A DNA stretch of 64,000 nucleotides, taken from the NCBI GenBank assembly GCA_019090455.1, contig JAHRWA010000074.1:1-64000 (forward strand). Reading direction: 5' to 3'. Source of the DNA: Pseudomonadales bacterium (GTDB lineage: Bacteria; Pseudomonadota; Gammaproteobacteria; Pseudomonadales; DC-out160). Made by a program: the position numbers and the translations under genes. The notes beneath the pieces are model-generated. The model worked only from the letters and a program-made list of their open reading frames with translations. It did no database searches and was not told the origin of the DNA. This document shows positions 1-64,000 of this stretch, piece by piece (position 1 is the first letter of the stretch; every line of letters starts with the position of its first letter).

Positions 1-159
1 CTTTATTTATAGTCTTTTTCGCAAACTCATTATAAATTATTAGAGGGTTTCAGGCCTTCTTTTTTTATCTCTTAATGGGACAGCAGTGATACCAAACCAT
101 TCATAATTTATCATTTGATAGTCTCGATTCTTTTGTAGCCCTATCCAACACCTATGGTA

Positions 160-1431
160 TTACGCTTTTTCTAACGCCTGACTAACATCAGCAATGATAT
201 CGTCGATGTGTTCAATGCCCACTGATATTCGGATCAAATCAGCACTCACGCCTGCAGCGGCGAGTTCATCTTCGTTCAACTGCCGATGAGTCGTGGAAGC
301 AGGATGACACGCTAGCGATTTCGCATCACCGATATTCACCAGTCGCAAAATCATCTCAAGAGAATCAATAAAACGACTTGCTGATTCAATCCCGCCAGTA
401 ACACCAAAACTCAAAATCCCAGATGCTTTTCCGGAAGTGATCTTTTGGCAATTGGCATAATAAGGGCTATCCGGTAAGGCTGCGTACTTCACCCATTCTA
501 CTTTATCGTGTTGCTGTAGATAGGCAGCGAGTTTTTCAGCATTTTCACAGTGGCGATCCATACGTAAACCCAAGGTTTCAAGCCCCTGTAAGATTTGAAA
601 TGCATTCATTGGCGATATCGCCGCTCCGGTATTTCTCAGTGGACCGACTCGACAGCGCCCTATATAAGCCGCTTCCCCTAGAGCCTCGGTATAAACCACG
701 CCATGATAAGACGGATCAGGTTCATTCAATATCGGAAAGCGCTGCTTGTTGCCCGCCCAATCGAATTTTCCCGAATCAATAATGACGCCACCAATAGAAG
801 TACCATGTCCCCCAATATACTTGGTAAGTGAATGCACAACGATATCGGCACCTAACTCAAATGGACGACACAAATAAGGCGTCGCCACCGTATTATCAAC
901 AATCAAGGGCACGCCGTGTTTATGTGCGATTGTCGCCAAGCGAGCAATGTCGACTATGTTGCCTGCAGGATTGCCGATGGATTCACAGAAAATCGCTTTC
1001 GTTTTTTCATCAATTGATTTCTCAAAGCCATCAAAATCCTCATGAGAAATCATCCTAACTTCGACACCTTGCCTAGGTAGCGTGTGCGCAAAGAAATTAT
1101 AGGTTCCACCATAAAGTTGGCTAGCACTAACGATATTCTCTCCCGCTTCACAAATGCATTGAAGAGAATAAGTAATTGCCGCCATACCGGAGGCGACACA
1201 TAGAGCGCCGATGCCACCTTCCATTGCAGCAATACGTTTTTCTAATACATCGGTGGTTGGATTCATAATGCGGGTATAAATATTACCCGGCACTTTCAGA
1301 TCGAATAAATCAGCACCATGCTGAGTGTCATCAAAAGTATAAGAGGTTGTCTGATAAATCGGAACAGCTGCGGCTTTAGTCGTCTCGTCCGATTGATATC
1401 CTTCGTGTAAAGCAATTGATTCTAGTTTCAT
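160..1431 (-). CDS. metY: O-acetylhomoserine sulfhydrylase (MetY-type, PLP enzyme)
   Basis: This is a Cys/Met-metabolism PLP enzyme of fold type I, 423 aa, predicted to form homocysteine from O-acetylhomoserine and sulfide in the cytosol. The PLP lysine lies in the [10 protein letters not shown] motif (K204) and the cofactor aspartate in VDNT (D179). The length and the insertion around [10 protein letters not shown] fit MetY rather than MetB/MetC. I chose the ATG at 1431 over an upstream one at 1476 because the family N-terminus ([11 protein letters not shown]) starts there and an AGGGAAAGA stretch precedes it. It is the first gene seen and appears monocistronic. A methionine gamma-lyase-like specificity cannot be excluded from sequence alone. 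Confidence 0.9.
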
Positions 1432-1613
1432 CGTCTTTCCCTGCGTAGTTTCGATTTTCGTTGAGAACATGAGCACTGGTCTAGTGCAACCAGACTAACA
1501 GCCTAATTAAGATATAGTCACATCTTTTATTGCCATGGATTTTTTAAACGAACTAAATTCAGCCCTCCGATGACACTGTAAAAAATCGGTGTCAACGGAG
1601 CTCAGCTGCACAC

Positions 1614-2024
1614 TTAGTTTTTTGAGCCATCATAAATCGTTGGGTATTGCGGTAAATCATCTGCAATGACAAACCACTCTGGCTTTTCGCTCACCCACAT
1701 GTGTGCTGTTATCTGGGTTTCCGGATTAAAGTTAAGACCACCAAGACGAACTCTAACAAATGCAGGCTCCTCCCCTACCGATGCATAGATAGGGGAAGCA
1801 CATTGAGAACAAAAATATCGGAATTTATTTGGACTTGATTCATATACAGATATAAAGTTTTTTCCCTCAATAAATTCGAACTTTTCAAAGGGTATCTTAG
1901 CATTAGCAGTGAACGCTGAGCCCGTCACTTTTCTGCATGCTTCGCAATAACAGTAACGCACATCTCCAAGAGCGCCCCGAACTCTGTATTTTATTTTTCC
2001 GCAGAGACAAGATCCTGTATTCAT
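1614..2024 (-). CDS. GFA/CENP-V domain zinc protein
   Basis: A 136-aa single-domain protein of the GFA (glutathione-dependent formaldehyde-activating, CENP-V-like) family. The zinc cysteines are visible as C6xC8, C25xC27xxC30 and C72xxC75, the full set expected for the fold. Members bind zinc and some bind glutathione adducts, but most, probably including this one, have no proven substrate. It is cytosolic, with no signal peptide. It stands alone, with 137 bp to the metY gene and about 460 bp of non-coding DNA upstream. Family assignment is firm; a formaldehyde role is not supported by context. Confidence 0.85.
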   Translation of the reverse strand: MNTGSCLCGKIKYRVRGALGDVRYCYCEACRKVTGSAFTANAKIPFEKFEFIEGKNFISVYESSPNKFRYFCSQCASPIYASVGEEPAFVRVRLGGLNFNPETQITAHMWVSEKPEWFVIADDLPQYPTIYDGSKN

Positions 2025-2486
2025 AATTTACCTATAAAAATTTTTCACCAGCAATTACATGACATGGGTTAAACCCTCGAGTATCTGTGAGTAACGCGAG
2101 GCAACGTATTATGGCCTTGATAATACATTAATCACAAAACAGGACTCAAATCTCTAGTTAACACATCGACTCTTGTCTAAAGTGATCACTACAAGCTGCC
2201 CACCTCTTTACACAACACAGAGAATTACCTGAAAGCATAAAATCACCATGACAAGCACTAGTGGCATTATGGCTTGCATTAAAAGCGGGTTGAAACAAAC
2301 GGGGATGATCGAAAACCACTATTAGCGGAATGAGGTATGAACGGAAGAAGGTTCGTTCACCAACTAAAGAGAGATGTGGCCTGCCTCACAATGAGGCTAA
2401 GCAATACTGAAACCAGAAACGAAAAATGCCATTGTTGTTAGCAATGGCACTCTCAAAAAGTAAGTAAGTTAAGCTATTATTCCCAG
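2025..2486. other. Non-coding gap with a minus-strand terminator
   Basis: No convincing gene is seen here. The only structure I can support is the hairpin at 2421-2449. The remainder has scattered stops in all frames and no tRNA-like fold. Confidence 0.5.
2421..2449 (-). terminator. Rho-independent terminator of the 88-aa gene
   Basis: On the minus strand, 8-bp arms TGCCATTG/CAATGGCA (2442-2449 and 2427-2434) enclose a 7-nt loop and are followed by TTTTTC. The hairpin lies 38 nt beyond the stop codon of the small gene at 2487-2753. Confidence 0.75.
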
Positions 2487-2753
2487 CTACAGATCAAGAT
2501 TACGCGTCAAAACACTTGATGATGTAATAATACGTGTAGTGCGATAAAGCTCAGGGTGTTTCTCGCTATCGGTATAACGCATTGGCTCGCCAGACGTTGG
2601 ACTAACAAACCAGGAGGTTTCTGGGCGGGCGTCACCTAGCTGCTTTTTAAGCGCTTGTGGTGTAATACCTATCGCTTCAGCCGCCGCGTTGAACGTGCAA
2701 CGTGTCTTAACTTCGTTTAGGTAATCTATTACCACGGTAATTTTCTCTTCCAC
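2487..2753 (-). CDS. Small hypothetical protein with HTH-like N-terminus
   Basis: An 88-aa cytosolic protein that I cannot assign to a named family. Residues about 20-40 (FNAAAEAIGITPQALKKQLG) read like a helix-turn-helix: an alanine-rich helix, a turn at GIT, and a recognition-like helix. The C-terminal half is polar with no known motif. The start is a GTG at 2753, supported by AAGGAG 9 nt upstream. The gene looks like an independent transcription unit: a TATAAT box lies about 112 nt upstream and a strong terminator follows. It might be a small DNA-binding protein; this is inference from the HTH-like pattern only. Confidence 0.7.
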   Translation of the reverse strand: MEEKITVVIDYLNEVKTRCTFNAAAEAIGITPQALKKQLGDARPETSWFVSPTSGEPMRYTDSEKHPELYRTTRIITSSSVLTRNLDL

Positions 2754-2864
2754 TACGATAAGCTCCTTGTAAAGTTAACGCCTACAGCAGGATACGCATA
2801 ACGGCCTGACTGTCTTGACTTGCTAGCAATTGTTATGTGTAAAGTCTACATGTACAAACCGGTA

Positions 2865-2893
2865 ATTATACACATTGGACGATAACATGAGAA
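2865..2893 (-). promoter_or_regulatory. Putative sigma-70 promoter of the 88-aa gene
   Basis: On the minus strand a perfect TATAAT (2865-2870) follows a weak TTCTCA -35 with 17-nt spacing. Transcription would start about 100 nt before the GTG start, leaving a long leader. It overlaps the start of the vapB remnant on the opposite strand. Confidence 0.35.
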
Positions 2894-3063
2894 CTAATAT
2901 TGTTATAAACGGTGAACTAATGGCGGTCGCTATAGAGGTGATAAGGACTACAACAACAAAAGCCGTTTAATTTGGCCTCAAGCCATCGGAAGACTAAAAA
3001 TACAAGAGGAAATAAAGACTTATAAAGAGCGATTATAAGTGGGCGGATACCATCAGGGCCGAT
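2887..3063 (+). pseudogene. Decayed VapB-family antitoxin gene
   Basis: The ATG at 2887 opens MRTNIVINGELMAVAI, the typical N-terminus of VapB antitoxins (pattern MRTNIxIDDELMxxA). The reading frame stops at a TAA (2968-2970) exactly where the family has a Glu codon (AV-E-xGLK), so a GAA to TAA change explains it. FGLK follows in frame. One base is then missing, after which RLKIQEEIKTYKERL (2991-3035) continues the family pattern. A single extra base at about 3036 restores LKW...IRAD, resembling the usual C-terminus. With one nonsense change and two frameshifts the gene must be inactive. No vapC toxin follows; a minus-strand permease occupies the downstream DNA. Confidence 0.72.
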
Positions 3064-3159
3064 CTAATATCGGTAGTCCAACACTGGGAACTAAAAGCGC
3101 TGAGAACTCTGAGCATTAGCAAATAATGGATTCCAGTTATATTTTCTTACCCCCACAAT

Positions 3160-4032
3160 TCAACATCGGCTATGTTCTGCATTATATTTCCCTAAAACCA
3201 CTATAAATATACCACCAAGAACCATCGCGGCTGAAACTATAAGACGAAATGTAATTGTCTCCGATACAAATATTACACCTCCCAATGCGGCGATAACAGG
3301 AACAGATAATTGTAGAACGGCGGCTTGAGTAGAAGAAAGTCCGCCGAGAGCGATATACCATATTGTGTACCCGATAGCCGATGTTACCCCACCAGATAAT
3401 AAAGCTAAGGCGATTCCTTCAATGGAATAACTTATGGTATTTAGGGTAAAGAAGGCTAATAGAAAAACGAGAGGGGTAGTCCTTAAAAAATTATAACCGG
3501 TGTCTCTGAGTGGACTCTTGGAACCACGCCCTTTCAAAGTATAAATACCCCACGCAATTCCGGCCAATGTCATAAGCACAAACCCCTTAACCGATGGCGT
3601 GGAAACACTAGGCAAAATAAGATAAATAAAACCTACAAACGCAATAACAACACCAATCCATTCGCTAATACGCAATCGTCCACCTGACATTAGAGACAGC
3701 AATATCATTGTGATCTGAACTGAGCTAAACAAAATCAGTGCGCCTGTACCTGTGTCTAATGAGATATACGCAAATGAAAATGTTGTGGCGTAAACAAATA
3801 GCATACCGCTTGCAAACCAACTTCCTCTTGAGGAAGTCTCTGTCGGTTTTCGAGTTGCGCCCATAATGATGAGAAGAACAAAGGTTCCGGACAGCAAACG
3901 TATAACAGTAAAACTGGATGCATCAATGGCTCCATTCCCCAGTGCCAATCGGCATAATACCGAATTAGCGGAAAATGCAATGAGTGCCAGACAGGTCAGA
4001 ATGATAACTTTAAATATATCGCTTCTAATCAA
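3160..4032 (-). CDS. EamA/DMT-family permease
   Basis: A 290-aa inner-membrane protein with about ten hydrophobic segments in two homologous halves, the EamA layout of the drug/metabolite transporter superfamily. Recognisable features are the N-terminal SANSVLCRLALG, the centre TLAGIAWGIYTLKGRGS and the C-terminal AVLQLSVPVIAALGGVIFVSE, which repeats the pattern of the first half. Such proteins export small metabolites, amino acids or drugs; the substrate cannot be read from the sequence. It stands alone, with a vapB remnant downstream and a YdjM-like gene upstream on the same strand. Confidence 0.85.
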   Translation of the reverse strand: MIRSDIFKVIILTCLALIAFSANSVLCRLALGNGAIDASSFTVIRLLSGTFVLLIIMGATRKPTETSSRGSWFASGMLFVYATTFSFAYISLDTGTGALILFSSVQITMILLSLMSGGRLRISEWIGVVIAFVGFIYLILPSVSTPSVKGFVLMTLAGIAWGIYTLKGRGSKSPLRDTGYNFLRTTPLVFLLAFFTLNTISYSIEGIALALLSGGVTSAIGYTIWYIALGGLSSTQAAVLQLSVPVIAALGGVIFVSETITFRLIVSAAMVLGGIFIVVLGKYNAEHSRC

Positions 4033-4144
4033 TTTTAACCCTTAGGGTATGCTGAACTGATCTAAGTGCTTCAGTGTTAATTCGCTAATCGTTAAAGTTA
4101 CAGCTGCGTAGCAAACCGGGATTTTCTCCTGATGCAGCAACTCA

Positions 4145-4639
4145 TCAGATTTTGTTGAAGCGCCAACTAACAAAGTAGTAAATTGCTGCACCCATTAACC
4201 CAGAATATAAACACACCTTATGCAAAGCCGAGATTGAGATGATGCCATGAAATGGGTTGTCTAATGTCACTGGATAAAATGGCTCTACGTCTGCATGCAT
4301 TATGCTATCTAGAAAGACATGGCTAAAGCTACCAATAAACGCACTGAGGAAGCATACCCACCAAATAATTTTAATCGGTTTATCTTTGGATAATCCGATA
4401 ATAATGAGACCCAGCTCTGAAAGATATTTTCCGGTTAATGCTGAGAATATAGCTAACAATACTGCACCAACGTAGGTATGAGTAAAACCATGAAGATGCC
4501 CTTCAGCTGTTATTAATACGATTAAAGGCTGTATATCCATTACGATTTGAGTCCAGCCAAACACCATGAGGCTAAAGCTACTTTGCAAGATAGCTTTTAA
4601 TAGTATTCCCGGACCCATATGTATTGGCGTAAAAGGCAT
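4145..4639 (-). CDS. YdjM/DUF457-like membrane protein (putative metal-dependent hydrolase)
   Basis: A 164-aa protein with about four membrane segments. Conserved polar residues are placed as in membrane-bound YdjM/YbcI-type predicted metal hydrolases: H7 in MPFTPIHMGPG, D35, a His-rich stretch in EGHLHGFTHTY, and HVFLDSIMHADVEPFYP near residues 107-120. These His/Asp could coordinate a metal at the membrane face. The function of the family is unknown. The gene is AT-rich relative to the core genes, like its upstream neighbour, which suggests an accessory block. Confidence 0.65.
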   Translation of the reverse strand: MPFTPIHMGPGILLKAILQSSFSLMVFGWTQIVMDIQPLIVLITAEGHLHGFTHTYVGAVLLAIFSALTGKYLSELGLIIIGLSKDKPIKIIWWVCFLSAFIGSFSHVFLDSIMHADVEPFYPVTLDNPFHGIISISALHKVCLYSGLMGAAIYYFVSWRFNKI

Positions 4640-4813
4640 CTTTACTCCTAGTTTTTTTCAAATTTTTTCACTTCTATAAATTCAAAAAATAGTTTTAGCT
4701 GTTTCTAAACTATCCCACTTTGAAAAGTAAATTTTTGTTCTACCACAAAGGATCAGTATCCTTATTATTTACTTTTCACAGCATCAATTGCAGACAATAG
4801 ATTTTGATAACCC

Positions 4814-5218
4814 CTATAGAGAATCCCAAAAGACCCCGTAAGCACCCAACAATATAGATTCAATTATTGCATAAGGTACATGCTTTACAACATCTATAGC
4901 TGCAACACCTGCTGCACCTGCTGTCTGCAGCGCAGTGTCTCCATAATCAGACATCTCATCATTAATGTCTGAAGTTAGTATTTTTAGTACCTCACTATTG
5001 TCTTTCTTAACCTTACATATTATTTCAATTTCGTATCTATTTTCGAAATTTATATTTCTGCATTGATACTTTTTACCACTTCGTTTAAGAACTTCCTCTA
5101 ACTCCTTTTTGCCAGATAGTTGCACATATGCGTTTTCATTAATGCTTGCGATGGATTGGCAACCGCTAAAACACACTAAGGCCATATACAGAAATATTTT
5201 ATACTTAATAGTCTTCAC
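4814..5218 (-). CDS. Hypothetical small lipoprotein
   Basis: A 134-aa protein with a type II signal peptide: basic MKTIKYK, hydrophobic LYMALVCF, lipobox FSGC (C20). The middle is Lys/Glu-rich with two further Cys (C53 and C67 region). The C-terminal third is Ala/Gly-rich and hydrophobic (TAGAAGVAAIDVV, SILLGAYGVFW), suggesting membrane contact. I do not recognise a family. The AT-rich coding sequence and surrounding DNA (4640-5320) differ from the neighbours and are compatible with recent acquisition. Confidence 0.6.
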   Translation of the reverse strand: MKTIKYKIFLYMALVCFSGCQSIASINENAYVQLSGKKELEEVLKRSGKKYQCRNINFENRYEIEIICKVKKDNSEVLKILTSDINDEMSDYGDTALQTAGAAGVAAIDVVKHVPYAIIESILLGAYGVFWDSL

Positions 5219-5326
5219 TTTATCCTATGCCTTATTAATATTTCATTAGTAGGAAACCGTAAAAAAATACCCAAAGCCAATAAGCTTCAGGTATCTTCCT
5301 AACAACCAAACTAAACAACTAACCCA

Positions 5327-7114
5327 TCACCCAAAACTCTCAACGCCTTTCCAATATTTCTCTTCAAGTTGACGCTTAATCAGTTTCCCAGACAGCTGTC
5401 GCGGTAGCTCTTTTTCGAAATCGACAATTTTCGGTATTTTAAATCCATACAATCCCTCTTGCTTACAAAACTGCAATACCTCTTCAGCACTCAGCACTTC
5501 ACCGTCCATTAGTTGAATAATGGCTGCGGGGACTTCTCCTAAATCTTCGTCGGGTGCTCGAATAACAGCGACATCGAAAACGCTAGGATGTTGTTTGATG
5601 ACGTTTTCAATTTCATTGGGGAAGAGGTTAACGCCGCCACAGATGATCATTTCTTTGGCGCGTGATGTGAGATAAAGAAATTCGTCTTCGTCTATATAAC
5701 CAATTAGACCATCGTCATACCAAGTGATGCCTTCTATCACTCGAAAGGCTTCTTCCGTTTTTGCTTTGTCGCCTTTGTACTGTAGACCTAACGCCATGGC
5801 CGATCGTACTAGGACTCGCCCTTCTTCTCCTGTTTTAGCCCACACATCATTTTCAACATCAAAGATTCGGCATTGCGCGGCCCGTGTTTTACCTACACTA
5901 TTATAACGATTGTCTTTTTGCTGATAATCCTCTGGCACTAGCACGGAGACTAATCCCGTTTCAGATGCACCGTAGTATTCCATAAAGATGTCTTTCTTGT
6001 TTCCCTGTGCGCGGAATAATGCGTTGATGTCTCGTTTGACTTGGGGAGGGCAAGGAGCCGCTGCGCAGATCAAGCTATTCATAGTGCTTAAGTCATATTT
6101 TGATTTCACCTCTGCTGGTAACGCTAGAACGCGCTCTAGCATTGTGGGCGCCACAAAAGTCCAATTAATGCGCTGATCTTGAATTAATTTTAAAAACTCT
6201 TCAGCACTAAACTTCTTCATCACCACTGCAGTGCCGCCTAAGAAGAATGGCAATACGGCAATTTGCACACCCGCATGATAGAGCGGGCCAGGAACAAGGG
6301 TGCGTATATTCTTTGTTTTAGAATCTTTACATTGCCCTATTTCATACCAGTGGAATGCGCCCACTTGCATGATAGTCATAGCTTTGGCTTGATCTTTCGT
6401 CGCGCCTCGACGTCTGTCATCAGAATCATCAGAGAGTACGGCACCCATTTCATCACTGTTGAGCAATTTTGGGGTTCCGGTGGTACCGCCACTATAAGGT
6501 GTGGGCGACATACCGAATGAGCCTATGGGGATTTCGCATTTGGATTTTGCAATGAGCTTTTCATAGGATACGTAACCTTCAGGAACGTTATCTCCCAAAA
6601 CAAGAATGTGTTCAACGGTTTTAAATTCCTGCTTAATGCTATCAATGACATCAAGATAGCTAGGATCAATAACCAACACGATAGCTTCTGCTTTATTGAC
6701 GCAAGCCACAATTTCCTTTGGTTTTAAATGCCAGTTCAACATCGGCATCGTTCGACCGCTCATTGCGGTGGCCAAATTGACCTCGAACCACTCGACGCAG
6801 TTTGGCAATAGTTCAGCCACTCGTGCACCCGTGGGAACACCAAGATCGGTTAAGCCATTCGCAAGTCGTAACACGCGATCTCGAAACTGTTTAAACGTCA
6901 CCGTATCGCCTTCACACACAATCGCTTCACGGTCACCCAACGTTTGCCAGTAGGAGGAGAAAAAAGCCTGCCCCTTATTAACGCCTTTTACTTTACTGAG
7001 ATAAATGGATTTTGCTGCGGTTAGCAAACCATTTGTTAAACCAACTTGTTTCGCAAGTCCAATACCGGCTCCTCGTGTCTGCTTGAGGCGCAACGCTTCT
7101 TTGCTTGTAGTCAT
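5327..7114 (-). CDS. Fatty acyl-CoA synthetase (AMP-binding)
   Basis: An ANL-superfamily ligase of 595 aa that should activate a carboxylic acid to its acyl-CoA through an acyl-adenylate. The P-loop YSGGTTGTPK lies near residues 207-216, the A5-type motif as YYGASETG, the aspartate loop as WYDDGLIGYIDEDEFLYLTSRAKEMI, and the catalytic lysine region as LPRQLSGKLIKRQLEE close to the C-terminus. An Asp/Arg-rich insertion (about residues 225-240, DSDDRRRGATKD) follows the P-loop. I chose the ATG at 7114 over 7189 because TAGGGAT precedes it and the homologous region begins there. It may feed the CoA-dependent catabolic genes at 31-38 kb. Confidence 0.88.
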   Translation of the reverse strand: MTTSKEALRLKQTRGAGIGLAKQVGLTNGLLTAAKSIYLSKVKGVNKGQAFFSSYWQTLGDREAIVCEGDTVTFKQFRDRVLRLANGLTDLGVPTGARVAELLPNCVEWFEVNLATAMSGRTMPMLNWHLKPKEIVACVNKAEAIVLVIDPSYLDVIDSIKQEFKTVEHILVLGDNVPEGYVSYEKLIAKSKCEIPIGSFGMSPTPYSGGTTGTPKLLNSDEMGAVLSDDSDDRRRGATKDQAKAMTIMQVGAFHWYEIGQCKDSKTKNIRTLVPGPLYHAGVQIAVLPFFLGGTAVVMKKFSAEEFLKLIQDQRINWTFVAPTMLERVLALPAEVKSKYDLSTMNSLICAAAPCPPQVKRDINALFRAQGNKKDIFMEYYGASETGLVSVLVPEDYQQKDNRYNSVGKTRAAQCRIFDVENDVWAKTGEEGRVLVRSAMALGLQYKGDKAKTEEAFRVIEGITWYDDGLIGYIDEDEFLYLTSRAKEMIICGGVNLFPNEIENVIKQHPSVFDVAVIRAPDEDLGEVPAAIIQLMDGEVLSAEEVLQFCKQEGLYGFKIPKIVDFEKELPRQLSGKLIKRQLEEKYWKGVESFG

Positions 7115-7417
7115 TGTGTGATCCCTAGGGTGGTTAATTTCGAGTAACTGACGACTGTTCTTATAATGCTTTAGTCGTGCTGTTGTCATATTATTAAGAC
7201 GGGACTATAAAAGTTCTTCGCTCTGATATCCATGAGTTCAGAATAATTATCAGCATGGAAGTGTTTTCGAAAATGCCGGATTATTCCATCTAAAGACGAT
7301 CTGAAGAAAAGTCGACGCCCAAAATATCCAATATACCACATAAAATCAATGGGTTATAAATTACGAATCCAATATAAGACGCATCCTTTATTAGACTTAA
7401 ATGATCTCAACCAGAAC

Positions 7418-8698
7418 TTACATCAACAAGCCCGCAATGGCGCCCGTCATACAGGTCGCGAGCGTGCCCGACACGATGGCTTTGCCGCCCAGCTCGACTA
7501 TCTCGGTACGTCGCGACGGCGCCATCGTAGTCAGTCCAGCAATCATAATTCCCAAACTGCCGAAATTAGCAAAACCGCACATTGCATATAATAAAATGAT
7601 TCGGCTTTTTTCACTCAATGTCCCTGCCGGAAGGTTCGCTAATTCAAGGTATGCCACAAACTCATTCAACACCGTTTTTGTTCCCATCAAGGCACCTGCA
7701 ATTTGCGCCTCTGCCCAGGGTACCCCCAACAGCCACATCACAGGCGACATAATGACTCCCAATAGTCGTTGCAGTGAAAGAGACTCGCCTCCCAACTCTG
7801 GCAGAAAACCTAGCAACTGATTCAGCAAACTCACCAGAGCCACAAGCACAATGAGCATCGCGATCACATTTAACAACAGCTTCAATCCCGATTCCGTTCC
7901 TTGAGTAATGGCATCCATGGTACTCGTTGCTGTTGATTCAGACATAACGTTTGGTGGTGCCCTATCCGAGTTAGAGTCCGAGTCAGATTCCAGATGAGTT
8001 AATGGGCTACCTTCCGGCACCATCACTAACGCAATAATAATGGCGGCGGGAGCACTGATCAGAGACGCCGTCAAAATATGTCCCATGACATTAGGTATGT
8101 AAGGCGCCAGTATGGAAGCGTATAAAACCATGACGGTCCCTGCCACCGTGGCCATTCCACAACTCATCACTATAAATAATTCACTACGAGTCATCGTCAA
8201 CAAATGCGGCTTTATAAACAAAGGAGCTTCAACCATACCCACGAAAACATTGGCAGCGGTAGACACACTCACAGCACCACTAATCTTCATACTCTTTTGT
8301 AGTAACTGAGAGAGCACATTAATAATTAAGGGTAAGACGCGCCAATAAAACAAAACAGAAGTGAGTGCGCTCACCACCAGTATCAACGGTAATGCGCGAA
8401 AGGCCAAAACAAAACTCGCGCCAGGGAAGCTTTCCTTAAAAGGTAGATCACCTCCGCCTAAATAACCAAATACCATGGCGGTACCCGCTGCCGTGCCTCT
8501 CTCCAACCAAAGCACAAACTCATTCAACAATAAAAAACTATCGCGCACCATCTCAACTTTGAGAAGTAAAACAGCCAAGATAAATTGAATGAGGAATCCA
8601 ACAGCTATCGTCTTCCACAATACTGCTCGTCTATTCTCACTGATCAGCCATGCGAAAAAAACCACAAACAATAACCCCAACACTCCTTGGTAGATCAT
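7418..8698 (-). CDS. NupC-type concentrative nucleoside transporter
   Basis: A 426-aa inner-membrane protein of the CNT family (cation/nucleoside symport). The N-terminal three-helix block, the GVSTAANVFVGMVEAPLFIKPHL-like region (FVGMVEAPL), and the C-terminal AGALMGTKTVLNEFVAYLEL and CGFANFGSLGIMIAG are the substrate- and sodium-site signatures. An Asp/Ser-rich insertion at about residues 237-258 (ESDSDSNSDRAPP) lies in a cytosolic loop and is not typical. It starts 23 bp after the stop of the upstream selO gene, so the two may be co-transcribed. Confidence 0.92.
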   Translation of the reverse strand: MIYQGVLGLLFVVFFAWLISENRRAVLWKTIAVGFLIQFILAVLLLKVEMVRDSFLLLNEFVLWLERGTAAGTAMVFGYLGGGDLPFKESFPGASFVLAFRALPLILVVSALTSVLFYWRVLPLIINVLSQLLQKSMKISGAVSVSTAANVFVGMVEAPLFIKPHLLTMTRSELFIVMSCGMATVAGTVMVLYASILAPYIPNVMGHILTASLISAPAAIIIALVMVPEGSPLTHLESDSDSNSDRAPPNVMSESTATSTMDAITQGTESGLKLLLNVIAMLIVLVALVSLLNQLLGFLPELGGESLSLQRLLGVIMSPVMWLLGVPWAEAQIAGALMGTKTVLNEFVAYLELANLPAGTLSEKSRIILLYAMCGFANFGSLGIMIAGLTTMAPSRRTEIVELGGKAIVSGTLATCMTGAIAGLLM

Positions 8699-8721
8699 TC
8701 CCTTTCCCTATTCGTTTTTTA

Positions 8722-10356
8722 TTATGAACTACAGGACAGCATGGAACAGCCGGCGCGATTTCTTGCCCACTCGGGACGCTTCTCTGCAAATGAGGCTTTG
8801 CCTTCCTGCTCCTCATAAGGCTTGCGTAAAACCTCCAGCAGTTCATTAACCATGGAGTGATCGCCCTGTTCAGATTTATCAATCGCTAGCTGTGCGAGAT
8901 AATTTCGTAACACGTATTTTGGATTAACGGCATTCATACTGTTGTATTTATCTTCGTGAGAAACGTCATCTTGATTGAGACGATTGATATACTGACGCAG
9001 CCAATGCGCGATACGAGATTTCTCTTTGGTGCCTAACGCGTCCGGGTGGTAATACGCTTCCATAAGTGGTGCTAATAAGAATTCATCCGACTGATCTTCT
9101 AAATCTGTTTTTTGTGAATCTTGATTTTCGGAACCTAGATCGTGTGCATTAATATTTGCCAGATTCCGAAAGAAAATAGTCATATCAGTTTCGGCCACTT
9201 GCAGCACTTGCAGCAACTCTTCTATTAACGGTGCATCGGTAACAGACTCATATTGTGTCAGACCCAACTTCACCGCCATCATTTGTCCCTGTTTGATCAC
9301 GTGCTCTTTTTTGTAATTTTCCAATATTTTTTCTAAAGGTTCAGCTTCCTCAATTAGCGGATAAATCCCTTGAGCTAGCTGTATTAAATTCCACAATCCC
9401 ACTTCTGCCTGATTTCCAAAACGATAACGCCGGCCACCGGCATCAGTGGTATTGGGTGTCCAGTTGGGATCATAATCTTCTAACCAGCCGTAAGGACCAT
9501 AGTCGATGGTCAATCCTAAGATTGACATATTATCTGTATTCATCACACCGTGGACAAACCCAACCCGCTCCCAATGCAGCACCATGGTTAAGGTTTTTTG
9601 ACAGACTTCTTCGAACCATTCTAAATAAACGGCTTTTGAGGGATTACCAAGATGGGGGAAATCGGTGCCAATCGTGTAATCCACAAATTGGCGTAATAAT
9701 GCAATATCCCCTCGTGCAGAAAAAATTTGGAAAGTTCCAAAACGAGTAAAGGAAGGCGCAACGCGACATACCACTGCACCAGGCTCAGGCTGCGCATTAC
9801 CGTCGTAAAACATTTCCCGAACAACCTGCTCACCCGTTAGCATTAAACTTAAAGCACGGGTAGTGGGAACACCTAAATGATACATCGCTTCACTACAAAG
9901 AAATTCACGCACTGAAGATCGCAACACCGCCAAGCCATCGGCAGATCGACTAAAAGGTGTAGGACCGGCGCCTTTCAATTGCAGCGCCCAACGTTTACCT
10001 TCGCGATTCACAATTTCACCTAAATTAATGGCACGGCCATCGCCTAACTGACCTGCCCAATTACCAAACTGGTGGCCACCATAGCAAGTGGCGTAAGGCT
10101 CCATATTGGCCAACAAGCTGTTACCGGAAAACACATCGACAAAGGCAGATGACTCACAAATCTTTGGGGATAGATCCAACTCCTCACCGACTTCTCGCGC
10201 ATAAGCAACCAAACTCGGACTTTTTACGTGGGTTGGGGATACTCGCGCAAAACACGCTCCCAACACTTCTCGTCGACGATTGCTCGTGTCCGGATCTGCA
10301 GGAAGATCCCGCGTAAAACGGTTATCAAATTGCATTTCATCCAAAGATTTCAGCAT
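8722..10356 (-). CDS. selO: Protein adenylyltransferase SelO (YdiU)
   Basis: A 544-aa pseudokinase-fold enzyme that transfers AMP from ATP to protein hydroxyl side chains. The family signatures are complete: NMEPYATCYGGHQFGNWAGQLGDGRA, the ATP-contacting LQLKGAGPTPFSR (K128), and the metal-binding MNTDNMSILGLTIDYGPYG. The C-terminus ends GCSMLSCSS, with a Cys third from the end at the position where eukaryotic SelO carries selenocysteine. In E. coli SelO targets redox and metabolic proteins under oxidative stress. Start at 10356 with family-typical MLKSLDEMQFDNRF. Confidence 0.95.
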   Translation of the reverse strand: MLKSLDEMQFDNRFTRDLPADPDTSNRRREVLGACFARVSPTHVKSPSLVAYAREVGEELDLSPKICESSAFVDVFSGNSLLANMEPYATCYGGHQFGNWAGQLGDGRAINLGEIVNREGKRWALQLKGAGPTPFSRSADGLAVLRSSVREFLCSEAMYHLGVPTTRALSLMLTGEQVVREMFYDGNAQPEPGAVVCRVAPSFTRFGTFQIFSARGDIALLRQFVDYTIGTDFPHLGNPSKAVYLEWFEEVCQKTLTMVLHWERVGFVHGVMNTDNMSILGLTIDYGPYGWLEDYDPNWTPNTTDAGGRRYRFGNQAEVGLWNLIQLAQGIYPLIEEAEPLEKILENYKKEHVIKQGQMMAVKLGLTQYESVTDAPLIEELLQVLQVAETDMTIFFRNLANINAHDLGSENQDSQKTDLEDQSDEFLLAPLMEAYYHPDALGTKEKSRIAHWLRQYINRLNQDDVSHEDKYNSMNAVNPKYVLRNYLAQLAIDKSEQGDHSMVNELLEVLRKPYEEQEGKASFAEKRPEWARNRAGCSMLSCSS

Positions 10357-10440
10357 CGGTATTCCTCATTTCAAAATAGGGCGATATCTTGGATTATAAG
10401 GATCAATGGGATTAGTGGCGACAGAAAATAGCAACAAGTG

Positions 10441-10464
10441 AAAAATAGGCTTAAAGGCAAGCCT
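10441..10464 (-). terminator. Terminator downstream of the OmpW gene
   Basis: On the minus strand, AGGCTT/AAGCCT arms with a 6-nt loop are followed by ATTTTT (10441-10446). It lies about 100 nt after the OmpW-family stop and before selO, separating the two minus-strand units. Confidence 0.6.
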
Positions 10465-10562
10465 GAGGGAATCTGTGCTAAGAGTATGAGGAGTCCCTAA
10501 GCCCCTGGCTAGAGACTTAGGATCAAGAGCTAGAAAACAGAAAGAACGGTGATAACCAAACT

Positions 10563-11267
10563 CTAAAAGCGATATCCAAAGCCAACGATAGTCATTGCGG
10601 GATCCACCTTCACATTGGTAGTCAACTTACCCAGTAACGGCAATTCTGATTGGATAATAGTATCGCCATCGAAAAACATTTTCCCATAGGTGAAACGAGC
10701 ACTTAACTTCTCAGTAAAATTCCACTGCCCACCCAATTGGAATACAGTCGCAAAAGTATCATCAGCGTCAAATGTCAAATTTGGATCGACTGCCTTAACT
10801 GTACCATCAACCTCAATATCATAAAAATGGACGTACGCTAATCCAAAACCGGCGTGTATCGCAAATCTGGAATTTGCTAGCGGCAAATGATATTGAAAAA
10901 TTGCCGTAATGGGCGCAACAGAAACAGTTGCAACTTCCTTCACGCCCAGCGCATCCAATCCCTTGCTGGTGACTTTCGGCTCGGGAGGAAATGCAACATA
11001 GGCTTCAAATGCAACTCGATCTGAAAGAAAGTAGGTCAAACCAATCGCTCCCAGGGATTCATCCTCAACCAGTAAAGCCGCATCTGGCAATACACCTAGC
11101 ACATCACTCGTAATAGCTGCATTGTTATCTGCAGGGCTCATTTTCATGGAAAGAATGGAGACGATGAAATCTCCTTTTTCTTGTGCCAAACTTATACTGG
11201 ATATTGTTAGAAGTGGCGCCAATAACAATGGGAAGAACATGATTTTCAATTTTACATTTAATTTCAT
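10563..11267 (-). CDS. OmpW-family outer-membrane beta-barrel
   Basis: A 234-aa protein with a Sec signal peptide (cleavage after SISLAQ, about residue 29) and an eight-stranded OmpW-type barrel. The AIGLTYFLSDRVAFEAYVAFPPEPKV strand pair, AITAIFQYHLPLANSRFAIHAGFGLAYVHF, and the C-terminal phenylalanine (VGFGYRF) needed for BAM recognition are visible. OmpW barrels form narrow hydrophobic channels for small apolar molecules, which would fit the lipid-catabolic repertoire here. Monocistronic, followed by its own terminator. Confidence 0.9.
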   Translation of the reverse strand: MKLNVKLKIMFFPLLLAPLLTISSISLAQEKGDFIVSILSMKMSPADNNAAITSDVLGVLPDAALLVEDESLGAIGLTYFLSDRVAFEAYVAFPPEPKVTSKGLDALGVKEVATVSVAPITAIFQYHLPLANSRFAIHAGFGLAYVHFYDIEVDGTVKAVDPNLTFDADDTFATVFQLGGQWNFTEKLSARFTYGKMFFDGDTIIQSELPLLGKLTTNVKVDPAMTIVGFGYRF

Positions 11268-11761
11268 ATGCGGGCTTCCAAATCTGGTTACTGAACAGCA
11301 CCTAGCGTAGCCCGTTTATTGATCCGGCTCAAAGGTGAAAGTATTTCCAACAGTTACTGCTTGTAATTCGCCTCATCAGTACACTTATAAAATAGGGGAA
11401 TATGGCGTCTTACGAATCTAGGCCGATAGTAATAACCAGCCCCTCCGCCTCTACTTATTAGCCAATTCGTCTAATAATGGTCTCAAGAATCCAAAAATTA
11501 CATCTGCCTTTTTATTAGAATAGACCCAAAAAACAACATCAACAAAGTCTTATATTTTGTCTGTTTCGCATATTTATAAAACGCCTTTCCTCTAAATACC
11601 AAGTAAGAACAACCGGTAAAATAAAACACATAATGGTATCATTCGAATCGCTATTCACCGTTGAGACTATTACAAAACTCACCACTATTTAGCACCAACT
11701 ATTACATTGAGACGAACTGTTGCATTCCAATAAACAACAGACAGCTGTTAAGGATTTTTAG
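11268..11761. other. Divergent intergenic region, ompW-like / thioesterase
   Basis: No gene is seen here. It should carry the promoters of both flanking genes. On the plus strand TTGAGA (11707-11712) and TAAACA (11731-11736) at 18-nt spacing form a possible weak promoter for the thioesterase, whose ATG at 11762 is preceded by AAGGA. Confidence 0.4.
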
Positions 11762-12442
11762 ATGTCAAAACAAAATGCTAGCCGAATAACACAACTGGAG
11801 TATCAAGACTTTTGGTTGCATAAAGATAAAGCCGTGGGGCCCGAGCACACACAGAGACGACGGATCGCCACTTCGATGCACAATATAATGGGCAAATTAA
11901 TTCGAATGGATGCTTCAATTGAAGAGCTAGAATCCTACGCCCAACAAATGGAAGCATTCGAAAGCCAGATTTCACAACATGGGCGATTAGACCGAGCTGA
12001 ACTCACAAAGGCGATTGCCAATAACGACGCTACGACTTTAGATGCTTTGAATCTCGTGGATTTTAGTCTCTTTAGTGGCGCCTCCACTCCACTCACTATG
12101 CCCATGGATGTTTGGTTGGATGGGGACAAAGTCTGCGCCACGGCTAATTTAGGTATGCAATATGAAGGACCTCCTGGACGTGTGCATGGCGGAGTTGTTT
12201 GTGCGCTATTTGACGTACTATTGACGCGTGCTCAGAGCCTGACGAAAATGATGGGCTTCACTGGCACCTTAACTATTAAGTTTTTAGGCCCAACACCGAT
12301 TGAAACCGATATCACAATAGAAGCCGAAATTGCTAAAGTGGAAGGTAGAAAGTTATTCATTGTCGGAAAGATATTACATGCGGGAGAGGTTACAGCCGTA
12401 GCAGAGGGTATTTGGATACAGCCTAAAACCCCTATCATTTAA
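11762..12442 (+). CDS. PaaI/THEM4-like hotdog thioesterase
   Basis: A 226-aa protein with a helical N-terminal extension (residues 1-105) and a C-terminal hotdog domain (about 106-222). The active-site helix region reads YEGPPGRVHGGVVCALFDVLL, matching the HGG...D motif of PaaI-type acyl-CoA thioesterases, and TGTLTIKFLGPTPI is the following strand. It should hydrolyse acyl-CoA esters in the cytosol; chain-length preference is unknown. The start is supported by AAGGA 8 nt upstream. It converges with the DUF302 gene. Confidence 0.85.
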   Translation: MSKQNASRITQLEYQDFWLHKDKAVGPEHTQRRRIATSMHNIMGKLIRMDASIEELESYAQQMEAFESQISQHGRLDRAELTKAIANNDATTLDALNLVDFSLFSGASTPLTMPMDVWLDGDKVCATANLGMQYEGPPGRVHGGVVCALFDVLLTRAQSLTKMMGFTGTLTIKFLGPTPIETDITIEAEIAKVEGRKLFIVGKILHAGEVTAVAEGIWIQPKTPII

Positions 12443-12510
12443 TTGCGTTGCGACACATCAGATCAACGCTAAAGCCCTACAGCAGAGTTGATTCACTTGC
12501 ATTTGAATTG

Positions 12511-12972
12511 TTAGTCAATCGACTCTTCAGCGGCCAATTTCATCACGGCAGAAAGCGCCGCCGTTATTTTTCCAATGATTTTTTCGCAATGGGCGACATC
12601 ATGCCTTTGTTGCAAATAACCCACATCGTTATATGAAATCCAAACTTTATGATTTTCATCCATCCAGATCAGTGCTTTCTGGGGTAAATCAAGCGCTATA
12701 CTCTGCTGGCATTGTATTAAAGGACTACCCGCTTTCGGATTGCCAAAAATAATCAGTTCGGTATCTCGCAGAGGTATACCCATTTTGATCGCACTTTTCG
12801 AATGGTTAATTCTATTGAAAATAGTCATCCCTTTTTCTTTTACTATTTTCTCCAATCGATCTGCCGTCTCCTTCACACTGAACTGACTAGCGACATTTAA
12901 CACTCCGTCCGCAGCGCTAGCGGGAAATGAAAATATTAAAGCAATAAAAAATGATAATATAATCTGCTTCAC
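12511..12972 (-). CDS. DUF302 exported protein
   Basis: A 153-aa protein with a signal peptide (VKQIILSFFIALIFSFPASA) followed by a DUF302 domain: SVKETADRLEKIVKEKGMTIFNRINHSKSA, then LIIFGNPKAGSPLIQCQQSIALDLPQKALIWMDENHKVWISY. I place the start at a GTG at 12972 because AAGGA lies 8 nt upstream and the signal peptide begins there; the longer frame to 13014 would bury it. DUF302 proteins are periplasmic or cytosolic with unproven function, sometimes linked to sulfur or redox processes. It follows the haloperoxidase-like gene by 50 bp and may be co-transcribed with it. Confidence 0.82.
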   Translation of the reverse strand: MKQIILSFFIALIFSFPASAADGVLNVASQFSVKETADRLEKIVKEKGMTIFNRINHSKSAIKMGIPLRDTELIIFGNPKAGSPLIQCQQSIALDLPQKALIWMDENHKVWISYNDVGYLQQRHDVAHCEKIIGKITAALSAVMKLAAEESID

Positions 12973-13022
12973 TTTACTGTCCTTGTTTAGAAACCCGAGC
13001 GATCTTAGAACCAAGAACGCTC

Positions 13023-14984
13023 TTACAAATTAGTACCGTCAAAATAGCTATTGGCATGCGCAAATGCCGCTGGCCCTATTTTTTCCCCTATGAGGCGACC
13101 CGGAAGATCATCAGCAGGCGGGTGAATACCGCCCCAAATCCTCGACAAACTACATTGATCAGAAGCATCGATGTAGGTTGCCCACTCTAAAGTCATATCC
13201 ACACTCGGGCCTTGTTCAAAAACAAGAAACTCATTCTTCTTAACTTCAAAACCACTTTTACCGCCGGGGAAAAATTCGTCCCCCGTCATCTCTCCCATTA
13301 ACAATGCCGCTGCACGAGAGAACGTCGAGTGTCCCGAGATATAACCGGCAAAAGGAGGGGTAACGAAGGTGGGGCGTTGATAAGGCCACCAATTTTCTGC
13401 CAATATCCAATCTACCCCTGCTTGATCGACTTCGGTATCAACAATATAGTCAGGTCCACGCCACGCGAAAATTTTAATTTTTCCCACATTCTCATCTGCG
13501 TCTCCCGCCAAAGAATCCCCAGCCGTCACTAATGCAATATGATTGTCAATTAATGGAATGCCATCAACATGATAAGAAGCTAAGGCGCTATCGGTACTTT
13601 GTCCTGCCGCTGCCATTGCCCTAATTGCTGATACCGGACGAAGATAATCGTAATAGCCCTTAATTCCCCACGCCGCTACCGCCGCATCATGCATTGCACC
13701 ACCCATTGTAAAATAGGTTTTAATGTCCCATTCGAAATTAGATAAGATGTCACCTACGCCTTGCCAGCGTTTACGCAACAAGGGGTGATCACTCACGCTA
13801 TTTAATAGTACAAACCAATGACCCGGAGGCGTTTCTGAATCTGGGCCATCTGCCCAAAACTCAGCAAGAACTCGCCCATAGTCTCCACGAGGTACCATCT
13901 GAGGTTCGTATGCACGTCCCGTTTTTGGATTCACATCATAGCCGCTGGCACTATCACCACCTTCCAGTAAATTGTAAAAGGTATCGTAATCTTCAAAGCT
14001 AGCCGGTATAGGTTGTACGCTACCAATACTCGCGGGGGAAATATCTATCATTACCCCATCGCTTTCATCTAACTGCCCAGACCAAACAGCAACTAAAGCA
14101 AAGTTCCACTTGTATTCATTGTAATCCTTAGTCGCCACTTTTTCGTCTTCTATATAAGGAGGTACGCCGGGATCGTAATAAACGCTATAACTACCTTCGG
14201 CTGTTGAGTAAATCGTTTTGTCCTCATCACGTAATGCAAAAGGGACAACACTACCCCATTCAGGACCGAGAAATTCGGGGGCTCCTGTTATTGGATTTCC
14301 AGCCTGATCTATGAATAAAGTGAGGGCGATGGGCTGCCAGCGATTCCAATCAATAATATCTGGATTACCTGGCAGCTCAGGTTCAATGTTAGGGTTAACG
14401 GGCTCATAAAAAATGTTAGCGTAATCATTCGATTCATTCGCTCCATCTTGTAAACCAAAAGCAAGATAACAGTTCGCAATATAATTCCCTAGCGCAGCAG
14501 CAGAACCCTCAGAATAATCGTCACTTTTATTAGCGATATCATAACCAAGCACATTCATTAGATTTTCTGCCGCTAACGCAATATCTTCTGCACCAGGGGA
14601 ATTTAAAAATCGGTGACGAATAATTCGATAGGCAGCAAAACTAACCGCTTTTTCTTGGAAGGCATTAACATCATTGGGTGTCGGTATAGGATCTGCAGCA
14701 CAATGATAGGTAGCTACTGTTTTGCCGAAAAGAAAGGGCTCCTCTGGCGATCTAACACTGGCCCAAGCGTCATACATAGCCGCTGAAATATGAAATAGAT
14801 TTCTCGCGTGAACGGTGGGTCTCGCGTAATCATTTCGAATGGCGTCGAGTAGCACTTCATTCCACTGCCTTGCCACTGACTGATGGGTATCGTTATCGCT
14901 TAACCATAAACAGCTAACAAGAGTGCTACTCATTAGAACTAAGGATAACGCGGTGAATATCGGTTTTCTTATTGCTGAGTACAT
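13023..14984 (-). CDS. Vanadium-dependent haloperoxidase-like PAP2 lipoprotein
   Basis: A 653-aa secreted PAP2-superfamily protein. An N-terminal lipobox (LVSC, about residue 25) predicts a lipoprotein. The three phosphate/vanadate-binding motifs are present: KGYYDYLRPVSAIR, YISGHSTFSRAAAL, and SRIWGGIHPPADD near the C-terminus with the catalytic His in GIHPP. This set matches vanadium chloroperoxidase-type enzymes and related acid phosphatases; which activity is present is not decidable here. I prefer the ATG at 14984; an in-frame TTG exists at 15002, but neither has a clear ribosome site. A palindromic operator lies 86 nt upstream. Together with DUF302 it may form a regulated envelope unit. 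Confidence 0.85.
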   Translation of the reverse strand: MYSAIRKPIFTALSLVLMSSTLVSCLWLSDNDTHQSVARQWNEVLLDAIRNDYARPTVHARNLFHISAAMYDAWASVRSPEEPFLFGKTVATYHCAADPIPTPNDVNAFQEKAVSFAAYRIIRHRFLNSPGAEDIALAAENLMNVLGYDIANKSDDYSEGSAAALGNYIANCYLAFGLQDGANESNDYANIFYEPVNPNIEPELPGNPDIIDWNRWQPIALTLFIDQAGNPITGAPEFLGPEWGSVVPFALRDEDKTIYSTAEGSYSVYYDPGVPPYIEDEKVATKDYNEYKWNFALVAVWSGQLDESDGVMIDISPASIGSVQPIPASFEDYDTFYNLLEGGDSASGYDVNPKTGRAYEPQMVPRGDYGRVLAEFWADGPDSETPPGHWFVLLNSVSDHPLLRKRWQGVGDILSNFEWDIKTYFTMGGAMHDAAVAAWGIKGYYDYLRPVSAIRAMAAAGQSTDSALASYHVDGIPLIDNHIALVTAGDSLAGDADENVGKIKIFAWRGPDYIVDTEVDQAGVDWILAENWWPYQRPTFVTPPFAGYISGHSTFSRAAALLMGEMTGDEFFPGGKSGFEVKKNEFLVFEQGPSVDMTLEWATYIDASDQCSLSRIWGGIHPPADDLPGRLIGEKIGPAAFAHANSYFDGTNL

Positions 14985-15002
14985 AGGGTTGCTCGCGTCC
15001 AA

Positions 15003-15464
15003 TTTATTATTATCGATTTAATACGCGCTTTTTCTTGCACTTTTTCGACTTTAAAATGAAATTCTAACTAAACATACTGACCTATTCAGTATGTTTTATG
15101 GAGTGAAATGTAAAGTACAACCCTTTTTCCTGATTAGCAATAAGGCGACATCCTTACAGATCGGAAGCTATCCCTACAACACATAAGCGGTCTTCATAAA
15201 AACTCATTTAAGATGCATTCGACAATCAGGCGTAAAACTATTTCTCCTGAAAATACAGCCCCTTAGATTATAGCCGATGAATCACTACCGCTATAACTGC
15301 CGTCTCTTCGAAAAAGAGCTAAGCAGAATTGGCACGACAATCAAAGCTAAATAAGTAAAGTCAATTAAGTGGCAGTCACTCGTTCCCCGATAATTATCGT
15401 TGGGATAAGCCCCAACGCAGTGGTCATCGCCTTCTTTCTCTACTTCAGTTTTCAATTCACCAAA
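15003..15464. other. Intergenic gap between the haloperoxidase and Ycf46-type genes
   Basis: Apart from the inverted repeat at 15070-15096 I see no gene or RNA-like fold. Confidence 0.45.
15070..15096. promoter_or_regulatory. Palindromic operator upstream of the haloperoxidase-like gene
   Basis: Perfect 11-bp inverted repeat AAACATACTGA / TCAGTATGTTT separated by 5 nt, 86 nt before the ATG at 14984. Size and symmetry are typical of a TetR/AcrR-type dimer site. No TetR gene is present in the window, so the regulator would be encoded elsewhere. Confidence 0.55.
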
Positions 15465-16946
15465 TCAATTCGCCCTAACCGCCCGGCTATCGGCCCAGGA
15501 ACGCAGCGCTTCCATCTTCTCTTCCATTACTACTGACAACGGACTGGTATCCGCCAGGGCTTGCACGATATGCATGGTATTCAGTTTTTCTTCTGTCGCT
15601 GCTGCTGAGTACAACCCAGACACGACAGCCTGCTCAATCTCCGCCCCAGAAAAACCACCACTGGACATGGCCAAGCGGGCTAAATCAAATTGACTTGAGT
15701 CTTGCTCCCGCTTACTCAGATGAATTTCAAAAATGATTTCCCTAACATCCCGCTCTGGCAAATCAACAAAAAAGATTTCATCTAATCGCCCCTTGCGAAC
15801 TAATTCAGGTGGCAGCTTTGAAATATCATTGGAAGTTGCAACCAAAAAAACGGAGGTACTTCTTTCCGCCATCCATGTTAATAGCGAGCCGAGTAGTCGC
15901 TTTGATGTACCATTATCATTTTCCTCAGTACTCAATCCTTTTTCAATTTCATCCATCCACAAAACACACGGTGCCATCTTGTCGGCGAGAGCAAGAGCTT
16001 CCCCCAAGTTTTTTTCACTTTCACCAATATACTTATTATATAACCCACCAAAATCTAAACGTAGCAGCGGTATACCCCAAGCACCCGCTACGGCTTTAGC
16101 CGCTAAGCTTTTACCTCCACCCTGTATCCCAAGTAGCATCAATCCTTTGGGTCGATCAAGCCCTTGATTTCCGGTGCCCATAAAAGCCTCCTTACGCACC
16201 TCTAACCATTTTTTTAGATTCGCTAAACCTCCAACTTCTGCAAAGCTCGCGGTATCGTATTCAAAACTCAAAACACCATCCATATTCATCAATGCGTATT
16301 TGGCTTTATTCACCTCAGGAATATCGTTTACCGTTATGCAGCCATCATTGGCAATGGCTCCATGAGCAAGGCGCCTCGCATCTTGAAACGTGAGCCCTTG
16401 TAGATTGCTCACTAATTTCATTAACGATCTATTATCTGTTTTTACCCGTTGATTTTCATTTGCTTGGGACCAGCGAGCAGCCTCTTCACGCACAATACTG
16501 AGCAGCTGATCGTCGTTAGGCAGTGACATTTTAAATCGTACTGAATAGCGTTTTATCTCAGGTGGAATTTCCACTTCATGGCTAATCAGCACAAGCGTAT
16601 GCCCTAACTCTTTATGCTCCATTGAGATCTCTTTTATAAGGCGAATCACTTTCGGATCATCACGAATAAAAGGGTGGATATCGCAGAGCGCGTAGATCCC
16701 GCTAGTGGACATGGATTTTATATGGCCCAGAGCTGACACCGGTTCTGCCGTGACCCGCTGGGGTGCCTCATCGCTTAGATCGATACGTTTAAGGCCATCC
16801 GTGATGGACCATCCATATACCGGCTGACAAAGGGGAACTGCCAAGCGACGTAAAATCTCGAGGGCTCTCGGCTCCTCGTAGGTTTCAATAACAACAATGG
16901 GGATTTTTGATTCTATGACAATACGGAGATCATGAAGGTCTTGCAT
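15465..16946 (-). CDS. Ycf46-like AAA ATPase
   Basis: A 493-aa cytosolic ATPase. The N-terminal part (about 1-225, starting IVIESKIPIVVIETYEEPRALEIL) is the non-AAA domain of Ycf46-type proteins. The AAA core has Walker A GIQGGGKS (273-280), Walker B CVLWMDEIEKG (D332, E333), and the sensor/arginine-finger region VATSNDISKLPPELVRKGRLDEIFFVDLP. Cyanobacterial Ycf46 has been connected with inorganic-carbon use and photosynthesis regulation; in heterotrophs the function is unknown. It is the last gene of the minus-strand series that includes the PII-like/DUF1538 genes, 131 bp or more after the patatin gene, so co-transcription is plausible but unproven. Confidence 0.85.
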   Translation of the reverse strand: MQDLHDLRIVIESKIPIVVIETYEEPRALEILRRLAVPLCQPVYGWSITDGLKRIDLSDEAPQRVTAEPVSALGHIKSMSTSGIYALCDIHPFIRDDPKVIRLIKEISMEHKELGHTLVLISHEVEIPPEIKRYSVRFKMSLPNDDQLLSIVREEAARWSQANENQRVKTDNRSLMKLVSNLQGLTFQDARRLAHGAIANDGCITVNDIPEVNKAKYALMNMDGVLSFEYDTASFAEVGGLANLKKWLEVRKEAFMGTGNQGLDRPKGLMLLGIQGGGKSLAAKAVAGAWGIPLLRLDFGGLYNKYIGESEKNLGEALALADKMAPCVLWMDEIEKGLSTEENDNGTSKRLLGSLLTWMAERSTSVFLVATSNDISKLPPELVRKGRLDEIFFVDLPERDVREIIFEIHLSKREQDSSQFDLARLAMSSGGFSGAEIEQAVVSGLYSAAATEEKLNTMHIVQALADTSPLSVVMEEKMEALRSWADSRAVRAN

Positions 16947-17077
16947 ACCGAGTATTAAACCTTTTTTATCTATAGGCCATTAATAAATTGATACTTAAGA
17001 TTAGTCTAGTCAACTCGGCAATGTAAAACGTTTCTAACCTTAAGTTCTAACCTCAAATTCAGACGTCTAGTGCTAGA

Positions 17078-18541
17078 CTATGATTCAGGCCATTCCACAG
17101 TTTCAAAGAATTTGTTGGTTAGCGGAATATTCTCATTCATCTGTTTGAAACCCCAACCGTAAGACTTATCGATGCTTTCAGCGCTAGGAACAAGATTGGC
17201 AGGCGCTAAAGTCGGTTTGAATTTAATAATATTATGCGCAAAGGGATGATTAACGGCTACCTGGGTCTGCAAGGCATATTCCACAGGTAGAGTGAGAGCG
17301 TGGTTCATAGTCAACTGTGGATGAAAACAGTCGAAGCCCAGGTAGTAACAATTTCGCGTACCAATTTTGCCATTATGAACCTGATTCCAAGCACTGCGTA
17401 CAGGGACATTATTAATAATGCCGCCATCAACAAGGCACATTAAGTCTTCCCGCATGAAGAGCGCTTCAAGCATCTCCGTCATATGATCGTCATTTCTGGC
17501 AATATCATAATGCAGAATGCCTGGAATGGCTGATGAAAATCCGGCAGCATCCACGGCATTGAAATCAGCGGTGAGACTATCTCCGCCAATAATTATTTCT
17601 TTTGTCACCATGGGATTGATAAACGCCAACATCCTAATTAACTGGGCAGTTATTTTACGCCCTAGCGCCATTTTGGAAGGCATCTTGTCGAGTATTAAAT
17701 GGTGCTCCCTGGCATACTCTTCTGGCGAAAAACCCATCGCACCTCGATTAACACCCGCAACCACGGTCTCGAAGGGTATTTCCAAATCAGACAATAACAT
17801 TGGGCTTCCATCTGGATGGACAAAACGATCCTGAATGGCAGCATGCAGATAAAACCGTAATAAACCCGGTAAGCCGAAACGGGCTTTCAAACTCACGACA
17901 TTAAAAATTTCACCGGGCGATAAAGATTGCGCAAACTTTACGTCTTCGTCGTAATTTCCTATTTTATGTTTCGATCGAAATAATCCAAGGACAGAACCAA
18001 TGGAAGCTCCAAGGAGATAACCCGGAATATAGTTAGCCTGCTCTAGCGCCTCATACGCTCCAATATAAACATAGCCCGAACCACCACCTCCGCCACAAAC
18101 ATTCACCAGTGTCTTAGTGCCAATTTCCCGATTGAGTTCCTCAGCAGAAAAGTCATCTGAGTGATCTTGGAGAATTGCCTGGACCGTGGGTTCAACTTTA
18201 TCTTCCCAAAGAGGAATACTTTGTTGGGCATCAATTAAAACGGCTAACTCGGGTTTACCTTTTGCTAAACTCCTACCCAGTGTATCAATCAAGTAATTTC
18301 TTAAATTGACGAGCGCTAAGTTTTCAACCGTAATATCCGGGCGGTCATTTCTGCCCATGCCCGCTGCACCAGGCTGGAAAGTGGATATTTTTGCGAGATT
18401 GAGGGCGTACCGAATTTTTTGCTCATTGGATTTATCAACACAAGAAGGGTTATTAAAAGCGGCTTCCACAAAGCGCTTTTCCATTTGCTGTAGCTTCAGT
18501 AAATCTTTCGCTGTGTGTCGATCTAAATAATGATGATTCAT
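17078..18541 (-). CDS. Patatin-like phospholipase
   Basis: A 487-aa protein with a patatin domain from about residue 147. The oxyanion loop is the glycine run in VCGGGGGSGYVYIG, the nucleophile serine sits in GASIG (S180), and the partner aspartate in LVDGGIINNVP, so the Ser-Asp dyad is complete. It should be a lipid acyl hydrolase. The 145-residue N-terminal part is helical and unassigned. No signal peptide is present, suggesting a cytosolic or membrane-peripheral enzyme. The ATG at 18541 (MNHHYLDRHTAKDL) is preferred over 18592. It follows the CBS gene by 73 bp on the same strand. Confidence 0.85.
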   Translation of the reverse strand: MNHHYLDRHTAKDLLKLQQMEKRFVEAAFNNPSCVDKSNEQKIRYALNLAKISTFQPGAAGMGRNDRPDITVENLALVNLRNYLIDTLGRSLAKGKPELAVLIDAQQSIPLWEDKVEPTVQAILQDHSDDFSAEELNREIGTKTLVNVCGGGGGSGYVYIGAYEALEQANYIPGYLLGASIGSVLGLFRSKHKIGNYDEDVKFAQSLSPGEIFNVVSLKARFGLPGLLRFYLHAAIQDRFVHPDGSPMLLSDLEIPFETVVAGVNRGAMGFSPEEYAREHHLILDKMPSKMALGRKITAQLIRMLAFINPMVTKEIIIGGDSLTADFNAVDAAGFSSAIPGILHYDIARNDDHMTEMLEALFMREDLMCLVDGGIINNVPVRSAWNQVHNGKIGTRNCYYLGFDCFHPQLTMNHALTLPVEYALQTQVAVNHPFAHNIIKFKPTLAPANLVPSAESIDKSYGWGFKQMNENIPLTNKFFETVEWPES

Positions 18542-18614
18542 TTTATTTTCGTATTTCTTTAGAATGTAAGTAATAGGTAGTGAGGTAGGCATTAGATATT
18601 AAGTATTAGAAAAT

Positions 18615-19013
18615 CTAGCTTTGCATGCCCTGCAAAACCATTTGATCACAACTCAAAACACCGACTACGACTTCATTTTCAATGACGGGCGCATCCCACA
18701 ATCCCAATCGGTCGAACAGTCTCGCACAATACCGAATGTCCATGCAAGGGGGGACACTGACCACGGGCTTAACCATTATTTCATAGAGATTAACTCGACT
18801 CGGCGCTCGATCTTTTGCTAATACTTTCGTTGCTATATCCGACAACCGTACCATTCCATAAACATCATCCGCGTCTCGTCTTTCAACGATGATAATATTT
18901 GCTTGTTGTTGACGAAGAGTCTCTATCGCCGCAGTCACCGTTATCAGGCCGTTCATCTCAACAAATCGCGGCTCCATGACATCTCGTGCGCGAATGATTT
19001 TTGCTTTAGTCAC
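18615..19013 (-). CDS. Stand-alone CBS-pair protein
   Basis: A 132-aa protein made only of a tandem CBS (Bateman) module. The first repeat starts ARDVMEPRFVEMNGLITVTAAIETLRQQQANIIIVERRD, the second NLYEIMVKPVVSVPPCMDIRYCARLFDRLGLWDAPVIENEVVVGVLS. Such modules bind adenosine nucleotides and switch partner proteins. Its start overlaps the stop of the PII-like gene by 4 nt (ATGA), implying translational coupling and a shared task, most likely sensing energy state for the DUF1538 membrane proteins. Confidence 0.88.
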   Translation of the reverse strand: MTKAKIIRARDVMEPRFVEMNGLITVTAAIETLRQQQANIIIVERRDADDVYGMVRLSDIATKVLAKDRAPSRVNLYEIMVKPVVSVPPCMDIRYCARLFDRLGLWDAPVIENEVVVGVLSCDQMVLQGMQS

Positions 19014-19360
19014 AGGGCGTCCTCTAATTTGGTGCTGATTTTGGAGATTTGATGACTCACCCCAACGGCATCCTCGACATCCAACTGAACGGCAATACCA
19101 GTTCCTGGTTTTTCTTCAAATTCTCCGGCCCGCTCTATTTCTTCCAGTATGTGTCGACTAAGATGCTCCTCCACAATCAGTAGCAAAACATCCCTTTGCG
19201 TTTCCAATGTCAAACCCAAGAACGTTCTCGATTTTTTTCGTCCTTCTCCCCTAGCATGATTAATAACGGTCGCGCCCGTTGCGCCCGCGTCTCTAGCCGC
19301 CTTCATTACTGAGTCTGTTTTGTCATCTTCCACAAAAACGACAATCATCTTAAAGTGCAT
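19010..19360 (-). CDS. PII-like signalling protein
   Basis: A 116-aa protein with a PII-like ferredoxin fold: MIVVFVEDDKTDSVMKAARDAGATGATVINHARG, DVLLLIVEEHLSRHILEEIERAG, and KPGTGIAVQLDVEDAVGV (the loop comparable to the PII B/C region). The T-loop (about residues 37-52) is basic and lacks the uridylylated tyrosine of GlnB/GlnK, so control by GlnD is unlikely. GGAG precedes the ATG at 19360. It lies 14 bp after the first DUF1538 gene and overlaps the CBS gene, the gene arrangement of PII-like regulators next to their target transporters. Confidence 0.85.
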   Translation of the reverse strand: MHFKMIVVFVEDDKTDSVMKAARDAGATGATVINHARGEGRKKSRTFLGLTLETQRDVLLLIVEEHLSRHILEEIERAGEFEEKPGTGIAVQLDVEDAVGVSHQISKISTKLEDAL

Positions 19361-19374
19361 GATAGTTTCTCCGC

Positions 19375-20184
19375 CTAATGTTTCGTCTCTCGACGTTTCC
19401 TACTACGAGTTTCTAACTCAAATTTCATATTCGAAAGTTGCGCGTATGCCATCACTGACATGATCGGGAACAAGCTAGCAAATGCAATCAAACCAAACCC
19501 ATCAATCAATGGGCTGCGCCCTGGAACTGTTTCAGCCAATCCCAACCCCAAAGCGGCCACTAACGGCACGGTAACGGTGGAGGTAGTAACACCCCCAGAA
19601 TCATAGGCTAACGGCACCATCAGTTTGGGTGTAAATACAGTTTGAATAACCACAATGATATAACCCACCACAATGTAATATTGAATCGGGTGCCCCACCA
19701 CAATTCGGTAACTTCCCAACGCAATTCCAAACGCAACTCCTAACGCCACTGCAATTCGCAAACCCCATACACCAATCGCCCCGCCTGACACTTCATTCGC
19801 TTTAATCGCCACCGCAATGAGTGAAGGCTCTGCAATTGTAGTAGTGAGCCCAATTAAAAAAGCGAAAGCATAAACCCAACCGTAATCCTTCCAATCAACC
19901 GCAGTTCGTACCACCTCTACTCCCGGCTCAAGCCCCAAGATAAAAGCAGGTGCTGTTAATTGTGCCGCCATCATTCGCCCAATAGGAAACAAACACTTTT
20001 CCAGCCCCAATAAAAAAAGTGAAAGCCCAACCAACACATAAACAAAACCAATTAATACTGTCCGAATTTGCGGTATCGGTTTTCGAATAACAGCAAATTG
20101 AAAGCCAAAAATAATCGCCGCAATGGGGATCACATCAGTAATGGTACTCTTGATGGTATTGATCAATTCAAAAAGCAAGTCCAT
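19375..20184 (-). CDS. DUF1538 membrane protein, subunit A
   Basis: A 269-aa inner-membrane protein with about seven hydrophobic segments. DUF1538 signatures: [93 protein letters not shown]. The TTxAEP and [10 protein letters not shown] elements carry conserved polar residues inside membrane segments, as in ion-coupled carriers. It is paralogous to the adjacent gene and ends in a basic tail (ETRSRKRRETKH). Function is unknown; with the PII-like and CBS genes it is probably half of a regulated transporter. Confidence 0.85.
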   Translation of the reverse strand: MDLLFELINTIKSTITDVIPIAAIIFGFQFAVIRKPIPQIRTVLIGFVYVLVGLSLFLLGLEKCLFPIGRMMAAQLTAPAFILGLEPGVEVVRTAVDWKDYGWVYAFAFLIGLTTTIAEPSLIAVAIKANEVSGGAIGVWGLRIAVALGVAFGIALGSYRIVVGHPIQYYIVVGYIIVVIQTVFTPKLMVPLAYDSGGVTTSTVTVPLVAALGLGLAETVPGRSPLIDGFGLIAFASLFPIMSVMAYAQLSNMKFELETRSRKRRETKH

Positions 20185-20215
20185 CGCTACGTCATAACCT
20201 TTATCTCATGAAGCC

Positions 20216-20953
20216 CTAATTCAAAAACATACCGTACGCCATAACAAAAATGATGGGTGTTAACGAGGCGAATGCAATTAATCCAAAACCATCAATCATC
20301 GGATTACGTCCACGGATGGAGGAAGCTAACCCCACTCCTAGTGCCGTCACTAGCGGCACCGTTATCGTCGATGTTGTGACACCACCCGAATCATAAGCTA
20401 TGCCGACAATCTCAGGCGGCGCAAAAAATGTCATGATAACCACCATGACATAGCCACCTATAATCAAATAATGTACCGGCCAACCTTTTAATATTCGCAA
20501 CACACCAATCACTATGGCTAAGCCCACCGCAAAGGCAACCGTCAACCTCAAGCCATTGGCATAATCTAATTTAGCGTCTTCCGTCGATGCAATGATATTA
20601 CCATCGGCAGCCACTGAAGCCGCTTCGTAGGCCACAGCAATCAATGCGGGTTCTGCAACGGTAGTACCAAACCCCAATGCAAAAGCAAATATCAACAACC
20701 ACTTAACGCTCCCCTTCTTTGCAAAAGCCCGCGCCATCGACTCCCCTATAGGAAATAGGCCTTGCTCCAAACCATGGATAAATAGCGTTAAACCCAAGAC
20801 AATAAATACAACGCCTTGCAGAAGCTCACCCACATTCGGTAGATGCTGCTGCAACACAATATACTGAAAAAAAAGTACCACTAACAATATCGGCGTTAAA
20901 TCTCGAAGACTTCCCAGCATCGATCTCAATAACATAACCACGGTATTGTTCAA
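20216..20953 (-). CDS. DUF1538 membrane protein, subunit B
   Basis: A 245-aa inner-membrane paralogue of subunit A. It carries the same blocks: [95 protein letters not shown]. It has a longer loop ([16 protein letters not shown]) and no basic tail. The pair, 31 bp apart, suggests a heteromer. It is the first gene after hemY (66 bp, no terminator seen), so read-through from the hem operon is possible. Confidence 0.85.
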
Positions 20954-21019
20954 AGTATCTTTACCTGAATATCAACAATATTATCTCGACATAAATAGAC
21001 ACAAGAAAGAGTGACGGAA

Positions 21020-22306
21020 TTACGCAGTAGGCGTATCAGATAACGAAATATTTTTTAACAAATCCACGGTATTTGGTAATTCCGGCAGTGCAACAGAAAC
21101 CAACGTCAAGCTCCTCTGTAAGTATTCATAGCTTTTTTCAGCATCACCAAACTCATGATACCAACGAGCCAACTCACGATACACATCCATACTTGGGATT
21201 AGTGCCAAGCTCGTTTCAAAAAATTCTAACGCCTGAGTTGAATTCCCTTTTTGCAGCGTGATCCGCCCCAAGGCTAACGCTATTTCAGCATTATCGGGGC
21301 GCTGGCGATTCCACTTCTCTATCGTCGCTAACTGACGCTCAATGTCATCACTCTTCACACAACCATATAGATTCACCAGTTTATCAGACCACTGCCCCTG
21401 GGTGAGGGTATGCCGAATAAGGGTTTCAGCACTGCCTTCATCTTCAAGCTTCATGAGTAGTTGGCAGTACACCTCGATCATGTAGACATCTTTTTTCAGG
21501 TCTTCCGGCAAACTATCCCAAGTTGCAGCCAGTTTTGTCGTTTTCAGCTTCGGCGAATGATTCGATGACTGTAGATGACGATACAGCACTTGGCTATAAA
21601 CCTTTTTCTCCAAATTCGCAAAATCCAATTTGGACAAGACTTTTGATTTTTTCAATTTTGGCAGCAATTTTTGCAAGCTATCCCAGTCATTTAATTCTCT
21701 ATAGATTTGATCTAACAGTTTGAGCACCGCGGGGTGGGCTGATGAATTCTCTAACTCAGTGCCGCTCAATGGTATTAACGTCGCCATCGCAGACTGCCAT
21801 TGCTTCGACTCACATTGCATCTCCGCTTTAATCAAAGACAACGCCACATCAGCACCCTCAATACAGTCCGCGGCCAACTGCAACAATTCATCACGCTGTT
21901 GTGCATCACCTTGATAATTGGCCGCTCGCGCTGCACCGATATAAAGAGGGAAAGGGTTTTGCGCGTTTGCAGCAGATTGAGAAAGCAGCCTCTGTGCATC
22001 TAGCCAATTGCCTTCGGCCAACTGAATCAAGCCCTGGGTCGCGTTTTTCTGTGCTTTTTTATTCCCTCTGGAGGCCAGCCAAATTTGAAGACCAAATTTG
22101 GGTCCCATCACATATCGCCATAAAGACCAACCGACAATACCGAGTACCAGCATGATCCCTTCAACAATAAGAAAAAACAGGAGGCTAGTTTCTAATACAC
22201 GGTTCCCATAGGACAACAACACATATCCCGGATCGCTAAAAAAAATAACACAACCGACGCTAAACAGTACCGTTAATAGCACGACAATAAGGAACTTAGC
22301 TCTCAT
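21020..22306 (-). CDS. hemY: HemY-type TPR membrane protein
   Basis: A 428-aa protein with two N-terminal membrane helices (about 4-24 and 40-62, FLIVVLLTVLFSVGCVIFF and FFLIVEGIMLVLGIVGWSLW) and a cytosolic TPR domain ending in DAEKSYEYLQRSLTLV. This is the proteobacterial HemY of the hem operon, not the oxidase of the same name, and is thought to assist late tetrapyrrole steps at the membrane. Its start overlaps hemX by 4 nt, so the two are translationally coupled. Confidence 0.9.
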   Translation of the reverse strand: MRAKFLIVVLLTVLFSVGCVIFFSDPGYVLLSYGNRVLETSLLFFLIVEGIMLVLGIVGWSLWRYVMGPKFGLQIWLASRGNKKAQKNATQGLIQLAEGNWLDAQRLLSQSAANAQNPFPLYIGAARAANYQGDAQQRDELLQLAADCIEGADVALSLIKAEMQCESKQWQSAMATLIPLSGTELENSSAHPAVLKLLDQIYRELNDWDSLQKLLPKLKKSKVLSKLDFANLEKKVYSQVLYRHLQSSNHSPKLKTTKLAATWDSLPEDLKKDVYMIEVYCQLLMKLEDEGSAETLIRHTLTQGQWSDKLVNLYGCVKSDDIERQLATIEKWNRQRPDNAEIALALGRITLQKGNSTQALEFFETSLALIPSMDVYRELARWYHEFGDAEKSYEYLQRSLTLVSVALPELPNTVDLLKNISLSDTPTA

Positions 22307-23748
22307 GCAGGCTTCGCTCCTTTTATCTCGTTAATCCCTGGAGTCTCATTTATTTCATTGGTCTCATTTATTTTATTGGCTTTGGTTTTCAATGGCTGAG
22401 ATTCAGGACGTTTAATACTCTCAGGGTCAATAGTCTTGCTATCTTGATTTGCCCTTTCCGTAGCTCTTTGAACCGTTCTTTGCATAGCACGTTGCCGCCG
22501 CTGTTTAAGGTCAGGCCACTGGGCGGAAAAAGTTTTTACGGCAGCAATCGAACGGGAGATATCAAGAGCAGGTGATTCAATCTCAAGCGTCAGCAATTGC
22601 GTTAACGTTTTCTGAATGTATTTTGCAGTCGGTGTATCTTCACGAAAATACTCACTCACCCAATGCCGCGCTTGACTCACCGACGCGTGAAAACTCTCTC
22701 CCTGACGCCTCATAACCGATAATTGCGCCTGCTCAAGCATTAGCTGCAAGTTCTGCTGTAGATAAACTCTTTGTTCAGGCGGCAATAGAGGTTTAATGGG
22801 TTTATCCAAGGTTTGCACTAGAACCAAAGAGCTTATTGATGCACTTAATCGTTTCTTGGCCAGGTCAAAGTAACCTTGCCAACCCTGAATATCACTAAAG
22901 TTAATAAGCTCAGAATCTGATTGAGAGCCGATGCCTTTAGTCGTTCCAACGCCATCATCACTTGCTTTGTGAGTGCGCCAATCGACCTGGGGCATGGCTA
23001 AATGATCAATTTGTTTAATGACTTCGTCAATTTGAATGAAGACATATTCTAAATTGACATCCGCTACAGTCGCGAGAGTCGTTTTGTCTGACTCTAGAGC
23101 CTGCATAATACCCAGAGCCTGCGGCTCATCAATTTCCTTCACAATGCTAATACTCTCATCGAGCAAAGCGATTGCACCCGGCAGATCATGAGTCAATGTT
23201 AAGCGCTTATGCGCCAACAAAGTGTAATGCTCTAACTGCGCTAACAACCAATCCACCTCATCCTGGTTAGTGACTTTAGCCATCTGTACCGCAAGACTAT
23301 TCAAGCGCCGCGAGTCCTGCCGGATTGTGCGTCCTAGACTGCCTAATTCTGTGTGTATTTTTTTATTGTCCGCCGGTAACACCTGCAATGCAGTCAATTG
23401 TGAATGTAGGGTTTCAATTTTTTGTGAGTGCTGCTCAAAATCGCGCTGCTGCACAGAGGACTGCAACTCATGCTGTAACTTATTAATCTGCTGCCACCCC
23501 CAAAAACCTGCCGCTGCCGAGCCTCCCGCCAGAAGCACCAAAAGAAACGACAATACAATCACGCCCCAATTGGTTTTGGATTTCGTTGGGGGGGCGGGTA
23601 AAGCGGGGGGTATACTCTGGCTATTCTGAGTGGTGCTATTTTTATCAGAGCTCGCTTGATTAGCACTACTATCATCTGCACTACCTTCACTAGAGCTAGC
23701 TTGATTTGAATCATCTTGACTGGAATTTTGCTGATCTTTATCGTCCAT
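22303..23748 (-). CDS. hemX: HemX-type membrane protein (uroporphyrinogen-III operon)
   Basis: A 481-aa single-pass protein: a Ser/Asn/Gln/Asp-rich cytosolic N-terminus (1-58), a membrane helix (about 62-85, WGVIVLSFLLVLLAGGSAAAGFWGW), a coiled coil, and the HemX domain (WLLAQLEHYTLLAHKRLTLTHDLPGAIALL). It is often labelled uroporphyrinogen-III C-methyltransferase but lacks the SAM domain of CobA/CysG. The C-terminal tail repeats NEINET-like units, encoded by a short duplicated stretch at about 22337-22375. It sits between hemD and hemY. Confidence 0.9.
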   Translation of the reverse strand: MDDKDQQNSSQDDSNQASSSEGSADDSSANQASSDKNSTTQNSQSIPPALPAPPTKSKTNWGVIVLSFLLVLLAGGSAAAGFWGWQQINKLQHELQSSVQQRDFEQHSQKIETLHSQLTALQVLPADNKKIHTELGSLGRTIRQDSRRLNSLAVQMAKVTNQDEVDWLLAQLEHYTLLAHKRLTLTHDLPGAIALLDESISIVKEIDEPQALGIMQALESDKTTLATVADVNLEYVFIQIDEVIKQIDHLAMPQVDWRTHKASDDGVGTTKGIGSQSDSELINFSDIQGWQGYFDLAKKRLSASISSLVLVQTLDKPIKPLLPPEQRVYLQQNLQLMLEQAQLSVMRRQGESFHASVSQARHWVSEYFREDTPTAKYIQKTLTQLLTLEIESPALDISRSIAAVKTFSAQWPDLKQRRQRAMQRTVQRATERANQDSKTIDPESIKRPESQPLKTKANKINETNEINETPGINEIKGAKPA

Positions 23749-23794
23749 ACGAAGCCTGTTTCAATAAATAAGTTCGAGGGATTATATTAGCCTA

Positions 23795-24655
23795 TTATTT
23801 TTTCCGAGTATTGACGTACTGCTGTAACGCAAGCAGTACGGCTTCATCACTTGCTCCATTAGAAATAACCAAGGTGTCTGGTCCGGCTAGCCCAAAACCT
23901 TTCTCTTTCGCAATTTGCGCAATTCGATCACTCACCACCATCAGTGGAATTTTCTGTAGGTCTGCTAACTTATTTCCCGCCATGGCACACAAGTTAACAA
24001 GTGACTCTCCGCTGGTAATCAACACTATATCAATTTTTGCTTGAGATATCGTTGAGAACATCTCGCCGCTATGGAAGCTGGGTAGTTGCCGACAGTAGAC
24101 AGCAGCTACGTCCACAATTGCCCCTCGTGATTGGAGCGTCTCGGCTAAAAGCGGACGACCACCTTGGCCTTGCACAATCAGTATTTTACTCCCACTCACG
24201 CGATCCAACTGTTTTAATTTAAGCAGTCCTTCACTGTCGTGAGCTTCAGGTACCAAAGCGATCAAACCAAATTCCGCCATCGCATTCGCGGTGGCAGAAC
24301 CTACTGCCAACCAATTTATATCAATAGGCCATTGCGGCCAATTATCGAGAAATAAGTCACAACCTATACGAGCGGCATTGCCGCTAACGAAGATCACTGA
24401 CTGGTATTGATCCAAGTTCTCGATGGATCGGCGTATTTGTGCCGTGGGTTCCACAGCAGCAATTTCAACAGAGGGCAGCACCGTGCCCTGCCCACCTTGC
24501 GCCTGTATTTTTTTGACAAGAGTCTGTGCCTGGGCGAGTGGGCGAGTCACCAATACGCGCAGGCCTTGAAGTACTCCGTCTTTTGCTATGGTGTTATTGG
24601 TGTCGGTGTTGTTAGTGTTTTTATTTAGCATCTTTATTATGGGACATGTTGACAT
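23795..24655 (-). CDS. hemD: Uroporphyrinogen-III synthase
   Basis: About 286 aa; closes hydroxymethylbilane to uroporphyrinogen III with D-ring inversion. It has two Rossmann-like lobes: LRVLVTRPLAQAQTLVKKIQAQGGQGTVLPSVEI, then VIFVSGNAARIG, WLAVGSATANAMAEFG, ILIVQGQGGRPLLAETLQSRGAIVDVAAVYCRQ, and the closing IPLMVVSDRIAQIAKEKGF. The first 30 residues are a low-complexity Asn/Thr stretch (NKNTNNTDTNNT), so translation may begin later than the ATG at 24655; an alternative ATG is at 24631. It follows hemC by 38 bp. Confidence 0.9.
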   Translation of the reverse strand: MSTCPIIKMLNKNTNNTDTNNTIAKDGVLQGLRVLVTRPLAQAQTLVKKIQAQGGQGTVLPSVEIAAVEPTAQIRRSIENLDQYQSVIFVSGNAARIGCDLFLDNWPQWPIDINWLAVGSATANAMAEFGLIALVPEAHDSEGLLKLKQLDRVSGSKILIVQGQGGRPLLAETLQSRGAIVDVAAVYCRQLPSFHSGEMFSTISQAKIDIVLITSGESLVNLCAMAGNKLADLQKIPLMVVSDRIAQIAKEKGFGLAGPDTLVISNGASDEAVLLALQQYVNTRKK

Positions 24656-24693
24656 CAACTAAGCGTGGAAAGTGGGTATCGTCAAAGATATTT

Positions 24694-25662
24694 CTATTCA
24701 CCATAAATGATTTTTAAAATCTCACCGGCACCTGCTTCGAGTAATTGGTTGGCTACTCGATTGCCAAGCGATTCCGCCTGACTTCTTTTGTCAGAATTAC
24801 CCACATCGAACCGAATGGATTCCGATTTTTCGATGATTTTTTTCCCGTCTATTTGCCCCACCAATGCTCTCAAACCTAAGCCATCATAATCTACGGTTTC
24901 CCCAACAACCGGAAATTCTGCAAACCCGGCAATAGGTACCTGACATCCGCCTTCCAAGCGCTTGTTCATAGCACGTTCGGCCAACACTCTTAAAACAGTG
25001 CGTTCGTCAACTAAGGGTGCAATTAATGCTGAGATCACGGGATCATTGGTTCTGCACTCGATACCCACAGCGCCTTGACCCACGGCAGGCAATAAAATAC
25101 GAGTCCCAATTAAATCTCTGATGCGGTCGGCCATATCTAAACGAATCAATCCCGCCGCAGCCAAAATAATCCCATCGAACTCACCTTCATCCAGCTTTCT
25201 CAGTCGTGTATTGACGTTGCCCCTTAAGCTTAAGATTTCAAGATCCGGTCGATAAGCGGCAAGCTGGCACTGTCGACGTAGACTGGACGTCCCTACTTTT
25301 GCATTCTCTGGCAAGTCGTCCAAACTCTGATACTGATTAGAAACAAAAGCGTCGCGAGGCTCTTCTCTTTCACAAATCACACCTAGCGTCAGTCCATCGG
25401 GAAACGCCATCGGCACATCCTTCATGGAATGGACTGCGATATCAGCCCTATCCTCTAATATCGCTTGTTCCAGTTCTTTTACAAAAAGCCCTTTTCCCCC
25501 TATTTTTGCCAGTGGGGTATCGAGAATTTTATCCCCCTGAGTCGTCATGCCTAACAGCTCTACTTTAATACCCGCATGGTGTTTTTCCAGCTCTACTTTT
25601 ACAAACTCGGCTTGCCAGAGTGCAAGTGGGCTTTGGCGTGTGGCGATACGAACTGTCGTCAT
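24694..25662 (-). CDS. hemC: Hydroxymethylbilane synthase (porphobilinogen deaminase)
   Basis: A 322-aa enzyme that polymerises four porphobilinogens. Start [21 protein letters not shown]; active site VHSMKDVP; arginine-rich [11 protein letters not shown] and [16 protein letters not shown]; the dipyrromethane cofactor cysteine in [13 protein letters not shown]. Full length with all motifs. First gene of the hem unit, directly downstream of the LytTR response regulator, the same adjacency (algR-hemC) as in Pseudomonas. Confidence 0.97.
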
Positions 25663-25717
25663 GACTTGATCTTTCCTGTGCTGTTCTCAAAAAGGGATGG
25701 AACCCAGTATATCCTTT

Positions 25718-26461
25718 TTACAAACGTCGCAACATCCGTCTAAGGCCCGGCACATGACGACGGCTCACTTGTACACTATCTTCTATTTCTTTAAAACGTA
25801 CAGAATGATGTCCCGCAGACACCATATCCAAGCCCTCTATTTGATTCAAAGACACCAACGCATTGCGATGCACTCTAACGAGGCCATCGATACTATCCTC
25901 AAATTCCTTTAAGGTTTCGTCCACTAGCACTTCACCCTCAACATGGCGTACGGTCACATACTTCTGATCCGCCTTAAAATAACAAATGGTCTCAATGGGT
26001 ATCAGCTCAATACCACGGTGGGTTTTCGCGCTCACATGGGTTCGCCGAGGCGGTGTTTCACTGGCTTCTTTTATGTCATTTTCGATCCGTAATATTTGCG
26101 CTCGATTTAGGACGTTGCAATTATTTAAAGCCTTCTCTAGATCTTCCTGTCGCACAGGTTTTAACAGATAACCCGCCGCATTCACTTGAAAGGCTTGCAC
26201 CGCATACTCATCGTAGGCCGTGCAAAATATAATAGCCGGCGGCTGCTCTAACTTGGAAATATGCTCTGCCGCCTCCAAGCCATTCATACCAGGCATCTCA
26301 ATATCAAGAAAAAGCACATCGGGCTGATGGTTTGTGACATTAGTCACTGCGTCCAACCCATGCTCGGCTTCCGCCACCACCACACAATCAGGCACCCTTT
26401 CGATCAAACGTTTCAATCGGTCCCGCGCTAAGGACTCGTCGTCACAGACCATTACTCTCAT
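25718..26461 (-). CDS. algR: LytTR response regulator (AlgR-like)
   Basis: A 247-aa two-component regulator. The receiver domain (1-120) has the acidic pair D7/D8, phosphoacceptor D53 in LFLDIEMPGMNG and the conserved Lys in LLKPVRQEDL. The C-terminal LytTR DNA-binding domain (about 140-245) contains IPIETICYFKADQKYVTVRHVEGE and LVRVHRNALV. Gene order next to hemC and argH identifies it as the AlgR orthologue, which in Pseudomonas controls alginate, twitching and virulence genes. Which genes it controls here is unknown. It follows the sensor kinase by 20 bp. Confidence 0.9.
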   Translation of the reverse strand: MRVMVCDDESLARDRLKRLIERVPDCVVVAEAEHGLDAVTNVTNHQPDVLFLDIEMPGMNGLEAAEHISKLEQPPAIIFCTAYDEYAVQAFQVNAAGYLLKPVRQEDLEKALNNCNVLNRAQILRIENDIKEASETPPRRTHVSAKTHRGIELIPIETICYFKADQKYVTVRHVEGEVLVDETLKEFEDSIDGLVRVHRNALVSLNQIEGLDMVSAGHHSVRFKEIEDSVQVSRRHVPGLRRMLRRL

Positions 26462-26481
26462 GCCAAATGCCTCTATATTTG

Positions 26482-27624
26482 TCAGTTCGAAACCGCTAGG
26501 GGATAGCGAACCCGAACAGTATATTGATTCGCTTTTTCCTCGATGGTCATTGACGCTTCATCGCCATAGAGAGCTGCCAACCGATGTCCTGTATTTTCCA
26601 GCGCCATCTTGTTTCCCTTATGACCTAGTGTACGAGAGCTACCACTGATCGCAGGGACTGGGTTTTCCACACTAAAATGAAAAAAACCCGCTTCCTGCCA
26701 AGCTCTAACAACAATTTTACCGCCTTCCGGCAGCGGTTGTATGCCATGGTAGATCGCATTTTCCAACAAAGGCTGTAGGGTCAGTAACGGTATTTTGATC
26801 TGTTCCGAGACATCATCCACATTCCACTCCACGTCTAGTCGATGCCCAATACGTAGCTTTTCTATTCGCATATAACGTTGACATAGCGCGACTTCTTGCT
26901 GAAACGGCACCTGATTGCCTACTTTGTCTAAACTTGCTCTGAATAACTCAGACAAATCTTCTACTACCGTTTCGGCGGTTTGAGGATCGGTCTCGATCAA
27001 GCTCGCAATAATGTTCATGCTATTAAACAGAAAATGCGGCCGAATTCTGGATTGCAGCGCCTGCAATCGATGAGTGAGTTCAGAACGCAACTTAGCCTGC
27101 AATTGCTCCTGCAGAAAAAAATAGCGTAATACCAAGCCCGCAATTATCGCCGCAATAATCACATTACGGCCTATGTTCGACCAATCGAATAAGGATACGA
27201 ATGCCAACACATCGGGGAAATCTAGCTGCAATTTGACCTTACCCATAACCCACTGACTTAACGCACTAAAAACTGTGACATCAATTAGGATGATGCCGTA
27301 ACCCAGGATGCCCGCCCAATGATTGGGTAACAATCGCAAATAGGGTCGAGCCCAACAAAGCAGCATTGCACTAGAAAGCGCGACCCATTGCACAAAGAAG
27401 GATACCAGCGCTAAGCGCTGCCAATCGAACCATCCTAACGGGCTCGAAGCCAACACCAATACAATGGACATGAGCTCTGATACGAGTATGAGAAAAAAGA
27501 CAGACTGGGTGGCACATAAATCCGGAATAAAATAATGATCATCTTCTTCTAGCCCTTCAGCCGAAAGTGATTTTTTATCAATGTTTTCAAGCTTCTTTTT
27601 CGTCATGCCTACAGTTTGGACCAT
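26482..27624 (-). CDS. algZ: LytS/AlgZ-type sensor histidine kinase
   Basis: About 380 aa. Four to five N-terminal membrane helices (about residues 40-170) lead into a His_kinase (PF06580-type) domain with the unusual H-box LQSRIRPHFLFNSMNIIASLIE, followed by an HATPase_c region (LQPLLENAIYHGIQPLPEGGKI). AlgZ/FimS kinases act on AlgR. The start is uncertain: ATGs at 27624 and 27606 are both possible, while the longest frame uses a TTG at 27648. It is divergent from argH with a short shared promoter region. Confidence 0.87.
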   Translation of the reverse strand: MVQTVGMTKKKLENIDKKSLSAEGLEEDDHYFIPDLCATQSVFFLILVSELMSIVLVLASSPLGWFDWQRLALVSFFVQWVALSSAMLLCWARPYLRLLPNHWAGILGYGIILIDVTVFSALSQWVMGKVKLQLDFPDVLAFVSLFDWSNIGRNVIIAAIIAGLVLRYFFLQEQLQAKLRSELTHRLQALQSRIRPHFLFNSMNIIASLIETDPQTAETVVEDLSELFRASLDKVGNQVPFQQEVALCQRYMRIEKLRIGHRLDVEWNVDDVSEQIKIPLLTLQPLLENAIYHGIQPLPEGGKIVVRAWQEAGFFHFSVENPVPAISGSSRTLGHKGNKMALENTGHRLAALYGDEASMTIEEKANQYTVRVRYPLAVSN

Positions 27625-27723
27625 ATTATTGAAATAGCACAAGCGCAATTCAGTATCCGAGAGTCTCGGTCCTATTTTATTGATTTTATCGGTGGGTAAA
27701 AAAGGCGTTTGATCAATAGAAAG

Positions 27724-27732
27724 TGGTACAAT
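27724..27732 (+). promoter_or_regulatory. Extended -10 promoter of argH
   Basis: TGGTACAAT, an extended -10 element (TGn plus TACAAT), lies 34 nt before the argH ATG, giving a leader of about 28 nt. No good -35 is seen, consistent with an extended -10 promoter. Confidence 0.5.
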
Positions 27733-27766
27733 TGCTGCCCTCTTTCTCTCATATAGAGTTTATCTC

Positions 27767-29176
27767 ATGCAAGACAAATTCAAGTCGACAGCCGCAGATA
27801 CAAAACCCTGGGGTGGCCGTTTTAGTGAAGCAACTGATGCATTTGTGGAAGCTTTCACCGCATCAGTCGAGTTTGATCAACGTTTGGCACCCTATGACAT
27901 CGCAGGCTCTATCGCCCACGCGACCATGCTCGCTAAGGTCGATGTTCTCACTGAGGATGAGCGAGATATCATTATTAAAGGATTAAAGTCGATTGAGGAA
28001 GAAATTAAGCTAGGCCAGTTCAACTGGTCAATCAGTCTAGAAGATGTCCATATGAACATCGAAGCGAGACTGACCGATAGTATTGGCATAACCGGTAAAA
28101 AACTCCATACGGGTCGATCTCGAAACGATCAAGTGGCGACGGATATTCGGCTTTTCTTGAGGGAAGAAATCGACCAGATCAGCGCTGAAATTAACCGGCT
28201 ACAAGAAGGGCTGCTAGTGCTCGCTGAAAGAGAAGCCGATACCATCATGCCCGGCTTCACACATCTCCAGACGGCACAACCAGTTACTTTTGGTCATCAT
28301 CTACTGGCATGGTTTGAGATGCTGAGTCGTGACTATGAGCGGCTACAAGATTGCCGCAAGCGAGTCAATATTATGCCCTTGGGTGCCGCTGCCCTCGCGG
28401 GAACCACCTACCCCATTGACCGCGAATACACGGCTAAATTATTGGGGTTTGATGGCGTATGCCAAAATTCATTAGACGCCGTTAGCGATCGCGACTTTGC
28501 TATCGAATTCACTGCGAGTTGCAGTTTGATAATGACCCACCTATCTCGCTTTTCTGAAGAACTGGTTTTATGGGCATCGGCTCAATTTGATTTTGTGGAT
28601 CTACCCGATCGTTTTTGTACGGGCTCGTCCATCATGCCACAGAAGAAAAACCCCGATGTACCCGAGTTAGTGCGCGGCAAAATGGGACGCGTTGTGGGTC
28701 ACCTCATGTCATTAATCACTTTAATGAAGTCTCAGCCTTTGGCATATAACAAGGACAATCAGGAAGACAAAGAGCCTATATTCGATACCATCGATACGGT
28801 AAAAAATTGCCTTCGCGCTTATGCAGATATGGTACCCGCAATCGAACCCAAACGAGACAGCATGAAGGAAGCGGCAAAACGCGGCTTTTCCACGGCCACC
28901 GACTTGGCCGACTATCTAGTGAAAAAAGGCGTGGCTTTTCGTGACTCTCACGAAATTGTCGGCAAGGCTGTACGATTCGGATTAGACAGCGGAAAAGATC
29001 TTTCTGAAATGAGCTTACAAGAATTGCAGAATTTTTCCTCTACCATTCAGCAGGATGTTTTCGATGTCTTAACCTTAGAGGGCTCCGTTGCAGCAAGAGA
29101 TCACCTAGGCGGCACGGCACCCAAGCAAGTCAGAGCGGCCGTTATTCGTAGTCGAGAGAAACTAAAAGCACGTTAA
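27767..29176 (+). CDS. argH: Argininosuccinate lyase
   Basis: A 469-aa fumarase/aspartase-superfamily enzyme that splits argininosuccinate to arginine and fumarate. Seen: [46 protein letters not shown], the catalytic-His region [16 protein letters not shown], and the signature [20 protein letters not shown]. Full length. Divergent from the algZ-like kinase, as in Pseudomonas. Arginine is also the substrate of SpeA at 53-55 kb. Confidence 0.97.
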
Positions 29177-29399
29177 TCAGGTTTCGCTGATGCATTAAAC
29201 TAAACCGGGTATATCATTTTACCCAATGCTCGGCACACTAGTCTTGTTCTTAAGTGAAACATTTCCTCATGAGGTGCTGAAGTCTCAGCGTCAGAGACTC
29301 AGTTTAACGGGATGGTTTCGAGTCAACGCCAATAATAATGATAACGGACAAAACAGAGAATAGATCACACCGTAGAAAACAACTCAAGCATCTATAGCG

Positions 29400-31226
29400 C
29401 TACCGAGCTTTCGTCTCTTCGATATATTGGCGCACTAACTTTTCTAGTATTGTCAGTGGTAGGGAGCCGTTGGTCAGCACCACATCATGAAAGGCTTTGA
29501 TATCGAATTGTTCACCCAGCTCAGTTTGTGCCAAATCTCGTAACTCTAAAATTTTTGTCATCCCCACTTTGTAAGCGCAAGCTTGACCCGGCATCACGAA
29601 ATAACGTTCCACTTCGGCCACCACTTCACTATCGGAGAGACTGGTATTTTGCGACATGTAGGCAATAGCACGCTCACGATCCCAACGTTTGGCATGTATT
29701 CCCGTATCCACCACTAAACGAACTCCTCGAAATAACTCTGACAACAATCGACCCACGTTATCGTAAGGATCATTTTGAAATCCCACCTCCCAAGCCAACT
29801 GTTCCGCATAGAGCGCCCAACCCTCCGCATACGCAGGAAACGGCACTAGACGACGAAATAGGGGCAACTCTTTTTGCGCTTGCTGCACTGCTAATTGAAG
29901 GTGATGCCCAGGGATAGCTTCATGATAAGCCAGCGTTCGCATACCGTACTTAGGCTGGGCTTTTATGTCGTATAAATTGGCAAAGAAAACGCCGGGGCGC
30001 GAACCATCAATCGCCGGTGGTTGGTAGTAAGCTCCAGCCGCGGTTTTTTCCTTAAATTCGGGAATACGATCCACTTCCACTTTTCCCTCTGGCACACTAT
30101 TGAAAGAGGATGCTAAACCCTGACTCACTTCCTGTATGATCGCCTCATAATCTTTAAGAATTTGTGCGCGTCCTGCGTCAGTATCTTCGTAATAAAAATT
30201 AGGATTCTCACGTAGTGCTTCTACCGCTTTCGAAAAACCACCGGAGGTATCGATGCCTTCCGCTGCTAACACCGTTAATATTTTCGCTTGCAGGCGATCC
30301 ACTTCTTTAAGCCCAAAAGCATGAATATAGTCAGGCGTGTAATCTGTGGTAGTGAAGACTCTTAGCGCCAATTCATAGAGTTTATCGCCATTTGGCAAAC
30401 TCCATACACCATGGTTGCCTTCGACTTTCTCATCCAACTTCACAAAGTAATCAATCAAACTCTGGTAAGCCGGGTAAACCGTATCGGCAATCGCCTGGCG
30501 CGCCGAATCGGCAAGACGCTCTTTCTCAGCTGCGTCAAGCTCAGCTTCATCCATTTTTTTCGTCAGAGCAGTCAATAATATGCCTTCATCAATTGGCGTA
30601 TCTATAAAACTCTGCATCTCTGCAATCACTTTTGTCACCACAAATTGTGGCGGCAAAATCTGTAATTCTTCCCGCCGATGTAATCCTTCTAACACTTGGT
30701 CAAATTTAATGCCCACCAACGACAACCGAGTGATGTAATCCTCTGCGTCTCTCACACTATGAACTTGATGGCTGCTCTCCATAAAGGTTGGAAAACCGTT
30801 CTGCTCACCAAAGAGTTGATTCACGGGATAGCTATGAAATCGAAACTCTACATATTCACTCACCATATCCAACAACGGCAGCATAATCTCTTTCGACAAG
30901 CGATCTCCTTCATTCAGGCTTTCATCATCATACGAGATTAAAGTATCACGACTCTCCATCAGCATATCTAACACACGCTCGCCTGCCGCTATCGACGCAT
31001 CATCCAGTTTCGCGTTATGCCCATGTATGCCCACTTGCTCTAAAATATGAACTGACGTCAGTAACTGTGGACTTTCCAACGCCACTTGCATTGCGGTACG
31101 CGCAAAAAAAGCATTGATATTAAAAGGCTTAAAAAACCAAACCTGAACCCCGAGACCCACCAAAATAAGTACAGCGATAGCCATAAGTCCCGCAACAATT
31201 TTTACTATTTTTTTGACTACACCCAT
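29400..31226 (-). CDS. DUF885 metallopeptidase-like protein, membrane-anchored
   Basis: 608 aa from the ATG at 31226 (MGVVKKIVKIVAG); an upstream ATG at 31301 would add 25 polar residues and has no ribosome site. An N-terminal hydrophobic helix (about 8-30) anchors it or serves as a signal. The body is a DUF885 domain with the zinc motif AYHEAIPGHHLQLAVQQ and the downstream AEGWALYAEQLAWEVGF, the usual HExxGHH...E set. DUF885 proteins resemble carboxypeptidase-like metalloproteases, and a periplasmic peptidase is likely. It stands alone between argH and the CoA-transferase gene. Confidence 0.85.
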   Translation of the reverse strand: MGVVKKIVKIVAGLMAIAVLILVGLGVQVWFFKPFNINAFFARTAMQVALESPQLLTSVHILEQVGIHGHNAKLDDASIAAGERVLDMLMESRDTLISYDDESLNEGDRLSKEIMLPLLDMVSEYVEFRFHSYPVNQLFGEQNGFPTFMESSHQVHSVRDAEDYITRLSLVGIKFDQVLEGLHRREELQILPPQFVVTKVIAEMQSFIDTPIDEGILLTALTKKMDEAELDAAEKERLADSARQAIADTVYPAYQSLIDYFVKLDEKVEGNHGVWSLPNGDKLYELALRVFTTTDYTPDYIHAFGLKEVDRLQAKILTVLAAEGIDTSGGFSKAVEALRENPNFYYEDTDAGRAQILKDYEAIIQEVSQGLASSFNSVPEGKVEVDRIPEFKEKTAAGAYYQPPAIDGSRPGVFFANLYDIKAQPKYGMRTLAYHEAIPGHHLQLAVQQAQKELPLFRRLVPFPAYAEGWALYAEQLAWEVGFQNDPYDNVGRLLSELFRGVRLVVDTGIHAKRWDRERAIAYMSQNTSLSDSEVVAEVERYFVMPGQACAYKVGMTKILELRDLAQTELGEQFDIKAFHDVVLTNGSLPLTILEKLVRQYIEETKAR

Positions 31227-31515
31227 AGGGAAATCTTCTTTTTTATTTTTAGAGGTAATAGATTCGCTTGCACGATCGTGCGATTTTTTCAGATTGTACA
31301 TTATTCATGTGAGTCATGGGTACCCGTTAAATGAGGCAAAAATAGAGTGTGGTAGGAGGAGGAGTTAAGTCGAATTATACGTTTTATATTTCTTGAAAAG
31401 AGTAGCTCTTAAGCCGTATTCTTTCCTGCTCTATTGCTGCTTTCCTTCACGCAATTGATAGAACAAATCCTGCACCTAAAATCTTATTAATCACTAAAAT
31501 AAAACGGGGCTCAAA

Positions 31516-32742
31516 ATGGAATCTGAGACGAATCAAGCTTCACCGATGCTTAAAGGAATTAAAGTCGTAGAACTCGCCACCTACATGGCCGCACCTTCTG
31601 CAGCCATGGTTCTATCCGACTGGGGTGCCGACACGATTAAGATAGAAGACCTAGAGGGGGATGCTATTCGCCGCGTTTATAAAGGTATCTCGCGCAATCA
31701 GCTAGATGGTAATCCCATGTTTGCTTTTGACAACCGAGGAAAAAGAGGCATCAGTGTCGATATCCGCACCCCAGAAGGATGCCAAATTGTTAGAGAACTA
31801 GTTCGTGATGCCGACATTTTTATTACCAACGTAAGACCTGCTGCCTTGGACAAATTGAATCTCAACTACGAAGGCCTCAAACAAGACAATGAGCGATTAA
31901 TCTATGCGACGGTCACTGGTTACGGATTGCAGGGCGAAGAAACCAACCGACCCGGATTCGATGTAGTCGCATTCTGGGCTCGCTCGGGTCTTTGCAGAAT
32001 GATGATGCCCAAAGGAGCTGAACCCGTACCCGTGCGTGCAGCCATGGGTGATCACATGACTGGCATTACATTAGTCGCTGGTATTTTAGGAGCCTTGTTC
32101 GAACGAGAGCGAACAGGAAAAGGTAAATTAGTAGAAGCATCTCTGTTGCGCACAGGAATGTTTATGCTGGGATCAGATCTGGGCACCCAGCTGCATTTCG
32201 GTAGGCTATCATCCACCCAACCTCGCGCCGAAACCGCCGACGCCATACGTAATTTTTATAAGACATCCGATGATCATTGGCTAATGCTCATTCCGCGCGG
32301 CAATAAAACCGATTTTCGAACGATCTGTAAAGTAGTGGGTTATCCTGATCTACCCGACGACCCTCGCTTTAAGACTCCTGTGGACCGTAAGGAGAACGCA
32401 GCCGAAATGGTGGCTCTTTTTGATGAATCATTTGCGAAGAAGACGCTCGAAGAATGGTCCGCCACGCTGGATGAAGCAGACCTCGTCTGGGGCCCAGTAC
32501 AACACCCTTCCCAAGTCGTTGAGGATCCCCAAGCATGGGCAGCGGGTGCGTTTGTGGATATTCCCAATGGCGATAATAAACCTATGACAACAGTTGCCTC
32601 CCCTATTCGCTTTAATGGAGTCGATGTAAAAATAGAAAGACCCACACCGGAAGTGGGGGAGCATACCGCCGAAGTATTAGCAGGTTTGGGCTATACAGAA
32701 AGCGACATAGAAAAGTTAATTGAAGTTAAGGTCATCCGGTAG
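31516..32742 (+). CDS. CaiB/BaiF family III CoA-transferase
   Basis: A 408-aa cytosolic protein. LKGIKVVELATYMAAPSAAMVLSDWGADTIKIEDLEGDAIRR is the typical opening, and the catalytic aspartate is in RPGFDVVAFWARSG (about D159). Family III enzymes move CoA between acids during anaerobic or steroid/carnitine/aromatic catabolism; the specific acids cannot be inferred. It opens a lipid/CoA neighbourhood that includes SDRs, an esterase and a crotonase; the nearest partner is the SDR gene 211 bp downstream. Confidence 0.9.
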   Translation: MESETNQASPMLKGIKVVELATYMAAPSAAMVLSDWGADTIKIEDLEGDAIRRVYKGISRNQLDGNPMFAFDNRGKRGISVDIRTPEGCQIVRELVRDADIFITNVRPAALDKLNLNYEGLKQDNERLIYATVTGYGLQGEETNRPGFDVVAFWARSGLCRMMMPKGAEPVPVRAAMGDHMTGITLVAGILGALFERERTGKGKLVEASLLRTGMFMLGSDLGTQLHFGRLSSTQPRAETADAIRNFYKTSDDHWLMLIPRGNKTDFRTICKVVGYPDLPDDPRFKTPVDRKENAAEMVALFDESFAKKTLEEWSATLDEADLVWGPVQHPSQVVEDPQAWAAGAFVDIPNGDNKPMTTVASPIRFNGVDVKIERPTPEVGEHTAEVLAGLGYTESDIEKLIEVKVIR

Positions 32743-32953
32743 ACTGATTTTTATAGGCTTATGACTTAACCTGCGTCTTGGCTGACACACCAGTTGTCGC
32801 TACTGTTTTATCGGCCATATATCACCTTTTCATACATATTGATATTGTTAGATAGAGCGAGTACAGTTCGTACCCTCATGGCCCCTTGATTGAGAAACAC
32901 TCAGCAGTGGTCAATAAAACTCATTAGATTAATCACATATTAAGGAGCTGAAA

Positions 32954-33748
32954 ATGGATTTAGGATTAGCCGGTAAGTCCGTCATTGTCACTGGAGGTGC
33001 TTCAAACATTGGCCGCGCAATCGTACTGACCTATGCAAAAGAAAATGCCAAGATCACCCTTGCTGACTTAGACGAAGAGCAAGGCGCAAAAGTAGCAGAA
33101 ATTGCTTTAGAGGCTGGCGCCCAATCTGTACAAGTCGTTAAAACTGATATCACTAATTTGTCAGATGTGGAGTCCATGGTTCAGAAGGCCATTGATAATC
33201 ATGGCGGTGTCGATGTTCTGGTTAACAATGTCGGTTGGGATAAACTGCAATTTTTTATGGATACCACTCCCGATTTTTGGCAAAAAATAATTCAAATTAA
33301 TTTTATCGGTATGCTTAACTGCACTCAAACCGTACTTAAGCCCATGATAAAAAATAACGGTGGCTCTATTGTCTCCATTAGCTCCGATGCAAGTCGTCAA
33401 GGTGAAGTCAGAGAAGCCGTTTATGGCGGCATGAAAGCAGCGACCAACAGCTTTATGAAGACTGTAGCGAAAGAAAATGGTCGATACGGCATTCGTTGTA
33501 ATTGTGTATGCCCCGGTGTAACCGTACCTGATGACACCGAAGAAGTGAGCCCCAACAGCATGTGGCAGGACAAGGGAGCCATGTTCTCAGAAGATCAATT
33601 CGCAAAAGTAGCGAAAACTCTTCCGCTAAAACGTTTAGGAAAAGGCGAAGATATCGCTAGATCTGTTGTGTTCTTATCTTCTGAAGCGGCTGGCTATGTC
33701 ACCGGGCAAGTGCTCAGTGTTAGTGGCGGTTACAGCATGATTGGCTAA
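32954..33748 (+). CDS. Short-chain dehydrogenase/reductase
   Basis: A 264-aa classical SDR. NAD(P)-binding TGGASNIGRAI, with the middle glycine of TGxxxGIG altered to Asn; NNVG; catalytic Ser in SISSDAS; and YGGMKAA for YxxxK. An acidic residue after the second strand (LADLDEEQ) suggests NAD preference. Resemblance to BadH-type hydroxyacyl-CoA dehydrogenases is plausible beside the CoA-transferase but unproven. AAGGAG precedes the ATG. A very long terminator follows. Confidence 0.9.
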   Translation: MDLGLAGKSVIVTGGASNIGRAIVLTYAKENAKITLADLDEEQGAKVAEIALEAGAQSVQVVKTDITNLSDVESMVQKAIDNHGGVDVLVNNVGWDKLQFFMDTTPDFWQKIIQINFIGMLNCTQTVLKPMIKNNGGSIVSISSDASRQGEVREAVYGGMKAATNSFMKTVAKENGRYGIRCNCVCPGVTVPDDTEEVSPNSMWQDKGAMFSEDQFAKVAKTLPLKRLGKGEDIARSVVFLSSEAAGYVTGQVLSVSGGYSMIG

Positions 33749-33763
33749 CTTACCATTTGGTAG

Positions 33764-33826
33764 GCATAAGTTAAAAAAAATGGGTTGCAGATGATATATC
33801 TGCAACCCATTTTTTTTAACTTATGC
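33764..33826. terminator. Bidirectional terminator with perfect 29-bp stem
   Basis: Arms 33764-33792 and 33798-33826 are perfectly complementary over 29 bp around a 5-nt loop (GATAT). The GC core TGGGTTGCAGAT is flanked by A8/T8 tracts, so a U-tract follows the stem in both directions. It lies between a plus-strand SDR gene and a minus-strand hydrolase gene. The symmetry extends beyond the T-tract into CATAAGTTA. Confidence 0.9.
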
Positions 33827-33859
33827 TTTAGCGCTTTTCTTTAGCGTTAATGCCAATTA

Positions 33860-34816
33860 TCACGCAATAGCGAATTTCGCTTTTATCGCAGAGAAAGCAG
33901 AGCTTTTTCCTACCTTGCGCGGATTTTCATTTTTATGCCAATCACAAAGCGCCTTAAATGCTGCTCCAGCATCGCCTGTTTCATCGAACGACTTTTTCCA
34001 CACGTGTATCACATCACGATTATCGTCTTTCCAGGGATGGAAACTCGGACGATAATAAGGGAAATAAAGTTTAACAATATGTCGCATCACTCCCGGTCTA
34101 ACTAACGTGGTATCCAGCATTTTCAATGCTGATGGTAAATTGGTAAATTGTTTGTCCTTCCAAAGAAGGTAAACCAACGCTGCCGTGATACCTGGAACAC
34201 CTACCACGGAACTAGTGGCCATTGCTGTCACTCGCCTTAGATAAGCCAGCGGACCTTTACCACTTGCATGACTAAAAACATCAAAGCTCACAGCCTTATG
34301 TTCTGTCTCTTCAACGAAATGCCAAAATAACATATTGACAACTTCTGGCTCAGTATCTTCAAACATTTCCGGATACTCGAGAAAAACAGAGGACAAGATT
34401 GCAGTGAAATGCTCGAAGGAGGCGGCTAGAGCACCTTGCATTTCAGGGCTAAGATTTTTTTTCAAAAATTCTCTAATTACCACAAAAGTACTTTCGATAT
34501 CATCAAGCGGTAGACCATGCTCAATAGAAATTTCATTCATTACATCATGCTCTCGGGCATGAATTCTTTCCTGTTTGCAGAAATCGACTCCTGCTTGACG
34601 AACGGCGGGATCATCGATTTTATCTAAAAGCATAGCGGCTGATCGCATAACCCAGCGCTCTCCTTCTGGCACGGCAGCTAAAACTGCAGTCATCCAAAGG
34701 GTGTTCCAAGGATCATCGTTAAACCAATATTTATGAACATTATCTTTATTTAAATCGAACGTTAAATCACGAGGCACTACTTCATCGTAGCCAACCTTCA
34801 CTTTTGCTTGAGCCAT
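33860..34816 (-). CDS. PF10118-type predicted metal-dependent hydrolase
   Basis: 318 aa from the ATG at 34816, preceded by GAGAGAAGA; the frame extends to 34885. A helical protein rich in His/Glu pairs: FCKQERIHAREHDVMNEI, LAASFEHFTAI, and FWHFVEETEHKAVSFDVF, which resemble a di-metal helical bundle. The family is annotated as predicted metal-dependent hydrolase without a proven reaction and is frequent near lipid-metabolic genes in this group. Monocistronic, between the palindromic terminator and a long upstream gap. Confidence 0.82.
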   Translation of the reverse strand: MAQAKVKVGYDEVVPRDLTFDLNKDNVHKYWFNDDPWNTLWMTAVLAAVPEGERWVMRSAAMLLDKIDDPAVRQAGVDFCKQERIHAREHDVMNEISIEHGLPLDDIESTFVVIREFLKKNLSPEMQGALAASFEHFTAILSSVFLEYPEMFEDTEPEVVNMLFWHFVEETEHKAVSFDVFSHASGKGPLAYLRRVTAMATSSVVGVPGITAALVYLLWKDKQFTNLPSALKMLDTTLVRPGVMRHIVKLYFPYYRPSFHPWKDDNRDVIHVWKKSFDETGDAGAAFKALCDWHKNENPRKVGKSSAFSAIKAKFAIA

Positions 34817-34990
34817 TATCTTCTCTCTATTTTTACAATCTACATATGGGGAGACTACTAAAGAAAGTAGCATCCAAACTTTCACTTTCTCAATTTCCTT
34901 GAATTGAAAATGCTAAGTTTTTCAAACTCCCAATTTTGCAATCTAAGATTTTCTACAATGTAGTTTGGAAACACGTCTACACTCCATACA

Positions 34991-35008
34991 ACTACACATA
35001 TGTATAGT
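34991..35008. promoter_or_regulatory. Imperfect palindrome, possible operator
   Basis: ACTACACAT/ATGTATAGT, two 9-bp arms with one mismatched pair and no spacer, lie 175 nt upstream of the hydrolase ATG in AT-rich DNA that includes a -10-like TATACAT on the minus strand. Size fits a dimeric repressor site. Confidence 0.3.
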
Positions 35009-35243
35009 GACTACTATATTCAAACAGAATGTTGGTTAAGCAACCAAATGTCAAGATTTATTCTTACTTAAGGATCTCTATTCGACGGCAAGTTAACTTG
35101 TTTAGTACAACCAGCAAGATTATGTAAACCTTTGTATTATATTACTTAATATAGGCAACTATTATTTTAATAGAGTTAATATAAACAATAGAGCTTCGGA
35201 TCATTAAACAAGGAAGCCCCAAGAATAAGAACTAACTATAAAC

Positions 35244-35275
35244 AGCAACATCAATGACCAATCATTAATGTTGCT
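35244..35275 (-). terminator. Hairpin downstream of the HSL-type esterase
   Basis: 14-nt arms with one mismatch (AGCAACAT...ATGTTGCT plus an inner AATGA/TCATT) around CCAA, 22 nt after the esterase stop. The following bases on the minus strand are only moderately T-rich, so termination efficiency is uncertain. Confidence 0.5.
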
Positions 35276-35297
35276 CAACTTCCACAGCAAACTGGAC

Positions 35298-36185
35298 TCA
35301 AGTATAGCTTTCAACAAAGGAGACAATCCGCTTCATATCTTGCCTAGCTTCTGGAATCATCGGATACATAATTGGCCATACATGTGGCATATTTTTCCTT
35401 GAAATCATCTCTACAGGAATACCCTCTTGCTCCGCTTTCGCTTTAACTTTGTAGCTATCGTCTCTTAGGGATTCCGCTTCACTTACCGTGATTAGCAATG
35501 GCGGCAATCCCTTAAAATCACCCTTAGAAGGGGATACATAGGGGTCACTCGGATCAGCGCCATCAAGATACACATCCGTAAGCTGAGATATCGAATCGTA
35601 ATAAAACATATCATCGGATTGATTGTTAGCCTGCCTAGAGTAGACCTCAGTTACATCTGTCGCCGGAGAAAGCACCATTGCGCAATCTGGCAATTTCAGC
35701 CCTTCATCCTTCGCTCTCAGCATGGTAACCAATGCCAAGTTCCCACCCGCTGAGTCACCTCCGAGAATGAATGGCTGAGCTGATACACTATCTCGCAGTA
35801 CTTTATACACTTCAATACAGTCATCAGGAGCAGCTGGATAAGGAAACTCAGGGGCTTTTCGGTAATTCGGCAGGTATATGTTGGCATTCAACCTTTTTGC
35901 CAACTGGCCACAAAAACCAAAATACATTCTTGGTTCTCCCGCAACGAAACCACCTCCGTGAATATACATAATTTGCATGTCCGGCTTGGGGACTTCAATC
36001 CAATAACCTTCGACACCGGCAATCGTTTCTTCCCTTGTCTTCACACCAGAAGGCGAAAGATCCACAAATCCCGGAAGGCTAATCGCATTACGCAGATGAG
36101 CCACCATCTTTTCAGGTGTCTTTTTCTTCTTCTTGACCATCGTACGGACTGCTGTTTTTAATATTCTTGCGCTAATTGATGTCAT
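35298..36185 (-). CDS. HSL-family alpha/beta hydrolase (esterase)
   Basis: 295 aa from the ATG at 36185, with AAGGAG 7 nt upstream; the frame runs to 36212. Hormone-sensitive-lipase group: oxyanion motif YIHGGGFVAGEPRM, nucleophile elbow GGDSAGGNLAL (GDSAG), acid in YLDGADPSDPYVSP, and His in NMPHVWPIM. It should hydrolyse short or medium acyl esters in the cytosol. It follows the second SDR gene by about 50 bp on the same strand and is likely co-transcribed with it. Confidence 0.9.
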   Translation of the reverse strand: MTSISARILKTAVRTMVKKKKKTPEKMVAHLRNAISLPGFVDLSPSGVKTREETIAGVEGYWIEVPKPDMQIMYIHGGGFVAGEPRMYFGFCGQLAKRLNANIYLPNYRKAPEFPYPAAPDDCIEVYKVLRDSVSAQPFILGGDSAGGNLALVTMLRAKDEGLKLPDCAMVLSPATDVTEVYSRQANNQSDDMFYYDSISQLTDVYLDGADPSDPYVSPSKGDFKGLPPLLITVSEAESLRDDSYKVKAKAEQEGIPVEMISRKNMPHVWPIMYPMIPEARQDMKRIVSFVESYT

Positions 36186-36235
36186 TAGAGTCTCCTTGCA
36201 AAACGTTACCAATGTACGGAAATCAAATAGATTCT

Positions 36236-37060
36236 CTATTTGAATAGTTTGTATATTTCACCAACGCCGCGTGTATATGAGGAAGGCGCCAGACGCTTAA
36301 TGCCCCACGCTATTTTGGCATCCATTTGAGGCATGACATACAGCTTACCTTGATCTAACGCAGACAACGTCTGACGTGCAACTTTGTCACTATTGGTCCA
36401 TGCCAGCTTATCCATCGCCAAAGCGCCTAACTTCTTTTGGTCCTCAGGAACTCGGCTGTTCTCTATGATATTAGTGGGCACAAATGTAGGGCAAAGAACC
36501 GTTGTATTGACACCCGAGCCAACGAGCTCTGCCGCTAGCGTTTCTGACAAAGAAAGCACGCCAGCCTTAGATACGTTATAAGCGCCCATCTCAGGAGCCG
36601 CTCCAAATGCCGCTGCTGATGCAACGTTAATTATTCCGCCGTATCCCAACTCTTTTAATTTGGGCGTGAAATAGTGACAACCGTGGATAACGCCCCAAAG
36701 ATTAACATCTACTACCCATTTCCAATCCTTCAATGACATCTCACCGACATTTCCACCCGCACCAACACCCGCATTATTCACTACCAGTGTAATCGGACGC
36801 TCTAGCAACTCTTCCGCTTCGTTTGATAATTTTTCCACCGCCTTTTCACTACTCACATCGCACTTATAGGCTACAGCCTTAGTTCCCAATTCTTGCAACA
36901 TTAAAGCCGTCTTATTTGCCGCTTTTAAATCGATGTCGGCACAAACAACTGCCCCGCCTCGACGCGCAATTTCGTAAGCAAAGCTCTTACCAATTCCACT
37001 GCCAGCCCCTGTTACAACGGCTGCTGATTTCTGCGATACCTTTAAAGCGGTTATACTCAT
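36236..37060 (-). CDS. Short-chain dehydrogenase/reductase
   Basis: A 274-aa classical SDR with intact TGAGSGIGKSFA, NNAGVGAGG, catalytic Ser in NVASAAAFGAAPEM and YNVSKAG. CADIDLKAA after the second strand points to NAD. The C-terminal part (KIAWGIKRLAPSSYTRGVGEIYKLF) resembles membrane-associated SDRs of lipid or steroid metabolism. First gene of a two-gene unit with the esterase. Confidence 0.9.
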   Translation of the reverse strand: MSITALKVSQKSAAVVTGAGSGIGKSFAYEIARRGGAVVCADIDLKAANKTALMLQELGTKAVAYKCDVSSEKAVEKLSNEAEELLERPITLVVNNAGVGAGGNVGEMSLKDWKWVVDVNLWGVIHGCHYFTPKLKELGYGGIINVASAAAFGAAPEMGAYNVSKAGVLSLSETLAAELVGSGVNTTVLCPTFVPTNIIENSRVPEDQKKLGALAMDKLAWTNSDKVARQTLSALDQGKLYVMPQMDAKIAWGIKRLAPSSYTRGVGEIYKLFK

Positions 37061-37719
37061 GACTCAATCTCCTGGATTAACAGACCTTCTATTAAAAACA
37101 AAACTCATAATACAAATGCGATCAGTGAATTTCTTAATTCGTTAAAATACAAATACAGCAAAGCTGTATCATTAGAAAAAGGGTGATTTACGAAACGGTT
37201 TTTTAGCGGCGCCACAACGACTCAGTCAAATTGAAACTAAGCAATACATTGTGCTGTTCAAAAAAATTTGTTCGATGACGAATTCACGATACACCTGAAA
37301 TTTCGACTGCGCACAATAGTAACTTACTACCTGCTACACAAACAAACTATTATGATTTTTTATCATCACGCAAACCACACAACAAAGAGTAATTTTATAT
37401 TCTTTTATATCATACACTTACTATAGATTTCTTCACAACCCTCCTAAGGACAACCGCAATATTTGAAATACCGACAAAGGCAATCAGCGCATAAGAATAA
37501 GACCCAATAACTCGACCTCCTATTTTTAGTAAATAAAAAACACCAAACTGTTACTCAAATTTCTGAGGTGGATGCGCTAAAAAAACGAATATGTTAGATT
37601 TAAAATTCAACAATTACGACCCGGACCATCTCTAGTTTATTCAATGAAGATAATCCATTCATAATTGCCAATCAGTTCGGTATTGGCGCTTCACCTATTT
37701 TCTTGTTAAGGAAGTCACT
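37061..37719. other. 659-bp divergent intergenic region
   Basis: AT-rich and without a supportable gene. It must contain the promoters for the SDR/esterase unit (minus) and the crotonase gene (plus), but no single box stands out. Confidence 0.4.
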
Positions 37720-38499
37720 ATGAACACCCCCCTTGTTGATCTAAAAAAACAAAATGGCGTCGCCATTTTAACGCTGAATCGGCCCGAAAAATTTAACTGC
37801 CTGTCCTTGGCAGTGCATAAGTCAATTGAAGAAATTGTTATCGCACTAAAAGCAGATAACGATGTGCGATGCATCCTAATTTGCGCAAGCGGAAAGAACT
37901 TTTGTACTGGAGCAGACTTGGAGGAGGTAAAAGGACTTCGAGACTCCCAAGAAAAACTGAAAGATTTTATCGGACAAGGAAATCGCGCACTCGCCTTATT
38001 GGAAAACAATGAATTGCCCGTCGTCGTAGCCGTACAAGGGCTAGCATTAGCAGGTGGATTAGAATTGGTTCTCGCCACCGATATCGTATTTGCAGCCGAG
38101 TCCGCAAAACTAGGAGATCAGCATTCTCATTTCGGATTAATTCCAGGATGGGGTGGATCACAACGATTACCGCGTATTGTTGGTAAACGACGAGCCCTGG
38201 ATTTATTGTTTAGTGCACGCTGGCTCAAAGCGGATGAAGCACTGTCGATGGGTCTGGTCAATTACGTGGTACCCGAAGAGGAGCTTCAAGAAGCTGCTGT
38301 AGCCTATTGCGAAAAGCTCGCCAAGAAAAGTCGTAGCGGTCTTAGCCTAATGAAATCATTGGTTCACGAAGGCTTGGATTTAGGTAACGACGCATCTATC
38401 GATTTTGAAGCGGTTCGTGCCGTTCCTGCATTGCAGTCAGAAGATGTAACCGAAGGGCTTGCTGCATTTGAAGGACGCAGAGAACCCAAATTTGCTTAA
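37720..38499 (+). CDS. Enoyl-CoA hydratase/isomerase (crotonase) family protein
   Basis: A 259-aa crotonase. CASGKNFCTGADLEEV is the oxyanion region, ALAGGLELVLATDIVFAAESAKLGD the second. The first catalytic Glu is present (E115), but the position of the second (FGxPE in hydratases) reads GDQHSHFGLIPGWGGSQRLPR, with H135 in place of Glu. This argues against a standard hydratase and for an isomerase, hydrolase or C-C lyase-type reaction. AAGGAAG precedes the ATG. Monocistronic, ending at a stem-loop shared with the convergent gene. Confidence 0.87.
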   Translation: MNTPLVDLKKQNGVAILTLNRPEKFNCLSLAVHKSIEEIVIALKADNDVRCILICASGKNFCTGADLEEVKGLRDSQEKLKDFIGQGNRALALLENNELPVVVAVQGLALAGGLELVLATDIVFAAESAKLGDQHSHFGLIPGWGGSQRLPRIVGKRRALDLLFSARWLKADEALSMGLVNYVVPEEELQEAAVAYCEKLAKKSRSGLSLMKSLVHEGLDLGNDASIDFEAVRAVPALQSEDVTEGLAAFEGRREPKFA

Positions 38500-38513
38500 T
38501 TTTACGTTCAGTA

Positions 38514-38578
38514 TTTGTTAGTAGACTCTTGCATCAAACATAAGGCTATCCAATCCTTAATAAAAGTCTACTAACAAA
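38514..38578. terminator. Long-stem terminator between convergent genes
   Basis: Perfect 14-bp arms 38514-38527 and 38565-38578 (TTTGTTAGTAGACT / AGTCTACTAACAAA) enclose 37 nt that can form an inner TAAGG/CCTTA stem. A-rich and T-rich flanks exist on both sides. It lies between the crotonase gene and the convergent haem lipoprotein gene. Confidence 0.65.
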
Positions 38579-38591
38579 ATTTTAACCTAGT

Positions 38592-41500
38592 TTACTGAGC
38601 CCCATCTTCTAACCACTTTTCAATAAGGCTAAAGTCCGAAGCACTGAAACTTTGGCTTCCCATGCTGAGCGAGCAGCTACCATACACTGCATTAGCAGTC
38701 ACACATGCCTCATTTTTAAAGTAGTTTTCTATATTAATTTCAGTATGGCTTGAGTGACAATTAATACACCCTTCGCGTACCACAGGCCCTGGTCGTATGT
38801 TATCAGCGTAAGTCACATCTGTTTCAACACTCCCAAATACAGCCAAATCCGAAATGACACCACTTTCACCCCGCGTTGCCACAGCATAGGAATAGCTAGT
38901 GTTGGTTGTTAATCCCGAATCTACCCAATCATCAGGAGTACCACTAACATCAGAAACCGTATCCACTAATATGCTATTTCTATATACCAGAAAATCTCGT
39001 AGCCCATCATTACTATCGGTCCATCGTAATGAAACAGACCTCGCCTCTACCGTAATCACGCTCAAGTCAGTCGGTGCTACCGCATTCGTTTCAGTCACTA
39101 ACGCTTGAGTTAAAGCTTCAGTGGCACTGATATCAACTCCAGCAATCTGATAAGTATAATTCGTATTCGAAGAAAGCCCCGTATCAGCATAGATGACAAA
39201 ATTCAAACAATTCGCACCACTCACCACACTCCCATCTCTATAGACCTTGTAGCAAACCCCAGAACTTTCACTAGGCGGACTCCAGCTAAGATCAATGCGA
39301 CTAGAGGTTCGCGAAGTCACACTTAAATTCAAAGGTACGCCAGGAGTCGTCACTAACGCTAACGTCTCAGACTCATTGACATAGCCGTTATACGTCACTC
39401 TAATCTTCGCAAGATAATTGGTATTAAATTCTAACGCTTCGATACTCGCGACTGTGAGTGCTGTGGTCGCAGAGGCCTGATCGGGGAACCTGGCGTCAGA
39501 TTGTTTTTTTATGAAAACTTCATAACTCACCGTACCTGAAGCAGGAGAAAAGCCACTAGACCAAGTCCAACTTAAATCAACACGAGTGCTCAAAACCAAA
39601 TCCGAAACCAGAACCGGTTTAAGTTCCGGTATCGTCACTTGAATTTGAGTCTCTGCTTCGGAAACCGATCCGTTAACATCCTCCGCTTTATATTCGAAAG
39701 TATCATCAACCCCCTTTAATGCATCATAGGAGAATACAAGAACACTCGGCGTACCATCCAAACTTTCTACCGATTCATTCACTTCTAACTCATAAGGAGC
39801 TTCTGTCTGATTAACCACAATAGTGACGTCCCCATCTCCCACACTTTCTAGTTTATCGACCACATCAATAAATATTTGATCATCACCCAACTGATAACCT
39901 ACCTCAGTTAAATTCACTACATAGCTGCTGGCAACAGGCTCACGATCGGCTACCACCTGATGTGTGACAGAGTTCGAAAATAAATCGGCACTATCACGGG
40001 TCGTTAACGTCATGTTAAAAACACAAGGGAAGTAGATTTCAGAATCAAAAACAACTTCGGTTTCAATGCTTTCATTATTTTCAAATACAGGTGCGGTTAG
40101 ACAGTCTCCGTATGAAAGATCACTATCTACCAAAATTTCCCAGCGATATATATCGGAAAACAAACTCTCACTTCCATCCACTGTGACCGTGTAGCCCACA
40201 GAATTAGGATTACCATTAATCTCAGCTGATGCAACGGGTTGTCCCGGCACTGAGCTGACTTGCTCTCCGATACTGACCAAATGAGCCTGCAAAAAGTCAG
40301 CCGCAGATATTGATTCATCTTGATAGTTCAGCCAAAACCGATCCATAGTCAATCGCGCCATCGGCATAATGCCTAGCTCATAAACATAGTTAATCAGAAT
40401 CGGTTTTTTATCTTCGGAGATAAAATCGGAATAAGAATCAAAATCCATCCCGGTATCGGCATCTTCTTCATTCGTCGGAAACTGTGTGTGACAAGCTCTA
40501 CAATGTCTTGCATAGACCTTGTGATAAAGTTCTTCCTGTTCAACCCACCCGGTTTGAATACAATCACTATCAAAACTATCCCCCGGTAAAACAGTATCCG
40601 GTTCTTGCCTAGCGGTATCACCATACATGCAATGTAGTAAATCAATGCTAGCGCGATGTCGTTCGGGGTTATCGACATAGGTGGCCAATGCCGCTTCGTT
40701 TAACTTTTTAAATTGTGCCTCTTGACCCGCTCGATTAGAAACCGTGGTATTCGACGCCAATACATTTTGCGAATTGTATGAGGGGTCTACCTGACCCTCA
40801 CTCTCAGCACTGCTATACAAAAACGAATCCAAATCCCAGGGTAAAAAAGTCGAATCCAAATCCGCTTGGCTAAAGTCAGGTTCGCCAGAAGCATCCACAA
40901 AAGTATTATCGATGGTGTCGGGGTCTTGAAAATGACACGCAGTACAAACACCCGGCATGGCCTTCTCCCCTCGACCGTCGAAATTCATCGTGTTCGCCCG
41001 AATATAACCGCCGCTCGCCTGGTCAGGAACATAAGAATAAAACTTCACGATTTTCTCAGGCTCGCTAGATTCTGCATCCAAATCGTCTTCGTCCACAACA
41101 CTCACATTGGGATTGGCGCTGTATTCCATAACAACCACAGCAAAATCACCGATTTTCTTCACTGCAGATTCTAAGTTTGGATAATTAACCACATAACTAT
41201 AAACATCACCATCCTCTGTCACTCGCGTCCACATATCGCGACCAAAGCCAAGATCATAGCTATTGACATAAACCGCATGCGCAATATTATCGCTATACAA
41301 TAGCTCGCCGTCAGCGTCGACAAAACCGGCGTATAAAAGCCAGTCTCGTAAATACACAAACTCACCTTCGGGATCAATCAGATTATAATAATTACGCCCT
41401 GACTGTACGTTGCCCACACCGAGTTGTTGTTTTAACTCCTCCACAAAAATAGACGTTATCAAACCATTTTCATCCGAATCGATAAGCACCGCTGCATCAT

Positions 41501-42470
41501 TTTCAATAACGGTTTCATCCTCTCCCGCAACATAGGTTGAGCGAAGTGCTGCATCACCGCTAACCAATGGCAATGTTACTGTATCTGAAGCTAAAAGATT
41601 AACGCCATCATAAGCATAAACTTTAAATGCTACGGATGTGGACACCCGCTTCAACTCAATTTGAAGTTCAAGGTACGCACTATCAATATCATGTATTTCT
41701 AGCCGTCTATGCCGATCAGTCGCTTCGAACAATTGATTAATCTCATCCACATTAACTTGCGGCAATGGAAACTCCAGTCGTGGATTCTTAACATCCTCGA
41801 TGTTTGAGGTAGCAGTATAAAGAGCAGGAAAACTCCCCTTTAATACTGCGTTGTGTTTGGATAAAGTAGTGGAGTCGTATTCACCTAGCCTATTGCGCCA
41901 ATGTGCAATCGTGGTAATTTCAATATCAAATTCCTCGGCAAAACTTCCCGTCACTTCACCGTCATTAGGAGAGACCAATAAAGTGAGTTGTGCTTTATTG
42001 GTGTCAGGATGCACCAAAAAGCCATCCGTGTCATAAACCGGTATCACTTCAACAGTAATAACATCTGCCGCTTCGACACCATCGGCATCAATCACCGTTA
42101 ATTCAAAATTAAGTTGCGTCGGAATAGAAACAAGAGGCGCAGTAAACGAACGCGCATTTTGGCCACGTTCAATTAGGACAACTTCAATTCCGCTATTATC
42201 GGTTTGCAGCCATGAGAACTGTAATATTGGGTCATCAATACCATTGCTATCTTTCCCGGATAGCAAAACTTCCGAACCAGCCCGAACAGAATAGAGTCCC
42301 CCCATACCTTCAGCACTCGTATCTTCAAACCCTACGACAATAGCCTTTGCAACCGGTTTAAGCTCATTTTGCGCGCCCGTTTCAGAAAGTTCACTACAGG
42401 AAAAAATAAAAACGGAAAGCATCAACAAGGAACAATTTTTTATTACTAAAAAGGGTTTATATTTCATCAT
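38592..42470 (-). CDS. Large multi-haem lipoprotein with Fn3-like repeats
   Basis: A 1292-aa protein with a type II signal peptide (lipobox FIFSC, C25). Three c-type haem sites CxxCH: C509-H513 (CTACHF), C657-H661 (CRACHT) and C1235-H1239 (CINCHS). N-terminal PKD-like segments precede the first haem. After about residue 950 come at least three fibronectin-III-like repeats (VDLSWTW, IDLSWSPP, VSLRWTDS cores), and the last haem closes the protein. It is therefore an exported, probably outer-membrane-anchored cytochrome-like protein. The partner is the upstream autotransporter-barrel gene, 23 bp away. Electron transfer or surface oxidation is inference; no enzymatic domain is recognised. Confidence 0.82.
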   Translation of the reverse strand: MMKYKPFLVIKNCSLLMLSVFIFSCSELSETGAQNELKPVAKAIVVGFEDTSAEGMGGLYSVRAGSEVLLSGKDSNGIDDPILQFSWLQTDNSGIEVVLIERGQNARSFTAPLVSIPTQLNFELTVIDADGVEAADVITVEVIPVYDTDGFLVHPDTNKAQLTLLVSPNDGEVTGSFAEEFDIEITTIAHWRNRLGEYDSTTLSKHNAVLKGSFPALYTATSNIEDVKNPRLEFPLPQVNVDEINQLFEATDRHRRLEIHDIDSAYLELQIELKRVSTSVAFKVYAYDGVNLLASDTVTLPLVSGDAALRSTYVAGEDETVIENDAAVLIDSDENGLITSIFVEELKQQLGVGNVQSGRNYYNLIDPEGEFVYLRDWLLYAGFVDADGELLYSDNIAHAVYVNSYDLGFGRDMWTRVTEDGDVYSYVVNYPNLESAVKKIGDFAVVVMEYSANPNVSVVDEDDLDAESSEPEKIVKFYSYVPDQASGGYIRANTMNFDGRGEKAMPGVCTACHFQDPDTIDNTFVDASGEPDFSQADLDSTFLPWDLDSFLYSSAESEGQVDPSYNSQNVLASNTTVSNRAGQEAQFKKLNEAALATYVDNPERHRASIDLLHCMYGDTARQEPDTVLPGDSFDSDCIQTGWVEQEELYHKVYARHCRACHTQFPTNEEDADTGMDFDSYSDFISEDKKPILINYVYELGIMPMARLTMDRFWLNYQDESISAADFLQAHLVSIGEQVSSVPGQPVASAEINGNPNSVGYTVTVDGSESLFSDIYRWEILVDSDLSYGDCLTAPVFENNESIETEVVFDSEIYFPCVFNMTLTTRDSADLFSNSVTHQVVADREPVASSYVVNLTEVGYQLGDDQIFIDVVDKLESVGDGDVTIVVNQTEAPYELEVNESVESLDGTPSVLVFSYDALKGVDDTFEYKAEDVNGSVSEAETQIQVTIPELKPVLVSDLVLSTRVDLSWTWSSGFSPASGTVSYEVFIKKQSDARFPDQASATTALTVASIEALEFNTNYLAKIRVTYNGYVNESETLALVTTPGVPLNLSVTSRTSSRIDLSWSPPSESSGVCYKVYRDGSVVSGANCLNFVIYADTGLSSNTNYTYQIAGVDISATEALTQALVTETNAVAPTDLSVITVEARSVSLRWTDSNDGLRDFLVYRNSILVDTVSDVSGTPDDWVDSGLTTNTSYSYAVATRGESGVISDLAVFGSVETDVTYADNIRPGPVVREGCINCHSSHTEINIENYFKNEACVTANAVYGSCSLSMGSQSFSASDFSLIEKWLEDGAQ

Positions 42471-42493
42471 AAAATACTCAATAATGGTTTAAA

Positions 42494-44050
42494 TCAAAGC
42501 TCGTACCGGAGCCCGCCGGTCAACTGTGATTGATCATAGAAACGTAGATTAGTAAACGTTTGATAACTAAGATACACCTGCAATCCACCCGATGCCGTTT
42601 CTCGATTACCACTGATACTCGCCCCTCGAATGATGGCGGAGAGCCCCATAGAAAGTACTTGATAGTGACTATCAGGTGTATCGGTCGGCAGCACAAAAGA
42701 AGCGGCATCAATATCTGTCAGCTCCTCTGAAGCATTAAAATAATAAGCCCTGATATCGCGCGAATCATCTTTCAGCTGAATCCTTTGCTGAAGGTCTATA
42801 TAAGGAACAATGACACCAAAGGAGGGAGACAGCACACACTGAAACCTCAACCCCACTGCCGTTTCCATGGACTCAACCTCATGTGCTAGTACCACAAAAT
42901 CAAAACCATCATTTTGTAAATCCGTTTCCGTAAAACCATCAACTTTAATGTTGCTGATATCGAGGGACACGTAGGGTTCCAATGAAAATGCATGCCTTTG
43001 CAACCAGCCACGAAACAATTTCTTGTCAGGAAAATAAGAATATCCCGCAGTAAAAGAGCCGCTCAGCGCACTCGCATCGGAGTCACTGACCGTTTCAGTA
43101 TTGGTACTCTCCACGTCTGGATTTAAAGAGGGATAACGAATGCTACGTCGAGAATCAAAAGTCATGGACTGATATGCGAGTGACACCTTAAAATACCATG
43201 CATCCGATTGATACAAATAAAATGGCTGTAATGAGAACCCGGCCATTTCAACCGTACCATCAACAATACTACTGTTAGAATCAAAATCGAGATCTTCTTG
43301 TTGATAACCCAACATCAATCCCACTACATGATTATTGGAAATACGATAATCAAATCCGCCATTAAGATTTACGCCATCAATATCATAAGCATCTTCTAAC
43401 GCCGTCGATTGACGATCGCCGTATAGATAACTGTAATTGAAAAAACTACCCCAAGGAGACCACTGGTAAGTGGTTCCGATCTCTTCACCTGCATTGCCTC
43501 CTCGCATTTGTTCCAGATATTGCATCGCGATGAGTATCCCAACATCTTGACCAACATTGACGGCATGTCGACTACCACCATGTCTTATTGCGGAAACTCG
43601 ACTGGTTAATCCAGACAGTTGACCACCGACAAAATTACTCGACATATCTCCTTGAGTACTAAACTCTTCACCTGCTGTCCAACGTAGTGAGAAACCAAGA
43701 TTCTCCAGATCCAAACCTAAACTAAAAAATGTCGGGCCACTATTGCTCAATTCATTCGCCGTATGGACTAATTCACGTACTGATTGCCAAGAAATAAAAA
43801 CCCTACCACCACAGCTACTCGTGGCATTGAATTGCGTATCCGAGCATCCACTCGCCAACAATTGATCGTAGGTAGCTTGATTCGACGTTGCTGATAACTC
43901 TTCCAGCTGCGTCGCAAAGTTACCTGCGAGATCATCAAGCCCCCCGCTCGCATAAGGCGAGACAAATAGGACCAAAGTAACTCCTCCCCAGTACTTCAAT
44001 TTTTTCAATACTGCGCGAACTAAATCAATCTGAATCACTTCATTAATCAT
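42494..44050 (-). CDS. Autotransporter-type beta-barrel outer-membrane protein
   Basis: About 518 aa from the ATG at 44050 (a TTG at 44062 is in frame). Signal-like segment YWGGVTLVLFVSPYASG. About 200 residues of Gly/Ser-rich sequence precede a C-terminal autotransporter-type barrel of about 300 residues with alternating aromatic strands (WGSFFNYSYLYGDRQS, FDYRISNNHVVGLMLGYQQE, WYFKVSLAYQSMTF, GGLRYEL). The passenger is very short compared with classical autotransporters, so it may act as a porin-like barrel or as a partner of the next gene. A short direct repeat (TTTGTCTCAAT twice) precedes the start. Confidence 0.8.
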   Translation of the reverse strand: MINEVIQIDLVRAVLKKLKYWGGVTLVLFVSPYASGGLDDLAGNFATQLEELSATSNQATYDQLLASGCSDTQFNATSSCGGRVFISWQSVRELVHTANELSNSGPTFFSLGLDLENLGFSLRWTAGEEFSTQGDMSSNFVGGQLSGLTSRVSAIRHGGSRHAVNVGQDVGILIAMQYLEQMRGGNAGEEIGTTYQWSPWGSFFNYSYLYGDRQSTALEDAYDIDGVNLNGGFDYRISNNHVVGLMLGYQQEDLDFDSNSSIVDGTVEMAGFSLQPFYLYQSDAWYFKVSLAYQSMTFDSRRSIRYPSLNPDVESTNTETVSDSDASALSGSFTAGYSYFPDKKLFRGWLQRHAFSLEPYVSLDISNIKVDGFTETDLQNDGFDFVVLAHEVESMETAVGLRFQCVLSPSFGVIVPYIDLQQRIQLKDDSRDIRAYYFNASEELTDIDAASFVLPTDTPDSHYQVLSMGLSAIIRGASISGNRETASGGLQVYLSYQTFTNLRFYDQSQLTGGLRYEL

Positions 44051-44492
44051 TGTTTGTCTCAATTCGTGTTTGTCTCAATATTATGTTTTTATCCGATATT
44101 CGAATTCACTCAATTACTATCAACGACACAATCTACATCGGTATAGCGACTAATATAGCGCTTGCAACGATATCGAGCTAAACGTCAGATTTCAAATATC
44201 CTATTTCTTATTTTTTTAATAAGAGAATCAACAGAGTTTTCTACCCCTTAGCTAAAACCGCTAAGGTCATCGTGAAACAGGAAAAGAATAAACGCCCCTT
44301 TATAAAAAGTCGACCCCTCACCCTCACCATAAGGTTACCTAACAAACCCAACACACTTTTGTCTTTTTATAGCGAGAATGAACTTGAATCCTTAACTGAC
44401 TATTAGAACTAAGGTGTAGGTATTCGCTATTTCTATATAACAGAAAGGTCGGCATTTTGTCTCTTTATCAACCATTCATTATCTATACTTAA
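44051..44492. other. Divergent intergenic region, autotransporter / cyaA
   Basis: No gene seen. A 7-bp stem CCTTAGC/GCTAAGG (44246-44266) without a T-tract may be a regulatory structure in the cyaA leader. No clear CRP site (TGTGA-N6-TCACA) is visible. Confidence 0.4.
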
Positions 44493-47357
44493 ATGATGCC
44501 ACTCGCTCAAAAAACATCTTCCGATTTTGAAGAAGACTTCGATCGCAAAGCCTTGAAGTCGCTTAAAGCACGCTTTTTGCAGATTAATCAAGGTCGCTTG
44601 GAACGAACACGAAAAGGGCTTTCCAATCATCAGCAGGTGTTTTTATCCTCGCTACCGATGCTGTTACACGTCAATCACCCGCTTTTACCCGGCTACATAT
44701 CCGCTAACACCCCCTGTGGCCTGAGCCAATATGTGCCGGACAAAGACAGTATTCGTACCATCAAAAAATCGGCTCGAAGCTTCGAATACAAACACGGAGC
44801 CAGCAATGATTTCAATATCTACAGTATTTTTTTGATGGGTAGTACTGGCACCGTTGCGCACTCTGGTGCTAGCGATATGGATATATGGATAGTCCATAAC
44901 CCTGATCTGAGTCAAAAACAAATGTCCGAACTACGCCTCAAGCTGAACGCCATTCAAGAATGGGCTGAGACATTGAGTTTAGATGTCTTTTTCTTTTTAA
45001 TGGATTTTGCAAAATTTAGAGAAGGTGTAAGAAATGAGATTGGTGAAGAGGACTGCGGCAGCGCTCAGCACTTTCTCTTGTTAGACGAATTTTATCGAAC
45101 GGGGTTACTCCTCGCCGGACGTTTCCCATTATGGTGGCTAATACCCGCTAACAAGGAAGCGGATTATACTGAATTAGCCAACATGCTCTTGGAGAAACAG
45201 TATATTCAAGAAGATGAAATTGTTGATTTTGGTGGCATTGCACACATTCCACCAGGTGAATTCATTGGCGCTGGCATGTGGCAACTCTATAAAGGTATCG
45301 ACTCTCCCTTCAAATCGGTATTGAAAATCCTGCTTACCGAGGTTTACGCCAGTGAATATCCCAATGTTGAAGCGCTCTGTCTGCGCTTTAAACAAAAGGT
45401 CTACGATGGTGAAACGGAACTGGATGAACTAGACCCCTACGTCATGGTCTATCGCCGATTGGAGGAATACCTTCTAAAGAAGCAAGATCTAGGTCGCTTG
45501 GAATTGGTCCGTCGATGTCTCTACATCAAAGTCAATCTTCATGTCACGAAACCTTCACACAAAATGGGTCAATCCTGGCGCCGATTACTCATGGAGAAAA
45601 TCACCACGGATTGGAAATGGGAAGCAAAAACACTACTCACACTCGACTCAAGAAAAAAATGGAAAATTCATCGCGTCTTAGCGGAACGTAAAGCCCTAGT
45701 GAATGAACTCAATTACAGTTACCGGTTCTTATCGAGTTTCGCTAAAGCAAACCGATCCTATGCCCTAATTAATCAACAAGACATGAATATATTGGGGCGC
45801 AAACTCTATGCGGCATTTGAAAGAAAAAGCGGTAAAATTGAAAAAATTAATCCAAAAATTGCACCGGATATCTCAGAAGATTATCTATCACTCTTTTTTC
45901 ATAGCGGCGCATGGGTTATCTATCCGGGCCAGCACAAAAGCGAACAGCCTGCCAAAGTTGAACCCATTAAAAGAACCGGTAGCGTAATCGAAGTGCTCGC
46001 CTGGTGTTTCTTTAATAAGATACTGGAGAAAAGCACTCGTCTTGTTCTTAACTCAAATGATAGCGGGCTCACTGATGCGGAGCTGCGTAAAATCATTATT
46101 TGCTTCGCGAGACTCTATCCCAAAAGACATATTGCTGCAGAGCAACAAGCATTTTCTAGCAAAGCAAGAGATGAGAAGTTAACACTGTTGATCAATATCG
46201 GTATTGATCCGATGAAATCCATGAGCAACAAGGGCGTTCAGCGAATCAGTACCAATACCGATGCATTACGCTATAGCGGACTACAAACGAATTTAGTTTT
46301 ATCGGTGGACCAGATTAGTGTCAACACCTGGAAAGAGGTGATCACAACTCAGTTTTGCGGTGAGAACGCCGTGATCGATTGTATTTTACAATTTCTCAGA
46401 TCTAACCCACCCAGCAAACAAAAACCACCACCTGAACTTAATATACTGTGCTTCTGCGCCACTAAAGCTGACACCATCATACAGCGTATTGAAGCGCTTT
46501 TTAGATCCATCATAAAATGTTTTTATAGTCATAGTGGTGCAGAATACAATCGCTACATTGTCGAAATTGGAAACGCCTTTTACGTCATTCAGATTCAAGA
46601 CAAACTGCCCTGCGTTAAAAAGCTAAGAAACTACGGTAGCTTAATCCGCTATCTATCCCAAGCTCAAAATAATTACAGCCATATAGTGTTAGATGACAAA
46701 GCGCTAGAAGGCAGCACCTTAGCGGTAGTCAACCAAAACGATATTAGCGATGTCGTTCAAGTTTTCTATATGCCTCGCAATAAAACCGCATCTAATTCCC
46801 AAGCCGACGTATTCATACTCGACGAAAGAGGTTCACTCTTCAGCTACACCACGACTTTCAATGATGAAAAAACGTTTATACCACCTATGTTTCGTTTCAT
46901 TCAATCTGCACTCAATAGGCAAAATAGCGAACTGGTGGAGGATGAGACTGAACGACAGTGCGAGCACATTATGTTCTACGAAATTATGGCCGCGAAGAAA
47001 GAACTACCGATACATGCGGTCAACAAAGGTATTTTAAAGCGCCTCGATGCGGACAAATTCTATAACGTACAAGCCATCGTTGAGCACAGTAAAAAAGGCG
47101 AGGTACTTTATACTATCTTCTGTAACCACAAAGAATTCTCACAATTGGAACACGGCAGCAAAATATTTGAGATGGCAGCTCAATACATATTATCCATGCG
47201 ACCCAGCCAATCACGTTATCCAATTTATATTACCGATTTGGACCTCAGCAATAGCAATACTCAGGGTGAAAAAACCAAACGCTTGCAGATTTCCCAATAT
47301 ATCGCTCAAAAACAAATGATTGAATCTCGCTTAAACGAAGCCCTTTTCAAGCTTTGA
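44493..47357 (+). CDS. cyaA: Class I adenylate cyclase
   Basis: A 954-aa cytosolic enzyme making cAMP from ATP. The N-terminal catalytic domain carries the nucleotidyltransferase motif LMGSTGTVAHSGASDMDIWIVHNP (about 112-135), and the LDVFFFLMDFAKFREGVRNEIGEEDCGSAQH block is class I-specific. The C-terminal half (about 550-954) is the regulatory region. Length and start (MMPLAQK) fit the family. It heads the conserved cyaA/lptM/lysA/dapF neighbourhood. Confidence 0.95.
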   Translation: MMPLAQKTSSDFEEDFDRKALKSLKARFLQINQGRLERTRKGLSNHQQVFLSSLPMLLHVNHPLLPGYISANTPCGLSQYVPDKDSIRTIKKSARSFEYKHGASNDFNIYSIFLMGSTGTVAHSGASDMDIWIVHNPDLSQKQMSELRLKLNAIQEWAETLSLDVFFFLMDFAKFREGVRNEIGEEDCGSAQHFLLLDEFYRTGLLLAGRFPLWWLIPANKEADYTELANMLLEKQYIQEDEIVDFGGIAHIPPGEFIGAGMWQLYKGIDSPFKSVLKILLTEVYASEYPNVEALCLRFKQKVYDGETELDELDPYVMVYRRLEEYLLKKQDLGRLELVRRCLYIKVNLHVTKPSHKMGQSWRRLLMEKITTDWKWEAKTLLTLDSRKKWKIHRVLAERKALVNELNYSYRFLSSFAKANRSYALINQQDMNILGRKLYAAFERKSGKIEKINPKIAPDISEDYLSLFFHSGAWVIYPGQHKSEQPAKVEPIKRTGSVIEVLAWCFFNKILEKSTRLVLNSNDSGLTDAELRKIIICFARLYPKRHIAAEQQAFSSKARDEKLTLLINIGIDPMKSMSNKGVQRISTNTDALRYSGLQTNLVLSVDQISVNTWKEVITTQFCGENAVIDCILQFLRSNPPSKQKPPPELNILCFCATKADTIIQRIEALFRSIIKCFYSHSGAEYNRYIVEIGNAFYVIQIQDKLPCVKKLRNYGSLIRYLSQAQNNYSHIVLDDKALEGSTLAVVNQNDISDVVQVFYMPRNKTASNSQADVFILDERGSLFSYTTTFNDEKTFIPPMFRFIQSALNRQNSELVEDETERQCEHIMFYEIMAAKKELPIHAVNKGILKRLDADKFYNVQAIVEHSKKGEVLYTIFCNHKEFSQLEHGSKIFEMAAQYILSMRPSQSRYPIYITDLDLSNSNTQGEKTKRLQISQYIAQKQMIESRLNEALFKL

Positions 47358-47525
47358 TCACAAGCCCTTTTTCTGAAAAACATACCTTGTTGTTTCTACA
47401 GTCTTTATCTCCCTACTCTATTACCAACAGAAACTGGCACCGACAATAATAGACAGGTATAATTTGATCCAAATCACACCCCATTAAAACCAACTCACTA
47501 CTTAAAAACAGAGGAGAGAAGCGCA

Positions 47526-47762
47526 ATGAAATCAATCCTTAATAGCCAAAAATTACGCTTGGGGCTGCCCCCATTACTCCTTCTGGCTTTTTTTACGCTT
47601 GCCTTAGCAGCCTGTGGAAATAAAAACGCGTTGTACTACCCCGATTCACTACCCGAAGCACAAGCTCCTAGCCCACCTCAAGTGAATCCACCTCAAGTGA
47701 ATCCACCTCAAGTGACACCACCTCAAATTCAGAAAAAAGAAAACGATAACGACAACCTTTAA
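47526..47762 (+). CDS. lptM: LptM-like small lipoprotein
   Basis: A 78-aa lipoprotein: signal peptide, lipobox LAAC (C29), then GNKNALYYPDS, the LptM/LppL hallmark (CGxKGxLYxP). Such proteins help mature the LptD translocon. The tail is a repeat of PPQVN units (PPQVNPPQVNPPQVTPPQIQ), not seen in the short classical form. GAGGAGAG precedes the ATG. Position between cyaA and lysA is conserved. Confidence 0.88.
   Translation: MKSILNSQKLRLGLPPLLLLAFFTLALAACGNKNALYYPDSLPEAQAPSPPQVNPPQVNPPQVTPPQIQKKENDNDNL
47674..47730 (+). repeat. 15-bp tandem repeat inside lptM
   Basis: Three units of CACCTCAAGTGAATC (47674, 47689, 47704; the third diverges at its end) plus a partial fourth encode PPQVN repeats. 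In-frame length variation between strains would be tolerated. Confidence 0.8.
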
Positions 47763-47862
47763 TAACTACCATCTTTAATTACTACGACCTTTATTACTAC
47801 GATCGTTAACCACAATCCATTAACAACAACCCATCAACTCTATTTACAGCAGTAAAATAATC

Positions 47863-49134
47863 ATGGACTACTTTCAATATCGCGACCACGAACTGTTCGC
47901 AGAAGATGTATACCTTGGTGATATCGCCGCGCAATATGGCACGCCTTGCTACGTATACTCCAGAGCAACCTTAGAACGGCATTGGCACGCTTTCGATAAA
48001 GCATTTGCTGATCATGATCATCAAATATGCTTCGCCGTTAAAGCACTATCCAACATCGCCGTTCTTAATATACTGGCCAAGCTGGGCTCGGGATTTGATA
48101 TTGTCTCGGGCGGAGAACTGGAAAGAGTGCTGGTCGCCGGCGGTGACCCCAAAAAGGTTGTGTTTTCCGGTGTCGGCAAGCAACGTTGGGAAATCGAAAA
48201 AGCGCTAGATGTGGGCGTCCATTGTTTTAATGTTGAATCCGAATCAGAACTTCAATTGCTAAATACTATCGCAGTCGAAAAGAATACGGTGGCCCCCATC
48301 TCATTGCGCGTCAATCCTGATGTGGATGCACAAACCCATCCCTATATTTCCACGGGATTAAAAGAAAACAAGTTTGGCATTAGTATCGAAACCGCAGTGG
48401 ATGCCTACAAAACCGCAGCACAACTTCCTGGTCTTCATATCATTGGTATTGATTGCCATATCGGATCACAACTCACCACTGTGACACCTTTTTTGGATGC
48501 GTTAGATCGAGTGCTAGTCAAAATCGACGAACTCGCCGCAGCTGGTATTGATATCACTCATATCGATCTCGGGGGTGGTTTAGGTGTGCGATATAAAGAT
48601 GAAACACCGCCGGAACCTGCCGAATATGCTAGCGCCATCGCCGCACGACTCAAAGGGCGCGACTTGACGATTCTCTTGGAACCCGGCAGAGCCATCGCCG
48701 CTAATGCGGGTGTCGTGTTAACCCAAGTTCAATTTGCAAAAATAACCGAAGATAAGAATTTCCTGATTGTCGATGCCGCCATGAATGATCTTATCCGCCC
48801 TTCACTCTACCAGGCATGGCAAGAGATTATTCCGGTAAGCGATCGCTCGAGCGACACAGATCCGCAGACAGCAAAAACACCGTTGTTACGCTATGATGTA
48901 GTGGGCCCCATTTGCGAGACGGGCGACTATTTAGGCAAAGACAGGGAACTGCAATGCAGACCTGAAGATATTCTTGCTATCAGGTCATCCGGTGCCTACG
49001 GGATGGTAATGAGCTCCAATTATAATTCCCGAAACCGCCCCGCAGAAATCATGGTAGACGGCAATAAAACCCATTTAATCCGGCGACGAGAAACAGTACA
49101 AGAACAAATCGGACCGGAGTCTATTCTCCCGTAG
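47863..49134 (+). CDS. lysA: Diaminopimelate decarboxylase
   Basis: A 423-aa fold-III PLP enzyme producing lysine from meso-DAP. The PLP lysine is in ICFAVKALSNIAVL (about K60). Also seen are DIVSGGELERVLVAGG, GIDCHIGSQL, IDLGGGLGVRY, LEPGRAIAANAG, and the active-site Cys region VVGPICETGDYLGKDREL. Complete. Next gene dapF is 19 bp downstream. Confidence 0.96.
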   Translation: MDYFQYRDHELFAEDVYLGDIAAQYGTPCYVYSRATLERHWHAFDKAFADHDHQICFAVKALSNIAVLNILAKLGSGFDIVSGGELERVLVAGGDPKKVVFSGVGKQRWEIEKALDVGVHCFNVESESELQLLNTIAVEKNTVAPISLRVNPDVDAQTHPYISTGLKENKFGISIETAVDAYKTAAQLPGLHIIGIDCHIGSQLTTVTPFLDALDRVLVKIDELAAAGIDITHIDLGGGLGVRYKDETPPEPAEYASAIAARLKGRDLTILLEPGRAIAANAGVVLTQVQFAKITEDKNFLIVDAAMNDLIRPSLYQAWQEIIPVSDRSSDTDPQTAKTPLLRYDVVGPICETGDYLGKDRELQCRPEDILAIRSSGAYGMVMSSNYNSRNRPAEIMVDGNKTHLIRRRETVQEQIGPESILP

Positions 49135-49153
49135 GGATGCAAAGGTAGTGTAG

Positions 49154-50053
49154 ATGACGCTAAAGTTTAGCAAGATGCATGGGCTGGGCAATGATTTCAT
49201 GGTAATAGATTTGCTATCACAATCAATCCCAGCTTTTACTCAGAAAGGTTTACCTGCCGAATTAATCCGAGAATGGTCAAATCGTCAATTTGGTATCGGC
49301 TTCGACCAACTACTCCTGGTTGAAGCCCCCACCAATCCTAAGATGGATTTTCGTTATCGTATATTTAATGCGGATGGCAATGAAGTTGAGCAATGCGGTA
49401 ATGGCGCTCGCTGCTTTGCCAAATATGTTGTAGACCATCAGCTGACCTCAAAAAACCACATATTGGTTGAAACTAACAGCGGCAATCTGGGCCTGTCCGT
49501 TCAGACTAATGGTCAAGTCACAGTCGATATGGGTTGCCCCAGCATTACACCTTCTCGATTACCCTTTATAAGTGACGACTTACAACCCCAAAATCTAAAA
49601 CCTAAAGCCAGCTATCCACTCAACGTTGACAATGAGACTGTGATTATTAGTGCGATATCCATGGGAAACCCCCATGCTGTCACCATCGTCAACGATCTCA
49701 AAAATGCACCCATTGGCAGACTAGGTCCACTTATTGAAAATCATCCCCAGTTTCCAAACCGCGTTAATGCCGGGTTCATGCAAATTCATTCTCGCAAAGA
49801 AATTAGCGTTAGAGTCTTTGAGCGCGGAGTGGGAGAAACTCTGGCTTGCGGTACCGGCGCTTGTGCTGCTGTTGTCGCGGGAAGCCTTTTAGGGCGACTG
49901 GATGAGGAGGTGACTGTACATCTGGGTGGAGGTGATCTAAATATTAAGTGGAAAAACGACATTCATTCTCAATTTGATAGAGAATCATTGGAGCCGGTCA
50001 TAATGACGGGGCCGGCAACACACGTTTTTGACGGAGAAATAGTTCATGACTGA
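49154..50053 (+). CDS. dapF: Diaminopimelate epimerase
   Basis: A 299-aa PLP-independent epimerase converting LL-DAP to meso-DAP. Both catalytic cysteines are visible: GNGARCFAKYV and ETLACGTGACAAVV. Also KMHGLGNDFMVID at the start and FNADGNEVEQCGNG. Its end overlaps the DUF484 gene by 8 nt (ATGACTGA), so translation is coupled. Confidence 0.96.
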   Translation: MTLKFSKMHGLGNDFMVIDLLSQSIPAFTQKGLPAELIREWSNRQFGIGFDQLLLVEAPTNPKMDFRYRIFNADGNEVEQCGNGARCFAKYVVDHQLTSKNHILVETNSGNLGLSVQTNGQVTVDMGCPSITPSRLPFISDDLQPQNLKPKASYPLNVDNETVIISAISMGNPHAVTIVNDLKNAPIGRLGPLIENHPQFPNRVNAGFMQIHSRKEISVRVFERGVGETLACGTGACAAVVAGSLLGRLDEEVTVHLGGGDLNIKWKNDIHSQFDRESLEPVIMTGPATHVFDGEIVHD

Positions 50054-50786
50054 CGAGGCAATAATTCAAAGAGCTGAATTAACAGAAAACAGCAATAACA
50101 CTGCCGAAATCACAGAGGATCAAGTCGCGCTATACCTACAAGATAATTCCGACTTTTTTCTCAATCGGGAAAACATTCTACTCACTCTAAAACTGCCTCA
50201 TCAATCAGGGGGCGCGGTCTCCTTAGTGGAACGACAGGTCTCCATACTCAGAGATCGCAATATCGATTTACGAAATCGCTATGGACAATTAATTGAAACC
50301 GCAACGGATAATGATCGACTATTTGAGCTGACAAATAATTTAGTATTGACGCTCATGGAAGCGGGCTCATTAGTGACCCTCATCAAGCAGCTGCAGCACA
50401 GCTTGGAACAAGATTTTAAAGTGGATCGAGCATCACTAATTTTATTTGATGGCACAACGCAAGACCTCGACGATCACAGCAATAACTCCAGCTTTGCTCG
50501 GGTTGAAATCGGTGAAGATGCCCGACTAGCGCTAGCGGGTCTGTTACAAGATCAACAAAATGTTTGCGGACCACTAAGAGAGAAAGAAGCCAACTACCTT
50601 TTTGGAGCGAACAATAACATAAGCTCCGCGGCAATCATTCCACTCTATTTTAAAGGAGACTTGGGCATACTCGCCGTGGGAAGCAATGATATCAATCACT
50701 TTCAAAGTGACATGGGGACTCTCTTTATCAGTCACGTGAGCAAGGTACTCAGTCGTTTGATTCGACCCTACCTTATCACTCCTTAA
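50046..50786 (+). CDS. DUF484 protein (GAF-like)
   Basis: A 246-aa cytosolic protein. VALYLQDNSDFFLNRENILLTLKLPHQSGGAVSLVERQVSILRDRN is the DUF484 N-terminal helical block; a GAF-like domain follows (about 100-245; LGILAVGSNDINHFQSDMGTLFISHVSKVLSRL). This family always sits between dapF and xerC, and its exact role is unknown. Here the next gene is not xerC but a HAD phosphatase. Confidence 0.92.
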   Translation: MTDEAIIQRAELTENSNNTAEITEDQVALYLQDNSDFFLNRENILLTLKLPHQSGGAVSLVERQVSILRDRNIDLRNRYGQLIETATDNDRLFELTNNLVLTLMEAGSLVTLIKQLQHSLEQDFKVDRASLILFDGTTQDLDDHSNNSSFARVEIGEDARLALAGLLQDQQNVCGPLREKEANYLFGANNNISSAAIIPLYFKGDLGILAVGSNDINHFQSDMGTLFISHVSKVLSRLIRPYLITP

Positions 50787-50824
50787 TTGTTACACCTTAC
50801 TCTATTTCACTTTATCCCAATTTT

Positions 50825-50888
50825 ACTTAATTGGAATAGTACTTAATTGAAATAGTACTTGATCGGAATAACACTTGATCGGAATAAC
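50825..50888 (+). repeat. Four 16-bp tandem repeats in the missing-xerC position
   Basis: Units begin at 50825, 50841, 50857 and 50873. Units 1 and 2 (ACTTAATTGGAATAGT and one variant) differ by one base. Units 3 and 4 are identical (ACTTGATCGGAATAAC) and differ from 1-2 at a few positions. The array ends 29 nt before the phosphatase ATG. Confidence 0.85.
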
Positions 50889-50916
50889 AAAGATAACAAC
50901 AAATGCAGATACAATC

Positions 50917-51645
50917 ATGAAACACCCCATCAAACTTATCACTTTCGATCTCGACGACACGCTCTGGCCTGTTGGTGAAATCATGATTAAGGCTGACGCC
51001 ATTCTGCAAGCTTGGCTCAAACAAGAACACCCGATTATTCAAGAGCAGTTTTCTCGACAAGATATTTTCAGTATTCGTGATCAGGTCCTTCAAGAAAACA
51101 CACGCATTGCACACAACCTCACGGAATTGAGAATACTCACTTATTGTGAACTATTTTCTAGGACAGGATGCACGGCCGCCAAAGCACGCCAATATGCCGA
51201 AGATGCATTTTCCGTTTTTTACAAAGCACGCAACACCATTGAGTTTTTTCCTGGGGCACTTTCTCTACTTCAAAGTCTCACTCAAAACCATACATTAATC
51301 GGGTTATCCAACGGCAATGCCAACTTAGAACTAGTGGGTATTGACCACTACTTTAGCCACCACCATTCCGCTGAGAGTATTGGGTTGGCGAAACCGCATC
51401 CCGCTATGTTTGAAGCGGCGCTAGCATCCGCATCACAGATACTCGACCAAACGATTGAGCCAGAACAGTCACTCCATATTGGAGATCACCCAGAACAAGA
51501 TGTGGAAGCCGCAAGACTCTGTGGCATGAATACGATATGGGTCAATATATTCAATCGAGATTGGCCCGACAAACTCAACACAACAGCCGAAGCCAATCAC
51601 CTATCTGAAATACCCGACTTAATCAAAGAGCTCAATACAGGATAG
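50917..51645 (+). CDS. yigB: HAD-family phosphatase (YigB-like)
   Basis: 242 aa from the ATG at 50917; the frame opens at a TTG inside the tandem repeat, which is unlikely as a start. HAD motifs: DLDDTLWP (I), LIGLSNGNANL (II), AKPHPAMF (III), HIGDHPEQDVEAARLCGMNTIWVN (IV). E. coli YigB dephosphorylates FMN and helps make riboflavin; orthology is supported by position. It ends in a strong terminator. Confidence 0.9.
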   Translation: MKHPIKLITFDLDDTLWPVGEIMIKADAILQAWLKQEHPIIQEQFSRQDIFSIRDQVLQENTRIAHNLTELRILTYCELFSRTGCTAAKARQYAEDAFSVFYKARNTIEFFPGALSLLQSLTQNHTLIGLSNGNANLELVGIDHYFSHHHSAESIGLAKPHPAMFEAALASASQILDQTIEPEQSLHIGDHPEQDVEAARLCGMNTIWVNIFNRDWPDKLNTTAEANHLSEIPDLIKELNTG

Positions 51646-51676
51646 TGGTTTAGTCGCACAACACTAGTCTTAAAAA

Positions 51677-51710
51677 GAAAAGGCCATATTCAAATGAATA
51701 TGGCCTTTTC
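51677..51710. terminator. Terminator after yigB
   Basis: Perfect 16-bp arms (51677-51692 and 51695-51710; core GGCCATATTCA/TGAATATGGCC) with a tight loop and A-rich/T-rich ends in both directions; it serves yigB and possibly sutA. Confidence 0.85.
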
Positions 51711-51711
51711 T

Positions 51712-51753
51712 GTATGAGGATTCTTTAAAAACCCTTTTTAAAAATCCTCATAC
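51712..51753. terminator. Second hairpin, tandem to the first
   Basis: Arms 51712-51731 and 51735-51753 pair over 19 bp with a single bulged C and a CCC loop; starts one base after the previous stem. A-tract/T-tract near the loop suggests a fail-safe terminator for the convergent minus-strand gene, or a remnant of a duplication. Confidence 0.6.
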
Positions 51754-51849
51754 TTTCACATTCTTTTTCTAGTTACCACCGCCTGCCTTACTTCAATTGA
51801 ATTCAGCGGATCGCCAAAGTCAATTACTCTACTAAATCAAACTAACGCA

Positions 51850-52098
51850 TTAAATGGGCCGACTACCATAAGACGAAACAGGCTTCTTCGGTGGATCTGC
51901 TGTTACATTGACAGCAATCATTTCTACTTGACCACCACTCTCCATAAAAGCGGCAATGTCGTCCTCTAGCTGATCTCTAATATGTTCTTTTGATGATAGC
52001 GATCTGTCCGAGCCATCGTCTGATCTTATTCTGGACCCGCCCCATGATGATTTTGGTGACTCACTTGCGGGAGCGCTTTTCTTAACTGCTTCTGCCAT
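51850..52098 (-). CDS. sutA: SutA-like RNA polymerase-binding regulator
   Basis: An 82-aa protein. The C-terminal half QLEDDIAAFMESGGQVEMIAVNVTADPPKKPVSSYGSRPI matches the conserved end of Pseudomonas SutA (...VVADPPKKPDSKYGSRPI), which binds RNA polymerase and promotes transcription in slow growth. The N-terminal tail here is Ser/Lys-rich (MAEAVKKSAPASESPKSS), not the acidic tail of the Pseudomonas protein. The ATG at 52098 follows GGATAGAGAAG; an upstream frame to 52224 is not supported. Position before amtB/glnK also matches Pseudomonas. Confidence 0.85.
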   Translation of the reverse strand: MAEAVKKSAPASESPKSSWGGSRIRSDDGSDRSLSSKEHIRDQLEDDIAAFMESGGQVEMIAVNVTADPPKKPVSSYGSRPI

Positions 52099-52383
52099 CT
52101 TCTCTATCCTTAATTCGTTGTTCGCGGTGGTATCTGTATTTATAGTCCACCGAAAAAACAACGCTAGCGATAAATTCGATTTATGCAGTCCGATTGTTTC
52201 TAACAAAACGATTATCAATGACAATGTTTTCTATTCGAGAACATTATGTTATGAATAAAAAAATATTAATAACATTGCCGCACATTCATATCGATTAATT
52301 ATCAGAACATCGAATAACAATGGTTTTTTGTTATAGAACTCAAACGTAAAGAAATGTGTCTTGGTAATGCGAATAGGGTCTGA

Positions 52384-52815
52384 CTAATCCGCGTGATCCC
52401 CTTGAATTGTTATAACCAATTCGCGGGGTCCCGCTCTATCTCTATGTTCACATAGGTAGATCCCTTGCCAAACCCCTAATAGCAGCTGCCCATTATTAAT
52501 CGGTACGCTAACGCTAGACCCTAACAAACTGTGCTTAAGATGAGCCGGCATATCATCAGCCCCTTCATCTACATGTCGATAATAATTTGCACCTTCCGGC
52601 ACCATGACATTAAAGTGACTCTCCATATCAAGTTTAACGCTAGGATCAGCACTTTCATTAATGGTCAAGGAAGCAGAAGTATGGCGTATAAAGAGATGAA
52701 ACAGACCCACCTTATAAAATCGTAACTCGTCAACCTGTTGAAGAACTTCATCCGTGATCCAATGAAAACCTCTAGGTCTCACTTTCAATTTGATAGTTTT
52801 TTGATACCACTTCAT
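52384..52815 (-). CDS. yjbQ: YjbQ-family protein (UPF0047, thiamine-phosphate synthase-like)
   Basis: 143 aa from the ATG at 52815, with GGAG 9 nt upstream. UPF0047 motifs: GLFHLFIRHTSASLTINESADPSVKLDMESHF, RHVDEGADDMPAHLKHSLLGSSVSVPI, LGVWQGIYLCEHRDRAGPRELVIT. Family members complement thiamine-phosphate synthase mutants weakly; the physiological role is unclear. It starts 4 bp after the speA stop, so it is probably in the same transcript. Confidence 0.92.
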   Translation of the reverse strand: MKWYQKTIKLKVRPRGFHWITDEVLQQVDELRFYKVGLFHLFIRHTSASLTINESADPSVKLDMESHFNVMVPEGANYYRHVDEGADDMPAHLKHSLLGSSVSVPINNGQLLLGVWQGIYLCEHRDRAGPRELVITIQGDHAD

Positions 52816-52819
52816 TTTA

Positions 52820-54775
52820 TTACTCCAGATAAGTATAACCCTGCAAGCCATTTAACATTTCCGACAGCATCATTTTTTTATCCGTTGCATTCAAATGGAC
52901 TTGATCAAATTGGCAGATCAGCGCTTGCCTTAAATCATCCGCATTAAAATTAACGTATTCCAAGACGTCTTCTACGGTGTCACCAAACTGAAGATTATTA
53001 AGCTGAAAACAATCTTTCTCAACAACGGAAACATCCACTGAATCGGTATCACCAAATAGATTATGCATATCACCCAGTATTTCTTGATACGCTCCCACCA
53101 TAAAAACCCCGATAAAGAAACTGCCCGCGTCTTCACTAGACACTAATCCTTCCGGTAAAGGAAGACAGGGTTCAACACCATAGCCATCCACATACTGATC
53201 CACGCGCCCATCGGAATCACAGGTGATATCTTGAATTTTTCCGCGCTCTAACAAAGGGCCAGAAAGATTCACCAACGGAACAATAGGAAAAACCTGATCA
53301 ATTCCCCAAACATCCGGAATGGATTGAAAAACTGAAAAATTACAGAATAGTTTACAGGCCAACTTCTCATGCAATGCTTCGAGTATCGGTTGATGGGCAC
53401 GAACAGTGGGGTTTAGTTTTTGTCGCAAAAGATGACAGGCTGCATAAAACAACTGCTCAGCCAAAGACTTCTCCTCTAAGCCAATGAGATTATGAATAAA
53501 TAAATTCTGTACTTCTTCTATCGAATAACTGAGATTATGAAACACCTCAATCAAATCCCTTTCCTCTAACCCACTCTGTAACCGACGATAATCATTACGT
53601 AAGTCCTCAACAGTTGTCGATACCGAATGCTCATGATAGGAGGCATCTAATTCAGTGTACGGCTTTTCAACATCGATCACTTTCGTAATCAATACCGCGT
53701 GATGTGCCGTCAACGCACGACCAGATTCAGATATGATATTGGGATAATCAAGATTGTGTTGATCACAAACCTCTTTTAATCCATGCACAATATGCTGAGC
53801 GTACTCTTCGATGCTGTAATTCATTGAGCAAGCGCTTCGCGTTCTCGTCCCTTCATAATCGACACCTAGCCCACCGCCAACGTCAAAGTAATTTATCGGC
53901 GCGCCCAAGCGATGTAATTCTGAAAAAAATCGACCCGCTTCCTTCACACAGCGCTGTATATCTTTAGCATTGGAAATTTGAGATCCCATATGAAAATGCA
54001 ACATCTGCAAACAGTGGAGTTTATTTTCTTTCTTCAGTCGAGCTACTAGAATTAGAATCTGCTTAGCGGATAAACCAAATTTAGATTTCTCTCCTCCGGT
54101 ATTTTGCCAATTGCCTTTTCCCACTGTCGTTAAACGAATTCTCACACCGATGCAGGGCTCCACGGCCAAACGTCCACTTTCCGTCAACACTAATTCCAAC
54201 TCACTCATCTTTTCAACCACTATCGTAACGTGGCGCTTTAGCTTCGACCCCATTAATGCGAGCCTGACATACTCCCGATCCTTGTAACCATTGCAAACAA
54301 TCATATCATTCGGCTGCTCGCTTAATGCCAGCACCGCTAACAGCTCCGGCTTACTGCCCGCCTCAAGACCCACTTGAATACCATCAATACCTCTACCCGC
54401 TTGAATAATCTCTTCCACAACTCTGCGTTGTTGATTCACTTTTACGGGATACACTGCAGTAAAATTGGCAGTATACTGTTCGCGCGTCATTGCCTTAGAA
54501 AATGCACAACATAGCTGTTGAACACGATCATGCAGAATGTCAGAAAAACGCACTAATACCGGCCAACGTAACCCCACCTGCTCAATTTTCTCCAACAACA
54601 GGGTCAGCCGCCCTTCATAAGCACTGCCATCGTGATGGGTCTGAACCAACATTTCCCCCTCTGCATCCACACCGAAGTAGCCATCACTCCAAAATGGTAT
54701 GTTGTACACATCGGGATTAACCTGTGTCTGATGGTCTTTGCTCTTGTTCTTGTTAACGCTGTTATGGGTAGACAT
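52820..54775 (-). CDS. speA: Biosynthetic arginine decarboxylase
   Basis: About 651 aa, PLP-dependent fold III. The PLP lysine is in FTAVYPVKVNQQRRVVEEI. Also seen are GLEAGSKPELLAVLAL, LHFHMGSQISN, YFDVGGGLGVDYEGTRT, ISESGRALTAHHAVL and the C-terminal VFMVGAYQEILGDMHNLFGDTDSV. It converts arginine to agmatine for putrescine/spermidine. I prefer the ATG at 54775 over the GTG at 54790. Divergent from speE, so polyamine genes share a promoter region. Confidence 0.95.
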   Translation of the reverse strand: MSTHNSVNKNKSKDHQTQVNPDVYNIPFWSDGYFGVDAEGEMLVQTHHDGSAYEGRLTLLLEKIEQVGLRWPVLVRFSDILHDRVQQLCCAFSKAMTREQYTANFTAVYPVKVNQQRRVVEEIIQAGRGIDGIQVGLEAGSKPELLAVLALSEQPNDMIVCNGYKDREYVRLALMGSKLKRHVTIVVEKMSELELVLTESGRLAVEPCIGVRIRLTTVGKGNWQNTGGEKSKFGLSAKQILILVARLKKENKLHCLQMLHFHMGSQISNAKDIQRCVKEAGRFFSELHRLGAPINYFDVGGGLGVDYEGTRTRSACSMNYSIEEYAQHIVHGLKEVCDQHNLDYPNIISESGRALTAHHAVLITKVIDVEKPYTELDASYHEHSVSTTVEDLRNDYRRLQSGLEERDLIEVFHNLSYSIEEVQNLFIHNLIGLEEKSLAEQLFYAACHLLRQKLNPTVRAHQPILEALHEKLACKLFCNFSVFQSIPDVWGIDQVFPIVPLVNLSGPLLERGKIQDITCDSDGRVDQYVDGYGVEPCLPLPEGLVSSEDAGSFFIGVFMVGAYQEILGDMHNLFGDTDSVDVSVVEKDCFQLNNLQFGDTVEDVLEYVNFNADDLRQALICQFDQVHLNATDKKMMLSEMLNGLQGYTYLE

Positions 54776-54934
54776 ATATTTGCTTCGCACCTAAAGGCAG
54801 AGCTAAAATTTTAGTAAAAGAAGTACACATCGTACACAAGCCTATTATACTTCGGCGACAGTAACCTCGTTGCCGAAGAGTATATAACGCTCTTTGATAA
54901 CCCCTTCAATCTCTTGTTTTATATAAAGTCGATT

Positions 54935-55801
54935 ATGAACAACTCCCCCTATCAACACTGGTTTGTCGAAAAATTCGGTAACGAAGGCACCAGCTTCGGT
55001 CTAGCGATCAAATCCAAACTTCATGATGAACGCTCTCAATATCAACATATTGAAATCTATGATACCCATACCTTCGGCCACCTGATGGTTATTGATGATT
55101 GCATCATGCTCTCACAACGCGATAATTTTCTTTATCATGAAATGATGGCGCATCCCGCTATATTCAGCCATCCGAATCCTAAGAAGGTAGTGATTATCGG
55201 CGGTGGTGACTGCGGTACATTGAAGGAGGTCCTCAAACACCCCGAAATTGTAGCCGCATGGCAAATTGAAATAGACGAAAGGGTCACACGCCTAGCAGAA
55301 AGCTATTTTCCTGAATTATGCACATCAAACCACGACCCACGTGCTCACTTTCACTTCGGAGACGGCATACAATGGATAAAGGAACAACCGGAAAACTCCA
55401 TTGATCTCATCATTGTAGATTCTACCGATCCGGTTGGGCCTGCTGCTGGCTTGTTTACGACAGATTTTTTTGAAGCTTGTTTAAAAGCACTATGCCATGA
55501 GGGCATTTTAGTTCAACAAAGTGAATCGCCCCTTTTGCATGCAGCCACCATCATAAAATCATTGCACACTAATATGAAACAGGTGGGTTTCCGATCTATC
55601 GTAACGCTACCCTTTCCACAACCGGTCTACCCCACGGGCTGGTGGAGTTGCACGATGGCAAGCAAACACGGCGATTGCCAGCAGTTTCGTTCTGCAGATA
55701 GTGAAAACAAACAATTTCACTGCGAATATTATAACGATGCCGTACATCTCGGTGCCCTGGCACAGCCGGAGTTTTTAAGGCGAATACTCAGTTCTAGCTA
55801 G
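54935..55801 (+). CDS. speE: Spermidine synthase (polyamine aminopropyltransferase)
   Basis: 288 aa from ATG 54935. HWFVEKFGNEGTSFGLAIKSKLHDERSQYQHIEIYDTHTFGHLMVIDDCIMLSQRDNFLYHEMMAHP and VVIIGGGDCGTLKEVLKHPEI (nucleoside site), plus IIVDSTDPVGPAAGLF, identify SpeE. It transfers aminopropyl from decarboxylated SAM to putrescine. No speD is in the window. Ends at a bidirectional terminator. Confidence 0.95.
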   Translation: MNNSPYQHWFVEKFGNEGTSFGLAIKSKLHDERSQYQHIEIYDTHTFGHLMVIDDCIMLSQRDNFLYHEMMAHPAIFSHPNPKKVVIIGGGDCGTLKEVLKHPEIVAAWQIEIDERVTRLAESYFPELCTSNHDPRAHFHFGDGIQWIKEQPENSIDLIIVDSTDPVGPAAGLFTTDFFEACLKALCHEGILVQQSESPLLHAATIIKSLHTNMKQVGFRSIVTLPFPQPVYPTGWWSCTMASKHGDCQQFRSADSENKQFHCEYYNDAVHLGALAQPEFLRRILSSS

Positions 55802-55841
55802 GGCTCCGACATATCGCGAATTCCACCTTATCAGCAGACAA

Positions 55842-55871
55842 AAAAAGGGGCCTCATATGAGACCCCTTTTT
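55842..55871. terminator. Bidirectional terminator between speE and amtB
   Basis: A15-nt arms with one C/A mismatch (AAAAAGGGG...CCCCTTTTT plus inner CTCAT/ATGAG) leave T-tracts in both orientations between convergent genes. Confidence 0.85.
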
Positions 55872-55886
55872 CTTATCTATGAAAAA

Positions 55887-57212
55887 TTACTTATTCGTGA
55901 ATTCTGGATAAGCTTCCATACCACATTCTGAAAGATCTGCACCGTCGTATTCTTCTTCTTCACTAATACGGATACCGACGACTTTCTTCAACACAAACCA
56001 GACAACGAAACTGGCACCAAATACCCAAGTGAAAATGGTAATTGCACCCACTATCTGCCCCCATAATGTCGCTGATTCATTGGTTAACGGTACCAGTAAC
56101 AAACCTAACAAACCGCAAACACCGTGTACCGATATGGCGCCAACAGGATCATCTATTCGCAGTTTATCCATAGCCAGTATTGAGAATACGACTAAAACTC
56201 CACCGGCCATTCCAAACAAGGTCGCTTGTAATGCTGTGGGGGTTGACGGCTCCGCTGTGATTGCTACTAAACCCGCTAACGCGCCATTCAGAAGCATGGT
56301 TAAATCCGCCTTGCCAAACATTAATCGCGCAACAATCAAAGCGGCGATTCCACCACCGGCAGCCGCCGCATTCGTATTTAAAAATACCATAGCGACGGAA
56401 TTAGCACTTGCGACATCACCCAACTTAAGAACAGATCCACCGTTGAATCCAAACCACCCCATCCAAAGGATAAAAGTACCTAAAGTTGCTAAAGGTAAAT
56501 TCGCACCGGGAAAAGCATTAACATCGCCATTAGCTTCGTATTTGCCCTTTCTAGCGCCGAGTAAGATCACACCCGCTAATGCAGCAGAGGCACCGGCCAT
56601 ATGAACAATCCCTGAACCCGCGAAATCAGAAAAGCCAAACCCAGACACTTCACCACAACTCTCAGAACTAATCGCATCACCCAGCGCATATAGACCGAAA
56701 ACACCACATTCGCCCCAGGAACCTTCAACACCACCACCCCAGGTCCAGCTGCCTTCCAATGGATAAATAATACCTGTCATCACCGCCGCAAATACAAGAA
56801 ATGCCCATAACTTCATTCTTTCTGCTACAGCGCCAGAGACAATGGACATAGCCGTCGCCACAAAAACAACCTGAAAGAAAAAGTCCGATGCACCAGAATA
56901 AACAGAACCACCATCAAAACCATTCTCTTTAGACGCTGCAAGAGCATCCTCCACCAAGGTATCTCCGCCTTCTATACCCGTTAGCATAAAACTTCCACCG
57001 TACATAACAGCGTACCCACAGACCAAATACATAATACAAGCCACTGCGAACAAGGCGACGTTTTTGGTCAGTATTTCAGTTGTATTTTTGGAACGCACTA
57101 AGCCTGCTTCTAACATAGCAAATCCAGCCGCCATCCACATGACTAACGCACCACACATCAAAAAATAGAATGTGTCCATAGCATACTGCAGTTGAAAAAT
57201 TTGATCTTGCAC
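55887..57212 (-). CDS. amtB: Ammonium transporter AmtB
   Basis: A 441-aa inner-membrane channel with 11 predicted helices. ALVMWMAAGFAMLEAGLVRSKNT is the opening helix pair. The twin pore histidines are in GSGIVHMAGASAALAG and GAISVHGVCGLLG; LGTFILWMGWFGFNGGS is the family signature. A Cys/Gly-rich loop (GECGVFGLYALGDAISSESCGEVSG) in the periplasm is an insertion that may be disulfide-linked. Downstream of glnK with a 181-bp gap, the usual glnK-amtB operon. Confidence 0.95.
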   Translation of the reverse strand: MQDQIFQLQYAMDTFYFLMCGALVMWMAAGFAMLEAGLVRSKNTTEILTKNVALFAVACIMYLVCGYAVMYGGSFMLTGIEGGDTLVEDALAASKENGFDGGSVYSGASDFFFQVVFVATAMSIVSGAVAERMKLWAFLVFAAVMTGIIYPLEGSWTWGGGVEGSWGECGVFGLYALGDAISSESCGEVSGFGFSDFAGSGIVHMAGASAALAGVILLGARKGKYEANGDVNAFPGANLPLATLGTFILWMGWFGFNGGSVLKLGDVASANSVAMVFLNTNAAAAGGGIAALIVARLMFGKADLTMLLNGALAGLVAITAEPSTPTALQATLFGMAGGVLVVFSILAMDKLRIDDPVGAISVHGVCGLLGLLLVPLTNESATLWGQIVGAITIFTWVFGASFVVWFVLKKVVGIRISEEEEYDGADLSECGMEAYPEFTNK

Positions 57213-57393
57213 GATGTTTTCTCCACATTACAACCGACGAGAAACTGTAGAATCCTCGTTAGCATTTTTTATTAATTCTTAAGTTAATCTCTACAGGATT
57301 TCAGGTCTATTAGACAGACTCTAAAAAATCTGCCTCTCATATTTTAATGGCCTACATAGCTTTAAGGGCTACAATAGCTTTAAATACGACCAA

Positions 57394-58392
<999 letters not shown>

Positions 58393-58641
58393 ATGAACCA
58401 AGAACAAATATTTAGTCGCATCAGTCAACACATAGAACAACTGGTACCACCTGGATTAACCGACTTAAAACTAGAAATACAGCGTAACATCAAGTCCATT
58501 CTGACAGAGAGCTTCAGTAAAATGAACGTTGTTAGCCAGGAAGAATTCGATATACAAAGTAAAGTGCTGGAGAAAACCAGAGCTAAATTGGAAAACCTAG
58601 AAAAACAAGTTCAAGAACTGGAAAAATTAAACCTACGGTAA
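58393..58641 (+). CDS. ubiK: Ubiquinone biosynthesis accessory factor UbiK
   Basis: An 82-aa protein, formerly YqiC/BMFP. MNQEQIFSRISQHIEQLVPPGLTDLKLEIQRNIKSILTESFSKMNVVSQEEFDIQSKVLEKTRAKLENLEKQVQELEKL shows an amphipathic N-terminal helix and a C-terminal trimeric coiled coil. It assists the aerobic Ubi complex. Its position beside comM and glnK-amtB is conserved in Pseudomonas. GGATAT lies before the ATG. Confidence 0.93.
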   Translation: MNQEQIFSRISQHIEQLVPPGLTDLKLEIQRNIKSILTESFSKMNVVSQEEFDIQSKVLEKTRAKLENLEKQVQELEKLNLR

Positions 58642-58794
58642 TTGCCCCTCAATCGACAGCCGCTCCTCAATCGTATCGCTAGCCGTTGCACCCCACACAT
58701 CCCCAGTGTAATGTCACAAACACATCTCACCGGGCTTGCACACGCGTTTCTTCGTCCGTTTCAAACTATGTAAAACCATCTCTAAGGATATAAC

Positions 58795-60297
58795 ATGTCT
58801 CTGGCAGTTGTTTATACTCGCGCTCGCATTGGCGTTGACGCACCGTTAGTCACAGTTGAAACTCACCTGTCCAATGGTTTGCCAGGACTATCCATAGTGG
58901 GCCTACCCGAGGCAGCAGTGCGGGAAAGTAAAGATCGTGTTCGCAGCGCAATTCTTAACTCCAACTTTGATTTTCCAGCTCGACGAATCACCATTAATCT
59001 AGCACCGGCAGACTTACCCAAAGAAGGAGGTCGCTACGACCTTCCTATCGCGCTAGGCATATTGGCAGCATCAGAGCAAATCCCCAAAGACAAACTCAGT
59101 GACAAAGAGTTTCTTGGCGAACTCGCCTTGTCGGGAGAATTGCGCGGAGTCTTAGGTTTATTACCCGCCTCTATCGCTGCCACCCAGTCTAATCGCGAAA
59201 TCTTTGTTCCAGCAATCAATCAAGAAGAAGCCGCATTACCCCACACAGCGAGGGTACGCCCTGCCCATCATTTGCTTCAGGTATGCGCCCATCTGAATCA
59301 GGCCAACACACTTCCTCTTGCACCTAAGCCTAAAAACGAAATTCAACACGACCAAAAAATTGACTTAAGCGACGTGAAAGGACAACACAGCGCGAAACGC
59401 GCTTTAGAAGTGGCCGCCGCAGGAAGCCATAGCTTGCTGATGTTCGGGCCACCCGGAACCGGAAAAACCATGCTCGCCTCACGACTCCCATCCATCTTGC
59501 CATCGCTGGAAGAGAATGAGGCATTGGATGTGGCTGCGGTCAATTCCATTGCCGGCATTACCCGAAAAGGCCACTGGCGAACACGACCTTTTCGAAACCC
59601 CCACCACACCGCTTCCGCAGTCGCCATGGTAGGCGGCGGTAGCAATCCGAAACCGGGAGAAATATCCTTAGCCCACCATGGCGTTTTATTTCTCGATGAA
59701 TTACCTGAGTTTGAAAGAAAGGTATTGGAAGTGTTAAGAGAACCATTAGAATCAGGAGAAGTCACAATCTCCCGCGCAAGCAGACAAGTGCGGTACCCAG
59801 CCCAATTTCAACTCATCACCGCAATGAACCCCTGCCCTTGTGGGTATTTAGGTCACCCACAACGTAGCTGCCGCTGCGAACCCAAACAAGTCACTCGATA
59901 TCGCAATAAAATATCAGGTCCACTATTAGATCGTATCGACTTGCATATTGAAGTCGCCTCACTACCCAAGGGAACCCTATCGAGTACAAACGACGAGGGA
60001 GAGAACAGCGCCACCGTACGCAAAAGAGTCATGGCTGCAAGGGATATTCAAATCAAACGTTGCCAGAAACCAAATCACGAATTGAACAATCAAGACATCA
60101 ATCAATATTGCCATTTAAAAGAATCAGATCGATCCTTGATGGAAACGGCACTGGAAAGAATGAACCTCTCTGCACGGGCTTATCATCGAATTTTAAAAGT
60201 AGGAAGAACCATTGCAGATTTGGAAGGCAGTAAGAACATTGAAACCTCCCACCTGACAGAAGCACTAAGCTATCGCTGTTTTGATCGTAATTTATAA
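58795..60297 (+). CDS. comM: ComM/YifB AAA+ helicase
   Basis: A 500-aa Mg-chelatase-like AAA+ protein. N-terminal Lon-protease-like fold (SLAVVYTRARIGVDAPLVTVETHLSNGLPGLSIVGLPEAAVRESKDRVRSAI), Walker A MFGPPGTGKTMLA, Walker B GVLFLDELPEF, and the C-terminal Mg_chelatase_C part. ComM aids branch migration during natural transformation, although it is also present in non-transformable species. AAGGAT precedes the ATG. Confidence 0.95.
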   Translation: MSLAVVYTRARIGVDAPLVTVETHLSNGLPGLSIVGLPEAAVRESKDRVRSAILNSNFDFPARRITINLAPADLPKEGGRYDLPIALGILAASEQIPKDKLSDKEFLGELALSGELRGVLGLLPASIAATQSNREIFVPAINQEEAALPHTARVRPAHHLLQVCAHLNQANTLPLAPKPKNEIQHDQKIDLSDVKGQHSAKRALEVAAAGSHSLLMFGPPGTGKTMLASRLPSILPSLEENEALDVAAVNSIAGITRKGHWRTRPFRNPHHTASAVAMVGGGSNPKPGEISLAHHGVLFLDELPEFERKVLEVLREPLESGEVTISRASRQVRYPAQFQLITAMNPCPCGYLGHPQRSCRCEPKQVTRYRNKISGPLLDRIDLHIEVASLPKGTLSSTNDEGENSATVRKRVMAARDIQIKRCQKPNHELNNQDINQYCHLKESDRSLMETALERMNLSARAYHRILKVGRTIADLEGSKNIETSHLTEALSYRCFDRNL

Positions 60298-60465
60298 CCC
60301 TAACTTAATTCAGATTTCGACTAGAATTAGTTTTCCGCAAAACTAGCGACAGCTATTTTTCCTATTGTGCCACTGGTTTTTATGGCAGACTATTGGGTTC
60401 TCGCGATCTCCTTATTCATTAGGGCGATTTTCGACTAATTTAATAAAAGGATGTGTTAGACGAAC

Positions 60466-61416
60466 ATGAAAGGATTTTTTGTTTTAAGTGGTCTCATAGC
60501 AATAATCATCTCCGGCTGTACCCACCTTTCCACAAAGCCACCAACAGCTAAAACTACAAGTACAGTTACCAGTAAAAATTCAAGCGTCAGTCAAAAAACG
60601 CCCCCTTCTAATAACCTTCAGAAGAAAACAATTAAAAGAACTGAAGTAAAGAAAGCCGTAGCAAAAAAAACACCCACTATTAAAAAACCGGCTGACAGGA
60701 AAACCGTCCATACAAAACCCAAATCAACACCACTGCCTCTAAATACCAAAACTCCAGTTTCCCCTATTACGAAAGCGCCCTCTACTAAGAAAGTGGAACC
60801 CATAAAAAAAGCACAAACGAAAAACAATCGCCCTATATCAACAAAAACCACTAAAAAAACAAATCTAAAGAAAACGGCGGTGATAGCTAAGCCAAAACCG
60901 ACTCTTCCACTACCATCAAAAAACACGCAACCACCGTTACAAGCTCCACCTCCAATAAAAGTAACACTAGAATCATTACCTTTGTATTTTAAAGGCTGGA
61001 CTCTCGACTACGCCAATAACATACTCGATAGCACGCAACAATGTATTCTCAACAGCGCATCATCGACTCTTGAAGATGGTGCTGGAGGGACTCCCTTCTA
61101 TCTTCAAGTCACCCCTCAAACCATTGTCGCTGTCACCAAATCAAACATTGATCTCAAATATCCTGACACGGGCATTCAAATAGATCTCAACAAAAAAAGG
61201 GTTGTTGATCGTTTGTTTAATGAAACATCAGTGATATTCGAGAAAAGCATATACACTTTATTAACCCAGTTAAAGCAGGGTCAACTCGCCACCGTCACGC
61301 TGGGTTTCTGGCCTACCTGGCCTATAAGCCAAAGTCATCAGGCGCTAATCGAGCTAAACGAATTCTCACAAGCCTACCAAGCTCTACTGGCCTGCAACCG
61401 GATTTCGAAAAATTAA
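60466..61416 (+). CDS. Lys/Thr/Pro-rich lipoprotein, first gene of a signalling operon
   Basis: A 316-aa protein with a lipobox (ISGC, C18). Residues about 22-163 are almost only Lys, Thr, Pro, Ser and Ala, repeating KKT/KPT/PST-like units: an extended basic linker that could cross the periplasm or bind the cell wall. The C-terminal globular part (164-316, LESLPLYFKGWTLDYANNILDSTQQCILNS... and ATVTLGFWPTWPISQSHQALIELNEF) has no family known to me; two Cys (about residues 192 and 310) may form a disulfide. It precedes a receptor and a kinase gene by 43 and about 1000 bp. Confidence 0.72.
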   Translation: MKGFFVLSGLIAIIISGCTHLSTKPPTAKTTSTVTSKNSSVSQKTPPSNNLQKKTIKRTEVKKAVAKKTPTIKKPADRKTVHTKPKSTPLPLNTKTPVSPITKAPSTKKVEPIKKAQTKNNRPISTKTTKKTNLKKTAVIAKPKPTLPLPSKNTQPPLQAPPPIKVTLESLPLYFKGWTLDYANNILDSTQQCILNSASSTLEDGAGGTPFYLQVTPQTIVAVTKSNIDLKYPDTGIQIDLNKKRVVDRLFNETSVIFEKSIYTLLTQLKQGQLATVTLGFWPTWPISQSHQALIELNEFSQAYQALLACNRISKN

Positions 61417-61459
61417 CACTACCTAAAAAACCGATTACCAAAAGAAGAGAAATTACATT

Positions 61460-62377
61460 ATGGGCATACGATCGAAATTCAATATCGCTCTACTGGCGAC
61501 TTCTATTTTAGGCATCTGTATCTCTGGTTTTATCGGCTATGAGCTACTACAAAAAAACGCTCGCCATGAAGTCCTAGATAGCGCCCGCATTATGATGGAG
61601 AGCGCCATCGCTGTTCGTGGGTATACCGTTAGTGAAATAAAACCTTTGTTAGCGGTGCAACAACGTCGGAATTTTATTTCACAAACGGTTCCTGCATACG
61701 CAGCCAGCCAATATATTGCTCGCCTTCAGAAAAAGCATCCCGAATACAGTTATAAAGAGGCAACTTTAAATCCCACTAATCCAGCCAATCGTGCCACACA
61801 GTGGGAATCGGATATTATCTCCTGGTTTCGAAATAATAGTGAGAATAAAGAGGTTATCGGGGAACGCGACACGCCTACTGGCCGATACTTGTATATGGGC
61901 CGACCCATACAGATTTCTAATGAAAAGTGCCTAGCATGTCACAGCACCCCTGCCGCAGCGCCACAAACCCTGATTAATACCTACGGTGATAGCAATGGTT
62001 TCGGCTGGAAACACAATGAAATTGTTGGCGCTCAAATTGTTTCGGTTCCCATGGCCGTTCCATTAGAAAGAGCCATGTCTGCCTTCTATACCTTCACCTT
62101 ACTCCTAATAGGAATATTTTTACTCACCGCTATTCTGCTCAATGTACTGCTACACTTTGTCATTATTAAACCCATACGGATAATGTCGACTAAAGCAGAT
62201 GAAGTGAGCATGGGAGCCCTTGACGTAGAAGAGCTCAAAATTGACAGCGCAGATGAAATGGGGTCCTTGGCTAGATCTTTTAATCGTATGCATCGTAGCT
62301 TAGATAATGCAGTCAAAATGCTTGATGAATCTATAGGCGCCGAAGATGAATCGGAAAAACCCACCACTTTTAGGTAG
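61460..62377 (+). CDS. Haem-motif (Tll0287-like) HAMP receptor without output domain
   Basis: A 305-aa inner-membrane protein: TM1 (about 9-29), a periplasmic Tll0287-like sensor (30-208) with a c-type haem motif CLACH (157-161), TM2 (about 210-235) and a HAMP linker (236-290), then 15 residues and the stop. No kinase, cyclase or methyl-accepting domain is present, so it would signal through a partner. The Ser/Thr kinase starts 15 bp downstream. The haem site suggests redox or gas sensing, by analogy with haem-containing PAS-like receptors. Confidence 0.82.
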   Translation: MGIRSKFNIALLATSILGICISGFIGYELLQKNARHEVLDSARIMMESAIAVRGYTVSEIKPLLAVQQRRNFISQTVPAYAASQYIARLQKKHPEYSYKEATLNPTNPANRATQWESDIISWFRNNSENKEVIGERDTPTGRYLYMGRPIQISNEKCLACHSTPAAAPQTLINTYGDSNGFGWKHNEIVGAQIVSVPMAVPLERAMSAFYTFTLLLIGIFLLTAILLNVLLHFVIIKPIRIMSTKADEVSMGALDVEELKIDSADEMGSLARSFNRMHRSLDNAVKMLDESIGAEDESEKPTTFR

Positions 62378-62392
62378 TATTCAATAGGATAT

Positions 62393-63775
62393 ATGGCCCC
62401 CATTAAGATGAGCAACACTCGCAATTTTCCTGAAAAAATTGATAAGTACGACATCACTTCCATTCTCGGGCAAGGTGCCATGGGCGTAGTTTACAAGGGC
62501 TATGACAAGCATATTGATAGAGAGGTAGCGATAAAAGTATTACACCCGCATCTGAGACAAGGAGATATGGGTGACGACCTCATCATTCGTTTCAACCAGG
62601 AAGCCAAGGCCGCTGCCCGCTGCTTTCACCCCAATATCGTCACCGTCTTTGATTTCGGCAGCGATAATGACGCACCGTATATCGTAATGGAGTACGTACA
62701 GGGTGTGGAGCTGAAGGCGAGACTCAAGAGTAATAAAAGTTTCTCTCTCAACCCCTCCATAGAAATAGTACTGCAAATTTTGGATGCGCTTTCATACGCT
62801 CACGATCAAGGTGTTGTTCATCGGGACATCAAACCCGCCAATATTATTTTACTCGATAACGGGCGTATCAAAGTCTCTGATTTTGGCGTAGCACGCCTCG
62901 ACACATCGGAGCTTACCAGTACCGGGTTTATGGTAGGCACTCCTAATTACATGTCTCCTGAAGGGCTCCGAGGAGATCCAGTAGACCTGCGTTCCGATTT
63001 ATACAGTACTGGTTTGTTATTGTTTGAACTGTTGACAAACCGGAAGCTGATACGCGGCATACCCTTAGATGAAGCATTGCTTCCCTTGCAACAAACCTCT
63101 CACCTCACGCCAGCACAAGCTTCACAGTTATTGCAGATAATAGAAAAAGCCCTCCAAGCCCTGCCTCAACAGCGCTACCAATTGGCTGTCGAGTTTATTG
63201 GTGATCTACGCTCGTTGGAGGACTACGACACCGAGGAAGGAAAAACACTACTCAAACAGGTTAACCAAATGACGAGACCTGGTACCAGTAACGCCAGCGT
63301 TACCGAAATTGTTCCTACCTTAGATGAGCAGAGTCATCTCTCCCAATGGAATCCTGATGTTCTAAAATCCATAGAAGGAAATCTAGCCAAATATATAGGC
63401 CCCTTAGCCCGCATTGTCATACACAAAGTCGCTAAAAAGAGCCGCACGGTAACCGATTTCAGTCAAAGTTTGGCTTCAGAAATCCCTAATGAAAAGGAAC
63501 GCATTCAATTTCTGGAGCAATTGGACAAATCAGGTTTTCGAGAAGGGACGCTAGCCAAAAAACAGGACTCTCAATCTCGATACGAAATCACTTCCGAGGA
63601 GGTTGACGAAGCCTCTAAAGGACTTGCGTATCACGTGGGCCCACTGGCCAGCAGACTGGTAAAAAAAGCAGCGAAGCTTGCGAAGAATAAAGAAGATTTT
63701 TATCAACAACTTGCCGAACATATTCCCGACAAAAAAGAGCGGGCGGCGTTTTTAAAAAAGAAGATCAAATCCTAG
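62393..63775 (+). CDS. Ser/Thr protein kinase with duplicated C-terminal domain
   Basis: A 460-aa Hanks-type kinase. Gly loop LGQGAMGVVYKG, Lys in VAIKVL, catalytic HRDIKPANI, SDFG, and activation segment GTPNYMSPEG are all intact (kinase domain about 20-285). No membrane segment. The C-terminus has two copies of a ~55-residue module (322-376 and 404-460) sharing GPLA...VKK-A-K...DF-Q-LA--IP--KER--FL. Such modules occur in other proteobacterial kinases (DUF8082-like) and probably mediate oligomerisation. No phosphatase gene is beside it. Likely partner of the receptor upstream. Confidence 0.88.
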   Translation: MAPIKMSNTRNFPEKIDKYDITSILGQGAMGVVYKGYDKHIDREVAIKVLHPHLRQGDMGDDLIIRFNQEAKAAARCFHPNIVTVFDFGSDNDAPYIVMEYVQGVELKARLKSNKSFSLNPSIEIVLQILDALSYAHDQGVVHRDIKPANIILLDNGRIKVSDFGVARLDTSELTSTGFMVGTPNYMSPEGLRGDPVDLRSDLYSTGLLLFELLTNRKLIRGIPLDEALLPLQQTSHLTPAQASQLLQIIEKALQALPQQRYQLAVEFIGDLRSLEDYDTEEGKTLLKQVNQMTRPGTSNASVTEIVPTLDEQSHLSQWNPDVLKSIEGNLAKYIGPLARIVIHKVAKKSRTVTDFSQSLASEIPNEKERIQFLEQLDKSGFREGTLAKKQDSQSRYEITSEEVDEASKGLAYHVGPLASRLVKKAAKLAKNKEDFYQQLAEHIPDKKERAAFLKKKIKS

Positions 63776-63872
63776 GCAACTGCATTACCTTCATTATCAT
63801 CACCAAGCCCCCAACTCCGCAGCGAATAGCTGGTAATATAGCCTGCTGTTAAATTCATTCCTCGGAGCCCTC

Positions 63873-64000
63873 GTGACCAGCAAGTTAAACCCTAAACAAC
63901 AACAAGCCGTCAAAAACATCAGCTCCCCTTTGCTGGTATTGGCAGGCGCGGGTTCCGGAAAAACCAGCGTAATTACTCAAAAAATCGCCTATTTAGTCGA
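63873..64000 (+). CDS. rep: ATP-dependent DNA helicase Rep, N-terminal fragment
   Basis: The first 42 codons are present before the window edge. [41 protein letters not shown] is the UvrD/Rep helicase motif Q and Walker A (AGAGSGKT). The start is a GTG at 63873, with GGAG 7 nt upstream. Order comM...rep also matches Pseudomonas. The gene is cut by the window end, not broken. Confidence 0.9.

Follow-up and report, generated by a model that had tools for sequence, protein, structure and literature searches.

The window, by which we mean the entire 64-kb stretch of DNA that was analyzed, contains a minus-strand operon that probably encodes an UmpAB-type monovalent cation/proton antiporter together with its own dedicated PII-like regulator, which we infer to be a gate of that transporter. 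At the level of sequence comparison, the family assignment of the transporter, the close linkage of PII-like and DUF1538 genes in many bacteria, and the covalent fusion of the two in some are established. The operon consists of genes for two DUF1538 membrane subunits, a PII-like protein, and a protein with two CBS domains (Table 1). The umpA and umpB genes are separated by 31 nt and umpB and the PII gene by 14 nt, and the PII gene overlaps the CBS gene by 4 nt, so that the four tightly packed minus-strand genes described in the initial annotation stand as described, in their positions, gaps and overlap. All four products score above the relevant Pfam cut-offs (22.6 bits for DUF1538, 25 bits for P-II, and 24 bits for CBS), the CBS protein reaching 33.2 bits over two stretches. 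Because the same gene order recurs across many genomes, the four open reading frames do not represent a chance set. The pair encoded here is the only DUF1538 pair in the host genome, which contains two P-II matches, namely the PII-like protein of the operon and a canonical GlnK. Between window positions 18000 and 22400 a search for known RNA elements found none up to an E-value of 1. Scans for promoter-like sites (5 versus 10.0 in shuffled sequences) and terminator-like sites (6 versus 4.3) were uninformative. We note that the stop codon of the CBS gene is followed 22 nt later by the start of a gene for a patatin-like phospholipase (window 17078–18592), likewise on the minus strand, which might share a transcript with the operon. 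The product of a further minus-strand gene, at 13023–15002, is 659 residues long and matches vanadium-chloroperoxidase and, weakly, PAP2 in Pfam.

Table 1 Coordinates of the genes and motifs of the putative antiporter operon in the window
Feature	Position	Strand	Details
UmpA-like DUF1538 membrane subunit	20216..20953	-	245 aa, TTG start; Pfam DUF1538 237.3 bits
UmpB-like DUF1538 membrane subunit	19375..20184	-	269 aa; Pfam DUF1538 220.9 bits
PII-like regulator, proposed UmpAB gate	19010..19360	-	116 aa; Pfam P-II 44.1 bits; proposed role from adjacency and fusion surveys
Two-CBS-domain protein, probable accessory sensor	18615..19013	-	132 aa, GTG start; Pfam CBS, two stretches
TTVAEP motif of UmpA	20648..20665	-	invariant Glu101 at helix break; helices 83-99 and 102-117 in model
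[10 protein letters not shown] motif of UmpA	20366..20395	-	invariant Asp188 just before helix break; helices 180-192 and 198-211 in model
TTIAEP motif of UmpB	19825..19842	-	from sequence
[10 protein letters not shown] motif of UmpB	19576..19605	-	from sequence

The two membrane subunits are indeed paralogs, as had been proposed (44% identity, both matching Pfam DUF1538), and the TTxAEP and [10 protein letters not shown] motifs that had been noted in them are present in both. The NCBIfam models that match the pair best are those for the UmpA and UmpB antiporter subunits, and the genes form an adjacent paralogous pair, one UmpA-like and then one UmpB-like, which is the UmpAB arrangement. Since the scores fall under the equivalog cut-offs (382.2 bits against 490 for UmpA and 340.5 bits against 500 for UmpB), we file the pair as a relative of UmpAB and not as UmpAB. 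In a genome from the family of Halomonas gemina (locus L247), UmpB passes the NCBIfam cut-off with 505.7 bits and UmpA scores 428.7 bits; the window subunits are 64% (UmpA) and 56% (UmpB) identical to these two proteins. Glu101 and Asp188 (UmpA numbering) are invariant in an alignment of 61 rows. According to the available part of a 2017 report, UmpA and UmpB, which contain DUF1538, form a heterodimeric Na+(Li+,K+)/H+ antiporter in Halomonas zhaodongensis; antiport was detected in everted vesicles from E. coli expressing one Halomonas pair, and growth in salt required that both umpA and umpB be expressed (PMC5484666). By analogy with this homolog, the activity of the window pair is likely to be monovalent cation antiport. 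The initial annotation had left the substrate unspecified and had suggested an ion or bicarbonate-like transporter; the first statement gives way to the characterized antiporter in the same family, and the bicarbonate-carrier reading was rejected on the grounds that Pfam searches up to an E-value of 1 return no SbtA-type family.

One alternative, which we consider improbable, is that DUF1538 pairs vary in substrate. The window system might then transport K+, some other cation, or an anion (bicarbonate, for example), and the PII-like protein would report on carbon or nitrogen status, by analogy with the SbtA-SbtB and AmtB-GlnK systems. Several observations would suit such a diversity of substrates: DUF1538 is an ancient family with more than one type, and a distant type is accompanied by divergent P-II-like genes; SbtB and CPII are among the nearest folds of the P-II domain; and a sister PII-like gene adjoins a SulP-type transporter at two loci (L252 and L253). 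The identity of the window pair to the Halomonas-family subunits nevertheless argues against a different substrate, as does the fact that neither an SbtA nor an ammonium-transporter family is found for the pair in Pfam up to an E-value of 1. UmpAB homologs are also described from the salt-water lineages of cable bacteria in the available parts of two further papers (PMC10030654, PMC12093952), which again speaks against a different substrate.

The evidence that the PII-like protein is dedicated to this antiporter comes from the distribution and placement of the two gene families. The class-wide sample comprised 274 evenly drawn genomes. DUF1538 occurs in 90 of them and the PII-like protein (profile A1, E-value 1e-5) in 88; both are present in 86 genomes, DUF1538 only in 4, the PII-like protein only in 2, and neither in 182 (Fisher p = 1.7e-63). 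The survey of co-occurrence that had been suggested from the sequence was therefore strongly positive. Profile A1 was built from the window PII-like protein and 27 DUF1538-adjacent PII proteins from the sampled genomes, so the hits in those source genomes were built in; the scarcity of hits among the remaining genomes was not. All four of the genomes with DUF1538 only contain divergent P-II-like genes directly downstream (in G144 the P-II-like neighbor scores under the Pfam cut-off), and in the two genomes with PII only, the PII gene either lies at a contig edge (L033) or has a remnant of UmpB, 28 residues in length, upstream (L034). Among the matches listed (150 rows), a PII gene is found on the same strand within 1.5 kb of DUF1538 in 74 of 80 genomes, the median distance from the end of the DUF1538 domain to PII in those 74 being 65.5 nt. 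PII lies between two DUF1538 genes in G079 and directly after a further DUF1538 gene in G206. Contig breaks fall inside umpB in G033 and G038, the other contig carrying an umpB fragment with PII after it, and both DUF1538 and PII are at contig ends in G196. In G032 (L262 and L263), umpB ends about 200 nt from the end of its contig and the PII and CBS genes are on a different contig, where the 1.5 kb before PII holds no DUF1538. Distances between DUF1538 proteins and between PII proteins are correlated over the 74 loci (r = 0.67, with a maximum of 0.10 in 500 permutations), a value that takes no account of kinship and that we do not count as evidence.

The linkage extends beyond the class. A scan of named species, restricted to the best 80 loci for a fused query and thus not a random draw, placed PII within 600 nt downstream of the transporter gene in 65 loci, upstream in 1 (with the CBS gene in between), and fused to it in 10; in the remaining 4, the contig ends within 81 nt of the transporter gene. 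The lineages among these best 80 loci include Campylobacterales, Gammaproteobacteria, Rhodospirillaceae, Desulfobacterales, Arthrobacter, Bacteroidetes, Scalindua, and Nitrospinaceae. Of 246 genomes drawn from the phylum of Arthrobacter sp. H20, 17 contain DUF1538, and PII adjoins it in all 17; CBS was seen at 1 of these 17 loci, some of whose flanks are short. In the phylum to which the window belongs, 105 of 249 drawn genomes contain DUF1538, and PII flanks the transporter genes in 27 of 28 new loci chosen among the best matches. The exception (L209, also read as L248, in genome G635) is an UmpA-UmpB pair with no PII in the 3 kb downstream and no CBS nearby, and it is the one clear exception that we found. 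DUF1538 is present in none of 14 well-known control genomes, E. coli among them.

In some bacteria the PII domain is part of the transporter itself. Ten of the best 80 named loci (L062, L064–L066, and L068–L073) encode DUF1538-DUF1538-P-II fusions, all in Campylobacterota; the proteins come from Sulfurimonas, Arcobacter, Poseidonibacter, and their relatives (L071 is from Poseidonibacter ostreae). Pfam recognizes P-II in the C-terminus of each of the four fused proteins tested (1.9e-6, 1.7e-6, 1.5e-5, and 1.4e-9). Two other long proteins (L105 and L117) were considered as fusions and dropped after Pfam found no P-II in them. Together with the linkage, the natural fusions bear out the earlier suggestion of a transporter with a dedicated PII-like protein. 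They also speak against the idea, which we regard as very unlikely, that the genes are inherited together without any contact between their products, the PII-like and CBS proteins answering the same stress and acting elsewhere, for example in transcription or metabolism. Such an arrangement would be in keeping with the CBS gene not always being present, and the contact between PII and transporter is itself a prediction; set against this are the ten fusions, which put the P-II domain on the transporter, and the glnK-amtB genes of the window, in which a PII gene stands beside that of its target transporter.

Several variant arrangements were found. A distant type of DUF1538 protein of about 590 residues is followed by two divergent P-II-like genes (L036, L037, L038, L041, L134, and L249) or by one recognized P-II-like gene and then a small gene without a Pfam match (L039 and L040); where tested, the second P-II-like gene of the divergent pairs reaches 21.6 and 20.2 of the 25 bits required by Pfam. 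Proteins of 384–392 residues that adjoin DUF1538 at L136:2226-3380 and L139:1974-3152 contain two, perhaps three, P-II domains. Our own profile marks three P-II stretches in both of these proteins, the third of them weak. Pfam marks two in L139 and a single one in L136, which at 20.1 bits falls short of the required 25; each protein is possibly a single-chain PII trimer. At L036:6909-9368 and L038:476-2932, a gene for a Na+/H+ exchanger with a cyclic-nucleotide-binding domain (Pfam, for the L036 copy) adjoins the 590-residue DUF1538 gene, and at L044:5033-7415 (plus strand) an orphan sister PII-like gene is separated by 58 nt from a downstream gene for a Na+/H+ exchanger with TrkA domains, an arrangement that favors our reading of the operon. 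A further clade of PII-like genes, with the T-loop sequence GIFGLEIL, occurs near a SulP-type transporter gene and adjoining a DUF1538 cassette (L252:6151-8887 and L253:1264-4027); a gene that, judged from its sequence, resembles those for universal-stress proteins is also nearby.

The published clone bears on whether PII is a gate or a required part of the transporter. As far as the available part of the paper describes it, the insert contained a truncated citrate transporter gene, a gene for a 402-residue MFS permease, and then umpA and umpB, with no further open reading frame (PMC5484666), and the available main text of PMC5484666 nowhere mentions P-II, PII, or CBS. The window operon shares with it two adjacent paralogous DUF1538 subunits and differs from it in continuing into PII and CBS, whereas that insert, as described, stopped after umpB. 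Natural loci in the family of Halomonas gemina resemble the clone closely: in L247, a gene for a 402-residue MFS protein is followed by umpA, an overlapping umpB, and then PII and CBS, and in L246, the upstream gene encodes a 464-residue protein that weakly matches a citrate transporter (26.1 of 31.9 bits), and PII, with no CBS gene, lies downstream. In this family PII adjoins all four of the split pairs that we read, with CBS present as well in three. Judged from these loci of relatives, PII very probably comes next in the natural locus of the published clone as well, and the antiport reported was probably that of UmpAB in the absence of PII and CBS. Because antiport was seen without PII in E. 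coli, a bacterium of the DUF1538-free kind, PII appears dispensable for activity, and because the clone worked without it, PII is most likely a brake. This argument about the direction of control comes from one clone, in a host with its own GlnB and GlnK.

It follows that PII is likely to be a gate and not a required part. The converse reading strikes us as doubtful: in it the transporter would need the PII-like protein as a structural or activating subunit, not as an inhibitory gate, and the DUF1538 pair alone would be only residually active. Near-constant linkage, including covalent fusion, would nonetheless suit a core subunit equally well. As described in the available part of PMC5484666, umpAB alone conferred salt tolerance and antiport on E. 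coli, a species that is among the 14 controls in which DUF1538 is absent, and the exceptional cassette (L248) has no PII at all.

The PII-like protein differs from the canonical members of its superfamily. It contains no tyrosine anywhere along its length, which confirms the initial annotation that it lacks the tyrosine modified by GlnD. Alignment with the GlnK of the same window reveals a five-column gap in the T-loop and indicates that the ATP-phosphate positions of canonical PII (which we take to be K90, R101, and R103) are not kept, although the core glycines are. It thus has neither the T-loop tyrosine nor the ATP-phosphate residues by which canonical GlnB and GlnK are recognized. The protein has no cysteine, so the C-terminal CGPxGC motif of SbtB is missing, as is an SbtA partner. 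Since the ATP-phosphate residues are lost, the ligand may not be ATP; our best guess for the signal is an adenine nucleotide. The window also offers a built-in comparison, a canonical glnK (112 aa, 57394–57732, with the T-loop tyrosine present) together with amtB, at 55887–57732 on the minus strand. As in AmtB-GlnK, the PII gene of the operon adjoins that of its presumed target, but the transporter belongs to another family and the PII-like protein has a shorter T-loop without the modified tyrosine. In the SbtA-SbtB system, as presented in the available part of PMC8352866, the T-loop inserts into the transporter and the C-terminal CGPxGC motif is conserved in some SbtB proteins. Both that system and ours have a PII-like gene adjoining a Na+-linked transporter, and their P-II folds are similar; the window transporter, however, is of another family, its PII-like protein has no CGPxGC loop, and the CBS gene and the covalent fusions are found on the DUF1538 side.

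The CBS protein looks to be accessory. A CBS gene is present within 1.5 kb in 63 of the 80 named loci (best 80 matches) and within 1.5 kb of none of the 10 fused DUF1538-PII genes. Its nearest solved sequence is that of CBS-CP12 (5nmu, E-value 5.6e-19), but compared with the CBS-CP12 proteins of cyanobacteria it is shorter (132 versus 208 residues), has nothing beyond the CBS pair, and has a different genomic partner. Two glycines and one aspartate of the CBS motif are found in at least 93% of 63 homologs, and the window copy departs from the motif at the aspartate of the second repeat.

Predicted structures provided a further view of the transporter. In the model of the window UmpA (pLDDT 94.9, pTM 0.86), the invariant residues Glu101 and Asp188 each coincide with or adjoin a break between helices. 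Comparison of this model with solved structures gave nothing significant (best Foldseek E-value 0.63), which does not show that the fold is new; the best structural Z-score was 5.7 over 68 residues, to a receptor, and fragments of MgtE, aligned over roughly 98 residues, reached a Z-score near 5, a value no different from the background of helical models. A DUF1538-DUF1538-PII fusion (L073) was modeled with pLDDT 84.6 and pTM 0.75 using an alignment (A4) in which nine rows, the query included, contain P-II. An alternative alignment (A5), in which rows of separate PII proteins were joined to the fused proteins, split the PII rows wrongly and was dropped. The P-II fold is seen in this fused homolog, as distinct from the window protein itself, with a best Foldseek E-value of 1.6e-3. 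Its modeled P-II domain matches SbtB (6mmo) with a Z-score of 11.8 and an rmsd of 1.9 over 83 residues, and SbtB, CPII, and classical PII are nearly tied, with Z-scores of 10.6–11.8 among the matches listed.

Taken together, these observations suggest a model in which the PII-like protein, presumably trimeric as PII proteins generally are, would bind the cytoplasmic face of the UmpAB complex, and its short T-loop (the KTFFGL segment) would open or close the transporter. Gating would follow the binding of a small molecule, most likely an adenine nucleotide, with the PII-like protein acting most likely as a brake and the CBS protein serving as an accessory sensor that may tune PII or the antiporter. 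The outcome would be sodium and pH homeostasis that is switched by the energy state of the cell.

PII gating is already familiar from ammonium and bicarbonate transporters; what would be new here is the DUF1538 transporter family as a partner in it. Among the open-license papers listed in literature searches, none joins DUF1538 to PII, which is not proof of novelty. In our judgment there is an even chance that PII-gated transporters include a third, widespread class, the DUF1538 transporters, which would also be the first cation/proton antiporters among them. In this class PII would be a separate trimer, a pair of tandem divergent genes, a single protein with multiple (two or three) P-II domains, or a covalent C-terminal domain, and would couple sodium and pH homeostasis to a nucleotide signal through a membrane fold that has no solved structure yet. 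The natural fusions make the complex easy to test, and the DUF1538 model, with no significant solved match, is a good structural target. Our findings suggest a regulator for a transporter whose published clone seems to end just before the regulator gene and, if a PII partner for this widespread cation/proton antiporter is real, it would bring sodium and pH homeostasis under PII control.
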